Assembly (NCBI RefSeq): GCF_000686025.1
Contig: NZ_JMLQ01000004.1
Span: forward strand, 372,001 to 436,000
DNA from: Rhodococcus sp. UNC23MFCrub1.1
Lineage (GTDB): Bacteria; Actinomycetota; Actinomycetes; Mycobacteriales; Mycobacteriaceae
Reading direction: 5' to 3'
DNA length: 64,000 nt
Shown: positions 1 through 64,000 of the stretch, in pieces
Position numbering within the stretch: the first letter of the stretch is position 1
How the letters are laid out: each line of letters starts with the position of its first letter
Translations under genes and position numbers: made by a program
Notes under the pieces: model-generated
What the model was told of the DNA's origin: nothing
Database searches by the model: none
What the model saw: only the letters and a program-made list of their open reading frames with translations

Positions 1-1
1 G

Positions 2-193
2 ACGCTCAGGCCAGCAAATCCACTCGCTGCAGAGTTCTTCACCGGACTGAAGAAAGCTAAGAGGGATGAGCGCCGTGCAGCCGACGAACGCAGGGCGGCA
101 AAGCTGGAGAAGCACCGGCAGAAAATGTTAGCGCAGCATCGTGCGGAGGATGAGCATCAGTTGAAGAGTCAGTCAGGTGAGCTTGACACCTAG
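2..193 (+). CDS. C-terminal fragment of an unknown charged protein
   Basis: This is the last 63 codons of an open frame that enters from the left edge and stops at TAG 191-193. The residues are rich in Lys, Arg, Glu and Ala with a helical, coiled-coil-like pattern (RRAADERRAAKLEKHRQK). No domain is recognised. Codon use and base composition are clearly less GC-rich than the rest of the window, as is the DNA after it up to about 270. This suggests a different origin, but the fragment is too short to assign a function. Confidence 0.45.
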   Translation, partial: TLRPANPLAAEFFTGLKKAKRDERRAADERRAAKLEKHRQKMLAQHRAEDEHQLKSQSGELDT

Positions 194-219
194 TCGGCTA
201 TTGATTAAATGAAGGCATT

Positions 220-244
220 AGTTGTGTCTAGATTAGAGACAACT
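220..244. repeat. AT-rich inverted repeat
   Basis: Arms AGTTGTGTCT (220-229) and AGAGACAACT (235-244) pair at 9 of 10 positions around a 5-nt loop. It lies in the AT-rich gap between the left-edge fragment and the decayed secreted-protein gene. It could be a terminator for the fragment or an operator; no U-tract follows. The remainder of 194-439 shows no other gene. Confidence 0.35.
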
Positions 245-439
245 ATGACAACGATTTAAGAATAGACTTTCAATGTGCCGCAGGCTGAGCGGTGAGCGGG
301 GGGTTCATGGTCGCCGCGGGGCGCTGCGGTCGGGTCGCAGCGCGATGACGTAGTGCGAACGACCGATAGGCGGCACAGGTCATCGCTGCCACGATGGGCT
401 TCAGGCGGAGGTACCGCTCCATCGCGTGGAGGAAATATA

Positions 440-1012
440 TTGAGCAGCAGAAACTTTCGACGTCGACAGGTAGCCACTGTTGCGGTGGTCGCGGCCGGGT
501 TGGCCTTCGTCGCACCGGCAGTCGCCAGTGCGCAACCGTCCACATTCCGTAGCAGCACGGGCAGCAGCCTGATCGACGATCCGATCGGAACCTCGAGCGA
601 GGGGCACGCATCCTCGGCGAGGCCATCGGCGGATTCGGTGGAAGAGACCTCGGTAGTAGCGGCCCCGGCACACCGACGCAGAACTGCAACGAGCAGACAG
701 TGTCGGGCGGCGAGGGCGTGACCGATACCAATCACCAGCTCGGCCGAACGGGTCCGACGTCCTTCGTGCTCGACTACGAGACGGAGAACGTACCGGACAA
801 CATCGAGGTGTTCTACCAGGGCGGCAAGGTGTACGAATCCGGGTACATCGGCGACGACCTGAACGAGGGAACCGGGTCCGCAGTCGTCTCGCCTCCGCCG
901 GGTGCCGCCACGACGGTGCTGGTGCGGGTCACCGGGCCGAGCGGTACCTCCTGGGCGTACACCGTCCGCCGCCCGGCGCAACAAACAACCGGGCGCAGCG
1001 CCGCGGGCTGCG
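440..1012 (+). pseudogene. Frameshifted gene for a small secreted protein
   Basis: A TTG start at 440 follows GGAGG (428-432) and encodes a signal peptide: an Arg-rich n-region, a VATVAVVAAGLAFVAPAVASA core and a probable AxA cleavage site. From about 585 the coding signal (GC-rich third positions, no rare codons) moves to another frame. It continues as RILGEAIGGFGGRDLG and then a beta-rich domain with VPDNIEVFYQGGKVYESGY and VLVRVTGPSGTSWAYTV, to about 965. That second frame has no stop there and would run to 1203 across the end of the convergent dehydrogenase, so the 3' end also looks altered. The intact form would be a secreted protein of about 180 residues of unknown function. A sequencing error cannot be excluded. 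Confidence 0.5.
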
Positions 1013-2170
1013 TCAGAACACCTGCCGGTACAGCTCCTCGATCTGCTGGGCGGTGGGGACGACCGGGTTGTTGTTCGGCGAACCCGAGGCCAACGCCTGC
1101 TCGGCCATCAGCGGTACCAGCGATTCCCACTTCTCGGCGTCGATGCCGTGCGAGCTGGGGGACGGTACTTCGACCGTCGCGCAGAGCTTCTCGATGTAGC
1201 TGACCAGTGCTGCCGAGGCCACGTCGTCGCTGTCGCCTTCATGCGCGGCACCGAGTTGACGCCCGCACTCGGCGTACCGCTCGGGGGCGCCGGGGATGGA
1301 GAAGGCGGTGATTGCGGGGAGCAGCATCGCATTCGACAAGCCGTGTGCGACATGGAAATGCCCGCCGATGGGCCGGCTCATGCCGTGCACCAGGCACACA
1401 CTGGCGTTGGAGAACGCCATGCCGGCCTGGGTGGATGCGGCCATCATTGCGGCGCGGGCCTCCGCGTCGTTCCCGTCGGTGTACGCGCGAACGAGGAACT
1501 TCCCGATGGTGCGCATCGCGTTCAGGGCCAGGGCGTCGGAAATCGGGTTGGCCTTCTTGCTGACGTACGCCTCGATCGCGTGGGTCAACGCGTCGACACC
1601 GGTGTCCGCGGTGAGGCGAGGGGGCATCGACATCGTCAATTCGGGGTCGACGACGGAGGCGATGGGAAGGAACGACAGGCCGGGACACAGCATCTTCTCG
1701 TCCGACTCGCTGTCGGTGATGACCGTGAATTGCGTTGCCTCGGAGCCACTTCCGGCGGTGGTCGGGATGGCAATGATGGGCAGCGCAGGTCCGGTGTACG
1801 GGCCGGGCGCCTTGTAGTCGCGCATGATGCCGCCACCCTTGCTGAGCACCGACAGTGCCTTCGCGGTGTCCATGGGGCTGCCGCCGCCGAAGCCGATGAC
1901 GGCGTCCGCGTCGTGCGCTGCGACCGCGGCGACGCCGGCGGTGAGGGAGTCGGTGGTGGGGTCGGGAACCGTCTCGGCGAACAGCGCACCGGTCTTGCCG
2001 GCAGCCGCGATGATGCTCATGACGCGGTCCGCTGCGCCCGTGCTGACCATGAACTTGTCGGTCACGAGAAGGGGGCGCTCGACGCCGAGGTCGGTGAGCA
2101 CCTGCCCGAGGTCCTCGACGGCACCGGGTCCCATGCGCAGGAATCGGGGAAAGGAAATGGATGTCGACAT
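1013..2170 (-). CDS. Iron-containing alcohol dehydrogenase
   Basis: A 385-residue NAD(P)-dependent alcohol dehydrogenase of the group III (iron) family, which interconverts primary alcohols and aldehydes. The dinucleotide-binding loop FGGGSPMDTAK lies near residue 94. The metal ligands are D193, H197, H262 and H276, the last two in the family signature HGMSRPIGGHFHVAHGLSNA. The ATG at 2170 was chosen over the longer frame because AGAAGGAG precedes it by about 8 nt and the upstream residues are low-complexity. It lies downstream of the semialdehyde dehydrogenase on the same strand, so it may supply or remove the aldehyde or alcohol form of that enzyme's substrate. The exact substrate cannot be read from the sequence. 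Confidence 0.92.
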   Translation of the reverse strand: MSTSISFPRFLRMGPGAVEDLGQVLTDLGVERPLLVTDKFMVSTGAADRVMSIIAAAGKTGALFAETVPDPTTDSLTAGVAAVAAHDADAVIGFGGGSPMDTAKALSVLSKGGGIMRDYKAPGPYTGPALPIIAIPTTAGSGSEATQFTVITDSESDEKMLCPGLSFLPIASVVDPELTMSMPPRLTADTGVDALTHAIEAYVSKKANPISDALALNAMRTIGKFLVRAYTDGNDAEARAAMMAASTQAGMAFSNASVCLVHGMSRPIGGHFHVAHGLSNAMLLPAITAFSIPGAPERYAECGRQLGAAHEGDSDDVASAALVSYIEKLCATVEVPSPSSHGIDAEKWESLVPLMAEQALASGSPNNNPVVPTAQQIEELYRQVF

Positions 2171-2222
2171 CGTCGTCGTGCTCCTTCTCGTGGTCGGTCG
2201 TGCGTGATGCGGAAATGCCGAT

Positions 2223-2260
2223 GCCGCACCGACCCCCATGCTGCGGGACGTCGGTGCGGC
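2223..2260 (-). terminator. Intercistronic hairpin between the two dehydrogenase genes
   Basis: GCCGCACCGAC (2223-2233) and GTCGGTGCGGC (2250-2260) form a perfect 11-bp stem with a 16-nt loop in the gap between mmsA and the alcohol dehydrogenase gene. It could terminate or attenuate transcription, or protect the upstream mRNA end. No U-tract is present. Confidence 0.5.
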
Positions 2261-2276
2261 TCGGATGGATAGGTGG

Positions 2277-3767
2277 TCAGTCGTTCTCGGGGAACCCGAG
2301 GTTGATGCCGCCGTGGCTCGGGTCGAGCCAGCGGGAGGTGACGGCCTTGGCGCGGGTGAAGAAGTGCACGCCCTCGGTGCCGTGGGCGTGGGTGTCGCCG
2401 AAGAGGCTGTTCTTCCAGCCACCGAAGCTGTAGTAGGCCATGGGAACCGGGATCGGCACGTTGATGCCGATCATGCCGACCTCGACCTCGTTCTGGAAGC
2501 GTCGGGCGGCGCCACCGTCGTTGGTGAAGATGGCGGTGCCGTTGCCGTAGGGGTTGTCGTTGATGAGCTGCAGCGCCTCGTCGTAGGTGTCGACGCGGAC
2601 GACGGAGAGGACGGGTCCGAAGATCTCGTCGGTGTAGATGCTCATCTCGGGGGTGACGTGGTCGATGAGGGTCGGTCCGAGCCAGAAGCCCTCGTCCCCG
2701 CCGTCGGCCTTCACGGTGCGGCCGTCGACGACGATGGTGGCGCCGGATTCCTCGCCCGCGTCGACGTAGGAGGCGACCTTGTCGCGGTGCGCCTTGGTCA
2801 CCAGCGGGCCCATGTCTGCGCCGCGGGTGCCGTCGCCGGTCTTGAGCGGGGTGGTGCGCTCGCCGATCTTGGCGACCAGCTCGTCAGCGATGTCGCCGAC
2901 CGCGACGAGGGCGGAGATGGCCATGCAGCGCTCACCGGCGGAGCCGAAGCCGGCGTTGACCATGGCGTCGGCAGCGAGGTCGAGGTCGGCATCGGGGAGC
3001 ACGATGGCGTGGTTCTTGGCGCCGCCGAGGGCCTGGACGCGCTTGCCGTGCGAGGTGCCCGTGGCGTAGACGTACTGCGCGATGGGGGTGGAGCCGACGA
3101 AGCTGATGGACTTGATGTTGCGGTTCTCGAGCAGCTCGTCGACGGCCGTCTTGTCGCCCTGGAGGACGTTGAAGACGCCGTCGGGCAGGCCCGCTTCCTT
3201 CCACAGTTCGGCGATCCAGATGCTCGCCGTCGGGTCCTTCTCGGACGGCTTGAGCACGACGGTGTTGCCGGCGGCGATGGCGATGGGGAAGAACCACATC
3301 GGCACCATGGCCGGGAAGTTGAACGGGCTGATGATGCCGACGGGTCCGAGCGGCTGGCGCAGGGAGAAGACGTCGACTCCGGTCGAGGCGTTCTCGGTGA
3401 AGCCGCCCTTGAGCAGATGCGGGATACCGCAGGCGAATTCGACGACTTCCTGGCCGCGGCTGATCTCGCCGAGCGCGTCGGAGAGGACCTTGCCGTGCTC
3501 GGCGGTGATGATCTCGGCGAGTTCGCCCTTCTTCGCGTTGAGCAGCTCGCGGAAGTTGAAGAGGATCGCGGTGCGCTTGGACAGCGAGGTGTCGCGCCAG
3601 GCGGGGAAGGCGGCGGTGGCCGAGTCGATGACGACGCGGGCATCCTCGACGGTGGCGAGAGCGAGCTCGCCGGTGACCTGACCGGTGGCCGGGTTGGTGA
3701 CCGGGGAGGTCTTGTCGGAGGTGCCGGCGAACGGCTTGCCGTCCACCCAGTGCGTGATCGTGTTCAC
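2277..3767 (-). CDS. mmsA: CoA-acylating methylmalonate-semialdehyde dehydrogenase
   Basis: A 496-residue aldehyde dehydrogenase of the MMSDH type, which converts methylmalonate or malonate semialdehyde plus CoA and NAD+ into propionyl-CoA or acetyl-CoA with loss of CO2 (valine, beta-alanine and inositol breakdown). The signature is clear: ISPFNFPAMVPMWF at about 146, GGAKNHA at about 248 in place of the ELGGK glutamate of hydrolytic ALDHs, and the nucleophile C281 in GSAGERCMA. Loss of the general-base glutamate fits CoA transfer rather than hydrolysis. The GTG at 3767 has AAGGA about 7 nt upstream and gives the family's usual N-terminus (ITHWVDGKPF). It is divergent from a LysR regulator across 120 bp. 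Confidence 0.93.
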   Translation of the reverse strand: MNTITHWVDGKPFAGTSDKTSPVTNPATGQVTGELALATVEDARVVIDSATAAFPAWRDTSLSKRTAILFNFRELLNAKKGELAEIITAEHGKVLSDALGEISRGQEVVEFACGIPHLLKGGFTENASTGVDVFSLRQPLGPVGIISPFNFPAMVPMWFFPIAIAAGNTVVLKPSEKDPTASIWIAELWKEAGLPDGVFNVLQGDKTAVDELLENRNIKSISFVGSTPIAQYVYATGTSHGKRVQALGGAKNHAIVLPDADLDLAADAMVNAGFGSAGERCMAISALVAVGDIADELVAKIGERTTPLKTGDGTRGADMGPLVTKAHRDKVASYVDAGEESGATIVVDGRTVKADGGDEGFWLGPTLIDHVTPEMSIYTDEIFGPVLSVVRVDTYDEALQLINDNPYGNGTAIFTNDGGAARRFQNEVEVGMIGINVPIPVPMAYYSFGGWKNSLFGDTHAHGTEGVHFFTRAKAVTSRWLDPSHGGINLGFPEND

Positions 3768-3852
3768 GGAGATTCCTTCGGTCGAGTGCTGGCCTGTGAC
3801 CTGAGTCTCCCTAGCAGAATTGCGTCTGTCAAAGGCCAAAGGCGCACTCTCG

Positions 3853-3868
3853 CGTGCAGATCTGCACG
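3853..3868. promoter_or_regulatory. 16-bp perfect palindrome in the mmsA / LysR divergent region
   Basis: CGTGCAGATCTGCACG is a perfect palindrome 19 bp before the LysR ATG and about 85 bp upstream of the mmsA GTG. A TTGACA hexamer for the mmsA direction lies nearby (complement of 3829-3834). The position and symmetry fit an operator for the adjacent LysR protein; the inference rests on position only. Confidence 0.55.
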
Positions 3869-3887
3869 TCGTGGGTACGCTCACGGC

Positions 3888-4793
3888 ATGTTCTCCGCCG
3901 ATCACCTCCGCTTCTTCCTGGAGGTCTCGCGCCACGGGCGCCTCAACGACGCCTCGCGAGTGCTGGGTGTCGACCACACGACGGTGGGCCGCCGCATCAC
4001 CAGTCTGGAGAAGGCGGCGGGCCATCGACTCTTCGATCGCACGCCGTCGGGCTGGCGGCTGACGGAGGCGGGTCGGCGCCTCGTGGGCTACGCGGAGACG
4101 GTGGAGTCGACGCTGATCGCGGCGTTCGAGGACCAGACGACGTCCGTGGGCTCGCTGACCGGCTCCGTGCGGATCGCCGCCCCGGACGGTTTCGGTGCCT
4201 TCGTGCTCACGCCGCAGCTGACGCGGCTGCGCCGGGACCACCCCCGACTCGACGTCGAGCTGGTCACCGCCACGGAGCACGACGCGCTGAGCACCCGCGG
4301 CTTCGACGTCGCCGTGAGCCTGGAGCGGCCGTCGCCGCGATTCATGTCATCGCGGAAGCTGGCGTCGTACGAGCTCAAGCTGTACGCGTCACCGTCGTAC
4401 CTCCGCGCCGCGCCCACACTGGAGAGCCTCGACGACCTGCGTCGGCACGTCCTGATCTGGTACGTCGACGCGCTGTTGGACGTGGTGCCGCTGCGCATCC
4501 TCGACGCCATGCATCTCGACGGTCGACCGCAGTTCCAGACCAACAACATCACCGGGCACTGGCTCGCGGCCCGCCACGGGCTCGGGATCGCACCGTTGCC
4601 CAACTACATCGGCGAGCCGGACGACCAGCTGGTCTGCGTGTTGCCCGACGAGTTCGCCGTGCGCCGCGACTACTGGACCGCGATGCCTCGCGATCTCACG
4701 CGACTGGCGCGGGTGAAGGCCGTCGACGAACTACTGCGATCGATCGTCGCCGACGACGTGCACCTTCTGGCACCGGATGCGGACGATCAGTGA
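3888..4793 (+). CDS. LysR-family transcriptional regulator
   Basis: 301 residues. The N-terminal winged helix-turn-helix covers residues 3-60 (FFLEVSRHGRLNDASRVLGV followed by HTTVGRRITSLE). A LysR effector domain follows, with SVRIAAPDGFG near residue 88 and the C-terminal WLAARHGLGIAPLPNYIGEP. It is probably an activator or autoregulator of the divergent mmsA-adh genes, since LysR proteins usually control the neighbour on the opposite strand. The start was placed at the ATG just before FSADHLRFFLEV. Its stop overlaps the convergent MFS gene by 7 bp. Confidence 0.9.
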   Translation: MFSADHLRFFLEVSRHGRLNDASRVLGVDHTTVGRRITSLEKAAGHRLFDRTPSGWRLTEAGRRLVGYAETVESTLIAAFEDQTTSVGSLTGSVRIAAPDGFGAFVLTPQLTRLRRDHPRLDVELVTATEHDALSTRGFDVAVSLERPSPRFMSSRKLASYELKLYASPSYLRAAPTLESLDDLRRHVLIWYVDALLDVVPLRILDAMHLDGRPQFQTNNITGHWLAARHGLGIAPLPNYIGEPDDQLVCVLPDEFAVRRDYWTAMPRDLTRLARVKAVDELLRSIVADDVHLLAPDADDQ

Positions 4794-6256
4794 GCCCGTC
4801 GCGGTAGTGCGAAGACCAGGACGAACGCGAGCACGGCGAATCCGGCGCTGACTCCCATGGCGTGCGCCGCGCTGTCGGTGAACGCCGTCGCGACGGCGTC
4901 CTCACCGGGGCCCATGACGTTCAGCGAGCCGAAGAGGACGCTGCCGATGATGGCGATGCCGATCGCGCTGCCGACCCGCTGCATCGTCGAGATGACACCG
5001 CTGGCGGCGCCCGCGTCGGGCCGATCGACCGTCGCGACGATGAACTGCGCATTGGGAGCGATGAAGGCGCCGTTGCCCAGGCCTGCGATGAACAGGGGCA
5101 GCAGCAGCTTCCAGTTGGTCAGGGCCGACGCATCGGTGAACAGCAGGACCAACCAGGCCCACACGAGTCCCAGGGTGACGAGGGCCGTGCCGAGCACCAG
5201 GACATTGCGGCCGAGACGTTCGGCCAGCCTGTTGGACTGCGACGACGAGATGATGCTGCCGATCGCGAACGGGATCGACACCACGCCCGAGGCGAGGGCC
5301 GAGTTGCCGAGACCGGTCTGCCACAGGATCGAGATGGTGAAGAAGATCGACGTGAAGGCAGCGAAGTAGACGAGGGCGAGAATGACCCCGCCGGTGAACG
5401 CGGGCCGGGTGAACAGTCGCGGCGGGACAAGAGGGGTGCGGCCGGCACGCGAGTAGCGCACCTCCCACGCGCCGAACAGCCCGATGAGCACGATGCCGGC
5501 GCCGAGTGTCACATACGTCCAGGTCGGCCATCCGGTGTCCTGGCCCTCGATGAGGGGGACCAGGATCGCGACGAGACCTGCCGTGACGAGTGCGAGACCC
5601 ACCCAGTCGATACCGCGCGCGGGGGCGTCGGGGGAGTCGATCTCGGAGCGGGTCGGCAAGATCTTCGCGGCCAGGATCAAGCCGATGAGTCCGAACGGCA
5701 GGTTGACCCAGAAGACCAACCGCCACCCGCTCTCGCTGCCGGCGGCCTCGATGATCAGACCGCCGATGATGGGGCCCAGTGCGGACGAGACGCCGATGAC
5801 GGCGCCCATGATGGCGAAGGCCTTGCCCCGCATCTGCGGCGGGAACAGCAACTGGATGTAGGCGGTGACGGCGGGGACGAAGATGCCGCCCGCGAGTCCC
5901 TGCACGATGCGCGCCGCGACGAGCTGCAGATCGTTCTGCGCGAGTCCACACGCGAGGCTGGCCACCGTGAAGAGGGCGAGTCCGGTGAAGAACACCCACT
6001 TGTGGCCGATGCGGTCGCCCACCCGACCCGCCGGGATCAGTGCCAGGCCGAACGCGAGCGCGTATCCGGAGATGATCCAGGACAGGGTGGCCTCGGACGC
6101 GTCGAGGCTCGTGCGGATGGTGGGGAGCGCGACGTTGACGATGGTCGTGTCGAGCAGGGCGATGAACATGCCCATGAGCAGGACGATCAACGACTGCCAG
6201 GCGCGTCGGGAGACCGCGGGGGCCGCGTTGTCGGCCGAGGTGGAAGTGGTGGACAC
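4787..6256 (-). CDS. MFS drug exporter, DHA2 (EmrB/QacA) family
   Basis: 489 residues with about 14 hydrophobic segments. Family motifs include ALLDTTIVNVALPTI in TM1, RIVQGLAGGIFVPAV near TM4 and the antiporter motif GVSSALGPIIGG in TM5. Such proteins export lipophilic cations or antibiotics by proton antiport. The GTG at 6256 was chosen: AAAGG precedes it and the longer frame is Arg/Pro-rich noise. It is divergent from the amidase across 189 bp. No dedicated regulator is adjacent; the LysR gene converges on its 3' end. Confidence 0.9.
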   Translation of the reverse strand: MSTTSTSADNAAPAVSRRAWQSLIVLLMGMFIALLDTTIVNVALPTIRTSLDASEATLSWIISGYALAFGLALIPAGRVGDRIGHKWVFFTGLALFTVASLACGLAQNDLQLVAARIVQGLAGGIFVPAVTAYIQLLFPPQMRGKAFAIMGAVIGVSSALGPIIGGLIIEAAGSESGWRLVFWVNLPFGLIGLILAAKILPTRSEIDSPDAPARGIDWVGLALVTAGLVAILVPLIEGQDTGWPTWTYVTLGAGIVLIGLFGAWEVRYSRAGRTPLVPPRLFTRPAFTGGVILALVYFAAFTSIFFTISILWQTGLGNSALASGVVSIPFAIGSIISSSQSNRLAERLGRNVLVLGTALVTLGLVWAWLVLLFTDASALTNWKLLLPLFIAGLGNGAFIAPNAQFIVATVDRPDAGAASGVISTMQRVGSAIGIAIIGSVLFGSLNVMGPGEDAVATAFTDSAAHAMGVSAGFAVLAFVLVFALPRRAH

Positions 6257-6445
6257 CCGAGAAACCTTTCGCACAGGACAGGAACTGACGACCGTATTCG
6301 GTGAAGACGTGAGTCTCGGACCGGTCGCGGCCGCATTCTCTAGAGTTGCGTGCACCACGGACCGCGGCGCACGGGGTGCAGCGTTCCCCGCGGGACGCGC
6401 ACGCAATCACCGCGGCGCCGGTGACGGAAGCGAGGGGGATCTTCG

Positions 6446-7825
6446 ATGACACATGCGTTCACGGACGATGCGTTGGGGCGCGACGATGCGGTGGGGCTCG
6501 CGCTGCGAGTGCGCAGGCGCGAGGTCTCCGCCGCGGAACTGGCGTCGGCGGCACTGTCGCGCATCGAGAAGATGGCCGAGTTGGACGCGCTGGTGGGGCC
6601 ACCACTGACGACTCCCGTCGTCGGCGACCAGGCGGGGCCGTTCGCGGGTGTGCCGACGCTGATCAAGGACAACAGCGACGTCCGAGGGCTGCCGACGGGC
6701 CAGGGCTCCGAGATCATCCGTGCTCGTCCCGCGGACCGGCACGGTCCCGTGGCCCGCGAGATGCTCTCGATGGGGTTCGGTGTCATGGCCAAGACGACGC
6801 TGCCGGAGTTCGGACTCAGCGCGTCGACCGAGTTCCCGACCCGGCCGCCCACCCGGAACCCCTGGAACACCGAGTACTCGACGGGCGCGTCCTCGGGCGG
6901 ATCCGCGGCGCTGGTGGCGGCGGGGGCGGTTCCCCTCGCACACGGCAACGACGGCGGCGGCTCGATCCGGATCCCAGCGGCCTGCACGGGGCTCGTGGGC
7001 CTCAAGCCGTCGCGCGGCAGGTTCGTGCTGCCGGCGCTGGAGAAGCTGCTGCCCGTCGCGATCGTCTCCGAGGGCGTGCTGACGCGCAGTGTCCGTGACA
7101 CCGCCGCGTTCTGGGCCGCGGCCGATCACGCGAGTGCACGACGCCTGCGACCGATCGGCACCGTGACGGGCCCGTCGGCGCGGCGACTGCGGGTCGGTGT
7201 GATCCGGCAGTCGCCCGCGGGCGGCCCCACCGACGTCGAGACGCTCGCCGCGCTGGACGACGCCGCCGCGCTCCTCGAGCGCCTCGGTCACACGGTGGAC
7301 GAGATGACCACCGTGCCGATCGACCCACGCTTTCCCGAGGACTTCGTCGAGTACTGGTCGTTCCTCGCCTACGTTCTGCAGAAGACGACGCCGCGTCTCG
7401 AGGGCCGCACGGAACGCGACTTCGACACGCTCACCGTGGGACTCGCGGACCGCTTCCGTCGTACGCGGTACCGATTGCCGTCGGTGGTGCGTCGACTACG
7501 CAGGGCCGGTGCCGACTACGCCTCGATGTTCGCGAGCGTCGACCTGGTGCTGTCCCCGGTGCTCGGGCACACCACGCCGCGGCTGGGGCATCTGTCGCCG
7601 CACGTGCCGTTCGACGAGTACCTCGAGAGGCTCACGTCCTACGCCGCGTTCACTCCGCTGCACAACGTGGCGGGCGCGCCGGCGATGTCGCTGCCGCTGG
7701 GGCGCTCGAGCGCCGGACTGCCGGTGGGGGTCATGTTCTCCGGTGTGCAGGGCGACGAGCGAACGCTGCTCGAGGTGGCCTTCGAGATCGAAGGCGCGGC
7801 ACCGTGGCGTTCCCTCGCCGACTGA
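6446..7825 (+). CDS. Amidase signature-family hydrolase
   Basis: 459 residues of the Ser-cisSer-Lys amidase family. Lys74 (TLIKDN), the cis-Ser in TGASSGGSAA (about 149) and the nucleophile S173 in NDGGGSIRIPA are all present, so the enzyme should be active on an amide. The C-terminal half has the family's FTPLHNVAGAPAMSLPLG. The ATG is preceded by GAGGGGG 8 nt upstream. A TAGAGT hexamer at 6341-6346 could be the -10 of its promoter, giving a leader of about 90 nt. The substrate is unknown; GatA is unlikely because GatB and GatC are not nearby. Confidence 0.9.
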   Translation: MTHAFTDDALGRDDAVGLALRVRRREVSAAELASAALSRIEKMAELDALVGPPLTTPVVGDQAGPFAGVPTLIKDNSDVRGLPTGQGSEIIRARPADRHGPVAREMLSMGFGVMAKTTLPEFGLSASTEFPTRPPTRNPWNTEYSTGASSGGSAALVAAGAVPLAHGNDGGGSIRIPAACTGLVGLKPSRGRFVLPALEKLLPVAIVSEGVLTRSVRDTAAFWAAADHASARRLRPIGTVTGPSARRLRVGVIRQSPAGGPTDVETLAALDDAAALLERLGHTVDEMTTVPIDPRFPEDFVEYWSFLAYVLQKTTPRLEGRTERDFDTLTVGLADRFRRTRYRLPSVVRRLRRAGADYASMFASVDLVLSPVLGHTTPRLGHLSPHVPFDEYLERLTSYAAFTPLHNVAGAPAMSLPLGRSSAGLPVGVMFSGVQGDERTLLEVAFEIEGAAPWRSLAD

Positions 7826-7941
7826 CACGAGAACGTCGCCCGTTCTCCGTGTTGCGACCCCCGACGGGCCGGCGGGTGCCTAGTGTTCTGGGACAGGGGG
7901 CGACCCGAGCCCGCTGACAGGCACGAACGTCGGAGGAACAC

Positions 7942-8007
7942 ATGTCCGCAGGGCTCGTCGACATCCTGATCCGCATCAGCTACCTGTTCCGCGGCTGGAG
8001 CTTCTAG
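7942..8007 (+). CDS. 21-residue micropeptide with a strong ribosome binding site
   Basis: A 22-codon frame (ATG 7942 to TAG 8007) preceded at ideal distance by GGAGGAA (7933-7939), the best Shine-Dalgarno in this part of the window. The peptide is short and amphipathic: an acidic/aliphatic start (SAGLVDILIRI) and an aromatic, basic end with Phe-Arg-Gly-Trp. It has no Cys and no signal peptide. A TAGTGT hexamer at 7881-7886 could serve as -10. The stop ends exactly where the convergent thioesterase gene ends (8008), so the frame uses the whole gap. The product and its conservation are unknown. Confidence 0.5.
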   Translation: MSAGLVDILIRISYLFRGWSF

Positions 8008-8415
8008 TCAGGCGTTCGGGTTCGCCACGTTCTGCAGTCGCACCTGACCGCGGGCGATCTCCTTACCTGAGTCGGCGCTGGTGATGATCACCTGCCAGAG
8101 CTGCTGTACCCGACCCTGTTGCAGCGGGGTGGCGACCACGTCGACCCGCCCCTCGGTCATCGACCGGAGGAAGTCCGTTCCGTTGTGGACGCCGACCGCG
8201 AACTGTCCGCGGTCCGAGACCGCCACGCTCGCACCGATACTCGCGGCCGATTCGACGGCCGAGGCGTAGACGCCGCCGTGCACGACGCCCCACGGGGTGT
8301 GATGATCGCCCGTCAGATCGATGTGTCCGCGTACCTCGGTGCCGGTGGCCGTGGTGACCTGCAGCCCGGCTGCGGCGGTGAAGACGGTGTCGGCGAAGTT
8401 CTGTAGGTCGGTCAT
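8008..8415 (-). CDS. PaaI-type hotdog-fold thioesterase
   Basis: 135 residues with the hotdog thioesterase pattern: a HTPWGVVHGGVYASAVESAAS helix region (HGG motif near residue 45) and the C-terminal GRVQQLWQVIITSADSGKEIARGQVRLQ strands. Members hydrolyse aryl- or acyl-CoA thioesters. The ATG at 8415 is preceded by AGGAG; the extra 22 residues of the longer frame are not family-like. It is probably a single gene, convergent with the micro-ORF at 7942. Confidence 0.85.
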   Translation of the reverse strand: MTDLQNFADTVFTAAAGLQVTTATGTEVRGHIDLTGDHHTPWGVVHGGVYASAVESAASIGASVAVSDRGQFAVGVHNGTDFLRSMTEGRVDVVATPLQQGRVQQLWQVIITSADSGKEIARGQVRLQNVANPNA

Positions 8416-8458
8416 GGGGTCTCCTGTGTAGGCGGACCCACAGTCAACCCCAACGAGC

Positions 8459-9154
8459 TCAGCGTCGGTCGACGTGTCCACCGAACACGATGGAGGCGTC
8501 GGCGAGTGCCACGCTCACGGTCGGCGTGCGTCCGTGCAGGTGACCCAGCGGACCGTCCGATGCGAACGTCCACGTCGTCGACAGCGCGCGGGTGGTCGCG
8601 TAGATCGTGTTGCGGGACACGACGGTGCGACCGCCGAGGTGCTGTGCGGTGGTGAGCGGAATGCGCGGCGTGCCCGGTGTGAGTCGGCGCCCGACCCGCG
8701 CGTCGAGCGCCGCGACGGGGGCACCGTCGAACGTCATCGACGCGGTGACATGCGGCCCGCTCGTCTCGCTGCGGAATTCGCCCAGATGCTTCGGTATGGA
8801 CCACAGTTCGCGCCCACCGGTGCGGGACTGCGGACTGTCGACCCAGATGTGCGGGATGGTGGCCATGACGGTGACGCCGCGCCGGACGAGTACCGAGCCG
8901 ATCAACTCGTCGTAGGACAGGACGCCGCCCGAGGTGTAGCGCACGAAGGCCGCGGAGACGACAGCGTGCCCGCCGACCGTCACCAGCCGGGCATCGGCGT
9001 CGGACACGGCGGACACCACGTCCTGCGGGAGCTCGTGGACGGGAACGCGGTAGACCGACACCAGCAGGGTGCCGCCGAGGTACCAGGGCTCCGGCGGATA
9101 CAGCTCGCCGTCCGCGCCGGTGTGCCAGTCCTGCGTCCGCGCCGACTCCGTCAT
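8459..9154 (-). CDS. Acetoacetate decarboxylase family protein
   Basis: 231 residues resembling the acetoacetate decarboxylase (ADC) superfamily: YPPEPWYLGG near the N-terminus, SYDELIGSVLV, and WSIPKHLGEF, where the ADC family carries its Schiff-base lysine (PKHLGE). Many actinobacterial members are uncharacterised and may not decarboxylate acetoacetate. The ATG at 9154 was chosen over GTG 9160 because TACCCT lies 6 nt before it with no Shine-Dalgarno, the leaderless arrangement seen throughout this window. It is divergent from cobD, whose start has the same architecture. Confidence 0.75.
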   Translation of the reverse strand: MTESARTQDWHTGADGELYPPEPWYLGGTLLVSVYRVPVHELPQDVVSAVSDADARLVTVGGHAVVSAAFVRYTSGGVLSYDELIGSVLVRRGVTVMATIPHIWVDSPQSRTGGRELWSIPKHLGEFRSETSGPHVTASMTFDGAPVAALDARVGRRLTPGTPRIPLTTAQHLGGRTVVSRNTIYATTRALSTTWTFASDGPLGHLHGRTPTVSVALADASIVFGGHVDRR

Positions 9155-9224
9155 GCGCACAGGGTATCCGAATACGTGGACGTCCGACTATCTGACCGTG
9201 ACGCGGCGGATAGGATCGCAGACG

Positions 9225-10199
9225 ATGATCACCGCACCCGCCGTCGGAATCGTGTCCGGATACCTCGCCGACCTGATGCTGGGGGATCCACGACGCCGTC
9301 ATCCCGTGGCCGCCTTCGGATCTCTCGCCGCCGCCCTCGAGACGCGGACGTACCGGGACGACCGACTCGCCGGAACCGTCCACACCGCACTGCTCGTCGG
9401 TGGAGCCATCGGCGCGACGGCCGCGGCGGATCGACTCGTGCGCGATCACCCGGTTCCGCGTGCGACGCTGACGGCCGCCGCGGTCTGGGCGTGTCTCGGC
9501 GGAACGACGCTGGCCCGCACGGGTCTCGCGCTGGCCGACGCCCTGGACGCCAACGATCTTCCGGCCGCGCGGGCGATTCTGCCGTCGCTCTGCGGGCGTG
9601 ATCCCGCTCTGCTGGACGACGCGGGCGCGGCGCGGGCGGCGCTCGAATCGGTGGCCGAGAACACCTCGGACGCGACGACGGGCGTGCTCTTCTGGGCCGC
9701 GGTGGCAGGGGCTCCTGGCGCCGTCGGCTACCGCGCCGTCAACACCCTCGACGCGATGATCGGCTACCACTCGCCGCGCTACGAACGGTTCGGATGGTGT
9801 GCCGCCCGGCTCGACGACGTGGTCAACCTGATCCCCGCCCGACTCACCGGACTCCTCACGGCAGCATCGGCGCCGACGGTGGGTGGGACGCCGCGGGACG
9901 CCCTGGCCGCGTGGCGCGCGAGCGCGTCCGACCATCCGAGCCCGAATGCCGGAGTGACCGAGTCGACCGCCGCGGGCGCCCTCGGAGTACGGCTCGGCGG
10001 CGAGACGGCCTACGCGCACGGTGTCGAACAGCGGCCCGTCCTGGGCCGGGGAAGCGTCCCCACGACGAACGATCTGCGGCGTGCGGTGCGCCTGTCGGCC
10101 GCGGTGCAGGCGAGCGCCGCGGCGGTGTCAGCGCTTCTTGCCGTAGCGATCGGTCAGCAGCGTCGTCGACTCGGCCGCGGGCGCCGACTTCCTTCGTAG
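9225..10199 (+). CDS. cobD: Adenosylcobinamide-phosphate synthase
   Basis: 324 residues of the integral membrane CobD/CbiB family, which attaches aminopropanol (phosphate) to adenosylcobyric acid in cobalamin synthesis. Hallmarks are GYLADLMLGDPRRRHPVAAFG at the N-terminus, VAENTSDATTGVLFWAAVAG near 145, YRAVNTLDAMIGYHSPRY near 168 and the HPSPNAGVTESTAAGALGV block near 235. The ATG at 9225 is preceded by TAGGAT (9211-9216) with 8 nt between and no Shine-Dalgarno, so the mRNA is probably leaderless. The stop overlaps the convergent SURF1-like gene by 72 bp. Other cobalamin genes of the window are a CobC-like aminotransferase at 12260 and cobUTS at 47.4-49.8 kb. Confidence 0.95.
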   Translation: MITAPAVGIVSGYLADLMLGDPRRRHPVAAFGSLAAALETRTYRDDRLAGTVHTALLVGGAIGATAAADRLVRDHPVPRATLTAAAVWACLGGTTLARTGLALADALDANDLPAARAILPSLCGRDPALLDDAGAARAALESVAENTSDATTGVLFWAAVAGAPGAVGYRAVNTLDAMIGYHSPRYERFGWCAARLDDVVNLIPARLTGLLTAASAPTVGGTPRDALAAWRASASDHPSPNAGVTESTAAGALGVRLGGETAYAHGVEQRPVLGRGSVPTTNDLRRAVRLSAAVQASAAAVSALLAVAIGQQRRRLGRGRRLPS

Positions 10200-11042
10200 G
10201 CCTCGCCGCGGCTTCAGCAGCGCGTCCAGTCCGTCGTCGTACTCGTCGGGAGCGGCGGTGGGCTCGAGATCGTCGCTCGGTTCGAGATCGTCACTCGACT
10301 CGGCGTTGCCACGCCGCCGTTCCTTGATCTCGGCGCGCACGAAGTACGCCAGACCCAGCGGAGCCATGATGCCGAACGCCAGCCACTGCAACCCGTAGGA
10401 CAGGTAAGGCCCGGCGTCGAGCTGCGGCAGCGCGAGAACACCGAGACCGCCGGGCTGCGCGTCGGCGAGCTGCACGTACCCGTCGACCGGATCGGTGCCG
10501 GTCAACTCACCGACCTGGGCGGGCGTGATCGTGTAGACCTGCGGGACCCCGGGGCCGGCGACGGCGGGCTTGTCCGGAACCGACGGTTCCGAGACGCGCA
10601 GGCGGCCCTCCAGCGTGACGGTGCCGGCCGGCGGGGGATCGAAGGTCGGGACGTCGATACCCGTGGTGGGCAGCACGTAGCCGCGGTTCACCAGGATCGT
10701 GGGCCCGGCGTCGGTGACGAACGGGGTGAGGACCTCGAAGGCCGGGGTGTCGTCGACGCTGCGCAGGCGGACCACCACATCGCTGTCGGCGTCGTACGTC
10801 CCGGTGACCACGACCCGTCGCCAGTCGTCCTCGGGGGCGACGACCTGCTCGGTCAACAGGTCGGCAGCATCGACCGGTTCCGCGTCGAAGGAGCGGCTGA
10901 TCTGCTCGTTCCGCGCCGACGTGGTGGTGTTCTTGCCCAGTTGCCAGGGCGCGAGAACGGAGAAGCAGAGGTACGCGAAGAGGATGACGACAGCCGCGAG
11001 TGCCAACCACCCGGGACGGAGAAGGAACGACAGTCGGCGCAC
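10128..11042 (-). CDS. SURF1-family cytochrome oxidase assembly protein
   Basis: 304 residues. Two membrane spans (near residues 10-28, LALAAVVILFAYLCFSVLAP, and 215-235) flank an extracytoplasmic domain with SURF1 features: WQLGKN after TM1, RRVVVTGTYD, TILVNRGYVLP, and the YLSYGLQWLAFGIMAPLGLAYF block at TM2. SURF1 helps assemble haem a3/CuB oxidase, matching the aa3 oxidase genes at 55-63 kb. A long charged cytoplasmic tail follows with a repeated SSDDLEP/PSDDLEP. The GTG at 11042 lies 8 nt after TACGCT, suggesting a leaderless start. Confidence 0.85.
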   Translation of the reverse strand: MRRLSFLLRPGWLALAAVVILFAYLCFSVLAPWQLGKNTTTSARNEQISRSFDAEPVDAADLLTEQVVAPEDDWRRVVVTGTYDADSDVVVRLRSVDDTPAFEVLTPFVTDAGPTILVNRGYVLPTTGIDVPTFDPPPAGTVTLEGRLRVSEPSVPDKPAVAGPGVPQVYTITPAQVGELTGTDPVDGYVQLADAQPGGLGVLALPQLDAGPYLSYGLQWLAFGIMAPLGLAYFVRAEIKERRRGNAESSDDLEPSDDLEPTAAPDEYDDGLDALLKPRRGLRRKSAPAAESTTLLTDRYGKKR

Positions 11043-11079
11043 GACTACACAGCGTAGTCGTCGCGTCGCGACGGGGGTG

Positions 11080-11538
11080 TCAGTGCTGCGTGAGGGCCTC
11101 GAGTAGACCGGGGACGGCCGCCTCGATCTGCTCGCGCACCGTCCGGAAGTCGCCGTCGTCGCCGTAGTACGGATCGGCCACCGAGTCGGAATCGGCGTCC
11201 GGGTCGAACGAGCGCAGCAGTGCCAGCCGGTCCGCGGGGACGCCGAGGCGACGGAGGTCGCGCTCGTGAGTTCGATCCAGCGCGACGACGAGGTCCGCAC
11301 CCAGGATCTCGGCATCGACGGTGCGGGCGCGATGGGCCGACGGGTAGCCGTGCGACTCCAGCTCGGCAGCGGCGCGCGGGTCGGCGGCGTCGCCGACGTG
11401 CCAGTCGCCCGTGCCGGCGCTGGTGACGCGCACCCGGTCGTCCATCCCGGCATCCGCGAGGGCCTGCGTCACGATCTTCTCGGCCATCGGCGACCGACAG
11501 ATGTTGCCCGTGCAGACGAAGGTCACGTGCACCGTCAT
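11080..11538 (-). CDS. ptpA: Low-molecular-weight protein tyrosine phosphatase
   Basis: 152 residues. The catalytic P-loop is C9-TGNIC-R15-S near the N-terminus and the general acid lies in DPYYGDD (about D122). It removes phosphate from phosphotyrosine. In M. tuberculosis the orthologue is secreted and partnered with PtkA; in a probable saprophyte the targets are unknown. Its ATG overlaps the stop of the upstream HAD gene (ATGA, 11535-11538), so the two are translationally coupled. Confidence 0.94.
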   Translation of the reverse strand: MTVHVTFVCTGNICRSPMAEKIVTQALADAGMDDRVRVTSAGTGDWHVGDAADPRAAAELESHGYPSAHRARTVDAEILGADLVVALDRTHERDLRRLGVPADRLALLRSFDPDADSDSVADPYYGDDGDFRTVREQIEAAVPGLLEALTQH

Positions 11539-12224
11539 GCCGCGTCCGTCGTGAGCGAGGAGAGCAGCGTGGTGAGTTCCGCCGCCGATCCGACGGACCA
11601 CGAGGCCGCGTCGTGCTCGGACTCGAATCCGTATCCCCACCGGACCAGGACGACGGGGATGCCCCAGTGCCCGGCGCCGAACACGTCGTGGTCGCGGTCG
11701 CCGACCATCACCACCGACGCGGTACCGCCCTCGGCCGTGGACCGAGCCGGGCGCCCCACCTGCTCGAGTGCGCGCGCGACGACGTCCGCCTTGGACCGGC
11801 GGCTGCCGTCGTCGCTGGCGCCCGCGATGAAGCGGAAGTAGTCGGCCAGGCCGAAGTGTTCGAGAATGCGCCGTGCGAATCGTTCGTTCTTCGACGTCGC
11901 GACCGCCATCGGGACACCGGCGGCCACGAGCGCGTCCAGCACGTCGACGATGCCCTCGTACACCCGGTTCTCGGACCAGCCGCGGCTGTCGTAGTACTCC
12001 GTGTAGGCGGCGCGGGCGCGCTCGACCCTGTCCTCGTCGAGACCGAGGGACCGGAACGTGTCGATCATCGGCGGACCGATGACGTGCGCCCGGACGTCGT
12101 CGCCGGGCGGCGGGCTCCCCACCGTCGCGAGCGCGTGATCGAAACCGGCGAGAATGCCGGGTGCGGAATCGGTGAGCGTGCCGTCGAGGTCGAAGAGGAC
12201 GAGGTCGACGGCTGTGGTGGACAT
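11535..12224 (-). CDS. ptkA: HAD-superfamily protein, PtkA-like
   Basis: 229 residues of the HAD superfamily: motif I FDLDGTLTD at residue 11, motif II as AVATSKN, motif III Lys in RRSKADVVARAL, and motif IV MVGDRDHDVFGAG. In mycobacteria the gene upstream of ptpA encodes PtkA, a HAD-fold protein reported as a tyrosine kinase. This protein lacks a long N-terminal extension, and by sequence alone a phosphoglycolate-phosphatase-like activity is equally possible. A perfect TATACT lies 7 nt before the ATG, indicating a leaderless promoter that drives ptkA-ptpA and is divergent from cobC. Confidence 0.85.
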   Translation of the reverse strand: MSTTAVDLVLFDLDGTLTDSAPGILAGFDHALATVGSPPPGDDVRAHVIGPPMIDTFRSLGLDEDRVERARAAYTEYYDSRGWSENRVYEGIVDVLDALVAAGVPMAVATSKNERFARRILEHFGLADYFRFIAGASDDGSRRSKADVVARALEQVGRPARSTAEGGTASVVMVGDRDHDVFGAGHWGIPVVLVRWGYGFESEHDAASWSVGSAAELTTLLSSLTTDAA

Positions 12225-12259
12225 GGGGGTCAGTATATGGAGCGCCTACAGTCACCCGA

Positions 12260-13321
12260 GTGACAGGCGACGCCCGTATCGATCCGCTGCTTCGCCACCA
12301 CGGCGACGTGGAGGTCGAGGCGGGCATGCTCGACTTCGCGGTGAACGTTCGTGGGTCCCGGCCCCCCGAGTGGTTGCGGCGCAGACTGATCGAGGCCGTC
12401 GACCGACTCGCGGCGTATCCGTCCGAGGCCGAGGACCGGCGGGTTCGCGACCGAGTGGCGTTGCGCCACGGTCGATCTCCGGACGAGGTGCTGTTGCTCG
12501 CCGGAGCGGCCGAAGGATTCGCGATGCTGCCCCGGCTGCGCCCGCGCCTCGCCGCGGTCGTCCACCCGTCCTTCACCGAGCCGGAGTTCGCCCTGCGCAG
12601 TGCCGACGTCCCGGTGCATCGGGTCGTCCTGCCCGCGCCGTACCGGCTCGTCGACGCCGCCGTTCCGCACGACGCCGACCTGGTGGTGCTGGGCAATCCC
12701 ACCAACCCGACGTCCATCGGCCATCCCCGCGCGGACGTGCTCGCACTCCGGGCGGAGGGACGCGTGCTCGTCGTGGACGAGGCATTCGCCGACACCGTGC
12801 CCGGCGAGCCCGAGTCCCTGGCGTCGCAGTCTCGTCCCGACGTGGTGGTGCTGCGCAGCCTCACCAAGTCGTTCGCCCTCGCGGGGCTGCGGTGCGGGTA
12901 CGCGCTGGGAGCGCCGGACGTCCTCGCCACACTGAACCGGGGCCGACCCCACTGGCCGCTGGGCACCCTGCAGCTGGCCGCGATCGAGGCGTGCTGCGAA
13001 CCCGACGCCGTCGCGTCCGTGGACGCCGACGCGCTCGTGCTCGCCCGCGAGCGGCAGTACCTCGTCGAACGGCTCCGCGTACTCGGGGTGGAGGTGACGG
13101 CACCGGCGACGGCGTCGTTCGTGCTCGTCCGCGCGGAGAACGGCGCAGCGATCCGGGCCGCGTTGCGGGACCGCGGTGTCGCGGTCCGCCGAGGCGACAC
13201 CTTTCCCGGCCTCGGCCCGGATCACCTGCGGATCGCGGTGCGGGGCGCGGACTCCGTCGACCGACTCGCCGACGCGTGGGGTGACGTGGTGCGCGAGATG
13301 GGCACACCTAGGGTCGAGTGA
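12260..13321 (+). CDS. cobC: CobC-like aminotransferase (threonine-phosphate decarboxylase family)
   Basis: 353 residues, fold type I PLP enzyme. Visible are [12 protein letters not shown] (about 141), VVDEAFAD (171) and the PLP-binding K203 in [18 protein letters not shown]. It resembles the actinobacterial cobC gene, annotated as making aminopropanol phosphate for the cobalamin loop; it could instead act as a histidinol-phosphate-type aminotransferase. The GTG start lies 7 nt after TACAGT (12247-12252), a leaderless arrangement. Its stop overlaps the next start (TGATG), coupling it to NIF3. Confidence 0.88.
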
Positions 13322-14481
13322 TGGCATCGACGGGAACCGCAGCGCCCACCCTGGCCGAGATCATCGACGTGCTCGACGCGGCGTACCCGCCCCGGCTCGC
13401 CGAGAGCTGGGACTCGGTCGGTCTGGTGTGCGGCGATCCCGCGAACTCCGTGACCACCGTGATGTTCGCCGTCGACGCCACGGCCGCCGTCGTGGACGAG
13501 GCGATCACCGCCGGTGCCGATCTGCTCGTGGTGCACCACCCACTGCTGCTGCGCGGTGTCGACACAGTCGGTGCCCACACGCCCAAGGGCGCGTTGGTGC
13601 ATCGCCTGATCACGGCGGGGTGCGCTCTGTTCACCGCCCACACCAACGCGGACTCGGCGCAGCCCGGGGTGTCCGACGCGCTGGCGACACTGCTGGGCCT
13701 CACCGATCTGCGCCCGCTCGACGAGAAGTCGGACGGGGGCCTCGACAAGTGGGGTGTGTACGTCCCGGTGGCCGACGCCCCCGCTGTGCGGCAGGCCATG
13801 TTCGACGCGGGCGGCGGGTCGATCGGCGACTACCGCGAGTGCAGCTGGAGCGTCGTGGGCGACGGCCAGTTCCGTCCCGTCGACGACGCGCGGCCGGCGA
13901 TCGGCACCGTCGGCACCGTCGAGTCGGTCGAGGAACGGCGCGTCGAGATGGTCGCTCCGCGCTCTGCACGCGCTGCCGTTCTCACCGCGCTGCGCTCGGC
14001 GCACCCCTACGAGGAAGTGGCGTTCGACGTCGTCGAGACGGCCGGGTTGCCGACCGACTGCGGGCTGGGCCGGATCGGGACGCTGGCCGAGCCGATGTCG
14101 TTGCGCGCCTTCGCCGACCGCGTCGGCAGCCGGCTCCCGTCCACTGCCTGGGGAGTGCGCGCCGCCGGCGACCCGGACGCGACGATCCGGCGGGTGGCCG
14201 TGTGCGGTGGATCCGGGGACTCGATGCTCGGCGCCGTCACCGCAGCGGGTGTCGATGCCTACGTGACCTCCGACCTGCGACACCACGTGGCGGACGAACA
14301 CCTGCGGGCCGGCGGACCCGCGCTGATCGACGTCGCGCACTGGGCGGGGGAGTTCCCGTGGTGCGCCCAGGCGCGCGACCTGCTGGACAGCGCGTTCGGT
14401 GATCGCGACGGCTGGACCACCCGGACACTGACGATCAGAACGGATCCGTGGAGCATCGGCGTCCGTCCCCCGCAGGACTAG
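13321..14481 (+). CDS. NIF3 / DUF34 family metal-binding protein
   Basis: 386 residues. The NIF3 fold is marked by [13 protein letters not shown] near the N-terminus, the metal-binding [14 protein letters not shown] (about 62), TAHTNAD (about 105) and the C-terminal [13 protein letters not shown] plus [15 protein letters not shown]-like insertion occupies the middle. Family members are often called GTP cyclohydrolase I type 2, but the true activity is unsettled. The ATG at 13321 overlaps the cobC stop by 1 nt, and TAGGGT also lies 6 nt upstream, so an internal promoter is possible. Confidence 0.9.
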
Positions 14482-14494
14482 TACCGTGACACGC

Positions 14495-15232
14495 GTGAAC
14501 GTCGACCCGAAGATCCAGCTCTCCCTCCTCGACCTGGCCGCCATGGACACCGAACTGGCCCAGCTCGCACACCGTCGACGCACTCTTCCCGAGCAGGTCG
14601 AGCTCGATGCACTCGAACGCGAGCGGATCGACCGCAAGGACGCAGCCGTGGGCGTGCAGATCTCGCTCGACGATCTGGACCGGGACATTCGCAAGCTCGA
14701 GGGCGAGGTCGACGCCGTGCGCCGCCGCGAGGAGAAGGACCGCGCTGCGCTGGCCTCCGGCGCGGCTCCCGCGAAGCAGCTCAGCGAACTCCAGCACGAG
14801 CTGGGCAGCCTCGAGCGCCGCCGCGGCATCCTCGAGGACGAGTTGCTCGAGGTCATGGAGCAGCGCGAGGCGTCGCAGAGCGACTACGAGCACGCCGGTG
14901 CCAATCTGACACAGGTCGAGGACACGATCGTCGACGCCACCCGTCGACGCGACGACGCGCTCGCCGACGTCGAGAACGCCGAGCGCACTCGGTCGGCGCA
15001 GCGCGAGGAGCTCGCCGCGCAGCTGCCCGCCGAGGTGTCCGCGATGTACGAGAAGCAGCGTGAGAGGTCGGGCATCGGTGCGGCCCTGCTGCGTGGTCGG
15101 CGCTGCGGTGCGTGCCGGATCGAGCTGGATCGCGGCGAGATCGCGCGCATCGCCGGCACCGCGCCCGACGTGGTCGTGCGGTGCTCGGAGTGCAACGCGA
15201 TCCTGGTGCGCACCAACGAGTCCGGTCTGTGA
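14495..15232 (+). CDS. CT398-like coiled-coil zinc-ribbon protein
   Basis: 245 residues. A long antiparallel coiled coil (residues 10-180, heptad-rich with ELAQLAHRRRTLPEQ) is followed by a C-terminal zinc ribbon: CGAC near 202 and CSEC near 230. Such proteins are thought to bind nucleic acid or act as chaperones; the function is not established. The GTG at 14495 was preferred to GTG 14486 because TACCGT (14482-14487) lies 7 nt before it. The stop overlaps the next start as GTGA (15229-15232). Confidence 0.88.
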   Translation: MNVDPKIQLSLLDLAAMDTELAQLAHRRRTLPEQVELDALERERIDRKDAAVGVQISLDDLDRDIRKLEGEVDAVRRREEKDRAALASGAAPAKQLSELQHELGSLERRRGILEDELLEVMEQREASQSDYEHAGANLTQVEDTIVDATRRRDDALADVENAERTRSAQREELAAQLPAEVSAMYEKQRERSGIGAALLRGRRCGACRIELDRGEIARIAGTAPDVVVRCSECNAILVRTNESGL

Positions 15233-16341
15233 GTCCCCATCCCGACTCCGTCCTGGTGGAGGCCGACGGGGGATCGCGAGGCAACCCCGGGCCCGCCGGC
15301 TACGGAGCCGTCGTGTGGGACGCGGCGCGAGCCACGGTGTTGGCCGAGCGCCGCGAACACCTGGGAGTGGTGACGAACAACGTCGCCGAGTACCGCGGAC
15401 TGATCGCCGGTCTCGAGGCGGCCCGCGAACTCGGGGCCTCGCGCGTCTCGGTGCGGATGGACTCCAAGCTGGTGGTCGAGCAGATGTCCGGCCGCTGGAA
15501 GGTCAAGCACCCGGACATGATTCCGCTGCGCGCGCGAGCAGCCGCTGTCGCGGACACGTTCGACGACGTGCAGTACGCGTGGATTCCGCGTGCCGAGAAC
15601 TCGCATGCCGACCGGCTGGCCAACCAGGCGATGGACGGTGAGGACGCGCTGCTCACCGGTGCGGCCGAGGTCGCGAGCGCGCCGACGCCGGTGTCGGAAC
15701 GGCCTGCCTGGCAGTCCGTCTCGGGTGCCGCGACCCGCACGATCCTGCTGCGGCACGGCCAGACCGCCCTGTCGGTGGATCGTCGGTACTCCGGCCGAGG
15801 CAACCCGGAGCTCACCGAGCTCGGGCGAGCGCAGGCGGCGGCCGCGGCGCAGCGTGTCGCACTGCTGGGCGGCGTCGACGTCGTCCTGAGCTCACCGCTG
15901 GGCCGGGCGTTCGACACCGCGTCGGCCGTCTCCCGCGCGATCGACGTCCCCGTCACCGTCGTCGAGGATCTGACGGAGACGGACTTCGGCGAGTGGGAGG
16001 GCCTCACCTTCCTCGAGGCCACCGAGCGCGATCCCGAGCTGCATCGGCGGTGGATGGGCGACACGTCCGTCGCGCCTCCCGGCGGCGAGAGCTTCGATGC
16101 CGTCCTCGAACGGGTGCGTCGGGTCCGCGAACACATCGCGACCGAGTACGCGGGGAAGACCGTCGTCGTGGTCTCGCACGTGACGCCCATCAAGACGCTC
16201 CTGCAGCTCGGCCTGGACGTCGGCCCGTCGATCCTCTACCGGATGCACCTCGACCTGGCGTCCATCAGCATCGTCGACTGGTTCGACGACGACGCGGCCT
16301 CCGTACGCCTGGTGAACGACACGTCATTCCTCTGGACCTGA
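15229..16341 (+). CDS. Bifunctional RNase HI / acid phosphatase
   Basis: 370 residues, two-domain fusion. Residues 1-140 are RNase HI, with the catalytic acidic residues in VEADGGSRGNPGPAG, NVAEYRGLIAGLEAA, RMDSKLVVEQM and the distal Asp of ENSHADRLANQAMD. Residues 165-370 are a histidine phosphatase domain with LRHGQTALSV, SPLGRAFDTA, DFGEWEG and the second His in VVVSHVTPIKTL. The mycobacterial homologue (Rv2228c) combines RNase H with a CobC/alpha-ribazole-phosphatase-like domain. It starts in a GTGA overlap with the zinc-ribbon gene, so the cobC-NIF3-zinc ribbon-RNase H set is one operon. Confidence 0.95.
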   Translation: MSPHPDSVLVEADGGSRGNPGPAGYGAVVWDAARATVLAERREHLGVVTNNVAEYRGLIAGLEAARELGASRVSVRMDSKLVVEQMSGRWKVKHPDMIPLRARAAAVADTFDDVQYAWIPRAENSHADRLANQAMDGEDALLTGAAEVASAPTPVSERPAWQSVSGAATRTILLRHGQTALSVDRRYSGRGNPELTELGRAQAAAAAQRVALLGGVDVVLSSPLGRAFDTASAVSRAIDVPVTVVEDLTETDFGEWEGLTFLEATERDPELHRRWMGDTSVAPPGGESFDAVLERVRRVREHIATEYAGKTVVVVSHVTPIKTLLQLGLDVGPSILYRMHLDLASISIVDWFDDDAASVRLVNDTSFLWT

Positions 16342-16344
16342 CCC

Positions 16345-17613
16345 CTACACCTGCAGGGCGAGCCACAGGGCGACGGTCGCCGCGACCACGGTGATCGGTG
16401 TGGTCACCAGACCCACCACGGTGAACGTCCGCAGGCTCGGCGGCTCGCCCTCCGCGCGAGCCACGCGGCGCCACAACATGATCGCGAGCGACCCGACGTA
16501 GGTGAGGTTGGGCCCGAGGTTGACGCCGATCAGCATGGCGAGCAGCGCGCCCACCGGTGCAGCGCCTGTCGTCGACGTCAGTGCGGCGAGCAGCAGCAGC
16601 GTCGCGGGCAGGTTGTTGAGCACGTTGGAGGCGACCGCGGCCACCGCGGCGACGGTCAGGAGCGCGAGCAGCGTGGACGACGTCGGCAGGATCTCGGTGA
16701 CGGCCTCGCCCACCGGACCCCCGGCGAGTCCCGCGACCACCACTCCGAGCGCGAAGACGAACACGCAGAACCAGAGATCGAGTGCACGCACGATCGCGAC
16801 GGGAGTCGTCTCGGACCGGCGCAGCGCAGGAACGGCGAGCACGATCGCGGCCGCCGCGGCCACCCACACCGGTTCGAGGCCGAGCGACCCACTGATCGCG
16901 AAACCCACCAGAGCGCAGCCGATCACGACGAGGGCGAGCGTCGGCGCCGCCACGGACGGACCGTCGTCCTGCGGCGGGTTCTCCACCTCGCGCAGGTCGC
17001 CGCGGAACAACCAACGGAACGCCGCGTACTCGAGCGCGATCGCGACGAGCCACGGCGCTGCCATCAACGCGGTGAAGTGCAGGAACGACAGACCGGTGGC
17101 CGAGAACACCAGCAGGTTGGTCAGATTCGAGACCGGCAGCAGCGTGGAGGCCGAGTTCGACAGGTGTGCCACCGCATACGACGCCGGCCGTGGCGACATC
17201 CCGGCGCGGCGGGCGGCGGCGATGACGACCGGGGTGAGCAGGACGACCGTCGCGTCGAGACTGAGCACTGCCGTGGTGAGGGACGCGGTGACGAACACGA
17301 GCATCAGGAGCCGCGTGGGGGAGGATCGCGACCGGGCGTGCAGGACGGACGCGATCCACGTGAACACACCGTGCGCGTCGGCGAGGTGAGCGAGAGCCAG
17401 GATCGCCGCGAGGAACGCCACCGTGGGGGCGAGCTCCGCCGTCTCCTCGAGTGCGTCGCTCGTCGACACGACTCCGAGCAGGATCGCCAGTGCCGCGGCC
17501 GGAACGGCGATGGTGGCCTCGGGGAGTCCGCGAGGGCGAGCGATGGCGAAGACCAGGACGGCAGCCACCAGCAGCGCGGCCACGACGGTCCGCGCGGTGG
17601 AATCGGTGATCAC
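16345..17613 (-). CDS. ArsB/SLC13-like ion permease
   Basis: 422 residues with 10-12 hydrophobic segments. Features of the ion transporter superfamily are ATVVLLTPVVIAAARR, the SNSASTLLPVSNLTNLLV hairpin (about 158) and the repeat-related ASNVLNNLPATLLLLAAL plus GVNLGPNLTYVGSLAIMLW near the C-terminus, typical of ArsB/ArsP-type arsenite or Na+/carboxylate permeases. No arsR or arsC is nearby, so arsenite is only one option. The GTG at 17613 overlaps the DUF1697 stop (GTGA), so the two genes are co-translated. Confidence 0.85.
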   Translation of the reverse strand: MITDSTARTVVAALLVAAVLVFAIARPRGLPEATIAVPAAALAILLGVVSTSDALEETAELAPTVAFLAAILALAHLADAHGVFTWIASVLHARSRSSPTRLLMLVFVTASLTTAVLSLDATVVLLTPVVIAAARRAGMSPRPASYAVAHLSNSASTLLPVSNLTNLLVFSATGLSFLHFTALMAAPWLVAIALEYAAFRWLFRGDLREVENPPQDDGPSVAAPTLALVVIGCALVGFAISGSLGLEPVWVAAAAAIVLAVPALRRSETTPVAIVRALDLWFCVFVFALGVVVAGLAGGPVGEAVTEILPTSSTLLALLTVAAVAAVASNVLNNLPATLLLLAALTSTTGAAPVGALLAMLIGVNLGPNLTYVGSLAIMLWRRVARAEGEPPSLRTFTVVGLVTTPITVVAATVALWLALQV

Positions 17614-18137
17614 GCGAGGATCTTGCGCAGCGTGCGGAGGTTTCGCGTGGTCGTCGTCGACTTGTAGGACGCGCGCGCACTGGCCTTGCCGACGACGCTG
17701 GACAGGGTGTCACCGCGCACGACCTCCCAGAACAGGACGCGATGGGGCCCGAGTGTAGACCTCTCGACGGCAGGGTCGGCCGTCTCGCCGATCGCCGCGA
17801 GATCGGTGGTGGACACACCATCCGTCGAGAAGATCACGTAAGGGTGGCGTACCGCCTCGTCGGTCTCCCACGGGAAGGCGGCGACGATCTCGGCGAGCTG
17901 CTCCACGGTCACGACCACCACCCACGCCTCGTAGCCGAAGGCCTGCCGCAGGACGCCCTCCACGTCGGAGCGCACCACGGCCGGGTCCTGCGTCGTCGCG
18001 GTGAGCACCACGTTGCCCGACGCGAGAACGGTGCGCACCGCGGTGTATCCGGCGTCCTCCAGCGACGACCGCAGGGCCGCCATGGAGATGCGGATGCCGC
18101 CGACGTTGATGCCGCGCAGGAGGACGACGAAGGTCAT
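17610..18137 (-). CDS. DUF1697 protein
   Basis: 175 residues. The hallmark start FVVLLRGINVGGIRISMAAL and the C-terminal TTTTRNLRTLRKIL identify the DUF1697 family, widespread in bacteria and of unknown function. The ATG at 18137 lies 7 nt downstream of TAGAGT (complement 18145-18150), indicating a leaderless mRNA. It is the first gene of a two-gene operon with the permease. Confidence 0.9.
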   Translation of the reverse strand: MTFVVLLRGINVGGIRISMAALRSSLEDAGYTAVRTVLASGNVVLTATTQDPAVVRSDVEGVLRQAFGYEAWVVVVTVEQLAEIVAAFPWETDEAVRHPYVIFSTDGVSTTDLAAIGETADPAVERSTLGPHRVLFWEVVRGDTLSSVVGKASARASYKSTTTTRNLRTLRKILA

Positions 18138-18193
18138 GCGCGTGACTCTAGATCCCCGGTCCGACCGTCCGTCCGCTCGGCACACCCACCCCC

Positions 18194-18255
18194 CGCGAGT
18201 ACGTCCGAACTGTCGTGATCGCGGCTCGCCCAGCGACGGTTCGGACGTACTCGCG
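18194..18255. repeat. Perfect 17-bp inverted repeat with a 28-nt loop
   Basis: CGCGAGTACGTCCGAAC (18194-18210) is repeated exactly in inverted form as GTTCGGACGTACTCGCG (18239-18255). It lies between the divergent DUF1697 and rnpB promoters, so it does not follow any gene and is unlikely to be a terminator. A pair of regulator sites or a dispersed hairpin element are the options. Confidence 0.6.
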
Positions 18256-18305
18256 TGGGTCGACGAGGGGGTCGGGCGTGGGTGGGACGGGGGTGGCGGA
18301 GCGGC

Positions 18306-18311
18306 TACCAT
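18306..18311 (+). promoter_or_regulatory. -10 element of rnpB
   Basis: TACCAT is followed by 6 nt and then the first base of the P1 helix of RNase P RNA (18318), the spacing expected for a sigma-A-type -10 and start site. No good -35 is visible. Confidence 0.6.
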
Positions 18312-18317
18312 GACGGG

Positions 18318-18747
<430 letters not shown>

Positions 18748-18786
18748 GCACACGACCAGCACGGACCGCTACGTCGGAGGGCGGAC

Positions 18787-18802
18787 TAGAACATACGTTC
18801 GA
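18787..18802. promoter_or_regulatory. LexA (SOS) box-like site overlapping a promoter
   Basis: TAGAACATACGTTCGA matches the actinobacterial SOS box TCGAAC-N4-GTTCGA except at its first two inner positions (GAAC-N4-GTTC intact). On the plus strand TAGAAC could serve as -35, with 17 nt to TACAGT (18810-18815) as -10, so LexA binding would block this promoter. The transcript would begin near 18822, with no known gene downstream before 19217. Confidence 0.45.
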
Positions 18803-18821
18803 TGTCCTCTACAGTGAGTCT

Positions 18822-18865
18822 CGGCGGGCCGGCGGTAGGAAACTACGGGAAGCGTCGGCCCGCCG
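18822..18865 (+). ncRNA. Stem-loop at the start of a putative SOS-controlled transcript
   Basis: CGGCGGGCCGGCG (18822-18834) pairs with CGTCGGCCCGCCG (18853-18865) at 12 of 13 positions, beginning about 7 nt after the TACAGT hexamer. It could be the 5' structure of a small RNA or a leader. The same stretch holds an overlapping 36-codon frame from ATG 18802 to TGA 18912, rich in Arg and Pro, with no Shine-Dalgarno. No choice between these is possible from sequence alone. Confidence 0.3.
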
Positions 18866-18895
18866 CCACGTATCGAGTCCTCCTGAACGACGAAA

Positions 18896-18922
18896 GGCCC
18901 CGTCCTCGATGAGGGCGGAGCC
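18896..18922 (-). terminator. Hairpin terminator of the 30-codon ORF
   Basis: On the minus strand GGCTCCGCCCTC and GAGGACGGGGCC form a 12-bp stem (10 canonical pairs) with a 3-nt loop, followed by TTTCGTCGTT. It lies 18 nt after the stop of the small ORF at 18941, so it defines the end of that transcription unit. Confidence 0.5.
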
Positions 18923-18940
18923 GTTCGTGAGCAGAGTGGA

Positions 18941-19033
18941 TCAGATGGGGTCGACCACCAGCAGGGTGGCCCAGTACGTCGCGGCGTCATGGCCCATCAG
19001 CGGCAACAGTTGATCGAAGAGAAGGGTCGACAT
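18941..19033 (-). CDS. 30-residue small protein with leader peptide and terminator
   Basis: ATG 19033 to TGA 18941. AGGAG (complement 19040-19044) lies 6 nt upstream. The peptide begins MSTLLFDQLLPLMGHDAATY and ends with a hydrophobic WATLLVVDP stretch; it is amphipathic with no Cys and no family recognised. A promoter (TACACT), a 15-codon leaderless leader ORF and a downstream hairpin make a complete transcription unit that contains nothing else, which argues that it is real. The function is unknown; a small membrane-associated peptide fits the composition. Confidence 0.5.
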   Translation of the reverse strand: MSTLLFDQLLPLMGHDAATYWATLLVVDPI

Positions 19034-19042
19034 GTCGTACTC

Positions 19043-19090
19043 CTATCGGGTGCGTGGTCCGGCTCCGGTCCGGCGTGTGTACCCGGACAT
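19043..19090 (-). CDS. 15-residue leaderless leader peptide
   Basis: ATG 19090 lies 6 nt after TACACT (complement 19097-19102) with no Shine-Dalgarno. The product would be MSGYTRRTGAGPRTR. Its stop codon TAG (complement 19043-19045) overlaps the AGGAG of the following 30-codon ORF, so ribosomes finishing the leader would sit on the downstream ribosome binding site. Four of 15 residues are Arg. It may regulate the downstream ORF or simply deliver ribosomes to it. Confidence 0.4.
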   Translation of the reverse strand: MSGYTRRTGAGPRTR

Positions 19091-19216
19091 GCGAGAAGTG
19101 TAACGCGGCCGCTGGTCCCGCGGTGTGTGCGGTCGGCGCGTCGCCGACCGTGAATCACGAGGCCGCAGAACGCGAAGTCTGTTCCGTCGGGGCGGATCTG
19201 GGGCACACTGTCGATC

Positions 19217-19402
19217 ATGAGTGACGACGACGATCAGTGGTACTTCCGTATCAGCGACAAGGCTGTCGTGCAGGGCAAGGAGGCCGGTGCGATGGACCGC
19301 ATGGGCCCCTACCCCGACAGGGCCACCGCCGAGCGCGCCCTCGAGATCGCCGCGGAGCGTAACAAGGCCGCGGACGACGCCGACGACACCTGGTCTTCGT
19401 GA
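19217..19402 (+). CDS. Small SPOR-like conserved protein
   Basis: 61 residues beginning MSDDDDQWYFRIS and containing KEAGAMDRMGPYPDRATAE, an aromatic-plus-PYPDRATAERAL pattern resembling a short SPOR-type domain common in Corynebacteriales. It is acidic and soluble with no signal peptide. The function is unknown. CACACT lies 7 nt before the ATG, a near match to the leaderless -10 pattern. The RNB gene starts 16 bp downstream, so the two are probably cotranscribed. Confidence 0.7.
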   Translation: MSDDDDQWYFRISDKAVVQGKEAGAMDRMGPYPDRATAERALEIAAERNKAADDADDTWSS

Positions 19403-19418
19403 CCGCATCGGCGCGCTC

Positions 19419-20834
19419 GTGACCGCGTCGGTATCGAGGCGGGCCGTTGCGCCTCGGGTCGACGGTGTCGACTTCTCGGCTGTGCGCGCCGAGTTCGACC
19501 TGCCGACCGGGTACCCGCCCGACGCGGTCCCGGTGGCGGACTCTCGTCCGCCGCGGCGCGACGCGACCGACCTGGAGTTCGTGACCATCGACCCGCCCGG
19601 GTCGATGGATCTGGACCAGGCTCTCGTCGTCCACCGCACCGACGCGGGTTTCCGCCTGTACTACGCCATCGCCGACGTCGGTGCGGTCGTCGCGCCGGGA
19701 AGCGTGCTGGACGAGGAGGTGCGCCGCCGTGGACAGACGCTCTACCTCCCGGACGACAGCGTGCCGCTGCACCCTCGGCAGATGTCCGAGGACGCGTCGT
19801 CCCTCCTGCCGGACCGGGTACGGCCGGCCGCGCTGTGGACCATCGACACCGACCCCGCGGGGACGGCGACGTCCTGGCACGTCGAGCCGGCGACGGTGCG
19901 CTCACGGCAACGGTTCACCTACGCCGAGGTGCAGTCGGCTGTCGACTCCGGCACCGTGCATCCGTCGCTGACGGCGCTGCAGGATCTCGGTCGGGCGCGG
20001 CGGGCCCTCGCGGTCGAGCGTGGAGCCATCGAACTCGCGTTGCCCGAGCAGGAGGTCGTCGCCAACGGTTCCGACCGCGGCGGATGGCGCCTCGAGATCG
20101 CGCCGCGCACCGAGGCCGACGCGTGGAACGCCGAGATGTCCCTGCTCACCGGGATGTGCGCTGCCGCGATCATGCTCGAGGCGAGGGTCGGCATCCTGCG
20201 CACTCTCCCGCCGCCGGGCGCGTCGGACGTCGAGGCATTGCGGGCGGTGGTGCGGGCACTGGGCCTGCAGTGGCCGACCGGTGCCTCGCCCGGCCAGGTT
20301 CTCGCCGGCCTGGATCCGGCGGCTCCCACGACTCTCGCCGTGATGACCGAGGCGACCACGCTGTTGCGCGGCGCCGCGTACGTCGCCTTCGACGGTGAGA
20401 CACCCGAGCAGCCGGATCATTCCGGGATCGGTGGTCCGTACGCCCACGTCACCGCGCCGCTGCGTCGGCGCGTCGACAGGTACGCCACCGAGGTGTGTCT
20501 CGCCCACTGCGCCGGAACCGCTGTCCCCGACTGGGTGCTCGCCGAATTCGCGGACCTGCCCGACGCGATGCGGCGCAGCGACTCGCTGGCGTCGAAGGTG
20601 GACCGTGCGTGCATCGACCTCGTCGAGGCCAGAGTGCTGGCCGACAGCGTCGGCGACACCGTCTCGGCCATCGTGCTGCGCGGACGAACCGACAAGCGGC
20701 CCGCCGAGGTCTTCGTTCCCGAGTACACCGTCGTCGGCCCGTGTTCGGGAGACCCGGCCGAGGGCACGACCGTCACCGTGCGGGTGGGGCCGGTGGACGT
20801 CGCGACCCGGCGAGTGGAGTTCTCGGTCGGGTAG
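19419..20834 (+). CDS. RNB-domain ribonuclease (RNase II/R-like)
   Basis: 471 residues dominated by an RNB catalytic domain: TIDPPGSMDLDQAL (about 55) is the acidic active-site loop, followed by FRLYYAIADVGAVV, LPDDSVPLHPRQMSEDASSLLP and WNAEMSLLTGMCAAAIML. This family degrades RNA 3' to 5'. It lacks the N-terminal cold-shock domains and most of the S1 region of E. coli RNase II. The fourth Asp of the D-x5-D-x-D-D motif is Gln here. GTG 19419 is the first plausible start after the upstream stop; the exact N-terminus is uncertain. Confidence 0.85.
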   Translation: MTASVSRRAVAPRVDGVDFSAVRAEFDLPTGYPPDAVPVADSRPPRRDATDLEFVTIDPPGSMDLDQALVVHRTDAGFRLYYAIADVGAVVAPGSVLDEEVRRRGQTLYLPDDSVPLHPRQMSEDASSLLPDRVRPAALWTIDTDPAGTATSWHVEPATVRSRQRFTYAEVQSAVDSGTVHPSLTALQDLGRARRALAVERGAIELALPEQEVVANGSDRGGWRLEIAPRTEADAWNAEMSLLTGMCAAAIMLEARVGILRTLPPPGASDVEALRAVVRALGLQWPTGASPGQVLAGLDPAAPTTLAVMTEATTLLRGAAYVAFDGETPEQPDHSGIGGPYAHVTAPLRRRVDRYATEVCLAHCAGTAVPDWVLAEFADLPDAMRRSDSLASKVDRACIDLVEARVLADSVGDTVSAIVLRGRTDKRPAEVFVPEYTVVGPCSGDPAEGTTVTVRVGPVDVATRRVEFSVG

Positions 20835-20891
20835 GCCGGAGGCCGGTCGTCGGGTAGGCCGGAGGCCGGTCGTCGGTGGTCGGGTAGGCCG
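20830..20891. repeat. 23-bp tandem repeat, two copies plus a partial third
   Basis: The unit GGGTAGGCCGGAGGCCGGTC plus GTC occurs at 20830-20852 and 20853-20875; GGGTAGGCC recurs at 20883-20891. Each unit holds a GGCC-GGA-GGCC mini-hairpin. It begins at the stop codon of the RNB gene and fills the gap to the convergent CYTH-CHAD gene, so it may act as a bidirectional terminator or be slippage-prone filler. Confidence 0.6.
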
Positions 20892-20900
20892 CTCAGGTTG

Positions 20901-22436
20901 TCAGCCGAGGGAGGCTGCGCGGCGCCGCAGCTTCGTCCACGCGCGGGGGAGCGGCTCCAGCGCGTCCGCGCTGTCGTGTCCCTCGTTCGCGTACAGGACA
21001 CCGAAGGTGAAGGTGTCCTCGCCTCGCTCGGCCGCGGAGGCGGCCTCGGTCAGGATCGTGGCGCGCGACACCGCACTGTCCTGGACGTCGCCGAGGACGG
21101 ACTGCACCTTCTTCGCGGCCTTCGCGACGTCGGCGGCCGTCGTTCGTACTGTTCCGTCCGAGAGTGCGCCCGCCGCTGCCTCGGCCGCGTAGCGCAGCTT
21201 CTTGGCGTTCTTGCGCACGTCGTGCAGAGCCTCGGCACGCTCGTCGCCGGTGAGCGCGGCCGCGTGAGCCTCGGCTCGGGCGATCGTGCGGTACTGGCCA
21301 CGGAGCACCTTCCGGAAGACCTTGTCCGCGCGGCCGTCCGACGGACCGACGGTGGGTGCTGCCAGGAGTGCATCGAGCGCGTCGAGCAGGGCGAAGTAGC
21401 GCTCGCCGCTCAACTCCCGCACGATCTCCTCGTGCGCGAGCGTGTACAACCGTCGCTGGGTGCCGACGAGGGTCTCGACCACGGGACCGCGCACAGCGTC
21501 GGACGGCAGCGCCGAGAGCGACGCGTCGTAGCGGGCCGCCAGCACCTCTGCGTCGCGAGCGGTGCCGAGAATGTCGGCGAGCCAGGACAGTTCGCCACGG
21601 ACCGCGTCGACGGACGTTCGGTCGAGCAGGTCGCGGTAGGACCGCAGCACGCTGCGCAGTCGCCGCGTGGCGACGCGCATGGCGTGCACCGCGTCGTCGT
21701 CGTTCTCCCGCACGCGCGGATCCGCCGCGAGGAGAGCGGACACGTCAGTGGCCAGGGCGGCGAGCAGCGCGGACCCGGCGGTGCCGTCGGGCGTGGCATC
21801 GCCGGTCCGGAGATCCGCCAGGCGGGATCCGAGCGCCCGTGCGAGCTTCGACGGTGAGGAACCGGGGTCGGCGCCGTGGGAGAGCAGGTAGGTGCTCACC
21901 TTCTCCAGGGTGCGGCGGTCACCGTCGATCAGCTCCACCTCCCATTCGCGCCAGCGAACAGTGGTGTCGTCCAACAAATTCCGGGCGGTGACGGTGTCGT
22001 CGCACAGCTCCGCGGCGGTCTGGTGCCGCTTCGTGGCCACGACGGTGACGATGCGGCGGGTCTCGATGCTCGCGACGGGCACGAGCGGTTTGCCTCGCAC
22101 GTGCGCCGTCACACCATCGGCGACCTCGGCCGGCACGCGAGCGGTGTTGCCGCCCGCGGACAGCGGGCTCCGCAGCTCGAGACGCTCGTCGGACGAGACG
22201 GGCATCTTGATGTGCCAGCCCGCGTCGGAGCTTCCGGTCCGTCGACGCACCGTGATGCGTCGACGCGCCAGGTCGAGATCCGGGGTGTCGAAGTACGTGG
22301 AGACCGGGTGTGTCAGCTCCGGCGCGGACGCGGACACGATCGACTTCGCCCCCGTGAGCTCGGGAACCGGCGTGTCCATGCCGACGTCGAACTTGGCCTC
22401 GATCTCCGTGTGCGCATCCGCACCACCTGAACTCAT
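20901..22436 (-). CDS. CYTH-CHAD domain protein
   Basis: 511 residues. The N-terminal CYTH domain (1-205) has the ExExK triphosphate-binding motif EIEAK at 11-15 and STYFDTPDLDLARRRITVRRR. The C-terminal CHAD domain (about 225-505) is helical and His/Arg/Lys-rich, with DDAVHAMRVATRRLRSVLRSYRDLL and the repeated KLRYAAEAA. CYTH domains hydrolyse inorganic or organic triphosphates and CHAD domains bind polyphosphate, so a role in polyphosphate metabolism is likely. The palindrome CACCTGCAGGTG at 22451-22462 lies just upstream of the ATG and may be a regulatory site. Confidence 0.93.
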   Translation of the reverse strand: MSSGGADAHTEIEAKFDVGMDTPVPELTGAKSIVSASAPELTHPVSTYFDTPDLDLARRRITVRRRTGSSDAGWHIKMPVSSDERLELRSPLSAGGNTARVPAEVADGVTAHVRGKPLVPVASIETRRIVTVVATKRHQTAAELCDDTVTARNLLDDTTVRWREWEVELIDGDRRTLEKVSTYLLSHGADPGSSPSKLARALGSRLADLRTGDATPDGTAGSALLAALATDVSALLAADPRVRENDDDAVHAMRVATRRLRSVLRSYRDLLDRTSVDAVRGELSWLADILGTARDAEVLAARYDASLSALPSDAVRGPVVETLVGTQRRLYTLAHEEIVRELSGERYFALLDALDALLAAPTVGPSDGRADKVFRKVLRGQYRTIARAEAHAAALTGDERAEALHDVRKNAKKLRYAAEAAAGALSDGTVRTTAADVAKAAKKVQSVLGDVQDSAVSRATILTEAASAAERGEDTFTFGVLYANEGHDSADALEPLPRAWTKLRRRAASLG

Positions 22437-22475
22437 GGTGACATCTTTACCACCTGCAGGTGAACGGCCGGTTCG

Positions 22476-23441
22476 TCAGCGGCGGAAGGAGTCCGTCGCT
22501 TCGACGAGGTGATGGATGATTCCCGGTTCCGCGGCGGAGTGCCCGGCGTCGTCGACGATGTGGAGTGTCGACGACGGCCAGGATCGATGCAGATCCCAGG
22601 CGCTCGTGGCCGGGCACACCACGTCGTAACGGCCCTGCACGATGACACCGGGGATGTGGGCGATGGAGTCCATGTTCGCCAGCAACTGATTCTGTTCCAG
22701 GAACCCCTGGTGCACGAAGTAGTGATTCTCGATGCGCGAGAACGCGAGTGCGAACCGTGCCTCGGAGTTCTGCTCCACGCGTTCCGGTTTCGGGAGCAGG
22801 GTGCTGGTGGCGCCCTCCCACGTGGACCACGCGACCGCCGCGTTCAGCGCGGTCTCCGGGTCGGACGAGTGAAGGAGTCGGTGGTAGATCTCCACGGGGT
22901 CGCCGTCGCGCTCCGCCGCCGGGATCGGGGCGAGAAACTTCTCCCACAGTTCTGGGAAGAGGTGTCCCGCGCCGCCGCGGTAGTACCAGTCGATCTCCGA
23001 CTCACGCAGCAGGAAGATGCCGCGCAGCACCAGTGACGTGACGCGGTGCGGGTGCGCCTGGGCGTACGCGAGCGACAACGTCGATCCCCACGACCCGCCG
23101 AACACCGACCACGTGTCGATGCCGAGATGCTCACGCAGGACCTCCATGTCGGCGATGGAGTGTCCGGTGGTGTTGACGGAGAGATCGGCGCCGTCGGCGA
23201 CGTGCGGCGTGGACCGACCGCACCCGCGCTGGTCGAACAGCACGATCCTGTAGGCCTCGGGATCGAAGTAGCGACGCTGATCGGGACCCGTGCCGCCGCC
23301 CGGTCCGCCGTGCACGAACACCACCGGAGTGCCGTCGGGGTTGCCGCTGACCTCGAAATGGAGGTGCTGCCCGTCGCCGACGTCGAGCATCCCCGAGTCG
23401 TGCGGGTCGAGTTCGGGGTAGAGGGACCGGCGCGCCGTCAT
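22476..23441 (-). CDS. pip: Proline iminopeptidase
   Basis: 321 residues, alpha/beta hydrolase of peptidase family S33. Visible are FVHGGPGGGTGPDQRRYFDP (oxyanion region, about 41), FDQRGCGRS, the nucleophile in FGGSWGSTLSLAYAQAHP (about 108), the Asp in VIVQGRYDVVCP and the His in VDDAGHSAAEPG. It removes N-terminal proline from peptides. ATG 23441 directly follows the stop of the lipoprotein gene; GTG 23447, overlapping that stop as GTGA, is an alternative that adds two residues. Either way the genes are translationally linked. Confidence 0.93.
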   Translation of the reverse strand: MTARRSLYPELDPHDSGMLDVGDGQHLHFEVSGNPDGTPVVFVHGGPGGGTGPDQRRYFDPEAYRIVLFDQRGCGRSTPHVADGADLSVNTTGHSIADMEVLREHLGIDTWSVFGGSWGSTLSLAYAQAHPHRVTSLVLRGIFLLRESEIDWYYRGGAGHLFPELWEKFLAPIPAAERDGDPVEIYHRLLHSSDPETALNAAVAWSTWEGATSTLLPKPERVEQNSEARFALAFSRIENHYFVHQGFLEQNQLLANMDSIAHIPGVIVQGRYDVVCPATSAWDLHRSWPSSTLHIVDDAGHSAAEPGIIHHLVEATDSFRR

Positions 23442-23443
23442 CG

Positions 23444-23860
23444 TCACAGCCCCACGAGGCCCGACGCGAGATCGGGAATCTCGAGGATGTCGACGACCTG
23501 GCTCCGGACGTCGGAGCACGCGTCGGTCGCGGCCGTGTCGACGATCCCGCGGTTCTGGATCACTGCGGCGTTCAGTCCGAAGCGTGCCGCCCACGTCTGC
23601 ACCAGGATGTTCAGGCCGCCGCGGCCCACGGTCGGGCCCTGCACGCGCCAGTTCGACAGCTGCGCCTCGAGGTCGGTGCACAGCGACTGAGCCTGATCCT
23701 CGGACACCGTCGGGGTGGCCGCAGCCGCCGACGTGGTCGTCGTGGGAGCGGCCGTCGTCGTCGACGCAGTGGTGGTGTCCGTCCCGCCTGCGCACGACGT
23801 CAGGGTCACGGTCGCTGCTGCCAAGACACCCGCCGCGGCGAGTCCATGTCGCATCATCAT
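23444..23860 (-). CDS. Putative lipoprotein
   Basis: 138 residues. A short signal ends in the lipobox LTSC (Cys at about 23), followed by a Thr/Ala/Ser-rich linker and a roughly 90-residue extracytoplasmic domain with two Cys that could form a disulfide (SLCTDLEAQLSNW and DACSDVRSQVVDILEI). No known family was recognised. The first ATG (23860) lies 7 nt after CACACT, a near match to the window's leaderless promoter pattern. It is coupled to the downstream iminopeptidase gene. Confidence 0.7.
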   Translation of the reverse strand: MMMRHGLAAAGVLAAATVTLTSCAGGTDTTTASTTTAAPTTTTSAAAATPTVSEDQAQSLCTDLEAQLSNWRVQGPTVGRGGLNILVQTWAARFGLNAAVIQNRGIVDTAATDACSDVRSQVVDILEIPDLASGLVGL

Positions 23861-23929
23861 GGCCCCGAGTGTGCCACCCGGGTGCTTTCCCGACCGGCCC
23901 GCCCGCGTCGCTCGCCAGGGGTCGCAGTC

Positions 23930-24766
23930 CTAGAAGCTGTGCTCCTGCGCGGGGAAGGCCCCCGACCGCACCTCGGCGGCGTAGGTCGACGCCGCGGCGC
24001 GCAGCTGGTCGCCGACGTCGCCGAAACGCTTGACGAACTTGGCGGTGCGACCGCTGGTGAAACCGGCCATGTCCTGCCAGACGAGAACCTGGGCGTCGCA
24101 CTCCGGACCGGCACCGATGCCGACGGTGGGGATCGTCAGCTTGCGCGTCACCTGGCCGGCGAGATCGGCGGGCACCATCTCCATGACGACGGCGAAGGCG
24201 CCGGCCTCCTGGACGGCGATGGCGTCGGCCACGAGCTGCTCGGACGCGTCGCCGCGGCCCTGCACGCGAAAGCCACCGAGTCCGTTGACGCTCTGCGGGG
24301 TGAAGCCGATGTGCGCCATCACGGGGATACCGGCGGCGGTGATGGCGGCGATCTGCGGGGCGACACGCTCGCCGCCCTCGAGCTTGACCGCGTTGGCCTG
24401 GCCCTCGCGCATGAAGCGGACAGCGGTCTCGACGGCCTGCTGCGGAGAGATCTCGTAGGTGCCGAACGGCAGGTCGGCGACCACGAGTGCGTTGGGGGCA
24501 CCACGGACCACGCCGCGGACCAGGGGGATGAGCTCCGCGATGTCGATGTGCACCGTGGTGTCGTAGCCGTAGACGACGTTGGCGGCCGAGTCGCCCACGA
24601 GCAGGACGGGGATGCCGGCCTCCTCGAAGATGCGCGCGCTCGAGTAGTCGTAGGCGGTGAGCATGCTCCAGCGGTCGCCGGAGGCCTTCATCGCCTGCAG
24701 GTGGTGGGTGCGGGTCTTGCGGCCCGTGGGTGCGGATCCGTACAGCGGGGTCTCAGCAGCAGACAT
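23930..24766 (-). CDS. panB: Ketopantoate hydroxymethyltransferase
   Basis: 278 residues. It transfers a hydroxymethyl group from methylene-tetrahydrofolate to 2-ketoisovalerate, the first committed step of pantothenate and CoA synthesis. Family motifs: [41 protein letters not shown] (metal-binding Asp), [32 protein letters not shown] and [21 protein letters not shown]. The ATG at 24766 has AAAGGGA upstream; the 36 extra residues of the longer frame overlap the divergent promoter region and are not family-like. Confidence 0.96.
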
Positions 24767-24900
24767 CGAGCGTCCCTTTCGTCCTCGAGGCCCGCTCGGC
24801 GGGTCCCCGGGTAGAGGTGATGACGCGTTCAGTCTGCCACCGCCGGGTTCCGCGGCACGAGTGCGCTTGGTCACACACCACGCCGTGCCACCATCGAGAC

Positions 24901-26490
24901 GTGTCCTCCCGTCGCGTGTCCGTCCGTCTCGCCGTCTCCCTCTCGGTTCTCGCAGTGCTGGCCGCGGCGTGCGGCTCCGATGTCGGCGGCACTCCCACCG
25001 ACGACGAGGGTGGGTCCGTGCCCGTCACGACGACGGAGACGCGTGCCGATCAACCGTCGACGCTGGACGCCTTTCGGGCGCAGCGTGTCACGTGGGGATC
25101 GTGCGAGGGATTCGTGACCGACGGGTCCGAGCTGGACCCGAGCCTGCAGTGCGGCCGGGTGACCGTGCCGATCGACTACGACGATCCGGCCGGGCCCACC
25201 GCCTCACTGGCGCTGTCCCGGTCGGCGGCGACGGGGGAGAAGGTGGGCTCGATGCTCGTCAACCCCGGCGGACCCGGCGCGTCGGGCCTCTCGACTGCGA
25301 CGGTGGCGCGGGGTACCGCCGTCGAATCGTCCTTCGACGTCATCGGATTCGACCCTCGGGGCATCGGTGCGTCGGTGCCGGCGGTGCGCTGCGACACTCC
25401 GCGGGAGTTCGACACCGAGCGTGCGGACAACGACGTGGACACCTCGCCCGCCGGCATCGCCGAGACCGAGAAGGAGAATCAGGACTACGCCGCGCGGTGC
25501 GCCGAGCGCAACGATCCGGTGTTGCTCGAACACCTCACGTCGGCCGACGTCGCGCGGGACATGGACGTCGTCCGGTCGGTGCTCGGCGATGATCAGCTGA
25601 CGTATCTCGGATTTTCGTACGGGACGCGGCTGGGCTACACCTACGCCGAACTCTTCCCCGAGAACGTGCGCGCGATGGTGCTCGACGGCGCTCTCGACCC
25701 CGCTGCGAACGCGGCCGACGAGGTGGTCGCGCAGGGCGCAGGCTTCCAGTCGGTGTTCGACGCCTTCGCGGCCGACTGCGCGGGACGGTCCGACTGTCCA
25801 CTCGGTACCGACACGGCGGGAGCCGTCCGTTCCTTCCGGGCCCTGGTCGATCCGTTGGTGGACCGGCCCGCGAGCACCGAGCTCACCGGGCCGGAGGGTG
25901 CCCGCTCGCTGAGCTACGACGACGCCGTGACCGGAGTGCAGCAGGCGCTCTACAGCACCGAACTGTGGGGACCGTTGCGGCGCGGACTGACTCAGCTGGA
26001 GAACGGTCAGGGCGACATCCTGCTCTCGCTCGCCGATCTCTACAACGGGCGCCTGAGCGACGGCACGTACAGCAACACCAACGACGCGTTCACCGCCGTG
26101 CGGTGCGTCGACGATCCGCGGGTGACCGACCGGGCGGAGGAGGGCGCGCTCGACGCCCGGTTCCGCGCCGCCGCGCCGTTCCTGGACGACGGCCGGGGCA
26201 ACGGCACCGCGCCGCTCGAGCCGTGCGCCTTCTGGCCGGTCCCCTCGGCAGCCGACCCGGGGCCGGTCTCGATACCGGGACTCGCACCGACCGTGGTGGT
26301 CTCGACCACCGACGATCCCGCCACCCCGTACGAGGCCGGGGTCGCTCTGGCCGCGCAGCTGGGCTCGTCGCTGATCACCTACGAGGGAAATCAGCACACC
26401 GCCTCGTTCGCCGGGATCGCCTGCATCGACGACGCCGTGTCCGCCTACCTCGTCGACCTGACGCCTCCACCAGCAGGTCTGCGCTGCTGA
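24901..26490 (+). CDS. Lipoprotein alpha/beta hydrolase, CaeA/Hip1-like
   Basis: 529 residues. The signal peptide ends in lipobox LAAAC (C24). The hydrolase core has [12 protein letters not shown] (oxyanion, 120), FDPRGIGAS (150), the nucleophile S239 in [18 protein letters not shown], the Asp in [13 protein letters not shown] and the His in [10 protein letters not shown], followed by a C-terminal TAP-like domain. It resembles the mycobacterial envelope esterase/protease CaeA (Rv2224c) and Streptomyces tripeptidyl aminopeptidases. M. tuberculosis has two copies in tandem; only one is here. It is divergent from panB. The GTG start was inferred from the signal peptide. Confidence 0.9.
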
Positions 26491-26495
26491 GCCGT

Positions 26496-26529
26496 GACCT
26501 CACAGTCGTCGCCACCGCGCTGTGAGGTC
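26496..26529 (+). terminator. Hairpin after the CaeA-like gene
   Basis: GACCTCACAG (26496-26505) and CTGTGAGGTC (26520-26529) form a perfect 10-bp stem six bases after the stop codon. It separates this gene from the glnA2 promoter. Confidence 0.5.
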
Positions 26530-26544
26530 CAGAAAGTGCGACCG

Positions 26545-26559
26545 GTTTCACGATGTAAC
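26545..26559. promoter_or_regulatory. Imperfect GlnR-like site before glnA2
   Basis: GTTTC-ACGAT-GTAAC resembles an inverted GlnR half-site pair (GTNAC-n6-GAAAC) but with 5 rather than 6 bp between halves. It lies 22 bp upstream of the TAGCCT -10 of glnA2. The off-by-one spacing makes binding uncertain. Confidence 0.25.
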
Positions 26560-26593
26560 ACGGATTTAATGCAACGTGCCTAGCCTGACGGTC

Positions 26594-27934
26594 ATGGATC
26601 GCCAAAAGGAATTCGTGCTTCGCACTCTGGAGGAGCGCGACATCCGGTTCGTCCGTCTGTGGTTCACGGACGTGCTCGGCTACCTCAAGTCCGTGGCCAT
26701 CGCTCCGGCCGAACTCGAGGGCGCGTTCGAGGAGGGCATCGGCTTCGACGGCTCGGCGATCGAGGGCTTCTCGCGAGTCTCCGAGGCCGACACCGTGGCC
26801 AAGCCCGACCCCACGACGTTCCAGATCCTGCCCTGGACCACCAGCAAGGGCGAGCAGCACTCCGCCCGCATGTTCTGCGACATCGCGATGCCCGACGGGT
26901 CGCCGTCCTGGGCCGATTCCCGGCACGTGCTGCGTCGCCAGCTCTCCAAGGCCGCAGACCTCGGATTCAGCTGCTACGTGCATCCCGAGATCGAGTTCTT
27001 CCTGTGCAAGGAACTGCCCGACGACGGTCGGCCCCCCGTCCCCGCGGACAACGGCGGCTACTTCGACCAGGCCGTCCACGACGAGGCGCCGAACTTCCGG
27101 CGTCACGCCATCGACGCCCTCGAGTCCATGGGCATCTCGGTGGAGTTCAGCCACCACGAGGCCGCGCCCGGTCAGCAGGAGATCGACCTGCGCTACGCCG
27201 ACGCCCTGTCCATGGCCGACAACGTGATGACCTTCCGCTACCTCGTCAAGGAGGTCGCGATCGACGAGGGCGTGCGCGCGACATTCATGCCCAAGCCCTT
27301 CAGCGATCAGGCCGGCTCGGCCATGCACACGCACATGAGCCTGTTCGAGGGCGAGACCAACGCCTTCCACAACCCGGACGACCCCATGCAGTTGTCCGAG
27401 ACCGGCAAAGCCTTCATCGCGGGCATCCTCGAGCACGCCAACGAGATCAGCGCGGTCACCAACCAGTGGGTCAACTCCTACAAGCGTCTGATCCACGGCG
27501 GCGAGGCCCCCACGGCGGCGTCCTGGGGTCCGTCGAATCGCTCTGCGCTGGTGCGCGTTCCGATGTACACGCCGAACAAGGCGTCCTCTCGTCGCGTCGA
27601 GATCCGCAGCCCCGACTCGGCGTGCAACCCGTACCTCACCTTCGCCGTGCTGCTCGCGGCCGGACTGCGCGGGGTGGAGAAGGGGTACACGCTGCCGCCC
27701 GAGGCCGAGGAGGACGTGTGGTCGTTGACCTCCGCCGAACGCCGCGCCATGGGCTACCGGGAGCTGCCCAGCAGCCTCAACGAGGCGCTCGCCGCCATGG
27801 AGGGCTCCGAACTGGTGGCCGAGGCGCTCGGCGAGCACGTCTTCGACTACTTCCTGCGCAACAAGCGTCGTGAGTGGGAGTCGTACCGTTCGCACGTGAC
27901 GCCGTTCGAGCTCAAGACCTACCTGGGTCTGTAG
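26594..27934 (+). CDS. glnA2: Glutamine synthetase family protein GlnA2
   Basis: 446 residues, type I glutamine synthetase fold: IGFDGSAIEGFSRVSEADTV, the ATP/metal residues in HPEIEFFL and EIDLRYADAL, MPKPFSDQAGSAMHTHMSLF, NSYKRLIHGGEAPTAASWGPSNRSA and RIEIRSPDSACNPYL-type C-terminal motifs. The position of the adenylylated Tyr of GlnA1 is occupied by VWSLTSAER, so it should not be a GlnE substrate. Homologues in actinobacteria include gamma-glutamylpolyamine synthetases as well as true glutamine synthetases. ATG 26594 lies 7 nt after TAGCCT (leaderless). Confidence 0.95.
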   Translation: MDRQKEFVLRTLEERDIRFVRLWFTDVLGYLKSVAIAPAELEGAFEEGIGFDGSAIEGFSRVSEADTVAKPDPTTFQILPWTTSKGEQHSARMFCDIAMPDGSPSWADSRHVLRRQLSKAADLGFSCYVHPEIEFFLCKELPDDGRPPVPADNGGYFDQAVHDEAPNFRRHAIDALESMGISVEFSHHEAAPGQQEIDLRYADALSMADNVMTFRYLVKEVAIDEGVRATFMPKPFSDQAGSAMHTHMSLFEGETNAFHNPDDPMQLSETGKAFIAGILEHANEISAVTNQWVNSYKRLIHGGEAPTAASWGPSNRSALVRVPMYTPNKASSRRVEIRSPDSACNPYLTFAVLLAAGLRGVEKGYTLPPEAEEDVWSLTSAERRAMGYRELPSSLNEALAAMEGSELVAEALGEHVFDYFLRNKRREWESYRSHVTPFELKTYLGL

Positions 27935-27993
27935 GGCCGGCGCGACTGCGCGATTGTCGAGTGGACGGGGCTGTCGAGTAACGTCGACACGCC

Positions 27994-28113
27994 ATGAACA
28001 TGTCGGAATGCACCACCGTCCCGAGATTCGTCGACCCGCGGTTCGTCCACCCGACGTTCGCTGACGCCGACCCGGCGGTCGACTCTTACACCGTGGTGGA
28101 GGCTCGCCCGTGA
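27994..28113 (+). CDS. 39-residue ORF translationally coupled to glnE
   Basis: ATG 27994 lies 9 nt after TAACGT (27979-27984). The frame ends in TGA 28111-28113, which overlaps the GTG start of glnE (GTGA). The peptide starts [17 protein letters not shown], repeats a short [10 protein letters not shown] unit and is acidic near its end. No Shine-Dalgarno precedes glnE itself other than GGTGGAGG inside this frame, so translation of the small ORF probably feeds glnE. It could be a regulatory leader or a small protein; I know of no family. Confidence 0.5.
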
Positions 28114-31100
28114 TTCCGCCCAGTTCCCGTTCCACCGTGCCCAGCCCCGGACGGCTCGGTCTCGTCGAGGCGTCTGCCCCGGCGAACCTGTCGCTGCTGG
28201 GCTGGACCGACGAGGACAGCACCGAGCTGCTGTGGTCGCTGTCGCGCTCGCCCGACGCCGATCTCGCGCTGCGCACTCTCGCGCGCCTCGCCGAGGATCT
28301 CGGTGACAACTGGTCCGACCTCGACGCCCGCCTGCGCACCGACAAGAGTCTGCGCGGCCGCATGTTCGCTCTCGCCGGATCGTCCAGCGCTCTCGGTGAC
28401 CACCTGGTGTCCGAGCCGGAGAAGTGGCGCCTGCTCACCACCTGCACGGAGTCGTTGCCCACGGCCGACGAGCTGCGCGACTCGATGCTCGCGAGCGTCG
28501 GTGCCGTCGCGGAGACGGGCGACGACGCCCTCGGCCAGGTGTTCCGGGCCGAGCTGACTGGACCCAAGGCCATCATCGCGCTGCGCACGGCGTACCGCGA
28601 CCACCTCATGATCCTGGCCGCCGCCGATCTCGCGGCGACCGTGGAGAACGAGCCCGTCGTGCCCTACGAGGTGGTCGGTCGTCAGCTGTCCGATCTGGCG
28701 GACGCGGCGCTCACCGCGGCACTGTCGGTGGCCGTCACCGTCACGTTCCCCGACGGGCCCTGCTCGGTCCGACTCGCGGTCATCGCGATGGGCAAGTGCG
28801 GTGCGCAGGAACTGAACTACGTGAGCGACGTAGACGTCGTCTTCGTCGCCGAACCCTCCAACTCCCTCGCCACCCGCATTGCCGGCGAGATGATGCGCAT
28901 CGGCTCGTCCGCCTTCTTCGAGGTCGACGCCGCACTGCGTCCCGAGGGCAAGCAGGGCGAACTGGTCCGCACTCTCGACTCGCACCTGGCGTACTACCAG
29001 CGGTGGGCGAAGACCTGGGAGTTCCAGGCGTTGCTCAAGGCGCGCGCCATGACCGGTGACGCCGAGCTGGGCCAGGCCTACGTCGACGCGGTGACGCCGA
29101 TGGTGTGGGTGGCCAGTGAGCGCGAGGACTTCGTCCCCGAGGTGCAGGCGATGCGCCGCCGCGTCGAGGAGATGGTGCCGGCCGAGCTGCGCGAGCGCGA
29201 GATCAAGCTGGGGCGCGGCAGCCTGCGTGACGTCGAGTTCGCCGTCCAGTTGCTGCAACTCGTGCACGGACGAGCCGACGACTCCCTCCACGAACGCGGT
29301 ACCGTCGCCGCGCTGTCCGCTCTTGCCACCGGCGGCTACATCGGGCGTGACGACGCGGCCAACCTCACCGCGTCCTACGAGTTCCTCCGCCTCATCGAGC
29401 ACCGGCTGCAGCTGCAGAAGCTGCAGCGCACGCACCTGCTGCCGCCGGACGACGACGACGAAGCGATGCGCTGGCTCGCCCGCGCCGCCCACATGCGTCC
29501 CGACGGCAACCACGACGCGACCGGCGTTCTGCGCCAGGAGATCCGTCGCAACGCGCAGCGGATCCGGCGGTTGCACGCTCGGCTGTTCTATCGCCCTCTG
29601 CTCGAATCGGTGGCCCGGCTGGACAGCGACTCGCTGCGCCTCAGTTCGGATTCCGCGATCCGGCAGCTCTCGGCGCTCGGCTACTCGGCTCCACAGAACG
29701 CGCTCGGACACCTGAGCGCACTCGTCGGCATGGGTGCGCGCAAGGGTCGCATCCAGTCGCTGCTGCTGCCGACGCTGCTCGAATGGCTGGGCGACACACC
29801 GGATCCCGACGCGGGCCTGCTGGCCTACCGACGGCTGTCCGAGGAGGTCGCCGAGCAGTCCTGGTTCCTGCGGCTGGTCCGCGACGAGGGCCCGGTGGCG
29901 CAGCGCCTGATGCAGGTGCTCGGGTCGTCGGAGTACCTGCGCGGTGTGTTGGTCAACGCGCCGGAGGTCATCCGGCTCTTCGCCGACGGATCGACCGGCC
30001 CCAAACTGCTCGACGTCGATCCCACCGAGACGTACGGCGCCATCCTGAAGTCCTCTGCGCGCTACGACGATCCGGTACGCGCGGTCGCGGCGGCGCGGTC
30101 CCTGCGTCGCTACGAACTGGCGCGGGTCGCCTCGGCGGACATCCTCGGACTGCTCGAGGTCCCCGAGGTGTGCCGGGCGCTGTCCTCGGTGTGGGCAGCG
30201 GTCATCAACGCCGCCCTGGACGCGGCGGTCCGTGCGTCCGTCGCCGAGCGCGGCGGCACCGCTCCCGCGTCGATCGCCATCATCGGCATGGGTCGACTCG
30301 GTGGTGGTGAACTGGGCTACGGGTCCGACGCCGACGTGTTGTTCGTGTGCGAGCCGGCCGAGGGCGCCGACGACAGCGACGCCGTCAAGTGGGCCAACGC
30401 CATCGCCGATCGTGTCCGCAAGCTCCTGGGTTCGCCGAGCCAGGACCCGCCGCTGGAGGTGGACACCGGACTGCGTCCCGAGGGGCGCAACGGGCCTGTC
30501 GTGCGCACACTCTCTGCCTACGACGCGTACTACTCGCAGTGGGCGCAGCCGTGGGAGGTGCAGGCCCTGCTCCGCGCCCACCAGGTCGCCGGCGATCAGG
30601 ACCTGGGAATCCGGTTCCTGCTCATGGCCGACCGCATCCGGTACCCCGAGGGCGGAGTCTCCGAGGACGCCGTCCGCGAGATCCGGCGCATCAAGGCCCG
30701 GGTCGACGCGGAGCGACTGCCCAAGGGAGCCGACCCGAAGACGCACACCAAGCTGGGGCGCGGGGGACTGGCCGACGTCGAGTGGACCGTGCAGTTGCTG
30801 CAACTGCGTCACGCCCACCGCATTCCGGCGCTGCACAACACGTCGACCCTGGAGTGCCTCGACGCGATCGGCGCCGCGGAGCTCATGAGCCCTGGCGACG
30901 TCGACCTCCTGCGCCAGGCGTGGCTCACGGCCACGAAGGCCCGTAACGCGCTGGTCCTGGTGCGCGGCAAGCCGACCGATCAGTTGCCGGCTCCCGGCAA
31001 GGTGCTGTCGGCCGTCGCGCAGGTGGCCGGCTGGCCCAGTGGCGACGCGGGGGAGTTCCTCGACAACTACCTGCGCGTCACCCGTCGGGCCAAGGCCGTG

Positions 31101-31124
31101 GTGGAACGCGCGTTCGGTTCCTGA
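28110..31124 (+). CDS. glnE: Glutamine synthetase adenylyltransferase/deadenylylase
   Basis: 1004 residues, bifunctional enzyme that adds and removes AMP on glutamine synthetase according to nitrogen status. Two nucleotidyltransferase domains are visible: the N-terminal deadenylylase has [18 protein letters not shown] near 228, the C-terminal adenylyltransferase has [20 protein letters not shown] near 727. Each is followed by the GlnE helical motif ([21 protein letters not shown] and [21 protein letters not shown]). All catalytic Asp pairs are kept. It lies just after glnA2, with its main substrate GlnA1 at 35082-36518. Confidence 0.97.
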
Positions 31125-31136
31125 CCCGTACCGGTT

Positions 31137-31195
31137 CTGCACAGAGAACGACCCCGCTCGGCCGACTGTGCCGGGCGGGGTCGTCTTCTGTGCAG
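31137..31195. terminator. Bidirectional terminator between glnE and the osmoprotectant operon
   Basis: CTGCACAGA...ACGACCCCGC (31137-31157) pairs with GCGGGGTCGTCTTCTGTGCAG (31175-31195), a long nearly perfect stem between two convergent genes. Confidence 0.75.
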
Positions 31196-31211
31196 TATGT
31201 GTACCTCGGTG

Positions 31212-32186
31212 TCAGTCGGCCCCGGCGGTGACGAAACCCTGCTGCACCATCCAGTCACGCGCCACCTCGGCGGGTTCCCGGCCGTCGACGTCGACCTGCT
31301 TGTTCAGCTCGGTGATGGCGTCGATGGTGAGCGCCGCGGACACCGGTGCGGTGATCTCCGCGATCTCCGGGTAGCGGTCGGCGATCTCCTGACGCAAGTT
31401 CACCGTCGCGTTGTAGCGCGGGAAGAACAGCTTGTCGTCCTCGACGACCACCAGGTCGAGACCCTTGATGCGGCCGTCGGTGGTGAACACCTCGCCGAAC
31501 TTGCACTGCGAGCCGTCCGCCGTCGCCTGGTAGATGATGCCCGTCTGCAGGATCTGGCGGTTCACCGCGTTCGCGTCGAAGCCGTACGCCGCCGCCATGC
31601 CGGGGAAACCGTCCTGGCGGGAGTTGAACTCGGTCTCCACGCACACCGCCGCGGCGGCGGGATCACGCTGCACCAGGGCGGCGTAGTCGGACAGCGTCTT
31701 CACGCCGGTCTCCTGCGCCGTCTGCTGGTTCATCGCGAGTGCGTACGTGTTGTCCATCGGCGCCGGGTTGACCCAGACGATGCCGTTCGCCTTGTCCGCG
31801 TCGCGCACCGCGTCGTACTGCTCTGTCGCGTCGGGAATGGGAGTCTCGTTGCCGAGGTAGTTGATCCAGCCGGTGCCGGTGTACTCGTAGGTGACGTCGA
31901 CCTGGCCGCTGATCATGGCCTGCCGCGTGCTGTTGGATCCCGAGATGTTGGTCAGGTCGCGGACGTTCGCCCCCGCCGCCTCGAGCGCGAACTCCAGGAT
32001 GTAGCCGAGGATGATCTGCTCGGTGAAGTCCTTGGAACCGACGGTGAGCTCGGCGCCTTCGAGACCCGGCTGCGCCGTGATGCTTCCGGGTTCGACGGCC
32101 AGGGGCACCGCGCTGCCGGACTGCAGCCCGCAGCTGGTGAGGGCGAGGGTGGAGACCGCGCACAGTGCGATCAGGGTACGGCGCAT
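31212..32186 (-). CDS. Osmoprotectant ABC transporter substrate-binding lipoprotein
   Basis: 324 residues. The signal peptide ends in lipobox LTSC (C19). The mature part is an OpuAC/ProX-type glycine-betaine/choline-binding protein: LTVGSKDFTEQIILGYIL near the N-terminus, DVTYEYTGTGWINYLG, the aromatic APMDNTYALAMN and ADGSQCKFGEVFTTDGRIKGLDLVVVEDDK. It captures compatible solutes outside the membrane. ATG 32186 overlaps the upstream permease stop (TGATG), and it is the last of four coupled genes. Confidence 0.9.
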   Translation of the reverse strand: MRRTLIALCAVSTLALTSCGLQSGSAVPLAVEPGSITAQPGLEGAELTVGSKDFTEQIILGYILEFALEAAGANVRDLTNISGSNSTRQAMISGQVDVTYEYTGTGWINYLGNETPIPDATEQYDAVRDADKANGIVWVNPAPMDNTYALAMNQQTAQETGVKTLSDYAALVQRDPAAAAVCVETEFNSRQDGFPGMAAAYGFDANAVNRQILQTGIIYQATADGSQCKFGEVFTTDGRIKGLDLVVVEDDKLFFPRYNATVNLRQEIADRYPEIAEITAPVSAALTIDAITELNKQVDVDGREPAEVARDWMVQQGFVTAGAD

Positions 32187-32998
32187 CAGCGCAGTCCTTT
32201 CGGTCCGAGGAAGGCCTCGGCGAGAGCGCCCAACCAGTCGACGAGCAACGCCAACGCCACCGCGAGCACGGCGCCCACGACGAGGATGAGCGGCTGATTG
32301 AGCTTGTACCCGGTGTCGATGAGCACGCCGAGGCCGCCGGCGCCGACGAGGAAGCTCAGCGTGGCGGTACCGACCGCCAGCACGAGAGAGGTGCGCAGGC
32401 CGGCGAGGATGTACGGCACCGCGAGTGGGAACTCGATGCGCCACAGGATGCCGGAGCCCGACATGCCCTGTCCGCGTGCGGCATCGATGTAACTGGCGTC
32501 CACCTGCTGGAACCCCAGCATGGTGTTCCGCAGCACCGGCAGCAGCGAGTAGAACGCGATGGGCAGGACACCGACCCAGAACCCGGTGCTGCCGGTTGCC
32601 AGGAACAACAGCACCAGCAGGCCGACGGCAGGGGCAGCCTGGCCGATGTTCGCGATACCGATGAAGACGGGAGCGAGCCGTCGATAGCCGTTGCGAGTGA
32701 GGATGATTCCGAGGGGCACCGCGATCAGCACGACGAGTGCCGTCACGACGAACGTGATCAGGACGTGCTCGAGAACGCGCTGGGAGATCGTGGCGACGTT
32801 GATCGTCGCCGCCTGCGTCGCCGTGAGATCACGCGTGAGGGCGTAGACCAGCGTGACCACCACGAGGACGAGAACCAGTGCGGGCTGGACGACCAGACGG
32901 ATCCGTTCGGCTCGCCGCGCTGCCCTGGCCGCGGACTTCGCATCGCCCTCTGCGTCGGCGGGATCGTCGACGACGGACGCCTCGACCGACGCCGTCAC
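32186..32998 (-). CDS. Osmoprotectant ABC transporter permease
   Basis: 270 residues with about 6 membrane spans and the binding-protein-dependent transport signature SYIDAARGQGMSGSGILWRIEFPLA (EAA loop, about residue 165). A charged cytoplasmic N-terminal extension of about 30 residues precedes TM1. It pairs with the second permease at 34193. The GTG at 32998 overlaps the ATPase stop as GTGA. Confidence 0.9.
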   Translation of the reverse strand: MTASVEASVVDDPADAEGDAKSAARAARRAERIRLVVQPALVLVLVVVTLVYALTRDLTATQAATINVATISQRVLEHVLITFVVTALVVLIAVPLGIILTRNGYRRLAPVFIGIANIGQAAPAVGLLVLLFLATGSTGFWVGVLPIAFYSLLPVLRNTMLGFQQVDASYIDAARGQGMSGSGILWRIEFPLAVPYILAGLRTSLVLAVGTATLSFLVGAGGLGVLIDTGYKLNQPLILVVGAVLAVALALLVDWLGALAEAFLGPKGLR

Positions 32999-34200
32999 GA
33001 CGACGCGCCCGAGACGGACGCCGCGCCCGCGTCGACCACGTCGTCGTGGTCGTGCGCGTGCTGCGAACGGATGGTCTTGATGGTGTCGATCAGTGCCTCG
33101 ATGGTGACGGTGCCGACGTACTCGCCGCGCTTGCCCGTCACGGTCGCCGTCGCGTTGCCCTCGGCGAGCAGGGCCTCGAGCGCGTCCTGCAGCGTGGACT
33201 GGATCGACACGAGCTCACCGATCGGCACACCGACGTCGCGGAGGCTGCCCACGCCGGCGAGGTGACGACGGTCGGTCCACCGGATGGGCCGCTTCCGAAA
33301 GTCGAGGATGAGACCCCACGCCTCCGGATCGGTGCCGAGCGCCCGGTTCATCGTCTCGACCGGCTCGTCCTCACCGAAGGCGGGAACATCGCTGAGCTCG
33401 ATGTCGCGCACACGCATGAGGGTGAGCTGCTTGAGAGCCGCACCGGCGCCGACGAAGCCGGCCACCGTCTCGTCGGCGGGATTGGCCAGCACGGCCTCGG
33501 GGGTGTCGTACTGCAGGATGCGGGACTGGTTGCCCAGGACGGCGATCCGGTCGCCCAGCTTGACGGCCTCGTCGAAGTCGTGTGTCACGAAGACGATCGT
33601 CTTGCCCAGCTCGGCCTGCAGGCGCATCAGCTCGTCCTGCAGGAGGCCGCGGGTGATGGGGTCGACGGCACCGAACGGCTCGTCCATCAACAGCACCGGG
33701 GGGTCGGCCGCCAGAGCGCGGGCCACACCCACGCGCTGCTGCTGCCCACCGGAGAGCTGGCGCGGGTAGCGCTCGCGGTACTGGCCCGGATCGAGTCCGA
33801 CCAGATCGAGCATCTCGTCGGTGCGGTCGGAGATCTTCTTCTTGTTCCAGCCGATGAGCCCGGGGACCATGCCGACGTTCTGCGCGATCGTCATGTGCGG
33901 GAACAGGCCGGCCTGCTGGATCGAGTAGCCGATGGTGCGTCGCAGTTCGTTCGGATCGATGGACAGCGCGTCCTTGCCGCCGATCGTGATCCGGCCGGAC
34001 GTGGGCTCGATGAGGCGGTTGATCATCCGCATCGTCGTCGTCTTGCCGCAGCCCGACGGTCCCACCAACACGACGACCTCACCCGCGGGGATGGTGAGCG
34101 ACACGTGGTCGACCGCGGCGGCCTTCTGGTTGGGGTAGGACTTCGTCACGTCCTCGAGGACGATCTCTGCTCCGGTGGTGGTGCGAGTCGTGTCAGTCAC
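32995..34200 (-). CDS. Osmoprotectant ABC transporter ATPase with CBS domains
   Basis: 401 residues. The ABC domain has Walker A GPSGCGKTT (47-55), Q-loop YSIQQAGLFPHM, signature LSGGQQQRVGVARALA (about 149), Walker B VLLMDEPFGAVD and switch His THDFDEA. A C-terminal CBS pair (about 250-380), as in OpuCA/OpuAA, probably senses ionic strength or nucleotides. The GTG at 34200 overlaps the upstream permease by 8 nt. Confidence 0.93.
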   Translation of the reverse strand: MTDTTRTTTGAEIVLEDVTKSYPNQKAAAVDHVSLTIPAGEVVVLVGPSGCGKTTTMRMINRLIEPTSGRITIGGKDALSIDPNELRRTIGYSIQQAGLFPHMTIAQNVGMVPGLIGWNKKKISDRTDEMLDLVGLDPGQYRERYPRQLSGGQQQRVGVARALAADPPVLLMDEPFGAVDPITRGLLQDELMRLQAELGKTIVFVTHDFDEAVKLGDRIAVLGNQSRILQYDTPEAVLANPADETVAGFVGAGAALKQLTLMRVRDIELSDVPAFGEDEPVETMNRALGTDPEAWGLILDFRKRPIRWTDRRHLAGVGSLRDVGVPIGELVSIQSTLQDALEALLAEGNATATVTGKRGEYVGTVTIEALIDTIKTIRSQHAHDHDDVVDAGAASVSGASS

Positions 34201-34843
34201 GGATACCCCTCGAGGTGGTGAGTTTGCCGATCAGGACGTAGATCCCGTCGAGGATCAGCGCCAGGATGACGATCAGGACGGTGCCGGTGAGGGCCTGGGG
34301 AACTGCGGTGGGGCTGCCGACGCGGGCGAGGCCGGAGAACAGGAGATTGCCGAGACCGGGGCCCTTGGCGTACGCGGCGATGGCGAGAATGCCCATCGCC
34401 ATCTGAGTGCTGACGCGCATCCCGGTGAGAATCGACGGCCACGCGAGAGGAATCTCGATGCGACGCAACACGGTGGCTCGGCTCATGCCGATACCGCGTG
34501 CCGCATCGCTGACCGCCGGGTTCACCGCGTCGAGTCCGACCACCGTGTTCCGGATGATCGGCAGCAACGAGTACAGCACCAGCGCGGTGACGGTCGGCTT
34601 GACGCCGAGACCGAGAATGGGAATCAGCAGTCCCAGCAGCGCGAACGACGGGATGGTGAGCACCGTGCTCGCGAGAGCGGTGGCGACGGCGGAGCCGGCG
34701 GGACTGCGGTAGACGAGAACTCCGATGGCGACACCCAGGATGGTCGCGATGACGACACACTGGACGACGGCGGAGACGTGAAGATAGGAATCGATCGCGA
34801 GCTGCCTTCGGCGGCCGACGATGAAGTCCCACAGAGCATCCAT
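34193..34843 (-). CDS. Osmoprotectant ABC transporter permease, first gene of the operon
   Basis: 216 residues with about 6 spans and the EAA-loop motif NPAVSDAARGIGMSRATVLRRIEIPLA. It opens a four-gene operon (permease, ATPase, permease, binding protein) typical of OpuB/OpuC uptake systems. The ATG at 34843 has GAAGGA upstream; the 18 extra residues of the longer frame are not family-like. The 238-bp gap to glnA1 holds the glnA1 terminator and presumably this operon's promoter. Confidence 0.9.
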   Translation of the reverse strand: MDALWDFIVGRRRQLAIDSYLHVSAVVQCVVIATILGVAIGVLVYRSPAGSAVATALASTVLTIPSFALLGLLIPILGLGVKPTVTALVLYSLLPIIRNTVVGLDAVNPAVSDAARGIGMSRATVLRRIEIPLAWPSILTGMRVSTQMAMGILAIAAYAKGPGLGNLLFSGLARVGSPTAVPQALTGTVLIVILALILDGIYVLIGKLTTSRGIRD

Positions 34844-35030
34844 CAGGTGCAGATCCTTCGCTCGGCAACAGGAGAGACGCGACTGTGGTGGTGCCACGAC
34901 GTCCGGCGGCCGGGTGGATCGTCACCCGGAACACAGCGGACACCCGTGTCTACCCCGAAAGTTCGGAGTTCAATCCAGCTTTCGGTCGAGTCGTGTCCGC
35001 ATCGTTCCCGAATCGTCCCGGAAACGACGC

Positions 35031-35063
35031 GAGCCCGCGCCGGACAGGGTCCGGAGCGGGCTC
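35031..35063 (-). terminator. glnA1 terminator
   Basis: GAGCCCGCGCCGGAC (35031-35045) pairs with GTCCGGAGCGGGCTC (35049-35063), a 15-bp stem with one mismatch and a 3-nt loop, 18 bases beyond the glnA1 stop on the minus strand. Confidence 0.75.
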
Positions 35064-35081
35064 GACGTGGTGGAGCGTGAC

Positions 35082-36518
35082 TCAGCAGTCGTAGTACAGC
35101 TGGAACTCGTACGGATGCGGACGGAGGTTCACCGGCGCGATCTCGTTCTCACGCTTGAGCGAGATCCAGGTCTCGATCAGGTCGGTGGTGAAGACGCCAC
35201 CGGCGGTGAGGTACTCGTGGTCGGCCTCGAGGCGGTCGATCACGGCAGGCAGCGAGGTGGGTGCCTGCGGGATGTTCTTCGCTTCCTCGGGCGGGAGCTC
35301 GTAGAGGTCCTTGTCGACGGGAGCGAGCGGCTCGATCTTGTTCTTGATGCCGTCCAGGCCGGCCATCATCTGCGCGGCGAACGACAGGTACGGGTTACCG
35401 GACGCGTCGGGCGCGCGGAACTCGAGACGCTTGGCCTTCGGGTTGTTGCCCGTGGTGGGGATACGGACGGCGGCCGAGCGGTTACGGCCCGAGTACACCA
35501 GGTTGATGGGGGCCTCGTATCCCGGCACCAGGCGGTGGTACGAGTTGATCGTCGGATTCGTGAACGCCAGCAGCGACGGCGCGTGGTGCAGGATGCCGCC
35601 GATGTAGTGACGAGCGAGATCCGACAGACCCGCGTAGCCCTTCTCGTCGTAGAAGAGCGGCTTGCCGTCCTTCCAGAGCGACTGGTGGACGTGCATGCCC
35701 GAGCCGTTGTCACCGAAGAGCGGCTTCGGCATGAAGGTCGCGGACTTGCCGTGCTGCCAGCAGGTGTTCTTGACGATGTACTTGAACAGCTGCAGGTCGT
35801 CGGCTGCACGCAGCATGGTGTTGAACTTGTAGTTGATCTCCTGCTGACCGCCGGTGCCGACCTCGTGGTGGCCGCGCTCGAGCTCGAAGCCCGCGTTCTG
35901 CAGGTTGGTGGAGATGGCGTCGCGGATGTCGACGTAGTGGTCGTACGGCGCGACGGGGAAGTAGCCGCCCTTCGGGCGGACCTTGTAGCCGAGGTTGGGG
36001 GACCCGTCGGCCTCGGTCTCGGCGCCGGTGTTCCAGGCGCCGGAGCTCGAGTCGAGCTCGTAGAACGCGCCGTTCATCTGGGAGTCGTAGCGCACCGAGT
36101 CGAAGATGTAGAACTCGGCCTCGGGACCGAAGAACGCGGTGTCGGCGATGCCGGTGCTGGCGAGGTACTCCTCGGCCTTGCGCGCGACGTTGCGGGGGTC
36201 GCGGCTGTAGGACTCGCGGGTGTACGGATCGTGGACGAAGAAGTCCATGTTCAGCGTCTTGGCGTGACGGAACGGGTCGATCTGAGCGGTGCCGTAGTCG
36301 GGCAGCAGCATCATGTCCGACTCGTGGATCGACTGGAAGCCACGCACGGACGAGCCATCGAACGCGAGACCGTCTTCGAGGGTGTCCTTGGTGAACGCCT
36401 TCGCCGCGATCGAGAAGTGCTGCTGGATGCCCGGGAGATCGGTGAAACGGATGTCGACGTACTCGACGCTCTCATCCGCTATGTACTTGATGACCTCTTC
36501 GGCCGTGGTGAAATCCAC
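35082..36518 (-). CDS. glnA1: Glutamine synthetase GlnA1
   Basis: 478 residues, the main nitrogen-assimilating enzyme (glutamate + NH3 + ATP to glutamine). Catalytic motifs: [82 protein letters not shown] and [17 protein letters not shown]. The DLYELPPEE block near residue 405 carries the adenylylation Tyr of GS-I-beta enzymes, so it is a GlnE target. A GlnR box lies about 110 bp upstream. The product ends in the family's YYDC-type tail. Confidence 0.98.
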
Positions 36519-36624
36519 GCTGGAACTCCTTCTTGTCGAGTGCTGGTCCGCGACGTCTGTGTGAGTGCGGCAGCTGCGCCACGCCGACGGTAGGGAAGTG
36601 GTGTTGCCTCACCGTCAAGACCGT

Positions 36625-36640
36625 GTTTCGTCGGTGTTAC
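36625..36640 (-). promoter_or_regulatory. GlnR box upstream of glnA1
   Basis: Read on the minus strand, GTAAC-ACCGAC-GAAAC is an exact match to the actinobacterial GlnR consensus GTNAC-n6-GAAAC. It lies 107 bp upstream of the glnA1 ATG, followed by TTGACG and, 20 nt later, TACCGT as possible promoter hexamers. GlnR is the global nitrogen regulator. Confidence 0.65.
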
Positions 36641-36709
36641 GCGTCCCGTCGTCGCAGCTGGTGGCCGGTGGGAAGACCCTCCCGCCGGGGCGACACCTAT
36701 CCTGGAGCA

Positions 36710-36757
36710 ATGGCCCCGCACGCACACCAGTATGGAGAACACTCATGGCACGGATGA
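36710..36757 (+). CDS. 15-residue His-rich leaderless leader peptide
   Basis: ATG 36710 lies 6 nt after TATCCT (36698-36703). The frame encodes MAPHAHQYGEHSWHG, with 4 His in 15 residues. It ends at TGA 36755-36757, overlapping the first codons of the RDD gene (ATG 36745) in another frame. Ribosomes translating the leader would cover the RDD ribosome binding site and start. It could be a regulatory leader or a fortuitous start at the mRNA 5' end. Confidence 0.35.
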   Translation: MAPHAHQYGEHSWHG

Positions 36758-37218
36758 CCGGATCGTGGCTCTCGGGCCCCGCCGCCGCGCTGCCCGACGG
36801 TGACCACGAGCAGCAGGCCTACCAGGGCGAGTACCTGGGACTTCCCAAGGTGGGGCCGGGTTCGCTCGCGCCGACACCGAGGCGTGTCGCGGCGTTGGCC
36901 ATCGACTGGCTGATGTCGATGGGTGTGTCCGCGCTGTTCCTCGGCGGCAGTGTCGCCGGGGGCAACCTGTCGACCCTGACCCTGGGAGTGTGGTTCCTGC
37001 TCGGATTCGTGTCCGTGAGCTTGTTCTCCTTCACGCCCGGTCAGTTCTGCATGGGCATGCAGGTGGCGCGCATCGACGCTCCGGGCCGCGTGGGAGTCGT
37101 GCGCGCGCTGGTGCGTCAGGTCTTCATCGCCTTCGTGGTGCCCGCCGTCATCACCGACATCGACAGCCGCGGCATGCACGACCGCGCGACGGGCACCGCA
37201 CTCCTCATGTCCCGGTAG
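36745..37218 (+). CDS. RDD-family small membrane protein
   Basis: 157 residues. After a polar N-terminal 50 residues (about) come TPRRVAALAIDWLMSMGV (the RDD Arg-Asp-Asp region, here R..D) and 3 membrane spans, with FTPGQFCMGMQVARID between spans and DRGMHDRATGT-like DSRGMHDRATGTALLMSR at the end. RDD proteins are of uncertain function, some proposed as transporters. The ATG was chosen by GGAGA 8 nt upstream. It is divergent from glnA1. Confidence 0.85.
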   Translation: MARMTGSWLSGPAAALPDGDHEQQAYQGEYLGLPKVGPGSLAPTPRRVAALAIDWLMSMGVSALFLGGSVAGGNLSTLTLGVWFLLGFVSVSLFSFTPGQFCMGMQVARIDAPGRVGVVRALVRQVFIAFVVPAVITDIDSRGMHDRATGTALLMSR

Positions 37219-37232
37219 TGGGGCTCACCCCT

Positions 37233-37274
37233 CGTGCGCCCTTTGCGCATCCCTGGGTACGCACAAGGCGCACG
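37233..37274. terminator. Convergent-gene hairpin
   Basis: CGTGCGCCCTTTGCG (37233-37247) and CGCACAAGGCGCACG (37260-37274) pair at 13 of 15 positions between the converging RDD and DUF4191 genes, fitting a bidirectional terminator. Confidence 0.55.
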
Positions 37275-37287
37275 GGGCCGGAGGCCA

Positions 37288-38040
37288 CTAGCGACGCTTG
37301 ATGGTGCGCTGCACACCCTTCATCTTCGCGCCGCCCGGCATCGGTCCCTTGGGGAGTGCCGGGCCACCGCGCGCGCCCAGCGCCGAGAGCCGTGACTCGA
37401 TGGTCTCCATGCGCTTGCTGTCGATGTTCTTCGGCAGCTTGGTCAGGTACTTCTGCAGCTGCGAGAGCGGCACCTGGCCCTCGTCGTTGCCGACGACGAC
37501 GTCGTAGATCGGGGTGTCGCCGACGAGGCGTGCGGTCTTCTTCTTCTCCTGCGCCAGCAGTGCCTTCACGCGCTGCGGTGCGCCCTCGGCCACCAGGATG
37601 ACGCCGGGACGACCGATGACGCGGTGCACGGCGTCCAGCTGCGTGGTGCCGGCGATGGCGGTCTTGACACGCCACCCGCCCTGCAGGTTGTCCAGTGCCC
37701 ACGCGGCGGCGCCGGCCTGGCCCTCGGCCTTGCCGTACACCGACTTCTGCACGCGGCGACCGAAGATCACGAACGCGATGAGCACACCGATGAGGAGCCC
37801 GAACGGCAGCAGGAGCCACTCGATCCCGAAGATCAGCCCGATCAGGAAGAACAGCACCGCCATACCGACGACCGATCCGATCATCAGCGGCAGGAGGAGC
37901 TTGTCCTCCTTGCGCTGCATCTGGAAGGCCTGCCACAACTGGGAGCGCCGTTCCTTCGAGGCCTGCTTGCGTGCTGCCTTCGCCGCGGCCTTCGCCTCTT
38001 TCGAGGCCTTGCCCTTGCCTACTGTACCGCCGTTCGCCAT
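37288..38040 (-). CDS. DUF4191 membrane protein
   Basis: 250 residues. A Lys/Ala-rich cytoplasmic start (GKASKEAKAAAKAARKQASK) precedes two adjacent membrane spans (about 45-90), then a soluble C-terminal domain with HRVIGRPGVILVAEGAP and LVGDTPIYDVVVGNDEGQ. The family is conserved in Actinobacteria beside lipA and has no known function. The ATG at 38040 lies 7 nt after TATCCT (complement 38048-38053), a leaderless arrangement. Confidence 0.9.
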   Translation of the reverse strand: MANGGTVGKGKASKEAKAAAKAARKQASKERRSQLWQAFQMQRKEDKLLLPLMIGSVVGMAVLFFLIGLIFGIEWLLLPFGLLIGVLIAFVIFGRRVQKSVYGKAEGQAGAAAWALDNLQGGWRVKTAIAGTTQLDAVHRVIGRPGVILVAEGAPQRVKALLAQEKKKTARLVGDTPIYDVVVGNDEGQVPLSQLQKYLTKLPKNIDSKRMETIESRLSALGARGGPALPKGPMPGGAKMKGVQRTIKRR

Positions 38041-38122
38041 GGCTCCCAGGATAGGCGCAGACGCAGCGCGGCCCGCCATCCGGTAGGACGGCGGGCCGCG
38101 TGGTGTCGCTGGGGGTGTGGGG

Positions 38123-39160
38123 TCAGCGGGCTGCCAGGCGCGCCATCAGCGAGCTGGCTTCCTGGGACGCCTCGCCGCCGTGCTCGAGGTGGGACATGTT
38201 CTCGGAGATCGCACGGCCGTGGTGAGCCATGGCCTGCGCGTAGAGGCGACCCGCGCGGTACGAGGAGCGGACCAGGGGACCGGCGAGGACGCCGGCGTAG
38301 CCCATGGCCTCGGCGGCCTTGGAGTGCTCGACGAACTCCTCCGGCTTGGCCCACCGGTCGACCGGATGGTGCCGCGGCGACGGGCGCAGGTACTGGGTGA
38401 TGGTGAGGATGTCGCAGCCGGCGTCGTGCAGGTCCTGCATCGCCTGCGTGACTTCCTCGTAAGTCTCGCCCATGCCCAGGATCAGGTTCGACTTGGTCAC
38501 CAGGCCGGCGTCGCGCGCCGCGGTGATGACGTCGAGGCTGCGCTGGTAGCGGAACGCGGGACGGATGCGCTTGAAGATGCGCGGCACCGTCTCCACGTTG
38601 TGCGCGAGCACCTCGGGGCGCGAGGAGAAGACCTCGGCCAGTTGGTCGGGGTCGGCGTTGAAGTCGGGGATCAGCAGCTCGACACCGGTGTTGGGGTTGA
38701 GGCGCTTGATCTCACGGACGGTCTCGGCGTACAGCCAGGCGCCGCCGTCCTCGAGATCGTCGCGGGCGACACCCGTGATGGTGGAGTAGCGCAGACCCAT
38801 CGCCTGCACCGACTCGGCCACGCGGCGCGGCTCGTCCCGATCGAGGTCGGCAGGTTTGCCGGTGTCGATCTGGCAGAAGTCGCAGCGACGGGTGCACTGC
38901 TCACCGCCGATGAGGAACGTGGCTTCGCGGTCTTCCCAGCATTCGTAGATGTTGGGACACCCGGCCTCTTCGCACACCGTGTGCAGTCCCTCGCGCTTGA
39001 CGAGTCCCTTGAGTTCGGAGTACTCGGGGCCCATCTTCGCGCGGGTCTTGATCCACGACGGTTTGCGTTCGATCGGGGTCTCCGCGTTTCGGATCTCGAG
39101 GCGGAGAAGCTTGCGTCCGTTCGGAGCTTGTGCAGGAGAGTTCTCGGGTGCGACGGTCAC
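38123..39160 (-). CDS. lipA: Lipoyl synthase
   Basis: 345 residues, radical SAM enzyme that inserts two sulfurs into octanoyl groups on E2 and GcvH proteins. Both iron-sulfur clusters are seen: auxiliary C63, C68, C74 ([13 protein letters not shown]) and radical SAM C89-x3-C93-x2-C96 (CTRRCDFC). GTG 39160 lies 7 nt after TAGCAT (complement 39168-39173), so the mRNA should be leaderless. It is followed by DUF4191 and preceded by lipB, with the two-lipoyl E2 gene a few kb upstream. Confidence 0.97.
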
Positions 39161-39184
39161 CGCATCGATGCTACTCGCGGGGGG

Positions 39185-39952
39185 TCATCCGCCGAAGTTC
39201 ACCGTGGTGAAGCGTGGCGTGGGTGCGACGGGCGTTCTGTCCAGATCGTGCACCGCCAACGGCAGGCGACCGTCGAGTGCGTCCAGGATGCGCTGCGTGA
39301 CCGCCGGAGTGACCTCGTCGACGGTCACGTCGCGGCCGAGTTCGTCCGACAGTGTGGTGACGCCGGCGTCCGCGATACCGCACGGAACGATGATGCCGAA
39401 TCCCTCCAGGGACGCATTGCAGTTCAGGGCGAAGCCGTGCAGAGCCACACCCCGCTGCACGCGAACCCCGATGGCAGCCACCTTGCGTTCGGGCTGCCAT
39501 CCCGGACCAGAATTTCGGGCTCCGCGCACCTCGCCGGCCGCGAGCCAGACCCCGGAACGGCCGTCGATACGCCCGACCTCGAGGCCCAGATCGGTGCACA
39601 CGGCGATGAGTGCCTCCTCGATCAGCCGGACGTACCGAACGACGTCGACGGGCTCCGCGAGCCGCACGATGGGATAGCCGACCAGCTGCCCGGGACCGTG
39701 CCAGGTGATCTTGCCGCCACGGTCGACGTCGATGACGGGGGTGCCATCGCGCGGCCGATCCTCGGGAGCCGTACGCCGACCCGCGGTGAAGACGGCGGGA
39801 TGCTCGAGAAGCAGCAACTCGTCGGCGCCGACGTTCTCGGCACGACGGCCGGCGACCTCGCGCTGGATCTCGAGAGCGTCGAGGTAGTCGATCGTGCCGA
39901 GCGAACGCACGAGCATCGGCCGGGAGTCGGCGCGGGCGGAGCGGGTGATCAT
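39185..39952 (-). CDS. lipB: Octanoyltransferase
   Basis: 255 residues. It transfers octanoate from acyl carrier protein to lipoyl domains, the step before LipA. Motifs: [32 protein letters not shown] (about 80), [23 protein letters not shown] with the conserved Lys, and the thioimidate Cys in [16 protein letters not shown]. The ATG lies 8 nt after TACTCT (complement 39961-39966). 24 bp separate it from lipA, which has its own -10 hexamer. Confidence 0.96.
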
Positions 39953-39976
39953 GACATCGAAGAGTACGCCGCCGGG

Positions 39977-40864
39977 TCAGCCGACGGTGTCCGCGAGCGC
40001 CTCTCCGATGGTGTTGTGCTCGAACGTGAATCCGTGCTTCTCGAGCACCGCGGGGATGGCTCGCGGATTGTGCAGGATGGCCTCGTTCGCGAACTCGCCG
40101 ATGATCGCGGAGATCGCGAACCCGGGCACCATCCACGGTGCCGGGCGATGCACCGCTCGCGACATGGCGCTGTTGAACTGGGCGTTGGTCACCGGTGCGG
40201 GCCCCTGGAGGTTGACCGGTCCGGTGATGTCCTGATTCTCTAGGGTGAAGACGATCGCCCGGACCTCGTCCGTCAGTGAGATCCACGGGAAGTACTGGCG
40301 GCCGCTGCCGAGCCGACCGCCCAGCGCGAAGAGGTACAGCGGGCGGAGCTTGCCCATCATGCCGCCGTGCCGGGACAGGACGGCAGCGCTGCGCAGGAAC
40401 ACCACCCGGACGCCGTTCGAGGCCGCGAAGGACGTGGCGTCCTCCCAGTCGCGACACACCTCGGCGAGGAAGCCCGTACCGACCGGCGCCGTCTCGTCGA
40501 CCACGGTGTCGCCGGTATCACCGTAGAAGTTGATGCCGCTGGCGTTGACGAGCGTCGGCACCTTCGCCTCGACGACGGCGCGGGAGATCACCTCTGTGGG
40601 GACGATGCGACTGTCGCGGACGGCCTGCTTGTACGCGCCGGTCCACCGCTTGTCACCGATCCCGACACCGCACAGGTTCACCACGGCGTCGGCGCCCTGG
40701 AGAGCCTCCGGGTCGAGTGACCCGGCGGTGGGATCCCAGCCGATCTCGTCCGGTCCCGCGGGTGCACGGCGGACGAGGCGGAAGACGTCGTGCCCTCCGC
40801 TGCGCAACGCCGCCACGAGCGACGTGCCGATGAGTCCGGACGAACCTGCGATGACGATGCGCAC
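39977..40864 (-). CDS. TIGR01777-type NAD-dependent epimerase (SDR)
   Basis: 295 residues. The Rossmann start is VIAGSSGLIGTSLVAALRSGGH; NLCGVGIGDKRWT and VNASGINFYGDTGDTVVDE (the SDR Tyr region) follow, with a C-terminal DUF1731-like tail PRAIPAVLEKHGFTFEH. The family includes cell-division-linked SulA homologues of unknown reaction. The GTG has GGAGG 9 nt upstream. It lies between lipB and the E2 gene, as in mycobacteria. Confidence 0.9.
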   Translation of the reverse strand: MRIVIAGSSGLIGTSLVAALRSGGHDVFRLVRRAPAGPDEIGWDPTAGSLDPEALQGADAVVNLCGVGIGDKRWTGAYKQAVRDSRIVPTEVISRAVVEAKVPTLVNASGINFYGDTGDTVVDETAPVGTGFLAEVCRDWEDATSFAASNGVRVVFLRSAAVLSRHGGMMGKLRPLYLFALGGRLGSGRQYFPWISLTDEVRAIVFTLENQDITGPVNLQGPAPVTNAQFNSAMSRAVHRPAPWMVPGFAISAIIGEFANEAILHNPRAIPAVLEKHGFTFEHNTIGEALADTVG

Positions 40865-41002
40865 GAGTGACTGCCTCCTGGGACGGCGACGGGGGCACCC
40901 ACTGCACGGTGTGCAGCGAGTGCCCCCTCGTTCGACAGGTCACAGATTCCCGGAGGTCGGGGCTGCGAAGTGTCGGGGACTTCCGAGATTACCGAAGAAG
41001 CG

Positions 41003-42862
41003 TCAGAGGCCGAGGTCGGCTTCGAACGCGCCCTCCTCGAGGCGGTGCTTGATGGTGGTCAGGAAGCGACCCGCATCGGCGCCGTCGACGAGACGGTGGT
41101 CGTAGGTGAGCGGCAGGAACGCCATGGAGCGGACACCGATGGACTCGCTGCCCGAGGCGTCGGTCACCACGACCGGGCGCTTGACGATGGCCCCGGTGCC
41201 CAACATGGCGGCCTGCGGCGGAACAAGGATCGGCGTGTCGAACAGGGCGCCCTGGCTGCCGATGTTGGTGATGGTGAACGTGCCACCGGACAGCTCGTCC
41301 GGCTTGAGGCCGTTCGACCGTGCCCGTGCCGCGATGTCCGCGATGGCGCGTGCGATGCCGGCCAGCGACAGGTCGCCCGCGTTGTGGATGACGGGGGAGA
41401 GGAGGCCCTGCTCGGTGTCCACCGCGATGCCCAGGTGCTCGGCGTCGTGGTACGTGATCTCCTTCTTCTCCTCGTCGATGCTCGCGTTCACGTTGGGGTG
41501 AACCTTGAGCGCCTCGACGACGGCCTTCGCGAAGAACGGCAGGAACGTCAGGTTGACGCCCTCGCGCTCCTTGAACGTGGCCTTGGCGCGGGTGCGCAGT
41601 GCTGCCACCTTGGTCAGGTCGACCTCGAACACCTGCGTGAGCTGCGCCGACGTCTGCAGCGACTCGCGGGTCTTCTTGGCGGTGATCTGCCGGATGCGAT
41701 TGATCTTCTGCGTCGAACCGCGCAGGTGCGCGAGTTCGGGCCGCACGCCGGCAGTGGACGGTGCCGAGGGCTTGGCGGACGCGGCGGGAGCTGCGGCAGC
41801 CGGAGCAGCCTTCTCCTCGGCCGGTGCCTTCTTCGCCTCTGCGGCGGCGAGGACGTCCTGCTTGCGGATGCGCCCACCCACGCCGGTTCCCGACAGGGAG
41901 TTCAGGTCGACGTCGTTCTCCTGCGCGAGCTTGCGCACGAGCGGCGTGACGTACGGGCTGGAACCGCCGGCGTTCGAGCCGCCGGCCGGCGCCTCGGACT
42001 CCGATTTCGAGGAGTTCTCGGACTTGCTCTCGGACTTCGGCTCCGGCGTGTAGACCTCGCCGGCGGGCTCGGGGTCGGCCTGCTTGGCGGGCCTCTCGGC
42101 GGGCTTCGCCTCCGCCTCGGGCTCCGGCTTCTTCTCCGGCTCGGGCTTCTTCTCGGGCTCCGGCTCGGGCGCGGATTCCTTCTTCGCGGGAGCACCGGAA
42201 CCGATGACGGCGAGCTGGCCGCCGACCTCGACGGTGTCGTCCTCCTCGGCGCTGATCTCGAGCAGGGTGCCGGCGACCGGGGACGGGATCTCGGTGTCGA
42301 CCTTGTCGGTGGAGACCTCGAGGAGCGGCTCGTCCACGGCGACCTCGTCGCCGACGGCCTTGAGCCACCGGGTGACGGTGCCCTCCGTGACGGACTCGCC
42401 CAGTTCGGGCATCGTGACGGGAGTGCCGTCGCCGCCACCGGTGGAACCGCTGCTCGCACCGCCGTCGTCGTCGCTGTCGGGTGCGGGCGCGTCGGCCTCG
42501 CTCTCGCCCTCGACGGACGCCTGCTCGGCGGCGTCGGACGGGCCTGCGTCGGCTTCGTCGCTGCTCGAGTCGTCGCTGCTCGAGTCGTCGCTGCTCGAGT
42601 CGTCGCCGTCGGACGGCGCCTCGTCCGCGTCACCGATGACACCGAGCTCACCGCCGATCTCGACAGTGTCGTCCTCCTGCGCGACGATCTTGGTCAGGAC
42701 ACCCGCTGCCGGAGACGGAATCTCCGTGTCCACCTTGTCGGTGGAGACTTCGAGCAAGGGTTCGTCGACTTCGACCGTGTCCCCCTCCTGTTTCAGCCAC
42801 CGTGTGACAGTCCCCTCGGTGACGCTTTCACCGAGAGCTGGCATCTGGACGGAGAAGGTCAT
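41003..42862 (-). CDS. sucB: Dihydrolipoamide acyltransferase (E2), two lipoyl domains
   Basis: 619 residues, core of a 2-oxo acid dehydrogenase complex; the mycobacterial homologue is named DlaT or SucB and serves pyruvate dehydrogenase. Two lipoyl domains carry Lys43 and Lys187 ([14 protein letters not shown] each), joined by Asp/Ser- and Pro/Glu/Lys-rich linkers. A peripheral-subunit-binding domain ([17 protein letters not shown], about 305) precedes the catalytic domain with the active His in [22 protein letters not shown] precedes the ATG. The first linker contains an in-frame DSSSD repeat encoded by a 15-bp tandem repeat. Confidence 0.95.
42555..42599. repeat. 15-bp tandem repeat (3 copies) inside the E2 gene
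   Basis: TCGTCGCTGCTCGAG is repeated exactly at 42555-42569, 42570-42584 and 42585-42599. On the coding strand it gives three DSSSD units in the first inter-lipoyl linker, so copy-number change would keep the frame. Confidence 0.85.
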
Positions 42863-43125
42863 GTCTGTTGACTCCTCGACAAGTTGTAGTACGGGTGTAG
42901 CGGCTCGTGGTCGCTAGCGGGTGTGGTGTCTAGCCGGTCGCGGTACGTGGACCATTGTGGCCGCGTCGCACCGTTCTCGCGGCGAGTTGTGCCGGTAACG
43001 GGTGACGCGCACCGTGAGATGGTTCACGCGATGCCCGATCATCCTGTCACTTCGTGAGACGGTTCGCGCTCGGTGGGGTCGGCGTGCCGTCCGGATGATG
43101 GTGTGGACCGGATTGAGTGCATTTC

Positions 43126-43148
43126 GTGCACGCGAGAGTCGCGTGCAC
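43126..43148. promoter_or_regulatory. 10-bp inverted repeat upstream of the 110-residue gene
   Basis: GTGCACGCGA (43126-43135) and TCGCGTGCAC (43139-43148) are perfect inverted copies separated by GAG, 24 bp before the GTG start at 43173. Another GTGCA half-site lies at 43118. This is the clearest candidate operator in the 310-bp divergent gap 42863-43172, which holds no other gene that I can support. Confidence 0.5.
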
Positions 43149-43172
43149 TGCTCGGCGGATGGAGGAGACACC

Positions 43173-43505
43173 GTGGGACTGTTCGACAGATTCAAGCGCC
43201 CGAGTCGATCCCGAGGCGGAGCGTCGTCGTCCGACAGAGCGCATCTCGCCGACTGGACGGCCGCCCGCATCGGCGTCGAGGCCTACGTCGAACCGGAGAC
43301 GACGGTCACTCCGATCACCGTGGTGCTGGTCGCGAACGACGGTGAGTGGACCCGCCGCGCGGTGGGCGGCGAGAAGGGCGCGCGCAAGCTGGGCGAGGAC
43401 CTGAAGATCCCGGTCTACGACGTGCGCAAGACCGGGTATCCCCAGCGGATGCGGGACCACGACGCCCGACAGAAGATCATCCGGAGGCGCGAGCAGGGAG
43501 CCTGA
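43173..43505 (+). CDS. Conserved actinobacterial protein, 110 residues
   Basis: Starts with GTG after GGAGGAGA and encodes MGLFDRFKRPSR, then a small alpha/beta domain with PITVVLVANDGEWTRRAVGG and LKIPVYDVRKTGYPQRMRDH, ending in a basic tail. Similar small proteins occur across Actinobacteria and are sometimes labelled oxidoreductase without evidence. No membrane span or signal peptide. The function is unknown. It is divergent from the E2 gene and convergent with pepA. Confidence 0.75.
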   Translation: MGLFDRFKRPSRSRGGASSSDRAHLADWTAARIGVEAYVEPETTVTPITVVLVANDGEWTRRAVGGEKGARKLGEDLKIPVYDVRKTGYPQRMRDHDARQKIIRRREQGA

Positions 43506-43509
43506 GCTC

Positions 43510-43527
43510 CCCGCTCGCGCGAGCGGG
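43510..43527. terminator. 18-bp perfect palindrome between convergent genes
   Basis: CCCGCTCGCGCGAGCGGG fills most of the 22-bp gap between the 110-residue gene and pepA; it fits a compact bidirectional terminator. Confidence 0.55.
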
Positions 43528-45036
43528 TCAGCCCTGCTCGGCGATGTCCTCGAGCACCGAGATCATGGTGCGCACCGGGACACCGGTGCCGCCCTTGCTC
43601 GTGTAGCCGTGCGGCCCGCCGGTGTTGAAGGCCGGCCCGGCCACGTCGATGTGCGCCCACTGGACGCCCTCGGCGACGAACTCCTTCAGGTAGAGCCCGG
43701 CCGCGAGCATGCCGCCCCACCGGTGGTTGGTGACGTTGGCGAGGTCGGCGACGCGGGAGTCGAGATCGGGTCGCAGTTCGGCCGGCAGCGGCATCGCCCA
43801 GGCGTTCTCGCCGATGCGCTGCGATATGGCGGCGACGCGGTCGCGGAACACCTCGGTGCCCATGACACCCGGGGTGCGTGTGCCGAGGGCGACCATCTGC
43901 GCTCCGGTGAGGGTCGCGGTGTCGATGAGGTAGTCCGGCTCGTCCTCGCAGGCGCGCACGATGGCGTCGGCGAGAATGAGGCGGCCCTCGGCGTCGGTGT
44001 TGATGACCTCGACCGTGGTGCCGCCGTACTGGGTCAGCACGTCGCCGGGACGCTGCGCCGTGGACGACGGCATGTTCTCGGCCATCGGCACCGTCGCGGT
44101 GACGTCGATCGGCAGTTTCAACTTGGCCGCCAGCACCACCGTCGCGACGACGGCGGCCGCGCCGGCCATGTCCGAGGTCATGTTCTCCATGCCCGCCGCG
44201 GGCTTGATCGAGATGCCGCCGGTGTCGAACGTGATGCCCTTGCCGACGAGAGCGACGGTGGGGGACTTCTTCTTCCCGCCGGACCAGGACAGCCGGACCA
44301 GACGCGGCGGGCGGGACGAGCCCTTGCCGACGCCGACGATGCCGCCGTAGCCCCCGCGCTCGAGTGCCTTCTCGTCGAGCACCTGCACGGTGAGGCCGGC
44401 CTCGGTCCCGAGGGCACGGCCGCGCTCGGCGAACTCGGCCGGGAAGAGGTGGCTCGGGGGCGTGTTGACGAGGTCACGCGCGGTGGCGACCGCCTCGGCG
44501 ACGGCCTCGGAGCGCGCGAGTTCGGCGCGAGCCTGCTTGTCGCGCGGCGATCCGACGAGCAGATCCACCCGCGTGATCGGTGTCGCGTCGTCCTTGGGCG
44601 CCGACTTCTGCTTGTACTCGCTGAACTGGTAGGCGCCGAGGTAGAGGCCCTCCGCGGCGGCGGCGAGGCCGACGGCGGACAGGGTCGTCGCGACGTGGCC
44701 GATGCCGGTGAGCGCGCGCGCCGCCGATCCGGCCGCACGACGCAGCACGTCGTCGGTGCGCTCGGCGGCGGTGCCCAGACCGACGGCGAGAACGCTGGCG
44801 GCGGGCAGGGACGAGGGTGCGGGAACGCGGGTGACCTGATCGGCCCGGCCGGTGGCGCCGAGGGCCGTGACCGCGGCGAGGACGTCTGCGGCGGCGTTCC
44901 CGAGGAAGTCCTCGCCGACGATGCGGACACCGTCGTCGGTCTTCTCGAGTCCGACGACGACGACCTCGACGGCCTTGTCGATGGTTCCGGCGAGGACCAG
45001 TTCGGGTCCGAGTGTGCGCTGCGACTGACTGCTCAC
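43528..45036 (-). CDS. pepA: Leucyl aminopeptidase (M17)
   Basis: 502 residues of the cytosolic M17 family, a two-metal enzyme that removes N-terminal residues. The catalytic C-terminal half has [19 protein letters not shown] (metal-binding Lys/Asp), [11 protein letters not shown] and the signature [14 protein letters not shown]. The GTG at 45036 has AGGAG about 9 nt upstream. In M. tuberculosis the orthologue is pepB, at the same position relative to gcvT. Confidence 0.96.
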
Positions 45037-45141
45037 GTGCTGCTGCTCCTGATGGTCGGGGACGGTCGGTGAGGGTGGAGCGACGCAGTCGATCGTATGC
45101 CGACCCCGACATCGGGCTCGTCTGAGTTAGCGTTCCCCACC

Positions 45142-46257
45142 ATGAGCGAAGAGTTGTTGCACGGTCCGGTCCACGAGGCGCACGTCGCCCTCGGAGCCAC
45201 GTTCGCCCCCTTCGGCGGGTGGACGATGCCGGTGTCGTACGCGGGCACCGTCTCCGAGCACACGTCGACGCGCACCACCGCGGGGTTGTTCGACGTGAGT
45301 CACCTGGGCAAGGCGGTCGTCTCCGGTCCCGGCGCCGCGGCGTACGTCGACTCGGTGCTGACCAACGCGCTCGACCGCATCGGGCCCGGCCAGGCGCAGT
45401 ACACGTTGTGCTGCACCGAGAACGGCGGAGTGGTCGACGACCTCATCGCCTACCTCGTGTCCGACGACGAGGTGTTCCTCGTGCCCAACGCGGCCAACAC
45501 CGCCGCCGTGGTCGAGGTGCTCGCGCAGGGTGCCCCGGCCGGCATCGAGGTCCGCTCGGCCCACCGGGAGTACGGCGTCCTCGCCGTGCAGGGACCGCGG
45601 TCGGCCGACGTCCTCGCCGCCGTCGGGCTGCCGTCCTCCCTCGATTACATGGCGTTCGAGGACGTCGCGTTCGGATCCGGCTCGGTACGGGTCTGTCGCA
45701 CCGGCTACACGGGGGAGCACGGGTACGAGCTGCTGCCGCAGTGGGACACGGCCGCGTCGCTGTTCGAGGCGCTGCTGGGCGCGGTGCGCGAGGTGGGCGG
45801 CGAGCCCGCCGGTCTCGGAGCGCGCGACACGCTGCGCACCGAGATGGGCTACCCGCTGCACGGGCACGAGCTGTCCGTCGACATCAGTCCGCTGGAAGCG
45901 CGCTGCGGCTGGGCGGTGGGCTGGAAGAAGGACGAGTTCCGCGGACGCGACGCCCTCGTGGCGCAGAAGGAGGCGGGCGCACCCCGCACCCTCGTCGGCC
46001 TCCGCGCCGTCGGACGCGGTGTGCTGCGTCCGGATCTGACCGTCCTGCGCCCGGGGAATTCGGTCGGCACCGGAGAACCGGTCGGTGCGACCACGTCCGG
46101 CACCTTCTCGCCGACCCTCAAGGTGGGCATCGCGCTCGCGTTGCTCGACACCGCGGCGGGCGTCGCCGTCGGTGACGCGGTCGACGTGGACGTGCGTGGT
46201 CGGGCGATCGCGTGCGAGGTGGTCAGGCCGCCGTTCGTCGAGGCGCACGTGCGGTGA
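45142..46257 (+). CDS. gcvT: Aminomethyltransferase of the glycine cleavage system (T protein)
   Basis: 371 residues. It transfers the aminomethyl carbon from lipoyl-GcvH to tetrahydrofolate. Folate-binding features are [47 protein letters not shown] and the C-terminal [17 protein letters not shown]. The start was set at ATG 45142, 8 nt after TAGCGT (45128-45133), giving the usual N-terminus [23 protein letters not shown]. gcvH and gcvP are not in the window. No glycine riboswitch fits because the mRNA appears leaderless. Confidence 0.95.
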
Positions 46258-46290
46258 GATGCCACACCACGCTGCTTTAGAGTGTTCGGC

Positions 46291-47394
46291 ATGACTGGCC
46301 TGGAATTCACGCGTCACGAGCACCCGTCGCCCGCCACCGCGGAAGCGCGGGCAGCGGTGTTGCAGGCGCCCGGGTTCGGCGTGCACTTCACCGATCACAT
46401 GGTGGCCATCGACTACGACGCCGGCACCGGGTGGCACGACGCGGTGGTGACGCCCTACGCGCCGTTCCCGATGGATCCCGCGGCCATGGTTCTGCACTAC
46501 GGCCAGGCCATCTTCGAAGGTCTCAAGGTCTACCGCCAGCCCGACGGCAGTCTCGCGTCGTTCCGCCCCGGCGCGAACGCGGAGCGCCTGCAGAGCTCGG
46601 CCGCGCGGTTGGCGATGCCGGCCCTGCCGGTGGAGCTGTTCCGCGAGTCCATCGAGCAGCTGCTCGCCGTCGACCACGAGTGGGTGCCCGTCGCCGGCGG
46701 CGAGGACGCGCTCTACCTGCGGCCGTTCATGTTCGCCACCGAGGCGGGGCTGGGCGTGCGCCCGTCGTCCTCCTACCGCTACCTCCTCATCGCCTCGCCC
46801 GCCGGCGCGTACTTCCCGCGCGGGGTCAAGCCGGTCAGCGTGTGGCTCTCCACCGAGTACGTGCGCGCCGCGCCGGGCGGCACCGGAGCCGCGAAGTTCG
46901 CGGGCAACTACGCAGCCTCCCTGCTGGCCCAGGCGCAGGCCGCGGACCAGGGCTGCGACCAGGTCGTGTGGCTCGACGCTCTCGAGCGCCGCTACGTCGA
47001 GGAGATGGGCGGGATGAACCTGTTCTTCGTCTTCGGCTCCGGACCCGACGCGCGGTTGGTCACGCCGTCCCTGTCCGGCTCGCTGCTGCCCGGCATCACG
47101 CGTGACTCGCTGCTGGCGCTCGCCACCGACGCGGGCTTCGCCGTGGAGGAGCGCAAGATCTCCACGGACGAGTGGCAGAAGAAGGCGGAGTCGGGCGAGA
47201 TCACCGAGGTCTTCGCGTGCGGCACCGCAGCCGTGATCACCCCCGTCGGCAGTGTGAAGTCGGCCGAGGGCGACTTCCGCATCGGTACCGGAGAGCCCGG
47301 CGAGGTCACCATGGCGCTGCGCGACACACTCACCGGAATCCAGCGCGGCACCTTCGCCGACACCCACGGCTGGATGAGCACGCTGCGCGACTGA
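46291..47394 (+). CDS. ilvE: Branched-chain amino acid aminotransferase
   Basis: 367 residues, fold type IV PLP enzyme for the last step of Leu, Ile and Val synthesis. Visible: [33 protein letters not shown], the PLP Lys202 in [29 protein letters not shown] and [18 protein letters not shown] 46291 lies 7 nt after TAGAGT (46278-46283) and was preferred to GTG 46282. Only 4 bp separate its stop from that of convergent cobS. Confidence 0.97.
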
Positions 47395-47398
47395 TCGC

Positions 47399-48151
47399 TC
47401 AGCCGACGAGGCAGAGCACGAGCACCACGGCGGTGGTCAGCTCGATGCTCGCCCCGAGCACGTCACCGACGAGACCGCCGAATCGCCGAACGCAGTGCCG
47501 GGCGAGCAGAGTGACGGCAGCGAGTGCCACCGCGACGGCTGCCACTCCCTGCAGCGGGACGCCGGGGACGGCGAGCAGCCCGGCGGCGAGTGCCACGAGG
47601 ACCCACAGGGTGACCACGGCGGGTGACTGCGACGCCGCGACGAGTGAGCCGAAGCCACTGCCGGTGGCGGCGGGCACCGAGCGGCGGCACACGATCACGA
47701 CGGCGCACCGGGACACGACGGCAGCGACCACGATCGCGAGAGCGTCTCCCCGAGAGACGAGTTCGCCCATGGCCACCGCCTGCACGCCGAGAATCAGAAC
47801 GAGGGTCGCGGCCCCGAACGGTCCGGTGGACCCGGACTTCATGATCGCCAGCGCACGCTCGGCCGGGCCGTAGGACCCGAGTCCGTCCGCGGTGTCCGCG
47901 AGCCCGTCGAGATGCATTCCGCGGGTCAACAGCGCCAGGATGCCGACGCCCATCAGTCCCGCGAGCAGGGGCGGCAGGTCGGCTGCGGCGCACGACCACA
48001 CCACCAGTGCGGCCGCGCCGCCCAGCGCCAGGCCCACGAGCGGGACGATCCCGATCGCGCGGCGTGCGTCGTCGCGATCGACGGCGTCCGGACCACGCAC
48101 CGGCAGCACCGTCAGCCAGGAGAACGCCAGGCGCACCGGGTCCAGGAACAT
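47399..48151 (-). CDS. cobS: Adenosylcobinamide-GDP ribazoletransferase
   Basis: 250 residues, integral membrane enzyme that joins alpha-ribazole to adenosylcobinamide-GDP, the last steps of cobalamin assembly. The signature is TRGMHLDGLADTADGLGSYGP (about 75); TGPFGAATLVLIL and a set of C-terminal hydrophobic spans follow. ATG 48151 overlaps the cobT stop by one base (TGATG). It is the last gene of a DUF3043-cobU-cobT-cobS string. Confidence 0.95.
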   Translation of the reverse strand: MFLDPVRLAFSWLTVLPVRGPDAVDRDDARRAIGIVPLVGLALGGAAALVVWSCAAADLPPLLAGLMGVGILALLTRGMHLDGLADTADGLGSYGPAERALAIMKSGSTGPFGAATLVLILGVQAVAMGELVSRGDALAIVVAAVVSRCAVVIVCRRSVPAATGSGFGSLVAASQSPAVVTLWVLVALAAGLLAVPGVPLQGVAAVAVALAAVTLLARHCVRRFGGLVGDVLGASIELTTAVVLVLCLVG

Positions 48152-49203
48152 CAGGGCCGCGTGCTCACTCCGGCATCGGAGAACGTCGCCATGTCGGCGA
48201 GTGTCGCGACGGCACCGGACAGGATCGGCAGCGCGACCATCGCCCCCGAGCCCTCGCCGAGGCGCATCGACAGGTCGAGCAGGGGATCGAGTCGCAGGTG
48301 TGCGAGCGCCAAGGCGTGTGCCGGTTCCGTCGACCGATGGCCGGCCAGCCACCACGACGAGGCGCCGACCGAGAGATCGTTCGCGACCAGTGCCGCCGCC
48401 GTGACGACGACGCCGTCGAGCAGCACCGGTGTGCGACGCACCGCGGCCTGCACCAGGAAGCCGGTCATCGCGGCGAGATCGGCGCCGCCGACGGTGCGCA
48501 GCAGTGCGATCGGGTCGCGGGTGACGGGACGCGCACGCCGCAGGGCGTCACGGATCGCGGCGGTCTTGCGGATCCACCCCGCGTCGTCGATGCCGGTACC
48601 GCGGCCGACCGCCGCCACCGGTTCGGTGTTGGTGACGGCAGCGATCAGCACGGTGGCGGGGGTGGTGTTGCCGATGCCCATGTCGCCGGCGATCAACAGG
48701 TCGGCGCCGCCGTCGACCTCCTCGTCGGCGATGTCGCGGCCCGCTGTCAGGGCGGCGATCACCTCGTCCTGCGACAGTGCGTCCTCGCGGTCGATCGACC
48801 CACTGGAGCGACGCACCTTGTGCGACGACACGGAGTCGTCGGTGTCCGCGTCGACCGCGATGTCCACCACTCGCACGGTCGCACCGGACACCGTCGCCAA
48901 CGCGTTGATCGCGGCGCCGCCGGCGGCGATGTTCGCGACCATCTGCGCCGTCACCTCGGGCGGGTACGCGGAGACCCCACCGCGGGCGATGCCGTGATCG
49001 CCGGCGAAGACCACGGCGCGAGCCCGAGCGAACCGATGCGGAGGGCTCACGCCCTGGCACGACGCGACCCACACGGCGAGGTCCTCGAGACGGCCGAGCG
49101 AGTCCGCGGGCTTGGTCAACGACGACTGCCTGGCTCTCGCCTCACGGGCGATCTCGGCGTCGGGTGGATCCACCGGACGGAACAGTGCGGAACTCTCGGT
49201 CAC
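48151..49203 (-). CDS. cobT: Nicotinate-nucleotide:dimethylbenzimidazole phosphoribosyltransferase
   Basis: 350 residues; makes alpha-ribazole phosphate, the lower ligand of cobalamin. Motifs: [18 protein letters not shown] near the start, [34 protein letters not shown] and the catalytic Glu in [19 protein letters not shown] 49203 overlaps the cobU stop as GTGA and was preferred to GTG 49206, three bases earlier. Confidence 0.95.
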
Positions 49204-49766
49204 CACGTGCCTCTCGATCGGTCGGTGGGTCGGTCACTCGGTCGGGTGAGGGGGACGGACAACCCGGCCACCACCAACGTCACCGCGTCACACACCTGCG
49301 CGAGACGGGCGTTCGCGGCACCGATCTCGTCGCGGAAGAGTCTGCCCGCCCGCGACTCCGGGATCACGCCCAGACCCACCTCGGGGGAGACGAGCACCAG
49401 CGGACCCTCGAACCGGTCGACGGCCGTCACCAGGTCGTCGACCGCGGCCACCACCGTGCCGCGCGGCGAGTCCCACGCGCGCAGATCGTCCAGCGCGCCG
49501 GTGAGCCAGGTCCCCAGGTCGTCGACCAGTGTGGGCACGTCGTCCCGCAGGGCCTCGGACAGTGCCGCGTACGAGGTGATCTCGACCGTGGACCAGTGCT
49601 TAGGCCGCGTCCGTCGATGCGTGTCGATGCGGGCGTCCCAATCGGCGTCCGCACTGTTCCGCCGCCCGGTGGCCACGTACCGGACCTCGGCGTGACCGGC
49701 CAGCAACGACTCCGCATGGCCGGACTTGCCGGACCGGGCACCTCCGAGGACGAGCGTGCGCGTCAC
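49200..49766 (-). CDS. cobU: Adenosylcobinamide kinase/guanylyltransferase
   Basis: 188 residues. P-loop GGARSGKS (8-15), then [32 protein letters not shown] and [21 protein letters not shown], all typical of CobU/CobP. It phosphorylates and guanylylates adenosylcobinamide, providing the substrate of CobS. It follows DUF3043 by 11 bp and is coupled to cobT. Confidence 0.95.
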
Positions 49767-49777
49767 CGCGGGTGCGC

Positions 49778-50446
49778 TCAGACCGCGTCGCCGGGGCCGA
49801 CGCGAGGCTTGGGGGCACGCATCTTGCGGACCTGCGACGCGCGGACGAACGAGTACCAGCCGAGCTTGAAGCCGCCGTCCGGAGTCTCGGGGAAACGGTC
49901 CCGCACCTTGTTGTTGACGCGGCGGCCGAGCAGATAGCCGTCGATACCCATGAAGATCATCATGATGAACAGCGCGAGCGTGACGATCGACTGCACCTCG
50001 GGGCTCAGGAACAGTGCCACGAGCAGGATCAGGGCCATCGGCATGAAGAGCCCGACGAAGTTGCGACGCGAGTCGACCAGGTCACGCGCGTAGGCGCGGA
50101 CGGGGCCCTTGTCGCGGGGGAGGAGGAACTTGTCCTCGCCGGCCATCATGCGGGCACGCTGGTCGGCGGCCTTCGCGCGACGCTCGGCCGAGGCGGCCTT
50201 GCGCTCGTCCTTGCTGCCCCGCGTCGCCTTGCGTCGCGCCCGGGCCTCCTTGGCCGTCAGCGGTGCCGGTGCGACCGGGCCACGGCGGCGGCCCTCGGCC
50301 TCACGCCGTGAGGGCGTGGGACGGCCCTTGCCGAGGCTGACGTTGCCGCGGGTCTGCGCCGTGCTCTCGTCCAGGCTCGTCGACTCGTGGTCGACGGGGG
50401 TCTGGGTGTCGGACTTCTCACTCGACTTACCGAAGGGCAGCTTCAC
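49778..50446 (-). CDS. DUF3043 membrane protein
   Basis: 222 residues. A long basic, Ala/Arg-rich cytoplasmic region (residues 1-125) precedes two close hydrophobic spans (NFVGLFMPMALILLVALFL and LALFIMMIFMGIDGYLLG) and a short tail with GWYSFVRASQVRKMRAPKPRVG. The family is conserved in Actinobacteria with no known function. GTG 50446 was preferred to GTG 50452 because TAACCT (complement 50453-50458) lies 6 nt before it and abuts the earlier codon. It appears to head the cobUTS transcript. Confidence 0.88.
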   Translation of the reverse strand: MKLPFGKSSEKSDTQTPVDHESTSLDESTAQTRGNVSLGKGRPTPSRREAEGRRRGPVAPAPLTAKEARARRKATRGSKDERKAASAERRAKAADQRARMMAGEDKFLLPRDKGPVRAYARDLVDSRRNFVGLFMPMALILLVALFLSPEVQSIVTLALFIMMIFMGIDGYLLGRRVNNKVRDRFPETPDGGFKLGWYSFVRASQVRKMRAPKPRVGPGDAV

Positions 50447-50531
50447 CCCCACAGGTTATTCGACGTTCACCACCACGCGAACACCGCAGTCGTGGGCTCT
50501 CACGACCGGCGCTCCTCGTTAGAGTGTTCCG

Positions 50532-51581
50532 ATGCGCGTTCTCATCGCCCCCGATTCCTTCGGAGACACCCTGACCGCGGCCGAAGCAGCCGACGCCATC
50601 GCGGCGGGGTGGTCGAGCGCGCGCGACGACGAGCTGATCCTCGCGCCCCAGTCCGACGGCGGACCCGGGTTCGTCGACGCACTCGCGGCCGACGGCGGCG
50701 AGGTGATCGAGTCGACCGTGTCCGGACCCCTCGGCGACGTCGTGACCGCGCGCTGGTTGCTCGACGGCGCGACCGCCTACGTGGAGGTCGCGCAGACCGT
50801 CGGTCTCGGACTGCTCGGTCGTTCGCCGGATCCGGATTCGGCCGTCGCGGCGTCCAGCAGGGGAGTGGGGCAGATCGTCGCGGAGGCGCTGACCCGTGGT
50901 GCGACCACCGTGGTGGTCGGTCTCGGTGGCAGCAGCTCGACCGACGGCGGCGCGGGCATGATCGAGGCTCTCGGGGGACCCGACGCGGCGGTCGCGGCTC
51001 TCGCGGACGTCGACCTCGTCGCGGCCACGGACGTCGACAATCCGTTGCTGGGTCCGGCCGGTGCGGCCGCGGTGTTCGGACCGCAGAAGGGTGCGGACGC
51101 GGACACCGTGCGTGTGCTGGAGGAGCGGAACGCCGACTGGTGCGTCGAGCTCGATCGCGTCGCCGAGCGCGCGGTGGCGGACCTGCCGGGGGCGGGTGCG
51201 GCCGGCGGCCTGGGCGCCGCGTTGCTCGCGCTGGGAGCGACCCGCACGTCCGGGGCCGATCTGGTGGCCGAGCGCACCCGTCGCCACGAGGTGATGCCGA
51301 CGGTCGACGTGGTGCTGACGGGCGAGGGGAAGTTCGACTCGCAGTCGTTGCGCGGAAAGGTGGTGACCGCTCTCGCGGGGTCGGCTCGCGAGCACGGTGT
51401 GCGCACGGTGGTCCTCGCCGGTCAGGTGCGTCTGGGCGAGGACGACATGCGCGCGGCGGGCATCGAGTCGGCGCACTCGGTGACCGATTTCGCCGGATCG
51501 GTCGCCCTCGCCATGTCGGACGCGCGTGCCCAGCTGACCGGACTCGCCGCGGACGTCGCCCGCACCGGCTCGTGGGCGTGA
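50532..51581 (+). CDS. Glycerate 2-kinase (GlxK/GarK family)
   Basis: 349 residues. The N-terminal MRVLIAPDSFGDTLTAAEAADAI is the hallmark of this kinase family; QSDGGPGFVDAL, VGLGGSSSTDGGAGMIEALG, GAGAAGGLGAALLALG and VLTGEGKFDSQSLRGK follow. It phosphorylates D-glycerate for entry into glycolysis. ATG 50532 lies 6 nt after TAGAGT (50520-50525), a leaderless start. It is divergent from DUF3043. Confidence 0.93.
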   Translation: MRVLIAPDSFGDTLTAAEAADAIAAGWSSARDDELILAPQSDGGPGFVDALAADGGEVIESTVSGPLGDVVTARWLLDGATAYVEVAQTVGLGLLGRSPDPDSAVAASSRGVGQIVAEALTRGATTVVVGLGGSSSTDGGAGMIEALGGPDAAVAALADVDLVAATDVDNPLLGPAGAAAVFGPQKGADADTVRVLEERNADWCVELDRVAERAVADLPGAGAAGGLGAALLALGATRTSGADLVAERTRRHEVMPTVDVVLTGEGKFDSQSLRGKVVTALAGSAREHGVRTVVLAGQVRLGEDDMRAAGIESAHSVTDFAGSVALAMSDARAQLTGLAADVARTGSWA

Positions 51582-51678
51582 CCGCCCCGGCGATCGTGTG
51601 GAATAGCGGGGTCGGGAGTACCGTTGACTGTGTTCGCCGGCGTTGTCGCCGAGAGGGCACGAACGATAGGGAGAACCC

Positions 51679-52059
51679 ATGACTGTGCAGAACGACGTCG
51701 CCACCAGTGACGTGACCACCACCGACACCGAGACGCACGCCGTCCTGATGACCGAAGCGGCCTCGTCCAAGGCCAAGGCACTGCTCGATCAGGAAGGCCG
51801 CGACGACCTGGCGCTGCGCATCGCGGTTCAGCCCGGCGGGTGCGCAGGGCTGCGCTACCAGCTGTTCTTCGACGACCGCTCGCTCGACGGCGACCTGGTC
51901 AAGGACTTCGGCGGCGTCACGCTCGCCGTGGACCGGATGAGCGCGCCGTACGTCGAGGGCGCATCGATCGACTTCGTCGACACCATCGAGAAGCAGGGTT
52001 TCACGATCGACAACCCCAACGCCACGGGTTCGTGCGCGTGCGGTGACTCCTTCAACTGA
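51679..52059 (+). CDS. IscA/ErpA-type iron-sulfur carrier (HesB family)
   Basis: 126 residues. The three Fe-S ligands are C55 (QPGGCAGLRY), C119 and C121 (GSCACGDSF). It accepts and passes clusters to apo-proteins; likely clients in the neighbourhood are LipA and the Rieske protein. It has a longer polar, Thr-rich N-terminus (about 20 residues) than E. coli ErpA. GGGAGAA lies 6-7 nt before the ATG. Confidence 0.94.
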   Translation: MTVQNDVATSDVTTTDTETHAVLMTEAASSKAKALLDQEGRDDLALRIAVQPGGCAGLRYQLFFDDRSLDGDLVKDFGGVTLAVDRMSAPYVEGASIDFVDTIEKQGFTIDNPNATGSCACGDSFN

Positions 52060-52078
52060 GTCCCGAGTAGTCTCCCGC

Positions 52079-52111
52079 CGTCCCCGGCACCCTGCGTGGG
52101 TGCCGGGGACG
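52079..52111 (+). terminator. Terminator of the IscA-like gene
   Basis: CGTCCCCGGCACCC (52079-52092) and GGGTGCCGGGGACG (52098-52111) form a perfect 14-bp stem with a 5-nt loop, 20 bases after the stop. Confidence 0.75.
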
Positions 52112-52180
52112 ACGTGTGTCCGGGGTGCGTCGTCCCGGGGCGTCCGTCTGATGGGGTTCACCCACTCGTCACCCGGGTAA

Positions 52181-53200
<1,020 letters not shown>

Positions 53201-53214
53201 TTCGCGTCTGTTGG

Positions 53215-55140
53215 CTAGAGCCGAACCGGGTACGTGGGTTCGGCGATGGCCGGCACGATGCGCTTCTCGACGAAGATGCCGTGCCACACCATGAAGATGA
53301 GCACGGTCCACAACCGGCGGCTATGATCGCTGCGTCCCTCGCGGTGGTCGTTCAGCATGCGGGTGATCGCGGCCTTGTCGAGCAGGTGATCGGTCTGGGA
53401 ATCGGCGATCTGCTGGTGCGCCCAGTCGAAGAGCTCGGTGCCCCGCAGCCAATGCCGAAGCGGCACAGGGAAACCCAGCTTCGCGCGGTTGAGCACATGA
53501 TCGGGCACGATGCCGTCGAGTGCTTTGCGTAGCGCGTACTTCGTCGTCGACTTCGTGATCTTCTGCTCCAGCGGCAACTGCTCCGCCACCCGAAACACCT
53601 CGTTGTCGAGGAACGGCACGCGCAACTCCAACGAGTTGGCCATCGTGATCTTGTCGGCCTTCACCAGGATGTCGCCGCGCAGCCACGTGAACAGGTCCAG
53701 ATGCTGCATCCGCGCCACCGGGTCCCAGCCGGCGGACTGCGCGTAGATCGGCGCCGTCACGTCCTGATGGGTCCACTCGGGCCGGAACTCCCGCAACACC
53801 GACCGCAACTGCGCATCGTTGAAGCTGCGCGCATTGCCGTAGTAGCGCTCCTCCAGGCTCATCGACCCGCGGTGCAGGAGACTCTTGCCGCGGGTGCCCT
53901 CCGGGATGCGCTCACTCAGTCGACCGGCGGCGCGTCGCAGGGAGGGTGGCAGCTTCTCGAACGGTGCGAGCGACAACGGCTCCCGGTAGATGGTGTAGCC
54001 GCCGAACAACTCGTCCGCACCCTCGCCCGACAGCACCACCTTGACGTGCTTCCGTGCTTCCTTGGCGACGAAGTAGAGCGGCACCAGCGCCGGGTCCGCC
54101 ACCGGATCGTCGAGATACCAGACGATCTCGGGGATCGCCGCGGCGAACTCCTCGGGCCCGACGACCTTGATGACGTGCTTGGCGCCGATCGCGGCGGCCG
54201 ACTCGGCCGCGACGTCCACCTCGGAGTAGCCCTCACGCTCGAAACCGGTGGTGAAGGTGACCAGATCCGGGTTGTGCCGCATGGCGAGCGCGGCGATCGC
54301 CGTGGAGTCGATGCCGCCGGACAGGAACGAGCCCACGGTGACGTCGGCACGCATGTGCTTGGCGACGGAGTCCTCGAGCGCCTCGGCGATCTCGCGGTAG
54401 CGCGCCGCCTCGGTGCCCGACGGGACGGGACGCACCGGGAACGTCGGCCGGAAGTAGCGGGTGACGGTCGGCTCGGAGCCGGGAGTCAGGCGAGCGGTGC
54501 AGCCGGACTCCAGGCGACGGATGCCCGCGTGGAGCGTCTCGGGTTCCGGCACGTACTGCAGCACCGTGTAGTGCTCCAGGGCGCGGGGGTCGAGCTCGTC
54601 GGACACGCCCAACGACTCGAGGAGTTCGAGAATGCTCTTCTTCTCGCTCGCGAACGCGGTGCCCGCGGCGCCCGTCGAGTAGAACAGCGGCTTGATGCCG
54701 AACGGGTCACGCGCGAGGAACAGTTCCCGCTTCTCGGTGTCCCACAGCGCGAAGGCGAACATGCCCCGCAGGCGTCGAACGGCGTCGTCGCCCCAGAAGT
54801 GGAACGCGGCGAGAATGGCCTCGCCGTCACCCTCGGTGGCGAACGTCGCGCCGTGCTCGCGTGCCAACGTCTCGCGCAGTTCGAGATAGTTGTAGATCTC
54901 GCCGTTGAACACCAGCGCGTAGCGCTCCGGACTCTCCGCGGGACCCCAGCGGAGCGGCTGGTGCGAGTGCTCGATGTCGATGATCGAGAGCCGGTTGAAG
55001 CCCAGCGCCAGATCGTCGTCGTGCCACGTTCCCGGCTCGTCCGGCCCGCGGTGTCGCATGCAGTGCGACGCGTGGCCGACGGCATCGACGACATCTTCCG
55101 CGGATGCGTTCGACGTCAGCAGTCCCAGCAGTCCACACAC
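53215..55140 (-). CDS. asnB: Asparagine synthase (glutamine-hydrolysing)
   Basis: 641 residues. The GTG at 55140 was chosen so that Cys becomes residue 2 (GTG-TGT-GGA, CGLLGLL), the mature nucleophile of the Ntn glutaminase domain. That domain also has RHRGPDEPGTW, FNRLSIIDI and VFNGEIYNYLELR. The synthetase domain has the PPi loop FLSGGIDSTAIAAL and LSGEGADELFGGYTIYR. It forms asparagine from aspartate, glutamine and ATP; related actinobacterial enzymes amidate cell-wall precursors. It is divergent from ctaC. Confidence 0.93.
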   Translation of the reverse strand: MCGLLGLLTSNASAEDVVDAVGHASHCMRHRGPDEPGTWHDDDLALGFNRLSIIDIEHSHQPLRWGPAESPERYALVFNGEIYNYLELRETLAREHGATFATEGDGEAILAAFHFWGDDAVRRLRGMFAFALWDTEKRELFLARDPFGIKPLFYSTGAAGTAFASEKKSILELLESLGVSDELDPRALEHYTVLQYVPEPETLHAGIRRLESGCTARLTPGSEPTVTRYFRPTFPVRPVPSGTEAARYREIAEALEDSVAKHMRADVTVGSFLSGGIDSTAIAALAMRHNPDLVTFTTGFEREGYSEVDVAAESAAAIGAKHVIKVVGPEEFAAAIPEIVWYLDDPVADPALVPLYFVAKEARKHVKVVLSGEGADELFGGYTIYREPLSLAPFEKLPPSLRRAAGRLSERIPEGTRGKSLLHRGSMSLEERYYGNARSFNDAQLRSVLREFRPEWTHQDVTAPIYAQSAGWDPVARMQHLDLFTWLRGDILVKADKITMANSLELRVPFLDNEVFRVAEQLPLEQKITKSTTKYALRKALDGIVPDHVLNRAKLGFPVPLRHWLRGTELFDWAHQQIADSQTDHLLDKAAITRMLNDHREGRSDHSRRLWTVLIFMVWHGIFVEKRIVPAIAEPTYPVRL

Positions 55141-55438
55141 GGTCGGTACGCCTCGTTTCGTTCGGGTGTCGGCCCGGTAGCGGGCCTGGTCACAGGCGTC
55201 GCCGGGACCTCGACGGCCCGACGCGCATCGGTCCGAGTATGCCGCAGTGCGGCGGGAACGCCGAAGTGACCGGCCGGGCCCGGTGTCGCCACCCAACTCG
55301 CACCCGACCCGACACGAGAACCGAGCCCGCTTTGGTCTACGCTGCGTAGTACACGAGTACCTCGTGCGTGTGAGCGACTTCGGTGGCTCGTCCGGACGGT
55401 TCTCGTACTCTCCATCTGGCAATCAGGAAGGCGTGATC

Positions 55439-56482
55439 GTGGCGCAGCGTGGTGGTGGATCCGGTCGTCGGACGACACGACGAGTCGGATTGGTGGCCTC
55501 TCTTGCAGTGGCCGCCGTGGTGCTGTCGGGCTGCGGCATCGACAATTCCGTACTTCGATTCGGATGGCCTTCGGGCGTCACGCCGCAGGCCGAGCGGATG
55601 CGCGAGCTGTGGACGTGGTCCGTCATCGCGGCGCTCATCATGGGCGTCATCGTGTGGGGCCTGACCTTCTGGACGGTGGCATTCCACCGCAAGAAGAAGG
55701 ACTCGCCGGAGTTCCCGCGCCAGACCGCGTACAACGTCCCGCTCGAGCTGTTCTACACGGCCGTGCCGTTCGTCATCATCGCCGTCCTCTTCTACTTCAC
55801 GGTCGTCGTGCAGAACTACGTCCAGGAGAAGCAGGACAACCCCGACGTGGTCGTCGACGTCACCGCGTTCCAGTGGAACTGGAAGTTCGGCTACCGCACC
55901 GTCGACCTCAAGGACGGGCAGCCGCTGTACGACGGCACCGACCAGGAGCGCGAGCAGGCAGCAGAGGAGGCCGGCACCCCCGAGGGTGAGGAGCCGGGCC
56001 CGCTGTTCGGCCGCGAGAAGTCCGACCAGTCGTACCTGCACTACAACGAGGTCGAGACCGTCGGCTCCAGCTCCGAGGTCCCGATCCTCGTGCTCCCCAC
56101 CGGCAAGCGCATCGAGTTCGAGATCGCGTCCTCCGACGTCATCCACTCGTTCTGGGTTCCCGAGTTCCTGTTCAAGCGCGACGTCATGCCGAACCCGGAC
56201 GAGAACAATTCCGACAACGTGTTCCAGATCAGCGAGATCGAGCGTGAGGGCGCCTTCGTCGGGCGCTGCGCCGAGATGTGCGGCACGTACCACGCGATGA
56301 TGAACTTTGAGGTTCGCGCGGTCAGCCCCGAGGCCTTCGAGAACTACATGGCGGCGCGTCGCGACGGCCAGACCAACGCTCAGGCGCTGGAGTCCATCGG
56401 CGAAGAGCCTCGCGCGACCTCCACCTCGCCGTTCAACACCGACCGCACCGTCAAGGCTGCGACCGTGGCAGAAGGAAACTGA
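55439..56482 (+). CDS. ctaC: Cytochrome c oxidase subunit II
   Basis: 347 residues. The N-terminal signal ends in a lipobox (VVLSGC), followed by two membrane spans and the extracytoplasmic CuA domain: VIHSFWVPEFLFKRDV and the ligand cluster GRCAEMCGTYHAMMNFE. FQWNWKFGY is the electron-transfer aromatic region. An actinobacterial acidic insertion (EREQAAEEAGTPEGEE) sits inside the domain. GTG 55439 was preferred to GTG 55433 because AGGAAGG lies 7 nt before it. TACTCT at 55406-55411 is a likely -10. Confidence 0.96.
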   Translation: MAQRGGGSGRRTTRRVGLVASLAVAAVVLSGCGIDNSVLRFGWPSGVTPQAERMRELWTWSVIAALIMGVIVWGLTFWTVAFHRKKKDSPEFPRQTAYNVPLELFYTAVPFVIIAVLFYFTVVVQNYVQEKQDNPDVVVDVTAFQWNWKFGYRTVDLKDGQPLYDGTDQEREQAAEEAGTPEGEEPGPLFGREKSDQSYLHYNEVETVGSSSEVPILVLPTGKRIEFEIASSDVIHSFWVPEFLFKRDVMPNPDENNSDNVFQISEIEREGAFVGRCAEMCGTYHAMMNFEVRAVSPEAFENYMAARRDGQTNAQALESIGEEPRATSTSPFNTDRTVKAATVAEGN

Positions 56483-56488
56483 CATCCC

Positions 56489-56905
56489 ATGAAGATCGAA
56501 GCGAAACTCTTCGAGATCCTGACCGGGTTCTTCATCCTCGTCGGAATCCTCTACGGCGTGTTCACCGGCTTCTCGCGGACCGGCATCGAGTGGGCCGGCC
56601 TCACCGCCATCGCCCTCTCGGCGGGCCTGACGCTGATCGTCGGAACGTACTTCCGGTTCGTCGCTCGTCGACTGGACACCCGTCCCGAGGACTACGACGA
56701 CGCGGAGATCGCCGACGGTTCAGGCGACCTGGGCTTCTTCAGCCCCGGTAGCTTCTGGCCCATCATTCTCGCCGGATGCGCCGCCTTCATGGCCCTGGCG
56801 TTCGCGTTCTACGAGCCCTGGATGCTCGCGGTCGGCGCCCTCGCCATCATCGCCGCCGCAGCCGGACTGGTCTTCGAGTACCACGTGGGACCCGAGAAGC
56901 ACTGA
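56489..56905 (+). CDS. ctaF: Cytochrome c oxidase subunit IV, actinobacterial type
   Basis: 138 residues with four hydrophobic spans and the family pattern MKIEAKLFEILTGFFILVG, SRTGIEWAGLTAIALS and FFSPGSFWPI. This small subunit is specific to the actinobacterial bc1-aa3 supercomplex. It starts 6 bp after ctaC. Confidence 0.95.
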   Translation: MKIEAKLFEILTGFFILVGILYGVFTGFSRTGIEWAGLTAIALSAGLTLIVGTYFRFVARRLDTRPEDYDDAEIADGSGDLGFFSPGSFWPIILAGCAAFMALAFAFYEPWMLAVGALAIIAAAAGLVFEYHVGPEKH

Positions 56906-56917
56906 CACAGCTCCACC

Positions 56918-56952
56918 CCGAACGCCCCCGGCCTGTGGTCGGGGGCGTTCGG
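56918..56952 (+). terminator. ctaCF terminator
   Basis: CCGAACGCCCCCG (56918-56930) and CGGGGGCGTTCGG (56940-56952) form a perfect 13-bp stem with a 9-nt loop, 12 bases after the ctaF stop. Confidence 0.75.
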
Positions 56953-57119
56953 CGTCGGTGAGGTGGGATTGCGCCCTCCTGGTGGGCTTTTCGCACCTCC
57001 GGTGTTCCCGCACCCACGCTGCGCCGTCGCACGTCGCCTTGCCGAGCAACACGCATGCGTGACGCGAGGAAGGGTGCGGGAACTGGTGCCCCGGCGGCCG
57101 CTCGCGCGATGATGACGAC

Positions 57120-58202
57120 GTGTTCGAGAACTTCGACGAATCGATGATCGAGGTCGAGGCCGCGTCGATCCTCACCCGGCACTGCGGCGCGGGCGATCTC
57201 CCGGTGCTGTTGCTGCACGGGCACCCGCGTACGTCGGCGACGTGGCACCGTGTCGCCCCACTGCTGGTCGACGCAGGACATACGGTCGTCTGCCCGGACT
57301 TGCGCGGGTACGGACGCTCCCAGGGCCCGGCGCCGACACCCGACCACTCCGCACACTCGAAGCGGGCGATGGCCTCGGACATGGTGCAGGTGATGGCCGC
57401 ACTCGGGCACCGACGCTTCGCCGTGGTCGGTCACGACCGTGGAAGCTACGTGGCCCTGCGCCTGGCCCTGGACCACCCGGGCCTCGTGGCCGCGCTGTCC
57501 CTGCTCGACTGCATCCCCATCAGCGAGCACCTCGACCGGGCGGACAGTCGATTCGCGACCCGATGGTGGCACTGGTTCTTCTACGCCCAGCCCGACCTCC
57601 CCGAGCGCGCCATCACTGCCGATCCCTCTGCGTGGTACCGCGGCGATCCGGCCCTCATGGGAGTGGAGAACCACCGTGAGTGGCTGACGGTGATCCACGA
57701 TCCCGATGTCGTACGCGCGATGCTCGAGGACTACCGAGCGGGACTCACCGTAGACGCCGACCACGAACGCGCCGACCGAGCGCAGGGGAGGACGTTGGCC
57801 GTGCCGGTGCAGGTGCTGTGGTCCACACGGGACGACCTCGAGGAGTTGTACGGCGATCCGTTGACCATCTGGCGTGCGTGGGCGCCGGGCGTCGTCGGGC
57901 ACGGCATCGATTCGGGACACCACATGGCCGAGGAGGCCCCGCACCACCTCGTCGACGCGCTGCTGCGGGGGACACCACATGGCCGAGGAGGCCCCGCACC
58001 ACCTCGTCGACGCGCTGCTGCCGTTCCTCGCCTCGGCGGGGCGGTGGGATCCAGTGCAGTAGCCCGCGCTCCACACGGTCCAGTGCACCGGATCTGCTGG
58101 AGCGGGGCGTTCGTGTGCAGTGATCCGCGGTGGGCGCGGATCACTGCACAAGAGGGGTGGGTGGCATCCCGATCCGCCGGCGCGGATCTCGGACTGCGCT
58201 GA
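57120..58202 (+). CDS. Alpha/beta hydrolase with frameshifted C-terminus
   Basis: 360 residues as it stands. Residues 1-282 are a normal haloacetate-dehalogenase/epoxide-hydrolase-like fold: LLLHGHPRTSATWHRVAP (oxyanion HGHP, 33), DLRGYGRS, the Asp nucleophile D106 in VVGHDRGSYVAL and the catalytic His in SGHHMAEEAPHHLVDALL (about 267). After residue 282 the frame is shifted by a 55-bp tandem duplication and runs about 78 residues of Arg/Pro-rich sequence to 58202. Without the duplication the gene would end at LVDALLPFLASAGRWDPVQ, for 295 residues. The core catalytic residues remain, so partial activity is possible. Confidence 0.8.
   Translation: MFENFDESMIEVEAASILTRHCGAGDLPVLLLHGHPRTSATWHRVAPLLVDAGHTVVCPDLRGYGRSQGPAPTPDHSAHSKRAMASDMVQVMAALGHRRFAVVGHDRGSYVALRLALDHPGLVAALSLLDCIPISEHLDRADSRFATRWWHWFFYAQPDLPERAITADPSAWYRGDPALMGVENHREWLTVIHDPDVVRAMLEDYRAGLTVDADHERADRAQGRTLAVPVQVLWSTRDDLEELYGDPLTIWRAWAPGVVGHGIDSGHHMAEEAPHHLVDALLRGTPHGRGGPAPPRRRAAAVPRLGGAVGSSAVARAPHGPVHRICWSGAFVCSDPRWARITAQEGWVASRSAGADLGLR
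57914..58021 (+). repeat. Tandem duplication, 55-bp period
   Basis: The 53-nt stretch at 57914-57966 (beginning GGGACACCACATGGCCGAGG) is repeated exactly at 57969-58021, separated by 2 bases. The period of 55 is not a multiple of three and shifts the hydrolase reading frame. Confidence 0.95.
58114..58150. repeat. Perfect 16-bp inverted repeat
   Basis: TGTGCAGTGATCCGCG (58114-58129) and CGCGGATCACTGCACA (58135-58150) with a 5-nt loop. In the undisrupted hydrolase gene this would lie just after the stop codon, so it may have been its terminator or a dispersed hairpin element. Confidence 0.7.
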
Positions 58203-58262
58203 CACCCCGCCTCGCCGAGCGACGACGGGTGCGGGAACGAGCGGTGGGGGAGGGGACAGACG

Positions 58263-58298
58263 AGAAGAGGCGCCACCCGAGTGGGTGGCGCCTCTTCT
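58263..58298 (-). terminator. qcrCAB operon terminator
   Basis: AGAAGAGGCGCCACCC (58263-58278) and GGGTGGCGCCTCTTCT (58283-58298) form a perfect 16-bp stem with a 4-nt loop, 17 bases after the qcrB stop on the minus strand. Confidence 0.8.
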
Positions 58299-58315
58299 AC
58301 CGTTCAGCGGGTCGC

Positions 58316-60052
58316 TCAGTGCCCGTTGGACTCCGGTCCGTGACCGTTGCCGTTGGACGAGCCGTTGCCGTTCGAGTGGCCGTTGGACGAGCCGTTGCCG
58401 TTCGAGTGCCCGTTGCCGTTCGAGTGCCCGTTGCCCTGCGACAGGATCTTCGCCTGGTAGGTGCGGAGCATGGTGAGCTGATCGTGCTCACCCTCGTGCG
58501 ACAGACGCTCGTGCAGCCGGTGCTCCTCGTCCGAGTCCGGAGTGAAGATGCTGCCCGAGCCGGGCTTGCCGGCGGAACCGAGCTTGTTCATCTTCTTCGG
58601 GATCGCAGCACCCTGGTACTCGAGCGGGATCGGGTGGCCGTGATCGTCGACCGGGCCGAGGGGCTGGTGGATCTCGACGTAGGCGCCGTGGGGCAGACGC
58701 TTGATGACACCCGTCTCGATGCCGTGCTCGAGCACCTGGCGATCGCTGCGCTGGAGACCGATGCAGAAGCGGTAGGTCAGCAGGTAGACGATCGGAGGCA
58801 GGACCACGAGGCCGATGCGGCCGATCCAGGTCATCGCGTTCAGGGAGATCGAGAACTTGTACGCGATGATGTCGTTGACGCAGCTGAGCGTCAGGACCAC
58901 GTAGAACGCGATCGCCATGGCGCCGACCGCGGTACGCACCGGAACGTCGCGGGGACGCTGCAGCAGGTTGTGGTGAGCGTCGTCCTTGGTGAAGCGCTTC
59001 TCGATCCAGGGGTACGCGATCATGATCGCGAACACCGCACCCATGATGACTGCGACCCAGAAGACGGCCGGGATCATGTAGTTGCCGATGTAGAGCTCCC
59101 ACGCGGGCCACAGTCGAGCCAGGCCGTCCGTCCACATCATGTAGAAGTCGGGCTGCGAGCCGGCCGAGACCTGCGACGGGTTGTACGGGCCCAGAGCCCA
59201 CACCGGGTTGATCTGCAGTACGCCACCCATGACCGCGAGGACACCGAAGGTCATGGCGAAGAAGGCGCCGGACTTGACCGCGAAGACCGGGAGGATGCGG
59301 ACACCCACCACGTTGGTCTCGGTGCGGCCGGGGCCGGGGAACTGCGTGTGCTTCTGGTACCAGACGAGCGCGAGGTGAGCTGCGATGAGCGCCAGGATGA
59401 TGGCGGGCAGGAGCAGCACGTGCGCGACGTACAGGCGCGGGATGATCAGCGTGCCGGGGAAGTCACCGTTGAAGATCAGCCAGTGCATCCACGTTCCGAT
59501 GACCGGGATGGAGATCGTGATGCCCGAGAAGGCGGCGCGCAGGCCGGTACCGGACAGAAGGTCGTCGGGGAGCGAGTAGCCGAAGAAGCCCTCGAACATC
59601 GCCAGGATGAGCAGCAGCGAGCCGATGACCCAGTTCGCCTCACGCGGGCGACGGAACGCACCGGTGAAGAAGATGCGCATCATGTGCACGATGATCGAGC
59701 AGGCGAACAGCAGAGCTGCCCAGTGGTGGATCTGGCGGATGAACAGACCGCCGCGCACCTCGAAGGACAGGTCCAGCGTGGTGGCGTACGCCTTGGTCAT
59801 CTCGACACCGCGCAGGGGAGCGTAGGCGCCCTGGTAGGTGGTCTCCGTCATGGAGGGGTCGTAGAAGAGGGTCAAGTACGTACCGGACAGCAGCAGGATG
59901 ACGAAGCTGTACAGCGCGATCTCGCCCAGCAGGAACGACCAGTGGGTGGGGAAGACCTTGTTGATCTGACGACGCATACCCGCTGAGAGGTGATAGCGGG
60001 AGTCGACGTCCTCGGCTTGCTTCGCAGCGAGCGTGGCGATGGATGGACTCAT
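58316..60052 (-). CDS. qcrB: Cytochrome bc1 complex cytochrome b subunit
   Basis: 578 residues. The N-terminal haem b domain has about 8 spans with [33 protein letters not shown] and [31 protein letters not shown] (haem-ligand His pairs); [21 protein letters not shown] is in the quinol site region. A C-terminal extension of about 180 residues is typical of actinobacteria. The final 40 residues are an unusual Asn/Gly/His/Ser repeat ([18 protein letters not shown]). The ATG at 60052 overlaps the qcrA stop (ATGA), with GGAAGG upstream. Confidence 0.97.
58350..58427. repeat. Direct repeats encoding the QcrB Asn/Gly/His tail
   Basis: Two 30-bp units at 58350-58379 and 58380-58409 (CCGTTGGACGAGCCGTTGCC...) differ by one base, followed by an 18-bp related unit at 58410-58427. 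All lengths are multiples of three, so copy-number change keeps the frame. Confidence 0.8.
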
Positions 60053-61284
60053 CGTGAACCTTCCGATGACGACGCAGCAGAAGCGCTCTCCTGCTCGTGT
60101 ACTCCGGCCGGACGTTCCCAATAGGCGGGTCCGAGCGGCTCGATGAAATCGCCCGCGGCGACGAGGTAGCCCTCGTCGTTGACCGTGATGGGCAGCTGCG
60201 GAAGAGCGCGGGCGGCCGGTCCGAAGATCGGCTTGGCGTACTCCAACGCGTCGAATTGCGACTGGTGGCACGGGCACAGGATCCGGTTGGTCTGCTGCTC
60301 GTACAACGATGTGGGGCACCCGAGGTGGGTGCAGATCTTCGAGTAGGCGAAGTAGTCGCCGTAGTTGAAGCTCTCCTGGCCCTTCCGCTTGATGGTGCGG
60401 TCGGCGTCCTCGGTACGCAGACGGATGAGCATGACCGCGTTGCGGATGCCCTTCAGTGCATGCGAGAGCTCCTCCTCGTTTCCACGCTCCGACTCACGGA
60501 ACGGGAAGACGGTCTCCATGGCGCCGGCGTCGAGATCCTCCGGGCGGACGAGAACGATGTCGTCGACGCGTCCGGTGTAGCGACGCAGGTAGACGGTCTC
60601 GCCCTCGTAGTTCGGCGTCCAACCCGAGACCCAGAGCGAGGACTCGTCGCCCTCGGCCCACGGGTTCTTGATCAGACCGCCGAGCGGGAGGATCGACATG
60701 ACGCCGAGCGCGCCGCCGCCGAAGACGAGGCTGCGCTTGATCATCTTGCGTCGACCCAGCGTGGAGGTGTCGAAGGAGTCGCTGAGCTCGGCGACGACCG
60801 TCTTCTTGTCCACCTCGCTCGATCCACCGTCGTGGCGGTCCTGGATGGACACCTCTTCGGGGATGAACTTCTTGGTGAACTGCACGGCGCCGACGCCGAC
60901 ACCGATGATCGCGAGACCCATGGTGAGACCGATCAGCGGTGTGTACAGGCTGTACAGCCCATAGCTGTCCTCGCCCATGCCGGCGTACTGCCACGGCCAG
61001 AACAGGTAGATGGCGATGAAGGCCACGGCCGACACACCCGCGAGGAAGAACCAGAGGCTGACGCTGCGCTCGGCGCGCTTCTCGGCCTTGGTTCCGGGGA
61101 CGGGCCAGCGTGCGCGACGGAACGCCACGTCCACGTGATCGAGGTTGGTGCCGAGTGCGACGAGCTCGTCGCGGCTCATGGCGGCCAGTTCCTCGTCCGT
61201 GTACTTGCGGTCCGGGTCGAAGCCCTCGGGGAACTTGTTCGGATCGCCGGGCACGCCGTCGTCCTTGCGGTTGTCGTCGCTCAT
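60049..61284 (-). CDS. qcrA: Cytochrome bc1 complex Rieske iron-sulfur subunit
   Basis: 411 residues. Three N-terminal membrane spans (an actinobacterial feature) precede the Rieske domain, whose cluster ligands are in CTHLGCP and CPCHQSQFD (about residues 330-350). [19 protein letters not shown] before the third span resembles a Tat signal (RR motif). The ATG at 61284 overlaps the qcrC stop (ATGA), with the long N-terminal frame extension rejected on that basis. Confidence 0.97.
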
Positions 61285-62162
61285 GACCTCACTCCGATCC
61301 ACAGTGCTGCTGCGACGACCGCTCCGATGCCGACCACCCAGATGGCGATGGCTTCCGTACCGGGGCCGAAGCCGCCGAGTCCGTATCCACCGGGAGGCTG
61401 CGTCTCGGAGGAGGACTTGACGTACGCGATGATGTCTTTCTTCTCTTCGGGCGTGAGCTGGCGGTCCGAGAACTTGGGCATGTTCTGCGGGCCGGTGACC
61501 ATCGCCTGGTAGATCTGCTGCTCGTTGGCCGGGTCGAGGATCGGCGCGAACTTGCCCGAGGACAGGGCGCCACCGCGACCGGTGAAGTTGTGGCAGGACG
61601 CGCAATTGAGGCGGAAGAGTTCACTGCCGCGAGCGATGTCATCGCCGCGAAGCGACTCCTGCGCGATCTCACCGTTGTCGGTGCGCACCACCGTGGGTCC
61701 GCCGCCGTTGGCCTGGATGTAGGCGCCGAGAGCGTCGACCTGCGACTGGTTGTACTTCGGGGGCTTCCGCTCGGCCTGGGCCTCGTTGCGCGCCATCGGC
61801 ATGCGACCGGAAGAGACCTGGAAGTAGACGGCTGCTTCGCCGACGCCGATGAGGGACGGTCCGCGGTCCTGGACACCCTGGAGGTTGGCGCCGTGGCACG
61901 TCACGCAGGACGTGTCGTAGATCTGCTGGCCTTCGCGCACCATGGCCGCGCTGTCTTCCTGCGCGGTGGCGACCTGGGCGTCGGGGGTGAGGGCGGCGGC
62001 GAGGAAGCCCGCGCCGACGAGACCCATGAACAGCGCCATGGCGCCACTGACCCGGCGACGGGTACGACGCTTGCGACGCGCCTTGGTCGCCGAGGCGTCC
62101 GGCGTACCGGCGGACACGACAGTGCCGTCGTCGTCGGGAGTGGCGGGGGGAGAGGAACTCAT
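61281..62162 (-). CDS. qcrC: Cytochrome bc1 complex dihaem cytochrome c subunit
   Basis: 293 residues. An N-terminal membrane anchor (about 40-60) is followed by two cytochrome c domains with haem motifs CVTCH (86-90) and CASCH (187-191), and a C-terminal span ([20 protein letters not shown]). This fused cytochrome c replaces soluble cytochrome c and passes electrons directly to the aa3 oxidase. AAGGGA precedes the ATG. Confidence 0.97.
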
Positions 62163-62240
62163 CTGTATCCCTTGTCGTGTCGGGACGGCTTGTCGGATGC
62201 GACCGATGAGGCTGTCATCGGGTATTCGACGCCTGCTCGG

Positions 62241-62855
62241 TCAGCGGATGAAGTAGATCGTCGCGAACAGCGCGATCCAGACGATGTCGACGAAGTGCCA
62301 GTAGTACGACACGACGATGGCGGCGGTGGCCTGAGCCGGCGTGAACTTGCTGACCAGGGTGCGGGCGATCAGGAAGACGAAGGCGATCAGACCGCCGATC
62401 ACGTGCAGGCCGTGGAAGCCGGTGGTGATGTAGAAGACGGAGCCGTAGACGCTGCTCGAGATCGAGGTGCCCTCGTGAACGAGGTGGTAGTACTCGTAGC
62501 CCTGGCCGGCGACGAAGAACGCGCCCATGGCCAGAGTGATCGTGTACCAGCGGCGCAGTCCGAACACGTCGCCACGCTCGGCGGCGAACACCCCCAGCTG
62601 GCAGGTGAAGGACGATGCGATGAGCACCGCGGTCACGGGGACGGCCAGCGTCAGGTTGAGCTCGGTCGGCTCCGGCGGCCACTGGCCGGGAGCGGCCTGA
62701 GCCCGCGCGACGAAGTACATCGCGAAGAGGCCGGCAAAGAACATCAACTCGCTGGACAGCCACACGATGGTGCCCACGCTGACCATGTTCGGTCGGTTCA
62801 GCGAGTGGACACGCTGGGTGATGGCGGATCCCGAAGTACCTACTGCGCTCGTCAC
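62241..62855 (-). CDS. ctaE: Cytochrome c oxidase subunit III
   Basis: 204 residues with five spans. [20 protein letters not shown] near the N-terminus and [19 protein letters not shown] plus [20 protein letters not shown] are subunit III hallmarks. GTG 62855 gives the usual N-terminus [25 protein letters not shown] lies 7 nt upstream, close to the leaderless pattern. It heads the ctaE-qcrC-qcrA-qcrB operon (78 bp to qcrC). Subunit I (ctaD) is not in the window. Confidence 0.96.
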
Positions 62856-63142
62856 ATCGAGAAGTATGACTCGTCGTAGTACGGATGGCATAGCCGGGGC
62901 GGTATTGGCGAGTCGAGCATCGTTCGCGCGCGCGTGACACAGAATGCCTCCTCGTGGTCCGGTCGGCCCGTCTTCCTGGACTTTCTGTTCAATAGTACTC
63001 GTCTGTGCACGTCGGACCGGGTTCCGTCGACCCCCGCGCCCGTGATGTATCCCGCACGCCGGAGTCTCGACCCGAGCTTCAGACTCGATTCCTCCCGAGC
63101 GACTCCGGGACCGGTTCCAGCGGCATCTGGCACTGTCGTGAC

Positions 63143-63634
63143 ATGACTTCGGGCTCTGGTCGTGGGCGGACACGGTGGTGGCAGCGGCTGTTCGGCCGGG
63201 CGGCTCCGGAGCCCCTCGACCCCACTCGCACCGACCTCGTCGTGGTCGCGTCGTGCTTCGACGACGTGGAGGCGTGCTCGACGACCCTCGAGCGCGCGGC
63301 GCACACGGACCCCCTCTGGTCGGCGGACGACGACGTGGTGTTGCGCCACCACCTGCTCCTCCCCGCCGATCAGATCGCCGACGCGGTGTCGGTGGCGGCG
63401 CAGGACGGTTACAGCGAGGCGACCGCAGGTCCCATGGCGCAGACTCCCGGGCATCTGCCCGGCGGTGTCTCCGACGCGACCGTCCTGGTGCTGCAGCGGG
63501 TGCAGGTGCTCGACGCGCTGCACTGCTCGCAGGAACGGTCACGGATGGCGGGGTTGGCCCAACGGCGCGACGGGGTGGTACTGGGCTGGGACGCCCTCCA
63601 ACCGGCTGCCGAGGACGCATCGCCGGAGCACTAG
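63143..63634 (+). CDS. Hypothetical protein, 163 residues
   Basis: Begins [18 protein letters not shown] and has an alpha/beta pattern: [50 protein letters not shown] and a long C-terminal helix ([24 protein letters not shown]). No known domain recognised. It lies divergent from ctaE and 11 bp before trpD; in related genomes a gene of this kind may occur beside trpD, but I cannot confirm that here. The preceding gap 62856-63142 holds only the ctaE promoter region. Confidence 0.65.
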
Positions 63635-63645
63635 GCTTCCCGCTC

Positions 63646-64000
63646 ATGAGCGCTGGGGATGGCACGCGTACATGGGCACAGGTCCTCGGGGCCCTGGCAT
63701 CACGCCAGGACCTGACGGGTGCCGACACGGCGTGGGCGATGGACGAGATCATGTCGGACAACGCCACCGCGGCCCAGATCGCTGCCTTCGGTGTCGCCCT
63801 CAAGATGAAGGGCCCCACGTCGGACGAACTGCGCGGACTGGCCGACTCGATGCTCGGCCACGCCAAGCGCGTGCCCGTGGACGACGACGTCGTCGACATC
63901 GTCGGTACGGGCGGCGATCGGTCCCACACGGTGAACATCTCGACGATGGCGTCGGTGGTGGTGGCGGCCGCGGGAATCCGGGTGGTCAAGCACGGCAACC
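63646..64000 (+). CDS. trpD: Anthranilate phosphoribosyltransferase (5' part)
   Basis: The first 118 codons of trpD, cut by the window edge. After [28 protein letters not shown] comes [25 protein letters not shown] and the PRPP-binding [18 protein letters not shown]. It makes phosphoribosyl anthranilate in tryptophan synthesis. ATG 63646 lies 8 nt after TAGGCT (63632-63637), a leaderless start; that hexamer overlaps the upstream gene's stop codon. Confidence 0.95.

Follow-up and report, generated by a model that had tools for sequence, protein, structure and literature searches.

Organization of the locus

The gene described here lies on the minus strand of the window, by which we mean the whole stretch of 64,000 nt that was analysed, between the convergent gene rnpB and a divergently transcribed ORF of 61 aa (Table 1). 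A preliminary description of this DNA had proposed a miniature transcription unit made up of a promoter-like TACACT, a 15-codon leader frame, an AGGAG, a 30-codon ORF and a hairpin, and each of these elements is indeed present. The TACACT (19102–19097) is followed after six bases by an ATG at 19090, which opens the 15-codon frame; the TAG stop of that frame (19045–19043) overlaps the AGGAG (19044–19040), and the 30-codon ORF, which is in the same reading frame, begins with an ATG at 19033 and closes with a TGA ending at 18941.

On the far side of rnpB there is a DUF1697 gene. The 61-aa ORF, whose best Pfam score is 14.1 bits to DUF6316 against a cut-off of 28.5, is also present in the genus-mates included in the upstream alignment. 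An Rfam search of positions 14000–24000 (E ≤ 1) returned, besides rnpB, one microRNA match far below its cut-off.

Table 1. Features of the microprotein locus and its neighbours, in window coordinates
Feature	Position	Strand	Basis or remark
RNase P RNA gene rnpB (class A), convergent with the ORF	18323..18746	+	Rfam RNaseP_bact_a, 261.5 bits
Hairpin 3′ of the ORF with a weak U-tract; the transcript probably ends here	18890..18928	-	folding
30-codon ORF MSTLLFDQLLPLMGHDAATYWATLLVVDPI, belonging to a conserved family of microproteins	18941..19033	-	conservation, coding signature
Probable 5′ UTR, ~57 nt	19034..19090	-	start point placed from the -10 element only
AGGAG ribosome-binding site	19040..19044	-	read from sequence
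15-codon frame MSGYTRRTGAGPRTR	19043..19090	-	present; judged non-functional and species-specific
TACACT, probable -10 element	19097..19102	-	sequence and alignment; strict promoter scan silent
Divergent ORF, 61 aa, acidic	19217..19402	+	Pfam scores all below cut-off
RNB-domain (RNase II type) gene beside the 61-aa ORF	19422..20834	+	RNB E 1.1e-47 over 19422-20831; start provisional

The 30-codon ORF is a conserved protein-coding gene

The microprotein gene was found by profile search in all 37 of the 37 genomes of the window's genus (E ≤ 1e-4). When divergent copies were included in the profile, 154 of 351 sampled genomes of the bacterial family, which we take to be one of mycolic-acid bacteria, matched at E ≤ 0.01, a count that takes in three matches in genus g29 (E 2.7e-4 to 0.0084) that we regard as chance and four in genus g13 (E 1.6e-5 to 0.0016) of doubtful status; the g29 matches, as seen in the order-level sample, are partial and lie inside long frames. 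Matches occur in 12 of the 31 genera of the family, one of them by the matches regarded as chance. Among 201 genomes of the family, a search with the protein found 90 that match at E ≤ 1, 83 of these at E ≤ 0.002 and the other seven with best E values of 0.03–0.84 that could be due to chance. The named loci (the best 80 of 150 confirmed) come from Rhodococcus, Rhodococcoides, Nocardia, Antrihabitans and Aldersonia.

Outside the family, nothing rose above noise in samples of 397 genomes from the order and 394 from the class; 41/397 and 27/394 of these genomes match at E ≤ 0.1, family members among them. Candidate relatives outside the family, with a best E of 0.006, consist of short pieces mostly inside long frames and were judged to be chance. 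Searches of plasmids, phages and viral contigs found no relative; in one of these searches 18 stretches matched a pattern, and none of them encodes a relative. Where seen, the gene is chromosomal; a single bacterial family accounts for all matches above noise, and some genomes carry two or three copies.

All of the 104 distinct loci (105 were examined) encode 29–35 residues. Exactly 30 codons are found in 91 of them and 29, 31, 34 or 35 in the others; there are natural members with up to five additional C-terminal residues. The start codon is ATG at 100 loci and GTG at four, and a ribosome-site word lies at positions -16 to -5 in 73/104 loci versus 58/728 control windows. Mean pairwise amino acid identity is 0.63 within the ORF but 0.11 in the 20 codons that precede it and 0.10 in the 20 that follow, so that the conserved segment coincides with the ORF from start codon to stop.

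The pattern of substitution is that of a protein. The preliminary description had proposed that both frames be sought in close relatives and their variation inspected for a synonymous bias, and it is the 30-codon ORF that is conserved and shows the bias, with a pN/pS of 0.32 in its own frame (468 close pairs) versus 0.95–3.22 in four other frames; the 15-codon leader is not conserved. Between the window copy and its genus-mates, pS is 0.32–0.43 and pN is 0.12–0.14. In frame -2 the ratio is also low, 0.49, which we attribute to the mirroring of third positions that is commonly seen; stops occur in that frame in 80/90 sequences. In frame +1, 2/90 sequences, which are the 29-residue members, already meet a stop in the first 30 codons. 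Among 87 distinct sequences, S2 and L9 are present in every one, while being encoded by four and six different codons, respectively. P11, G14, A18 and A22 are each found in 86, P29 in 85, D7 in 83, W21 in 82 and Y20 in 79; the divergent paralogues are without Y20 and W21.

The 30-codon ORF thus evolves as a protein-coding gene, and it is almost certainly a real one. The proposal of a real small protein of no recognised family is borne out by this conservation, by pN/pS and by the library searches: for the window protein, no family was returned by Pfam, NCBIfam, PHROGs or PADLOC at E ≤ 10, and a sequence search of the PDB gave no match of any kind. Searches of the open-access literature found no paper on this peptide, nor any occurrence of three sequence words. 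We name it here the YWA microprotein, for the conserved triplet YWA.

The upstream frame and the control of the gene

Leaderless short-ORF attenuators occur in mycobacteria, and the preliminary description had suggested that translation of the Arg-rich 15-codon frame controls the ORF behind it. In one possible scenario, translation of this leaderless frame responds to arginine or charged tRNA and thereby sets translation of the microprotein. The geometry is what one would ask of such a leader, with an exact leaderless spacing from the -10 element to the ATG, the reading frame of the ORF itself, and a stop that overlaps the ribosome site. However, no relative from another species showed the frame. 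A start codon 5–8 nt after TANNNT is found at three of 107 loci (a few of which are one place fetched twice), namely the window, a genome of the same species, and L125, where it belongs to an unrelated GTG frame of eight codons.

In the four genus-mates L010–L013 the microprotein gene has the same divergent neighbour as in the window. In these loci the -10 element is in the same position (TACACT in L011–L013, TATGAT in L010), and there is no ATG or GTG at leaderless spacing after it and little similarity from there to the ribosome site; R. trifolii (L080) is likewise without such a frame. Nor is there excess RNA structure in the upstream 80 nt, where the mean z is -0.29 and 5/104 loci fall below -2. 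The likeness to mycobacterial attenuators is confined to the leaderless start geometry and to the window's species; the leader is not conserved, and what stands behind it is an ORF followed by a hairpin and convergent rnpB. A frame with special codons conserved in relatives, by which an attenuating leader peptide would be recognised, was not found.

Control by the leader is consequently a highly improbable reading, and the simplest account is that the leader ATG is there by chance. Because the leader is found only in the window's species while the -10 element is retained in genus-mates, we regard the unit as a self-contained microprotein gene that is not controlled by a leader.

Putative promoter and transcript end

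A strict consensus scan of 18740–19260 gave no sigma-70 promoter and no terminator. An extended -10 (TGNTANNNT) is found 25–120 nt upstream of the ORF in 42/104 loci versus 0/617 control windows, a contrast that is inflated, since most of the control sequence is probably coding; the window copy has the plain TACACT and not the extended form. Two further observations concern the upstream region. Palindromes like those of Crp/GlxR (TGTGA-N6-TCAC) lie upstream of the microprotein start in Nocardia loci such as L108, L111 and L126. In a set of loci of which many are close relatives, a best score of 9/10 was counted in 9/106 loci versus 0/838 neighbouring windows and 5/1060 base shuffles, and a score of 8 in 30/106 loci versus 12/838 windows and 40/1060 base shuffles; a site of this kind does not extend to the window copy, which scores 7/10, the background level. 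In the fascians-group copies L088, L091 and L094, the promoter region contains repeated words such as CTACAGTCTC and CTACAAGTCTC.

Downstream of the ORF, the hairpin has its main stem at 18922–18896 and 16 pairs in all across 18928–18890. It folds at -24.7 kcal/mol, with a z of -3.35 relative to 200 shuffles (51 nt), has a poor U-tract, and reaches a z of only -1.44 when a segment of 80 nt is folded. Across 103 loci the downstream 80 nt have a mean z of -3.6, and 71/103 are below -2. As regards the terminator that had been proposed to close the unit, the hairpin is in agreement with a transcript that probably ends after the ORF; the strict scan is silent. Termination may differ between copies, since in L077 and L093 the probe inside rnpB lies only ~30 nt past the stop codon, which leaves little room for a hairpin.

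Genomic contexts and a second copy

The gene occurs in three main contexts. In the first it is convergent with rnpB; in the fascians group it adjoins two CNNM/CBS-domain genes; and in 25 Nocardia loci it precedes pdxS (SOR_SNZ). Among the named loci (the best 80 of 150), convergence with rnpB is seen in at least 29/80 within 3 kb and in at least 13 within 120 nt, the counts being lower bounds that come from an exact 15-base probe; R. erythropolis is among the species that carry the gene beside rnpB. Neighbour genes in this survey were called by a simple GC-frame rule. No neighbour is common to the rnpB, pdxS and CNNM/CBS contexts, a finding that speaks against any fixed partner in an operon.

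The recurrent convergence with rnpB, together with the hairpins 3′ of the ORF, could be taken to mean that the transcript is a regulatory RNA or an rnpB-associated antisense RNA whose ORF is incidental, or an RNA of dual function. This is very unlikely: the constraint is at the level of amino acids and stops outside the ORF, many copies are located away from rnpB, and the Rfam search described above offered no RNA family of this kind for the region.

The window's genome carries a second copy of the family (L118:5098-5190, minus strand; match G000:C4:78100-78186), which has a TTG start and was left out of the start-codon count for the 104 loci. Next to it, downstream and on the same strand, lies an acidic ORF of 33 aa (L118:4877-4978; MITDLASFVDFLGALSDIFGGSGDFLDGLSFFS). 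Elsewhere in the genome, two tiny acidic ORFs stand in tandem on the minus strand (L155:3007-3105 and 3389-3490), both ending in LSFFS, and the first of these and the 33-aa ORF are paralogues (85%). The family of the 33-aa ORF is found in 6/151 genomes of the bacterial family at E ≤ 2e-4, all of the window's genus.

Predicted structure and possible mode of action

The AlphaFold2 model predicts two helices, residues 3–13 and 15–27, with a mean pLDDT of 80.4 and a pTM of 0.42. For both helix segments the mean hydrophobic moment is above that of each of 200 shuffles, and 59/74 distinct peptides contain no K or R. A transmembrane segment is usually recognised by a 19-residue stretch with a mean Kyte-Doolittle value of 1.6 or more; the best such value among 68 peptides is 1.53, which falls short of it, and by this measure the microprotein is not a membrane-spanning helix. 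CydX, KdpF and AcrZ are bacterial accessory proteins of ~30–50 residues, helical and easily missed by annotation, and the microprotein resembles them in size and helix; they differ from it in being single transmembrane helices. A fold search of the PDB gave 12 matches with a best E of 5.2.

The residues G14, A18 and A22 are four positions apart and form the pattern G14xxxA18xxxA22, a small-xxx-small arrangement known for close helix packing, and from this we infer an action by helix packing. In the scheme that we propose, a promoter with the -10 element TACACT would give rise to a short mRNA whose 5′ UTR is of the ordinary kind, and no upstream peptide would control the gene. Translation from the ribosome-binding site would give a protein of two short amphipathic helices (~3–13 and ~15–27) hinged at G14, and the message would end at the hairpin between the ORF and convergent rnpB. 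The protein would act by packing of its helices through G14/A18/A22 together with W21 and L25, either in an oligomer of its own or with a larger partner. The promoter, the transcript, its end and its expression are here deduced from sequence. Given the pTM and the fold-search result, the mode of action is weakly founded, and we offer helix packing tentatively, as a mechanism that falls somewhat short of probable. The account as a whole, a self-contained microprotein gene combined with this mechanism, appears to us moderately probable.

A different mode of action would be that of a small hydrophobic toxin in a type I toxin-antitoxin pair. The peptide is indeed small and hydrophobic, has a promoter-like element and a hairpin of its own, and is present in two or three copies in some genomes. 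There is, however, no segment of transmembrane strength; the distribution within the genus is complete rather than patchy; phages, plasmids, viral contigs and PADLOC gave no match; and no antisense RNA family was found in 14000–24000. There is little chance that the gene is such a toxin.

Relation to envelope peptides and implications

A bolder possibility is that the protein is an envelope peptide like PorA/PorH, which would reach the mycomembrane with no need of a signal peptide, might be acylated at the invariant Ser2, and would oligomerize through its small-xxx-small face. According to PMC5310785, PorA (45 residues) and PorH (57 residues) carry no recognised signal sequence and undergo serine mycoloylation, and the export route of peptides of this type is called unknown. 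The likeness extends to the Corynebacterium proteins PorACj and PorACur, which have fewer than 60 residues, no presequence and an amphipathic helix, and come from mycolic-acid bacteria (PMC5310785, PMC5944148, PMC3792995). The microprotein is comparable in each structural respect, with 29–35 residues at all 104 distinct loci, no presequence as judged from its length and sequence, and amphipathic alpha helices according to the model and the hydrophobic moments. This likeness in physical properties is real.

In favour of an envelope peptide, the microprotein is tiny, acidic, poor in K and R and amphipathic, and is above noise only in one family. The idea is also kept alive by the second copy, which adjoins the acidic 33-aa ORF, whose paralogue in turn forms a tandem with a third tiny ORF. 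Several points speak against it or mark a difference. The likeness is by description, with no known sequence relationship. The microprotein is shorter, at 30 residues versus 37–57 in the PorA/PorH-type peptides. The Corynebacterium genes are described as lying between groEL2 and a polyphosphate kinase gene (PMC5944148), whereas the microprotein gene lies by rnpB, pdxS or CNNM/CBS-domain genes. The Rhodococcus channels treated in PMC9233653 are MspA-like, and mapped mycoloylation, according to PMC11066868, falls mostly in flexible Ser/Gly-rich stretches, unlike Ser2. Finally, matches are confined to 12 of the 31 genera of the family, one of which is presumed to match by chance. We therefore consider an envelope peptide of this kind unlikely; and it is improbable that Rhodococcus and Nocardia make undescribed, signal-less, 30-residue peptides analogous to PorA/PorH that would form oligomers through G14xxxA18xxxA22 and be lipidated at Ser2.

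The architecture of the unit is ordinary; it is the protein that is conserved and that matches no searched family. The locus illustrates that a perfect-looking leaderless leader can arise by chance. A protein that is present in 37/37 genomes of the genus and in Nocardia, and that has no match in the libraries of families searched, offers a clean target for further work, and its near-invariant residues S2, L9, P11, G14, A18, A22 and P29 suggest point mutants. If the envelope peptide idea were true, signal-less mycomembrane peptides would extend beyond Corynebacterium, which would bear on how such peptides are exported.
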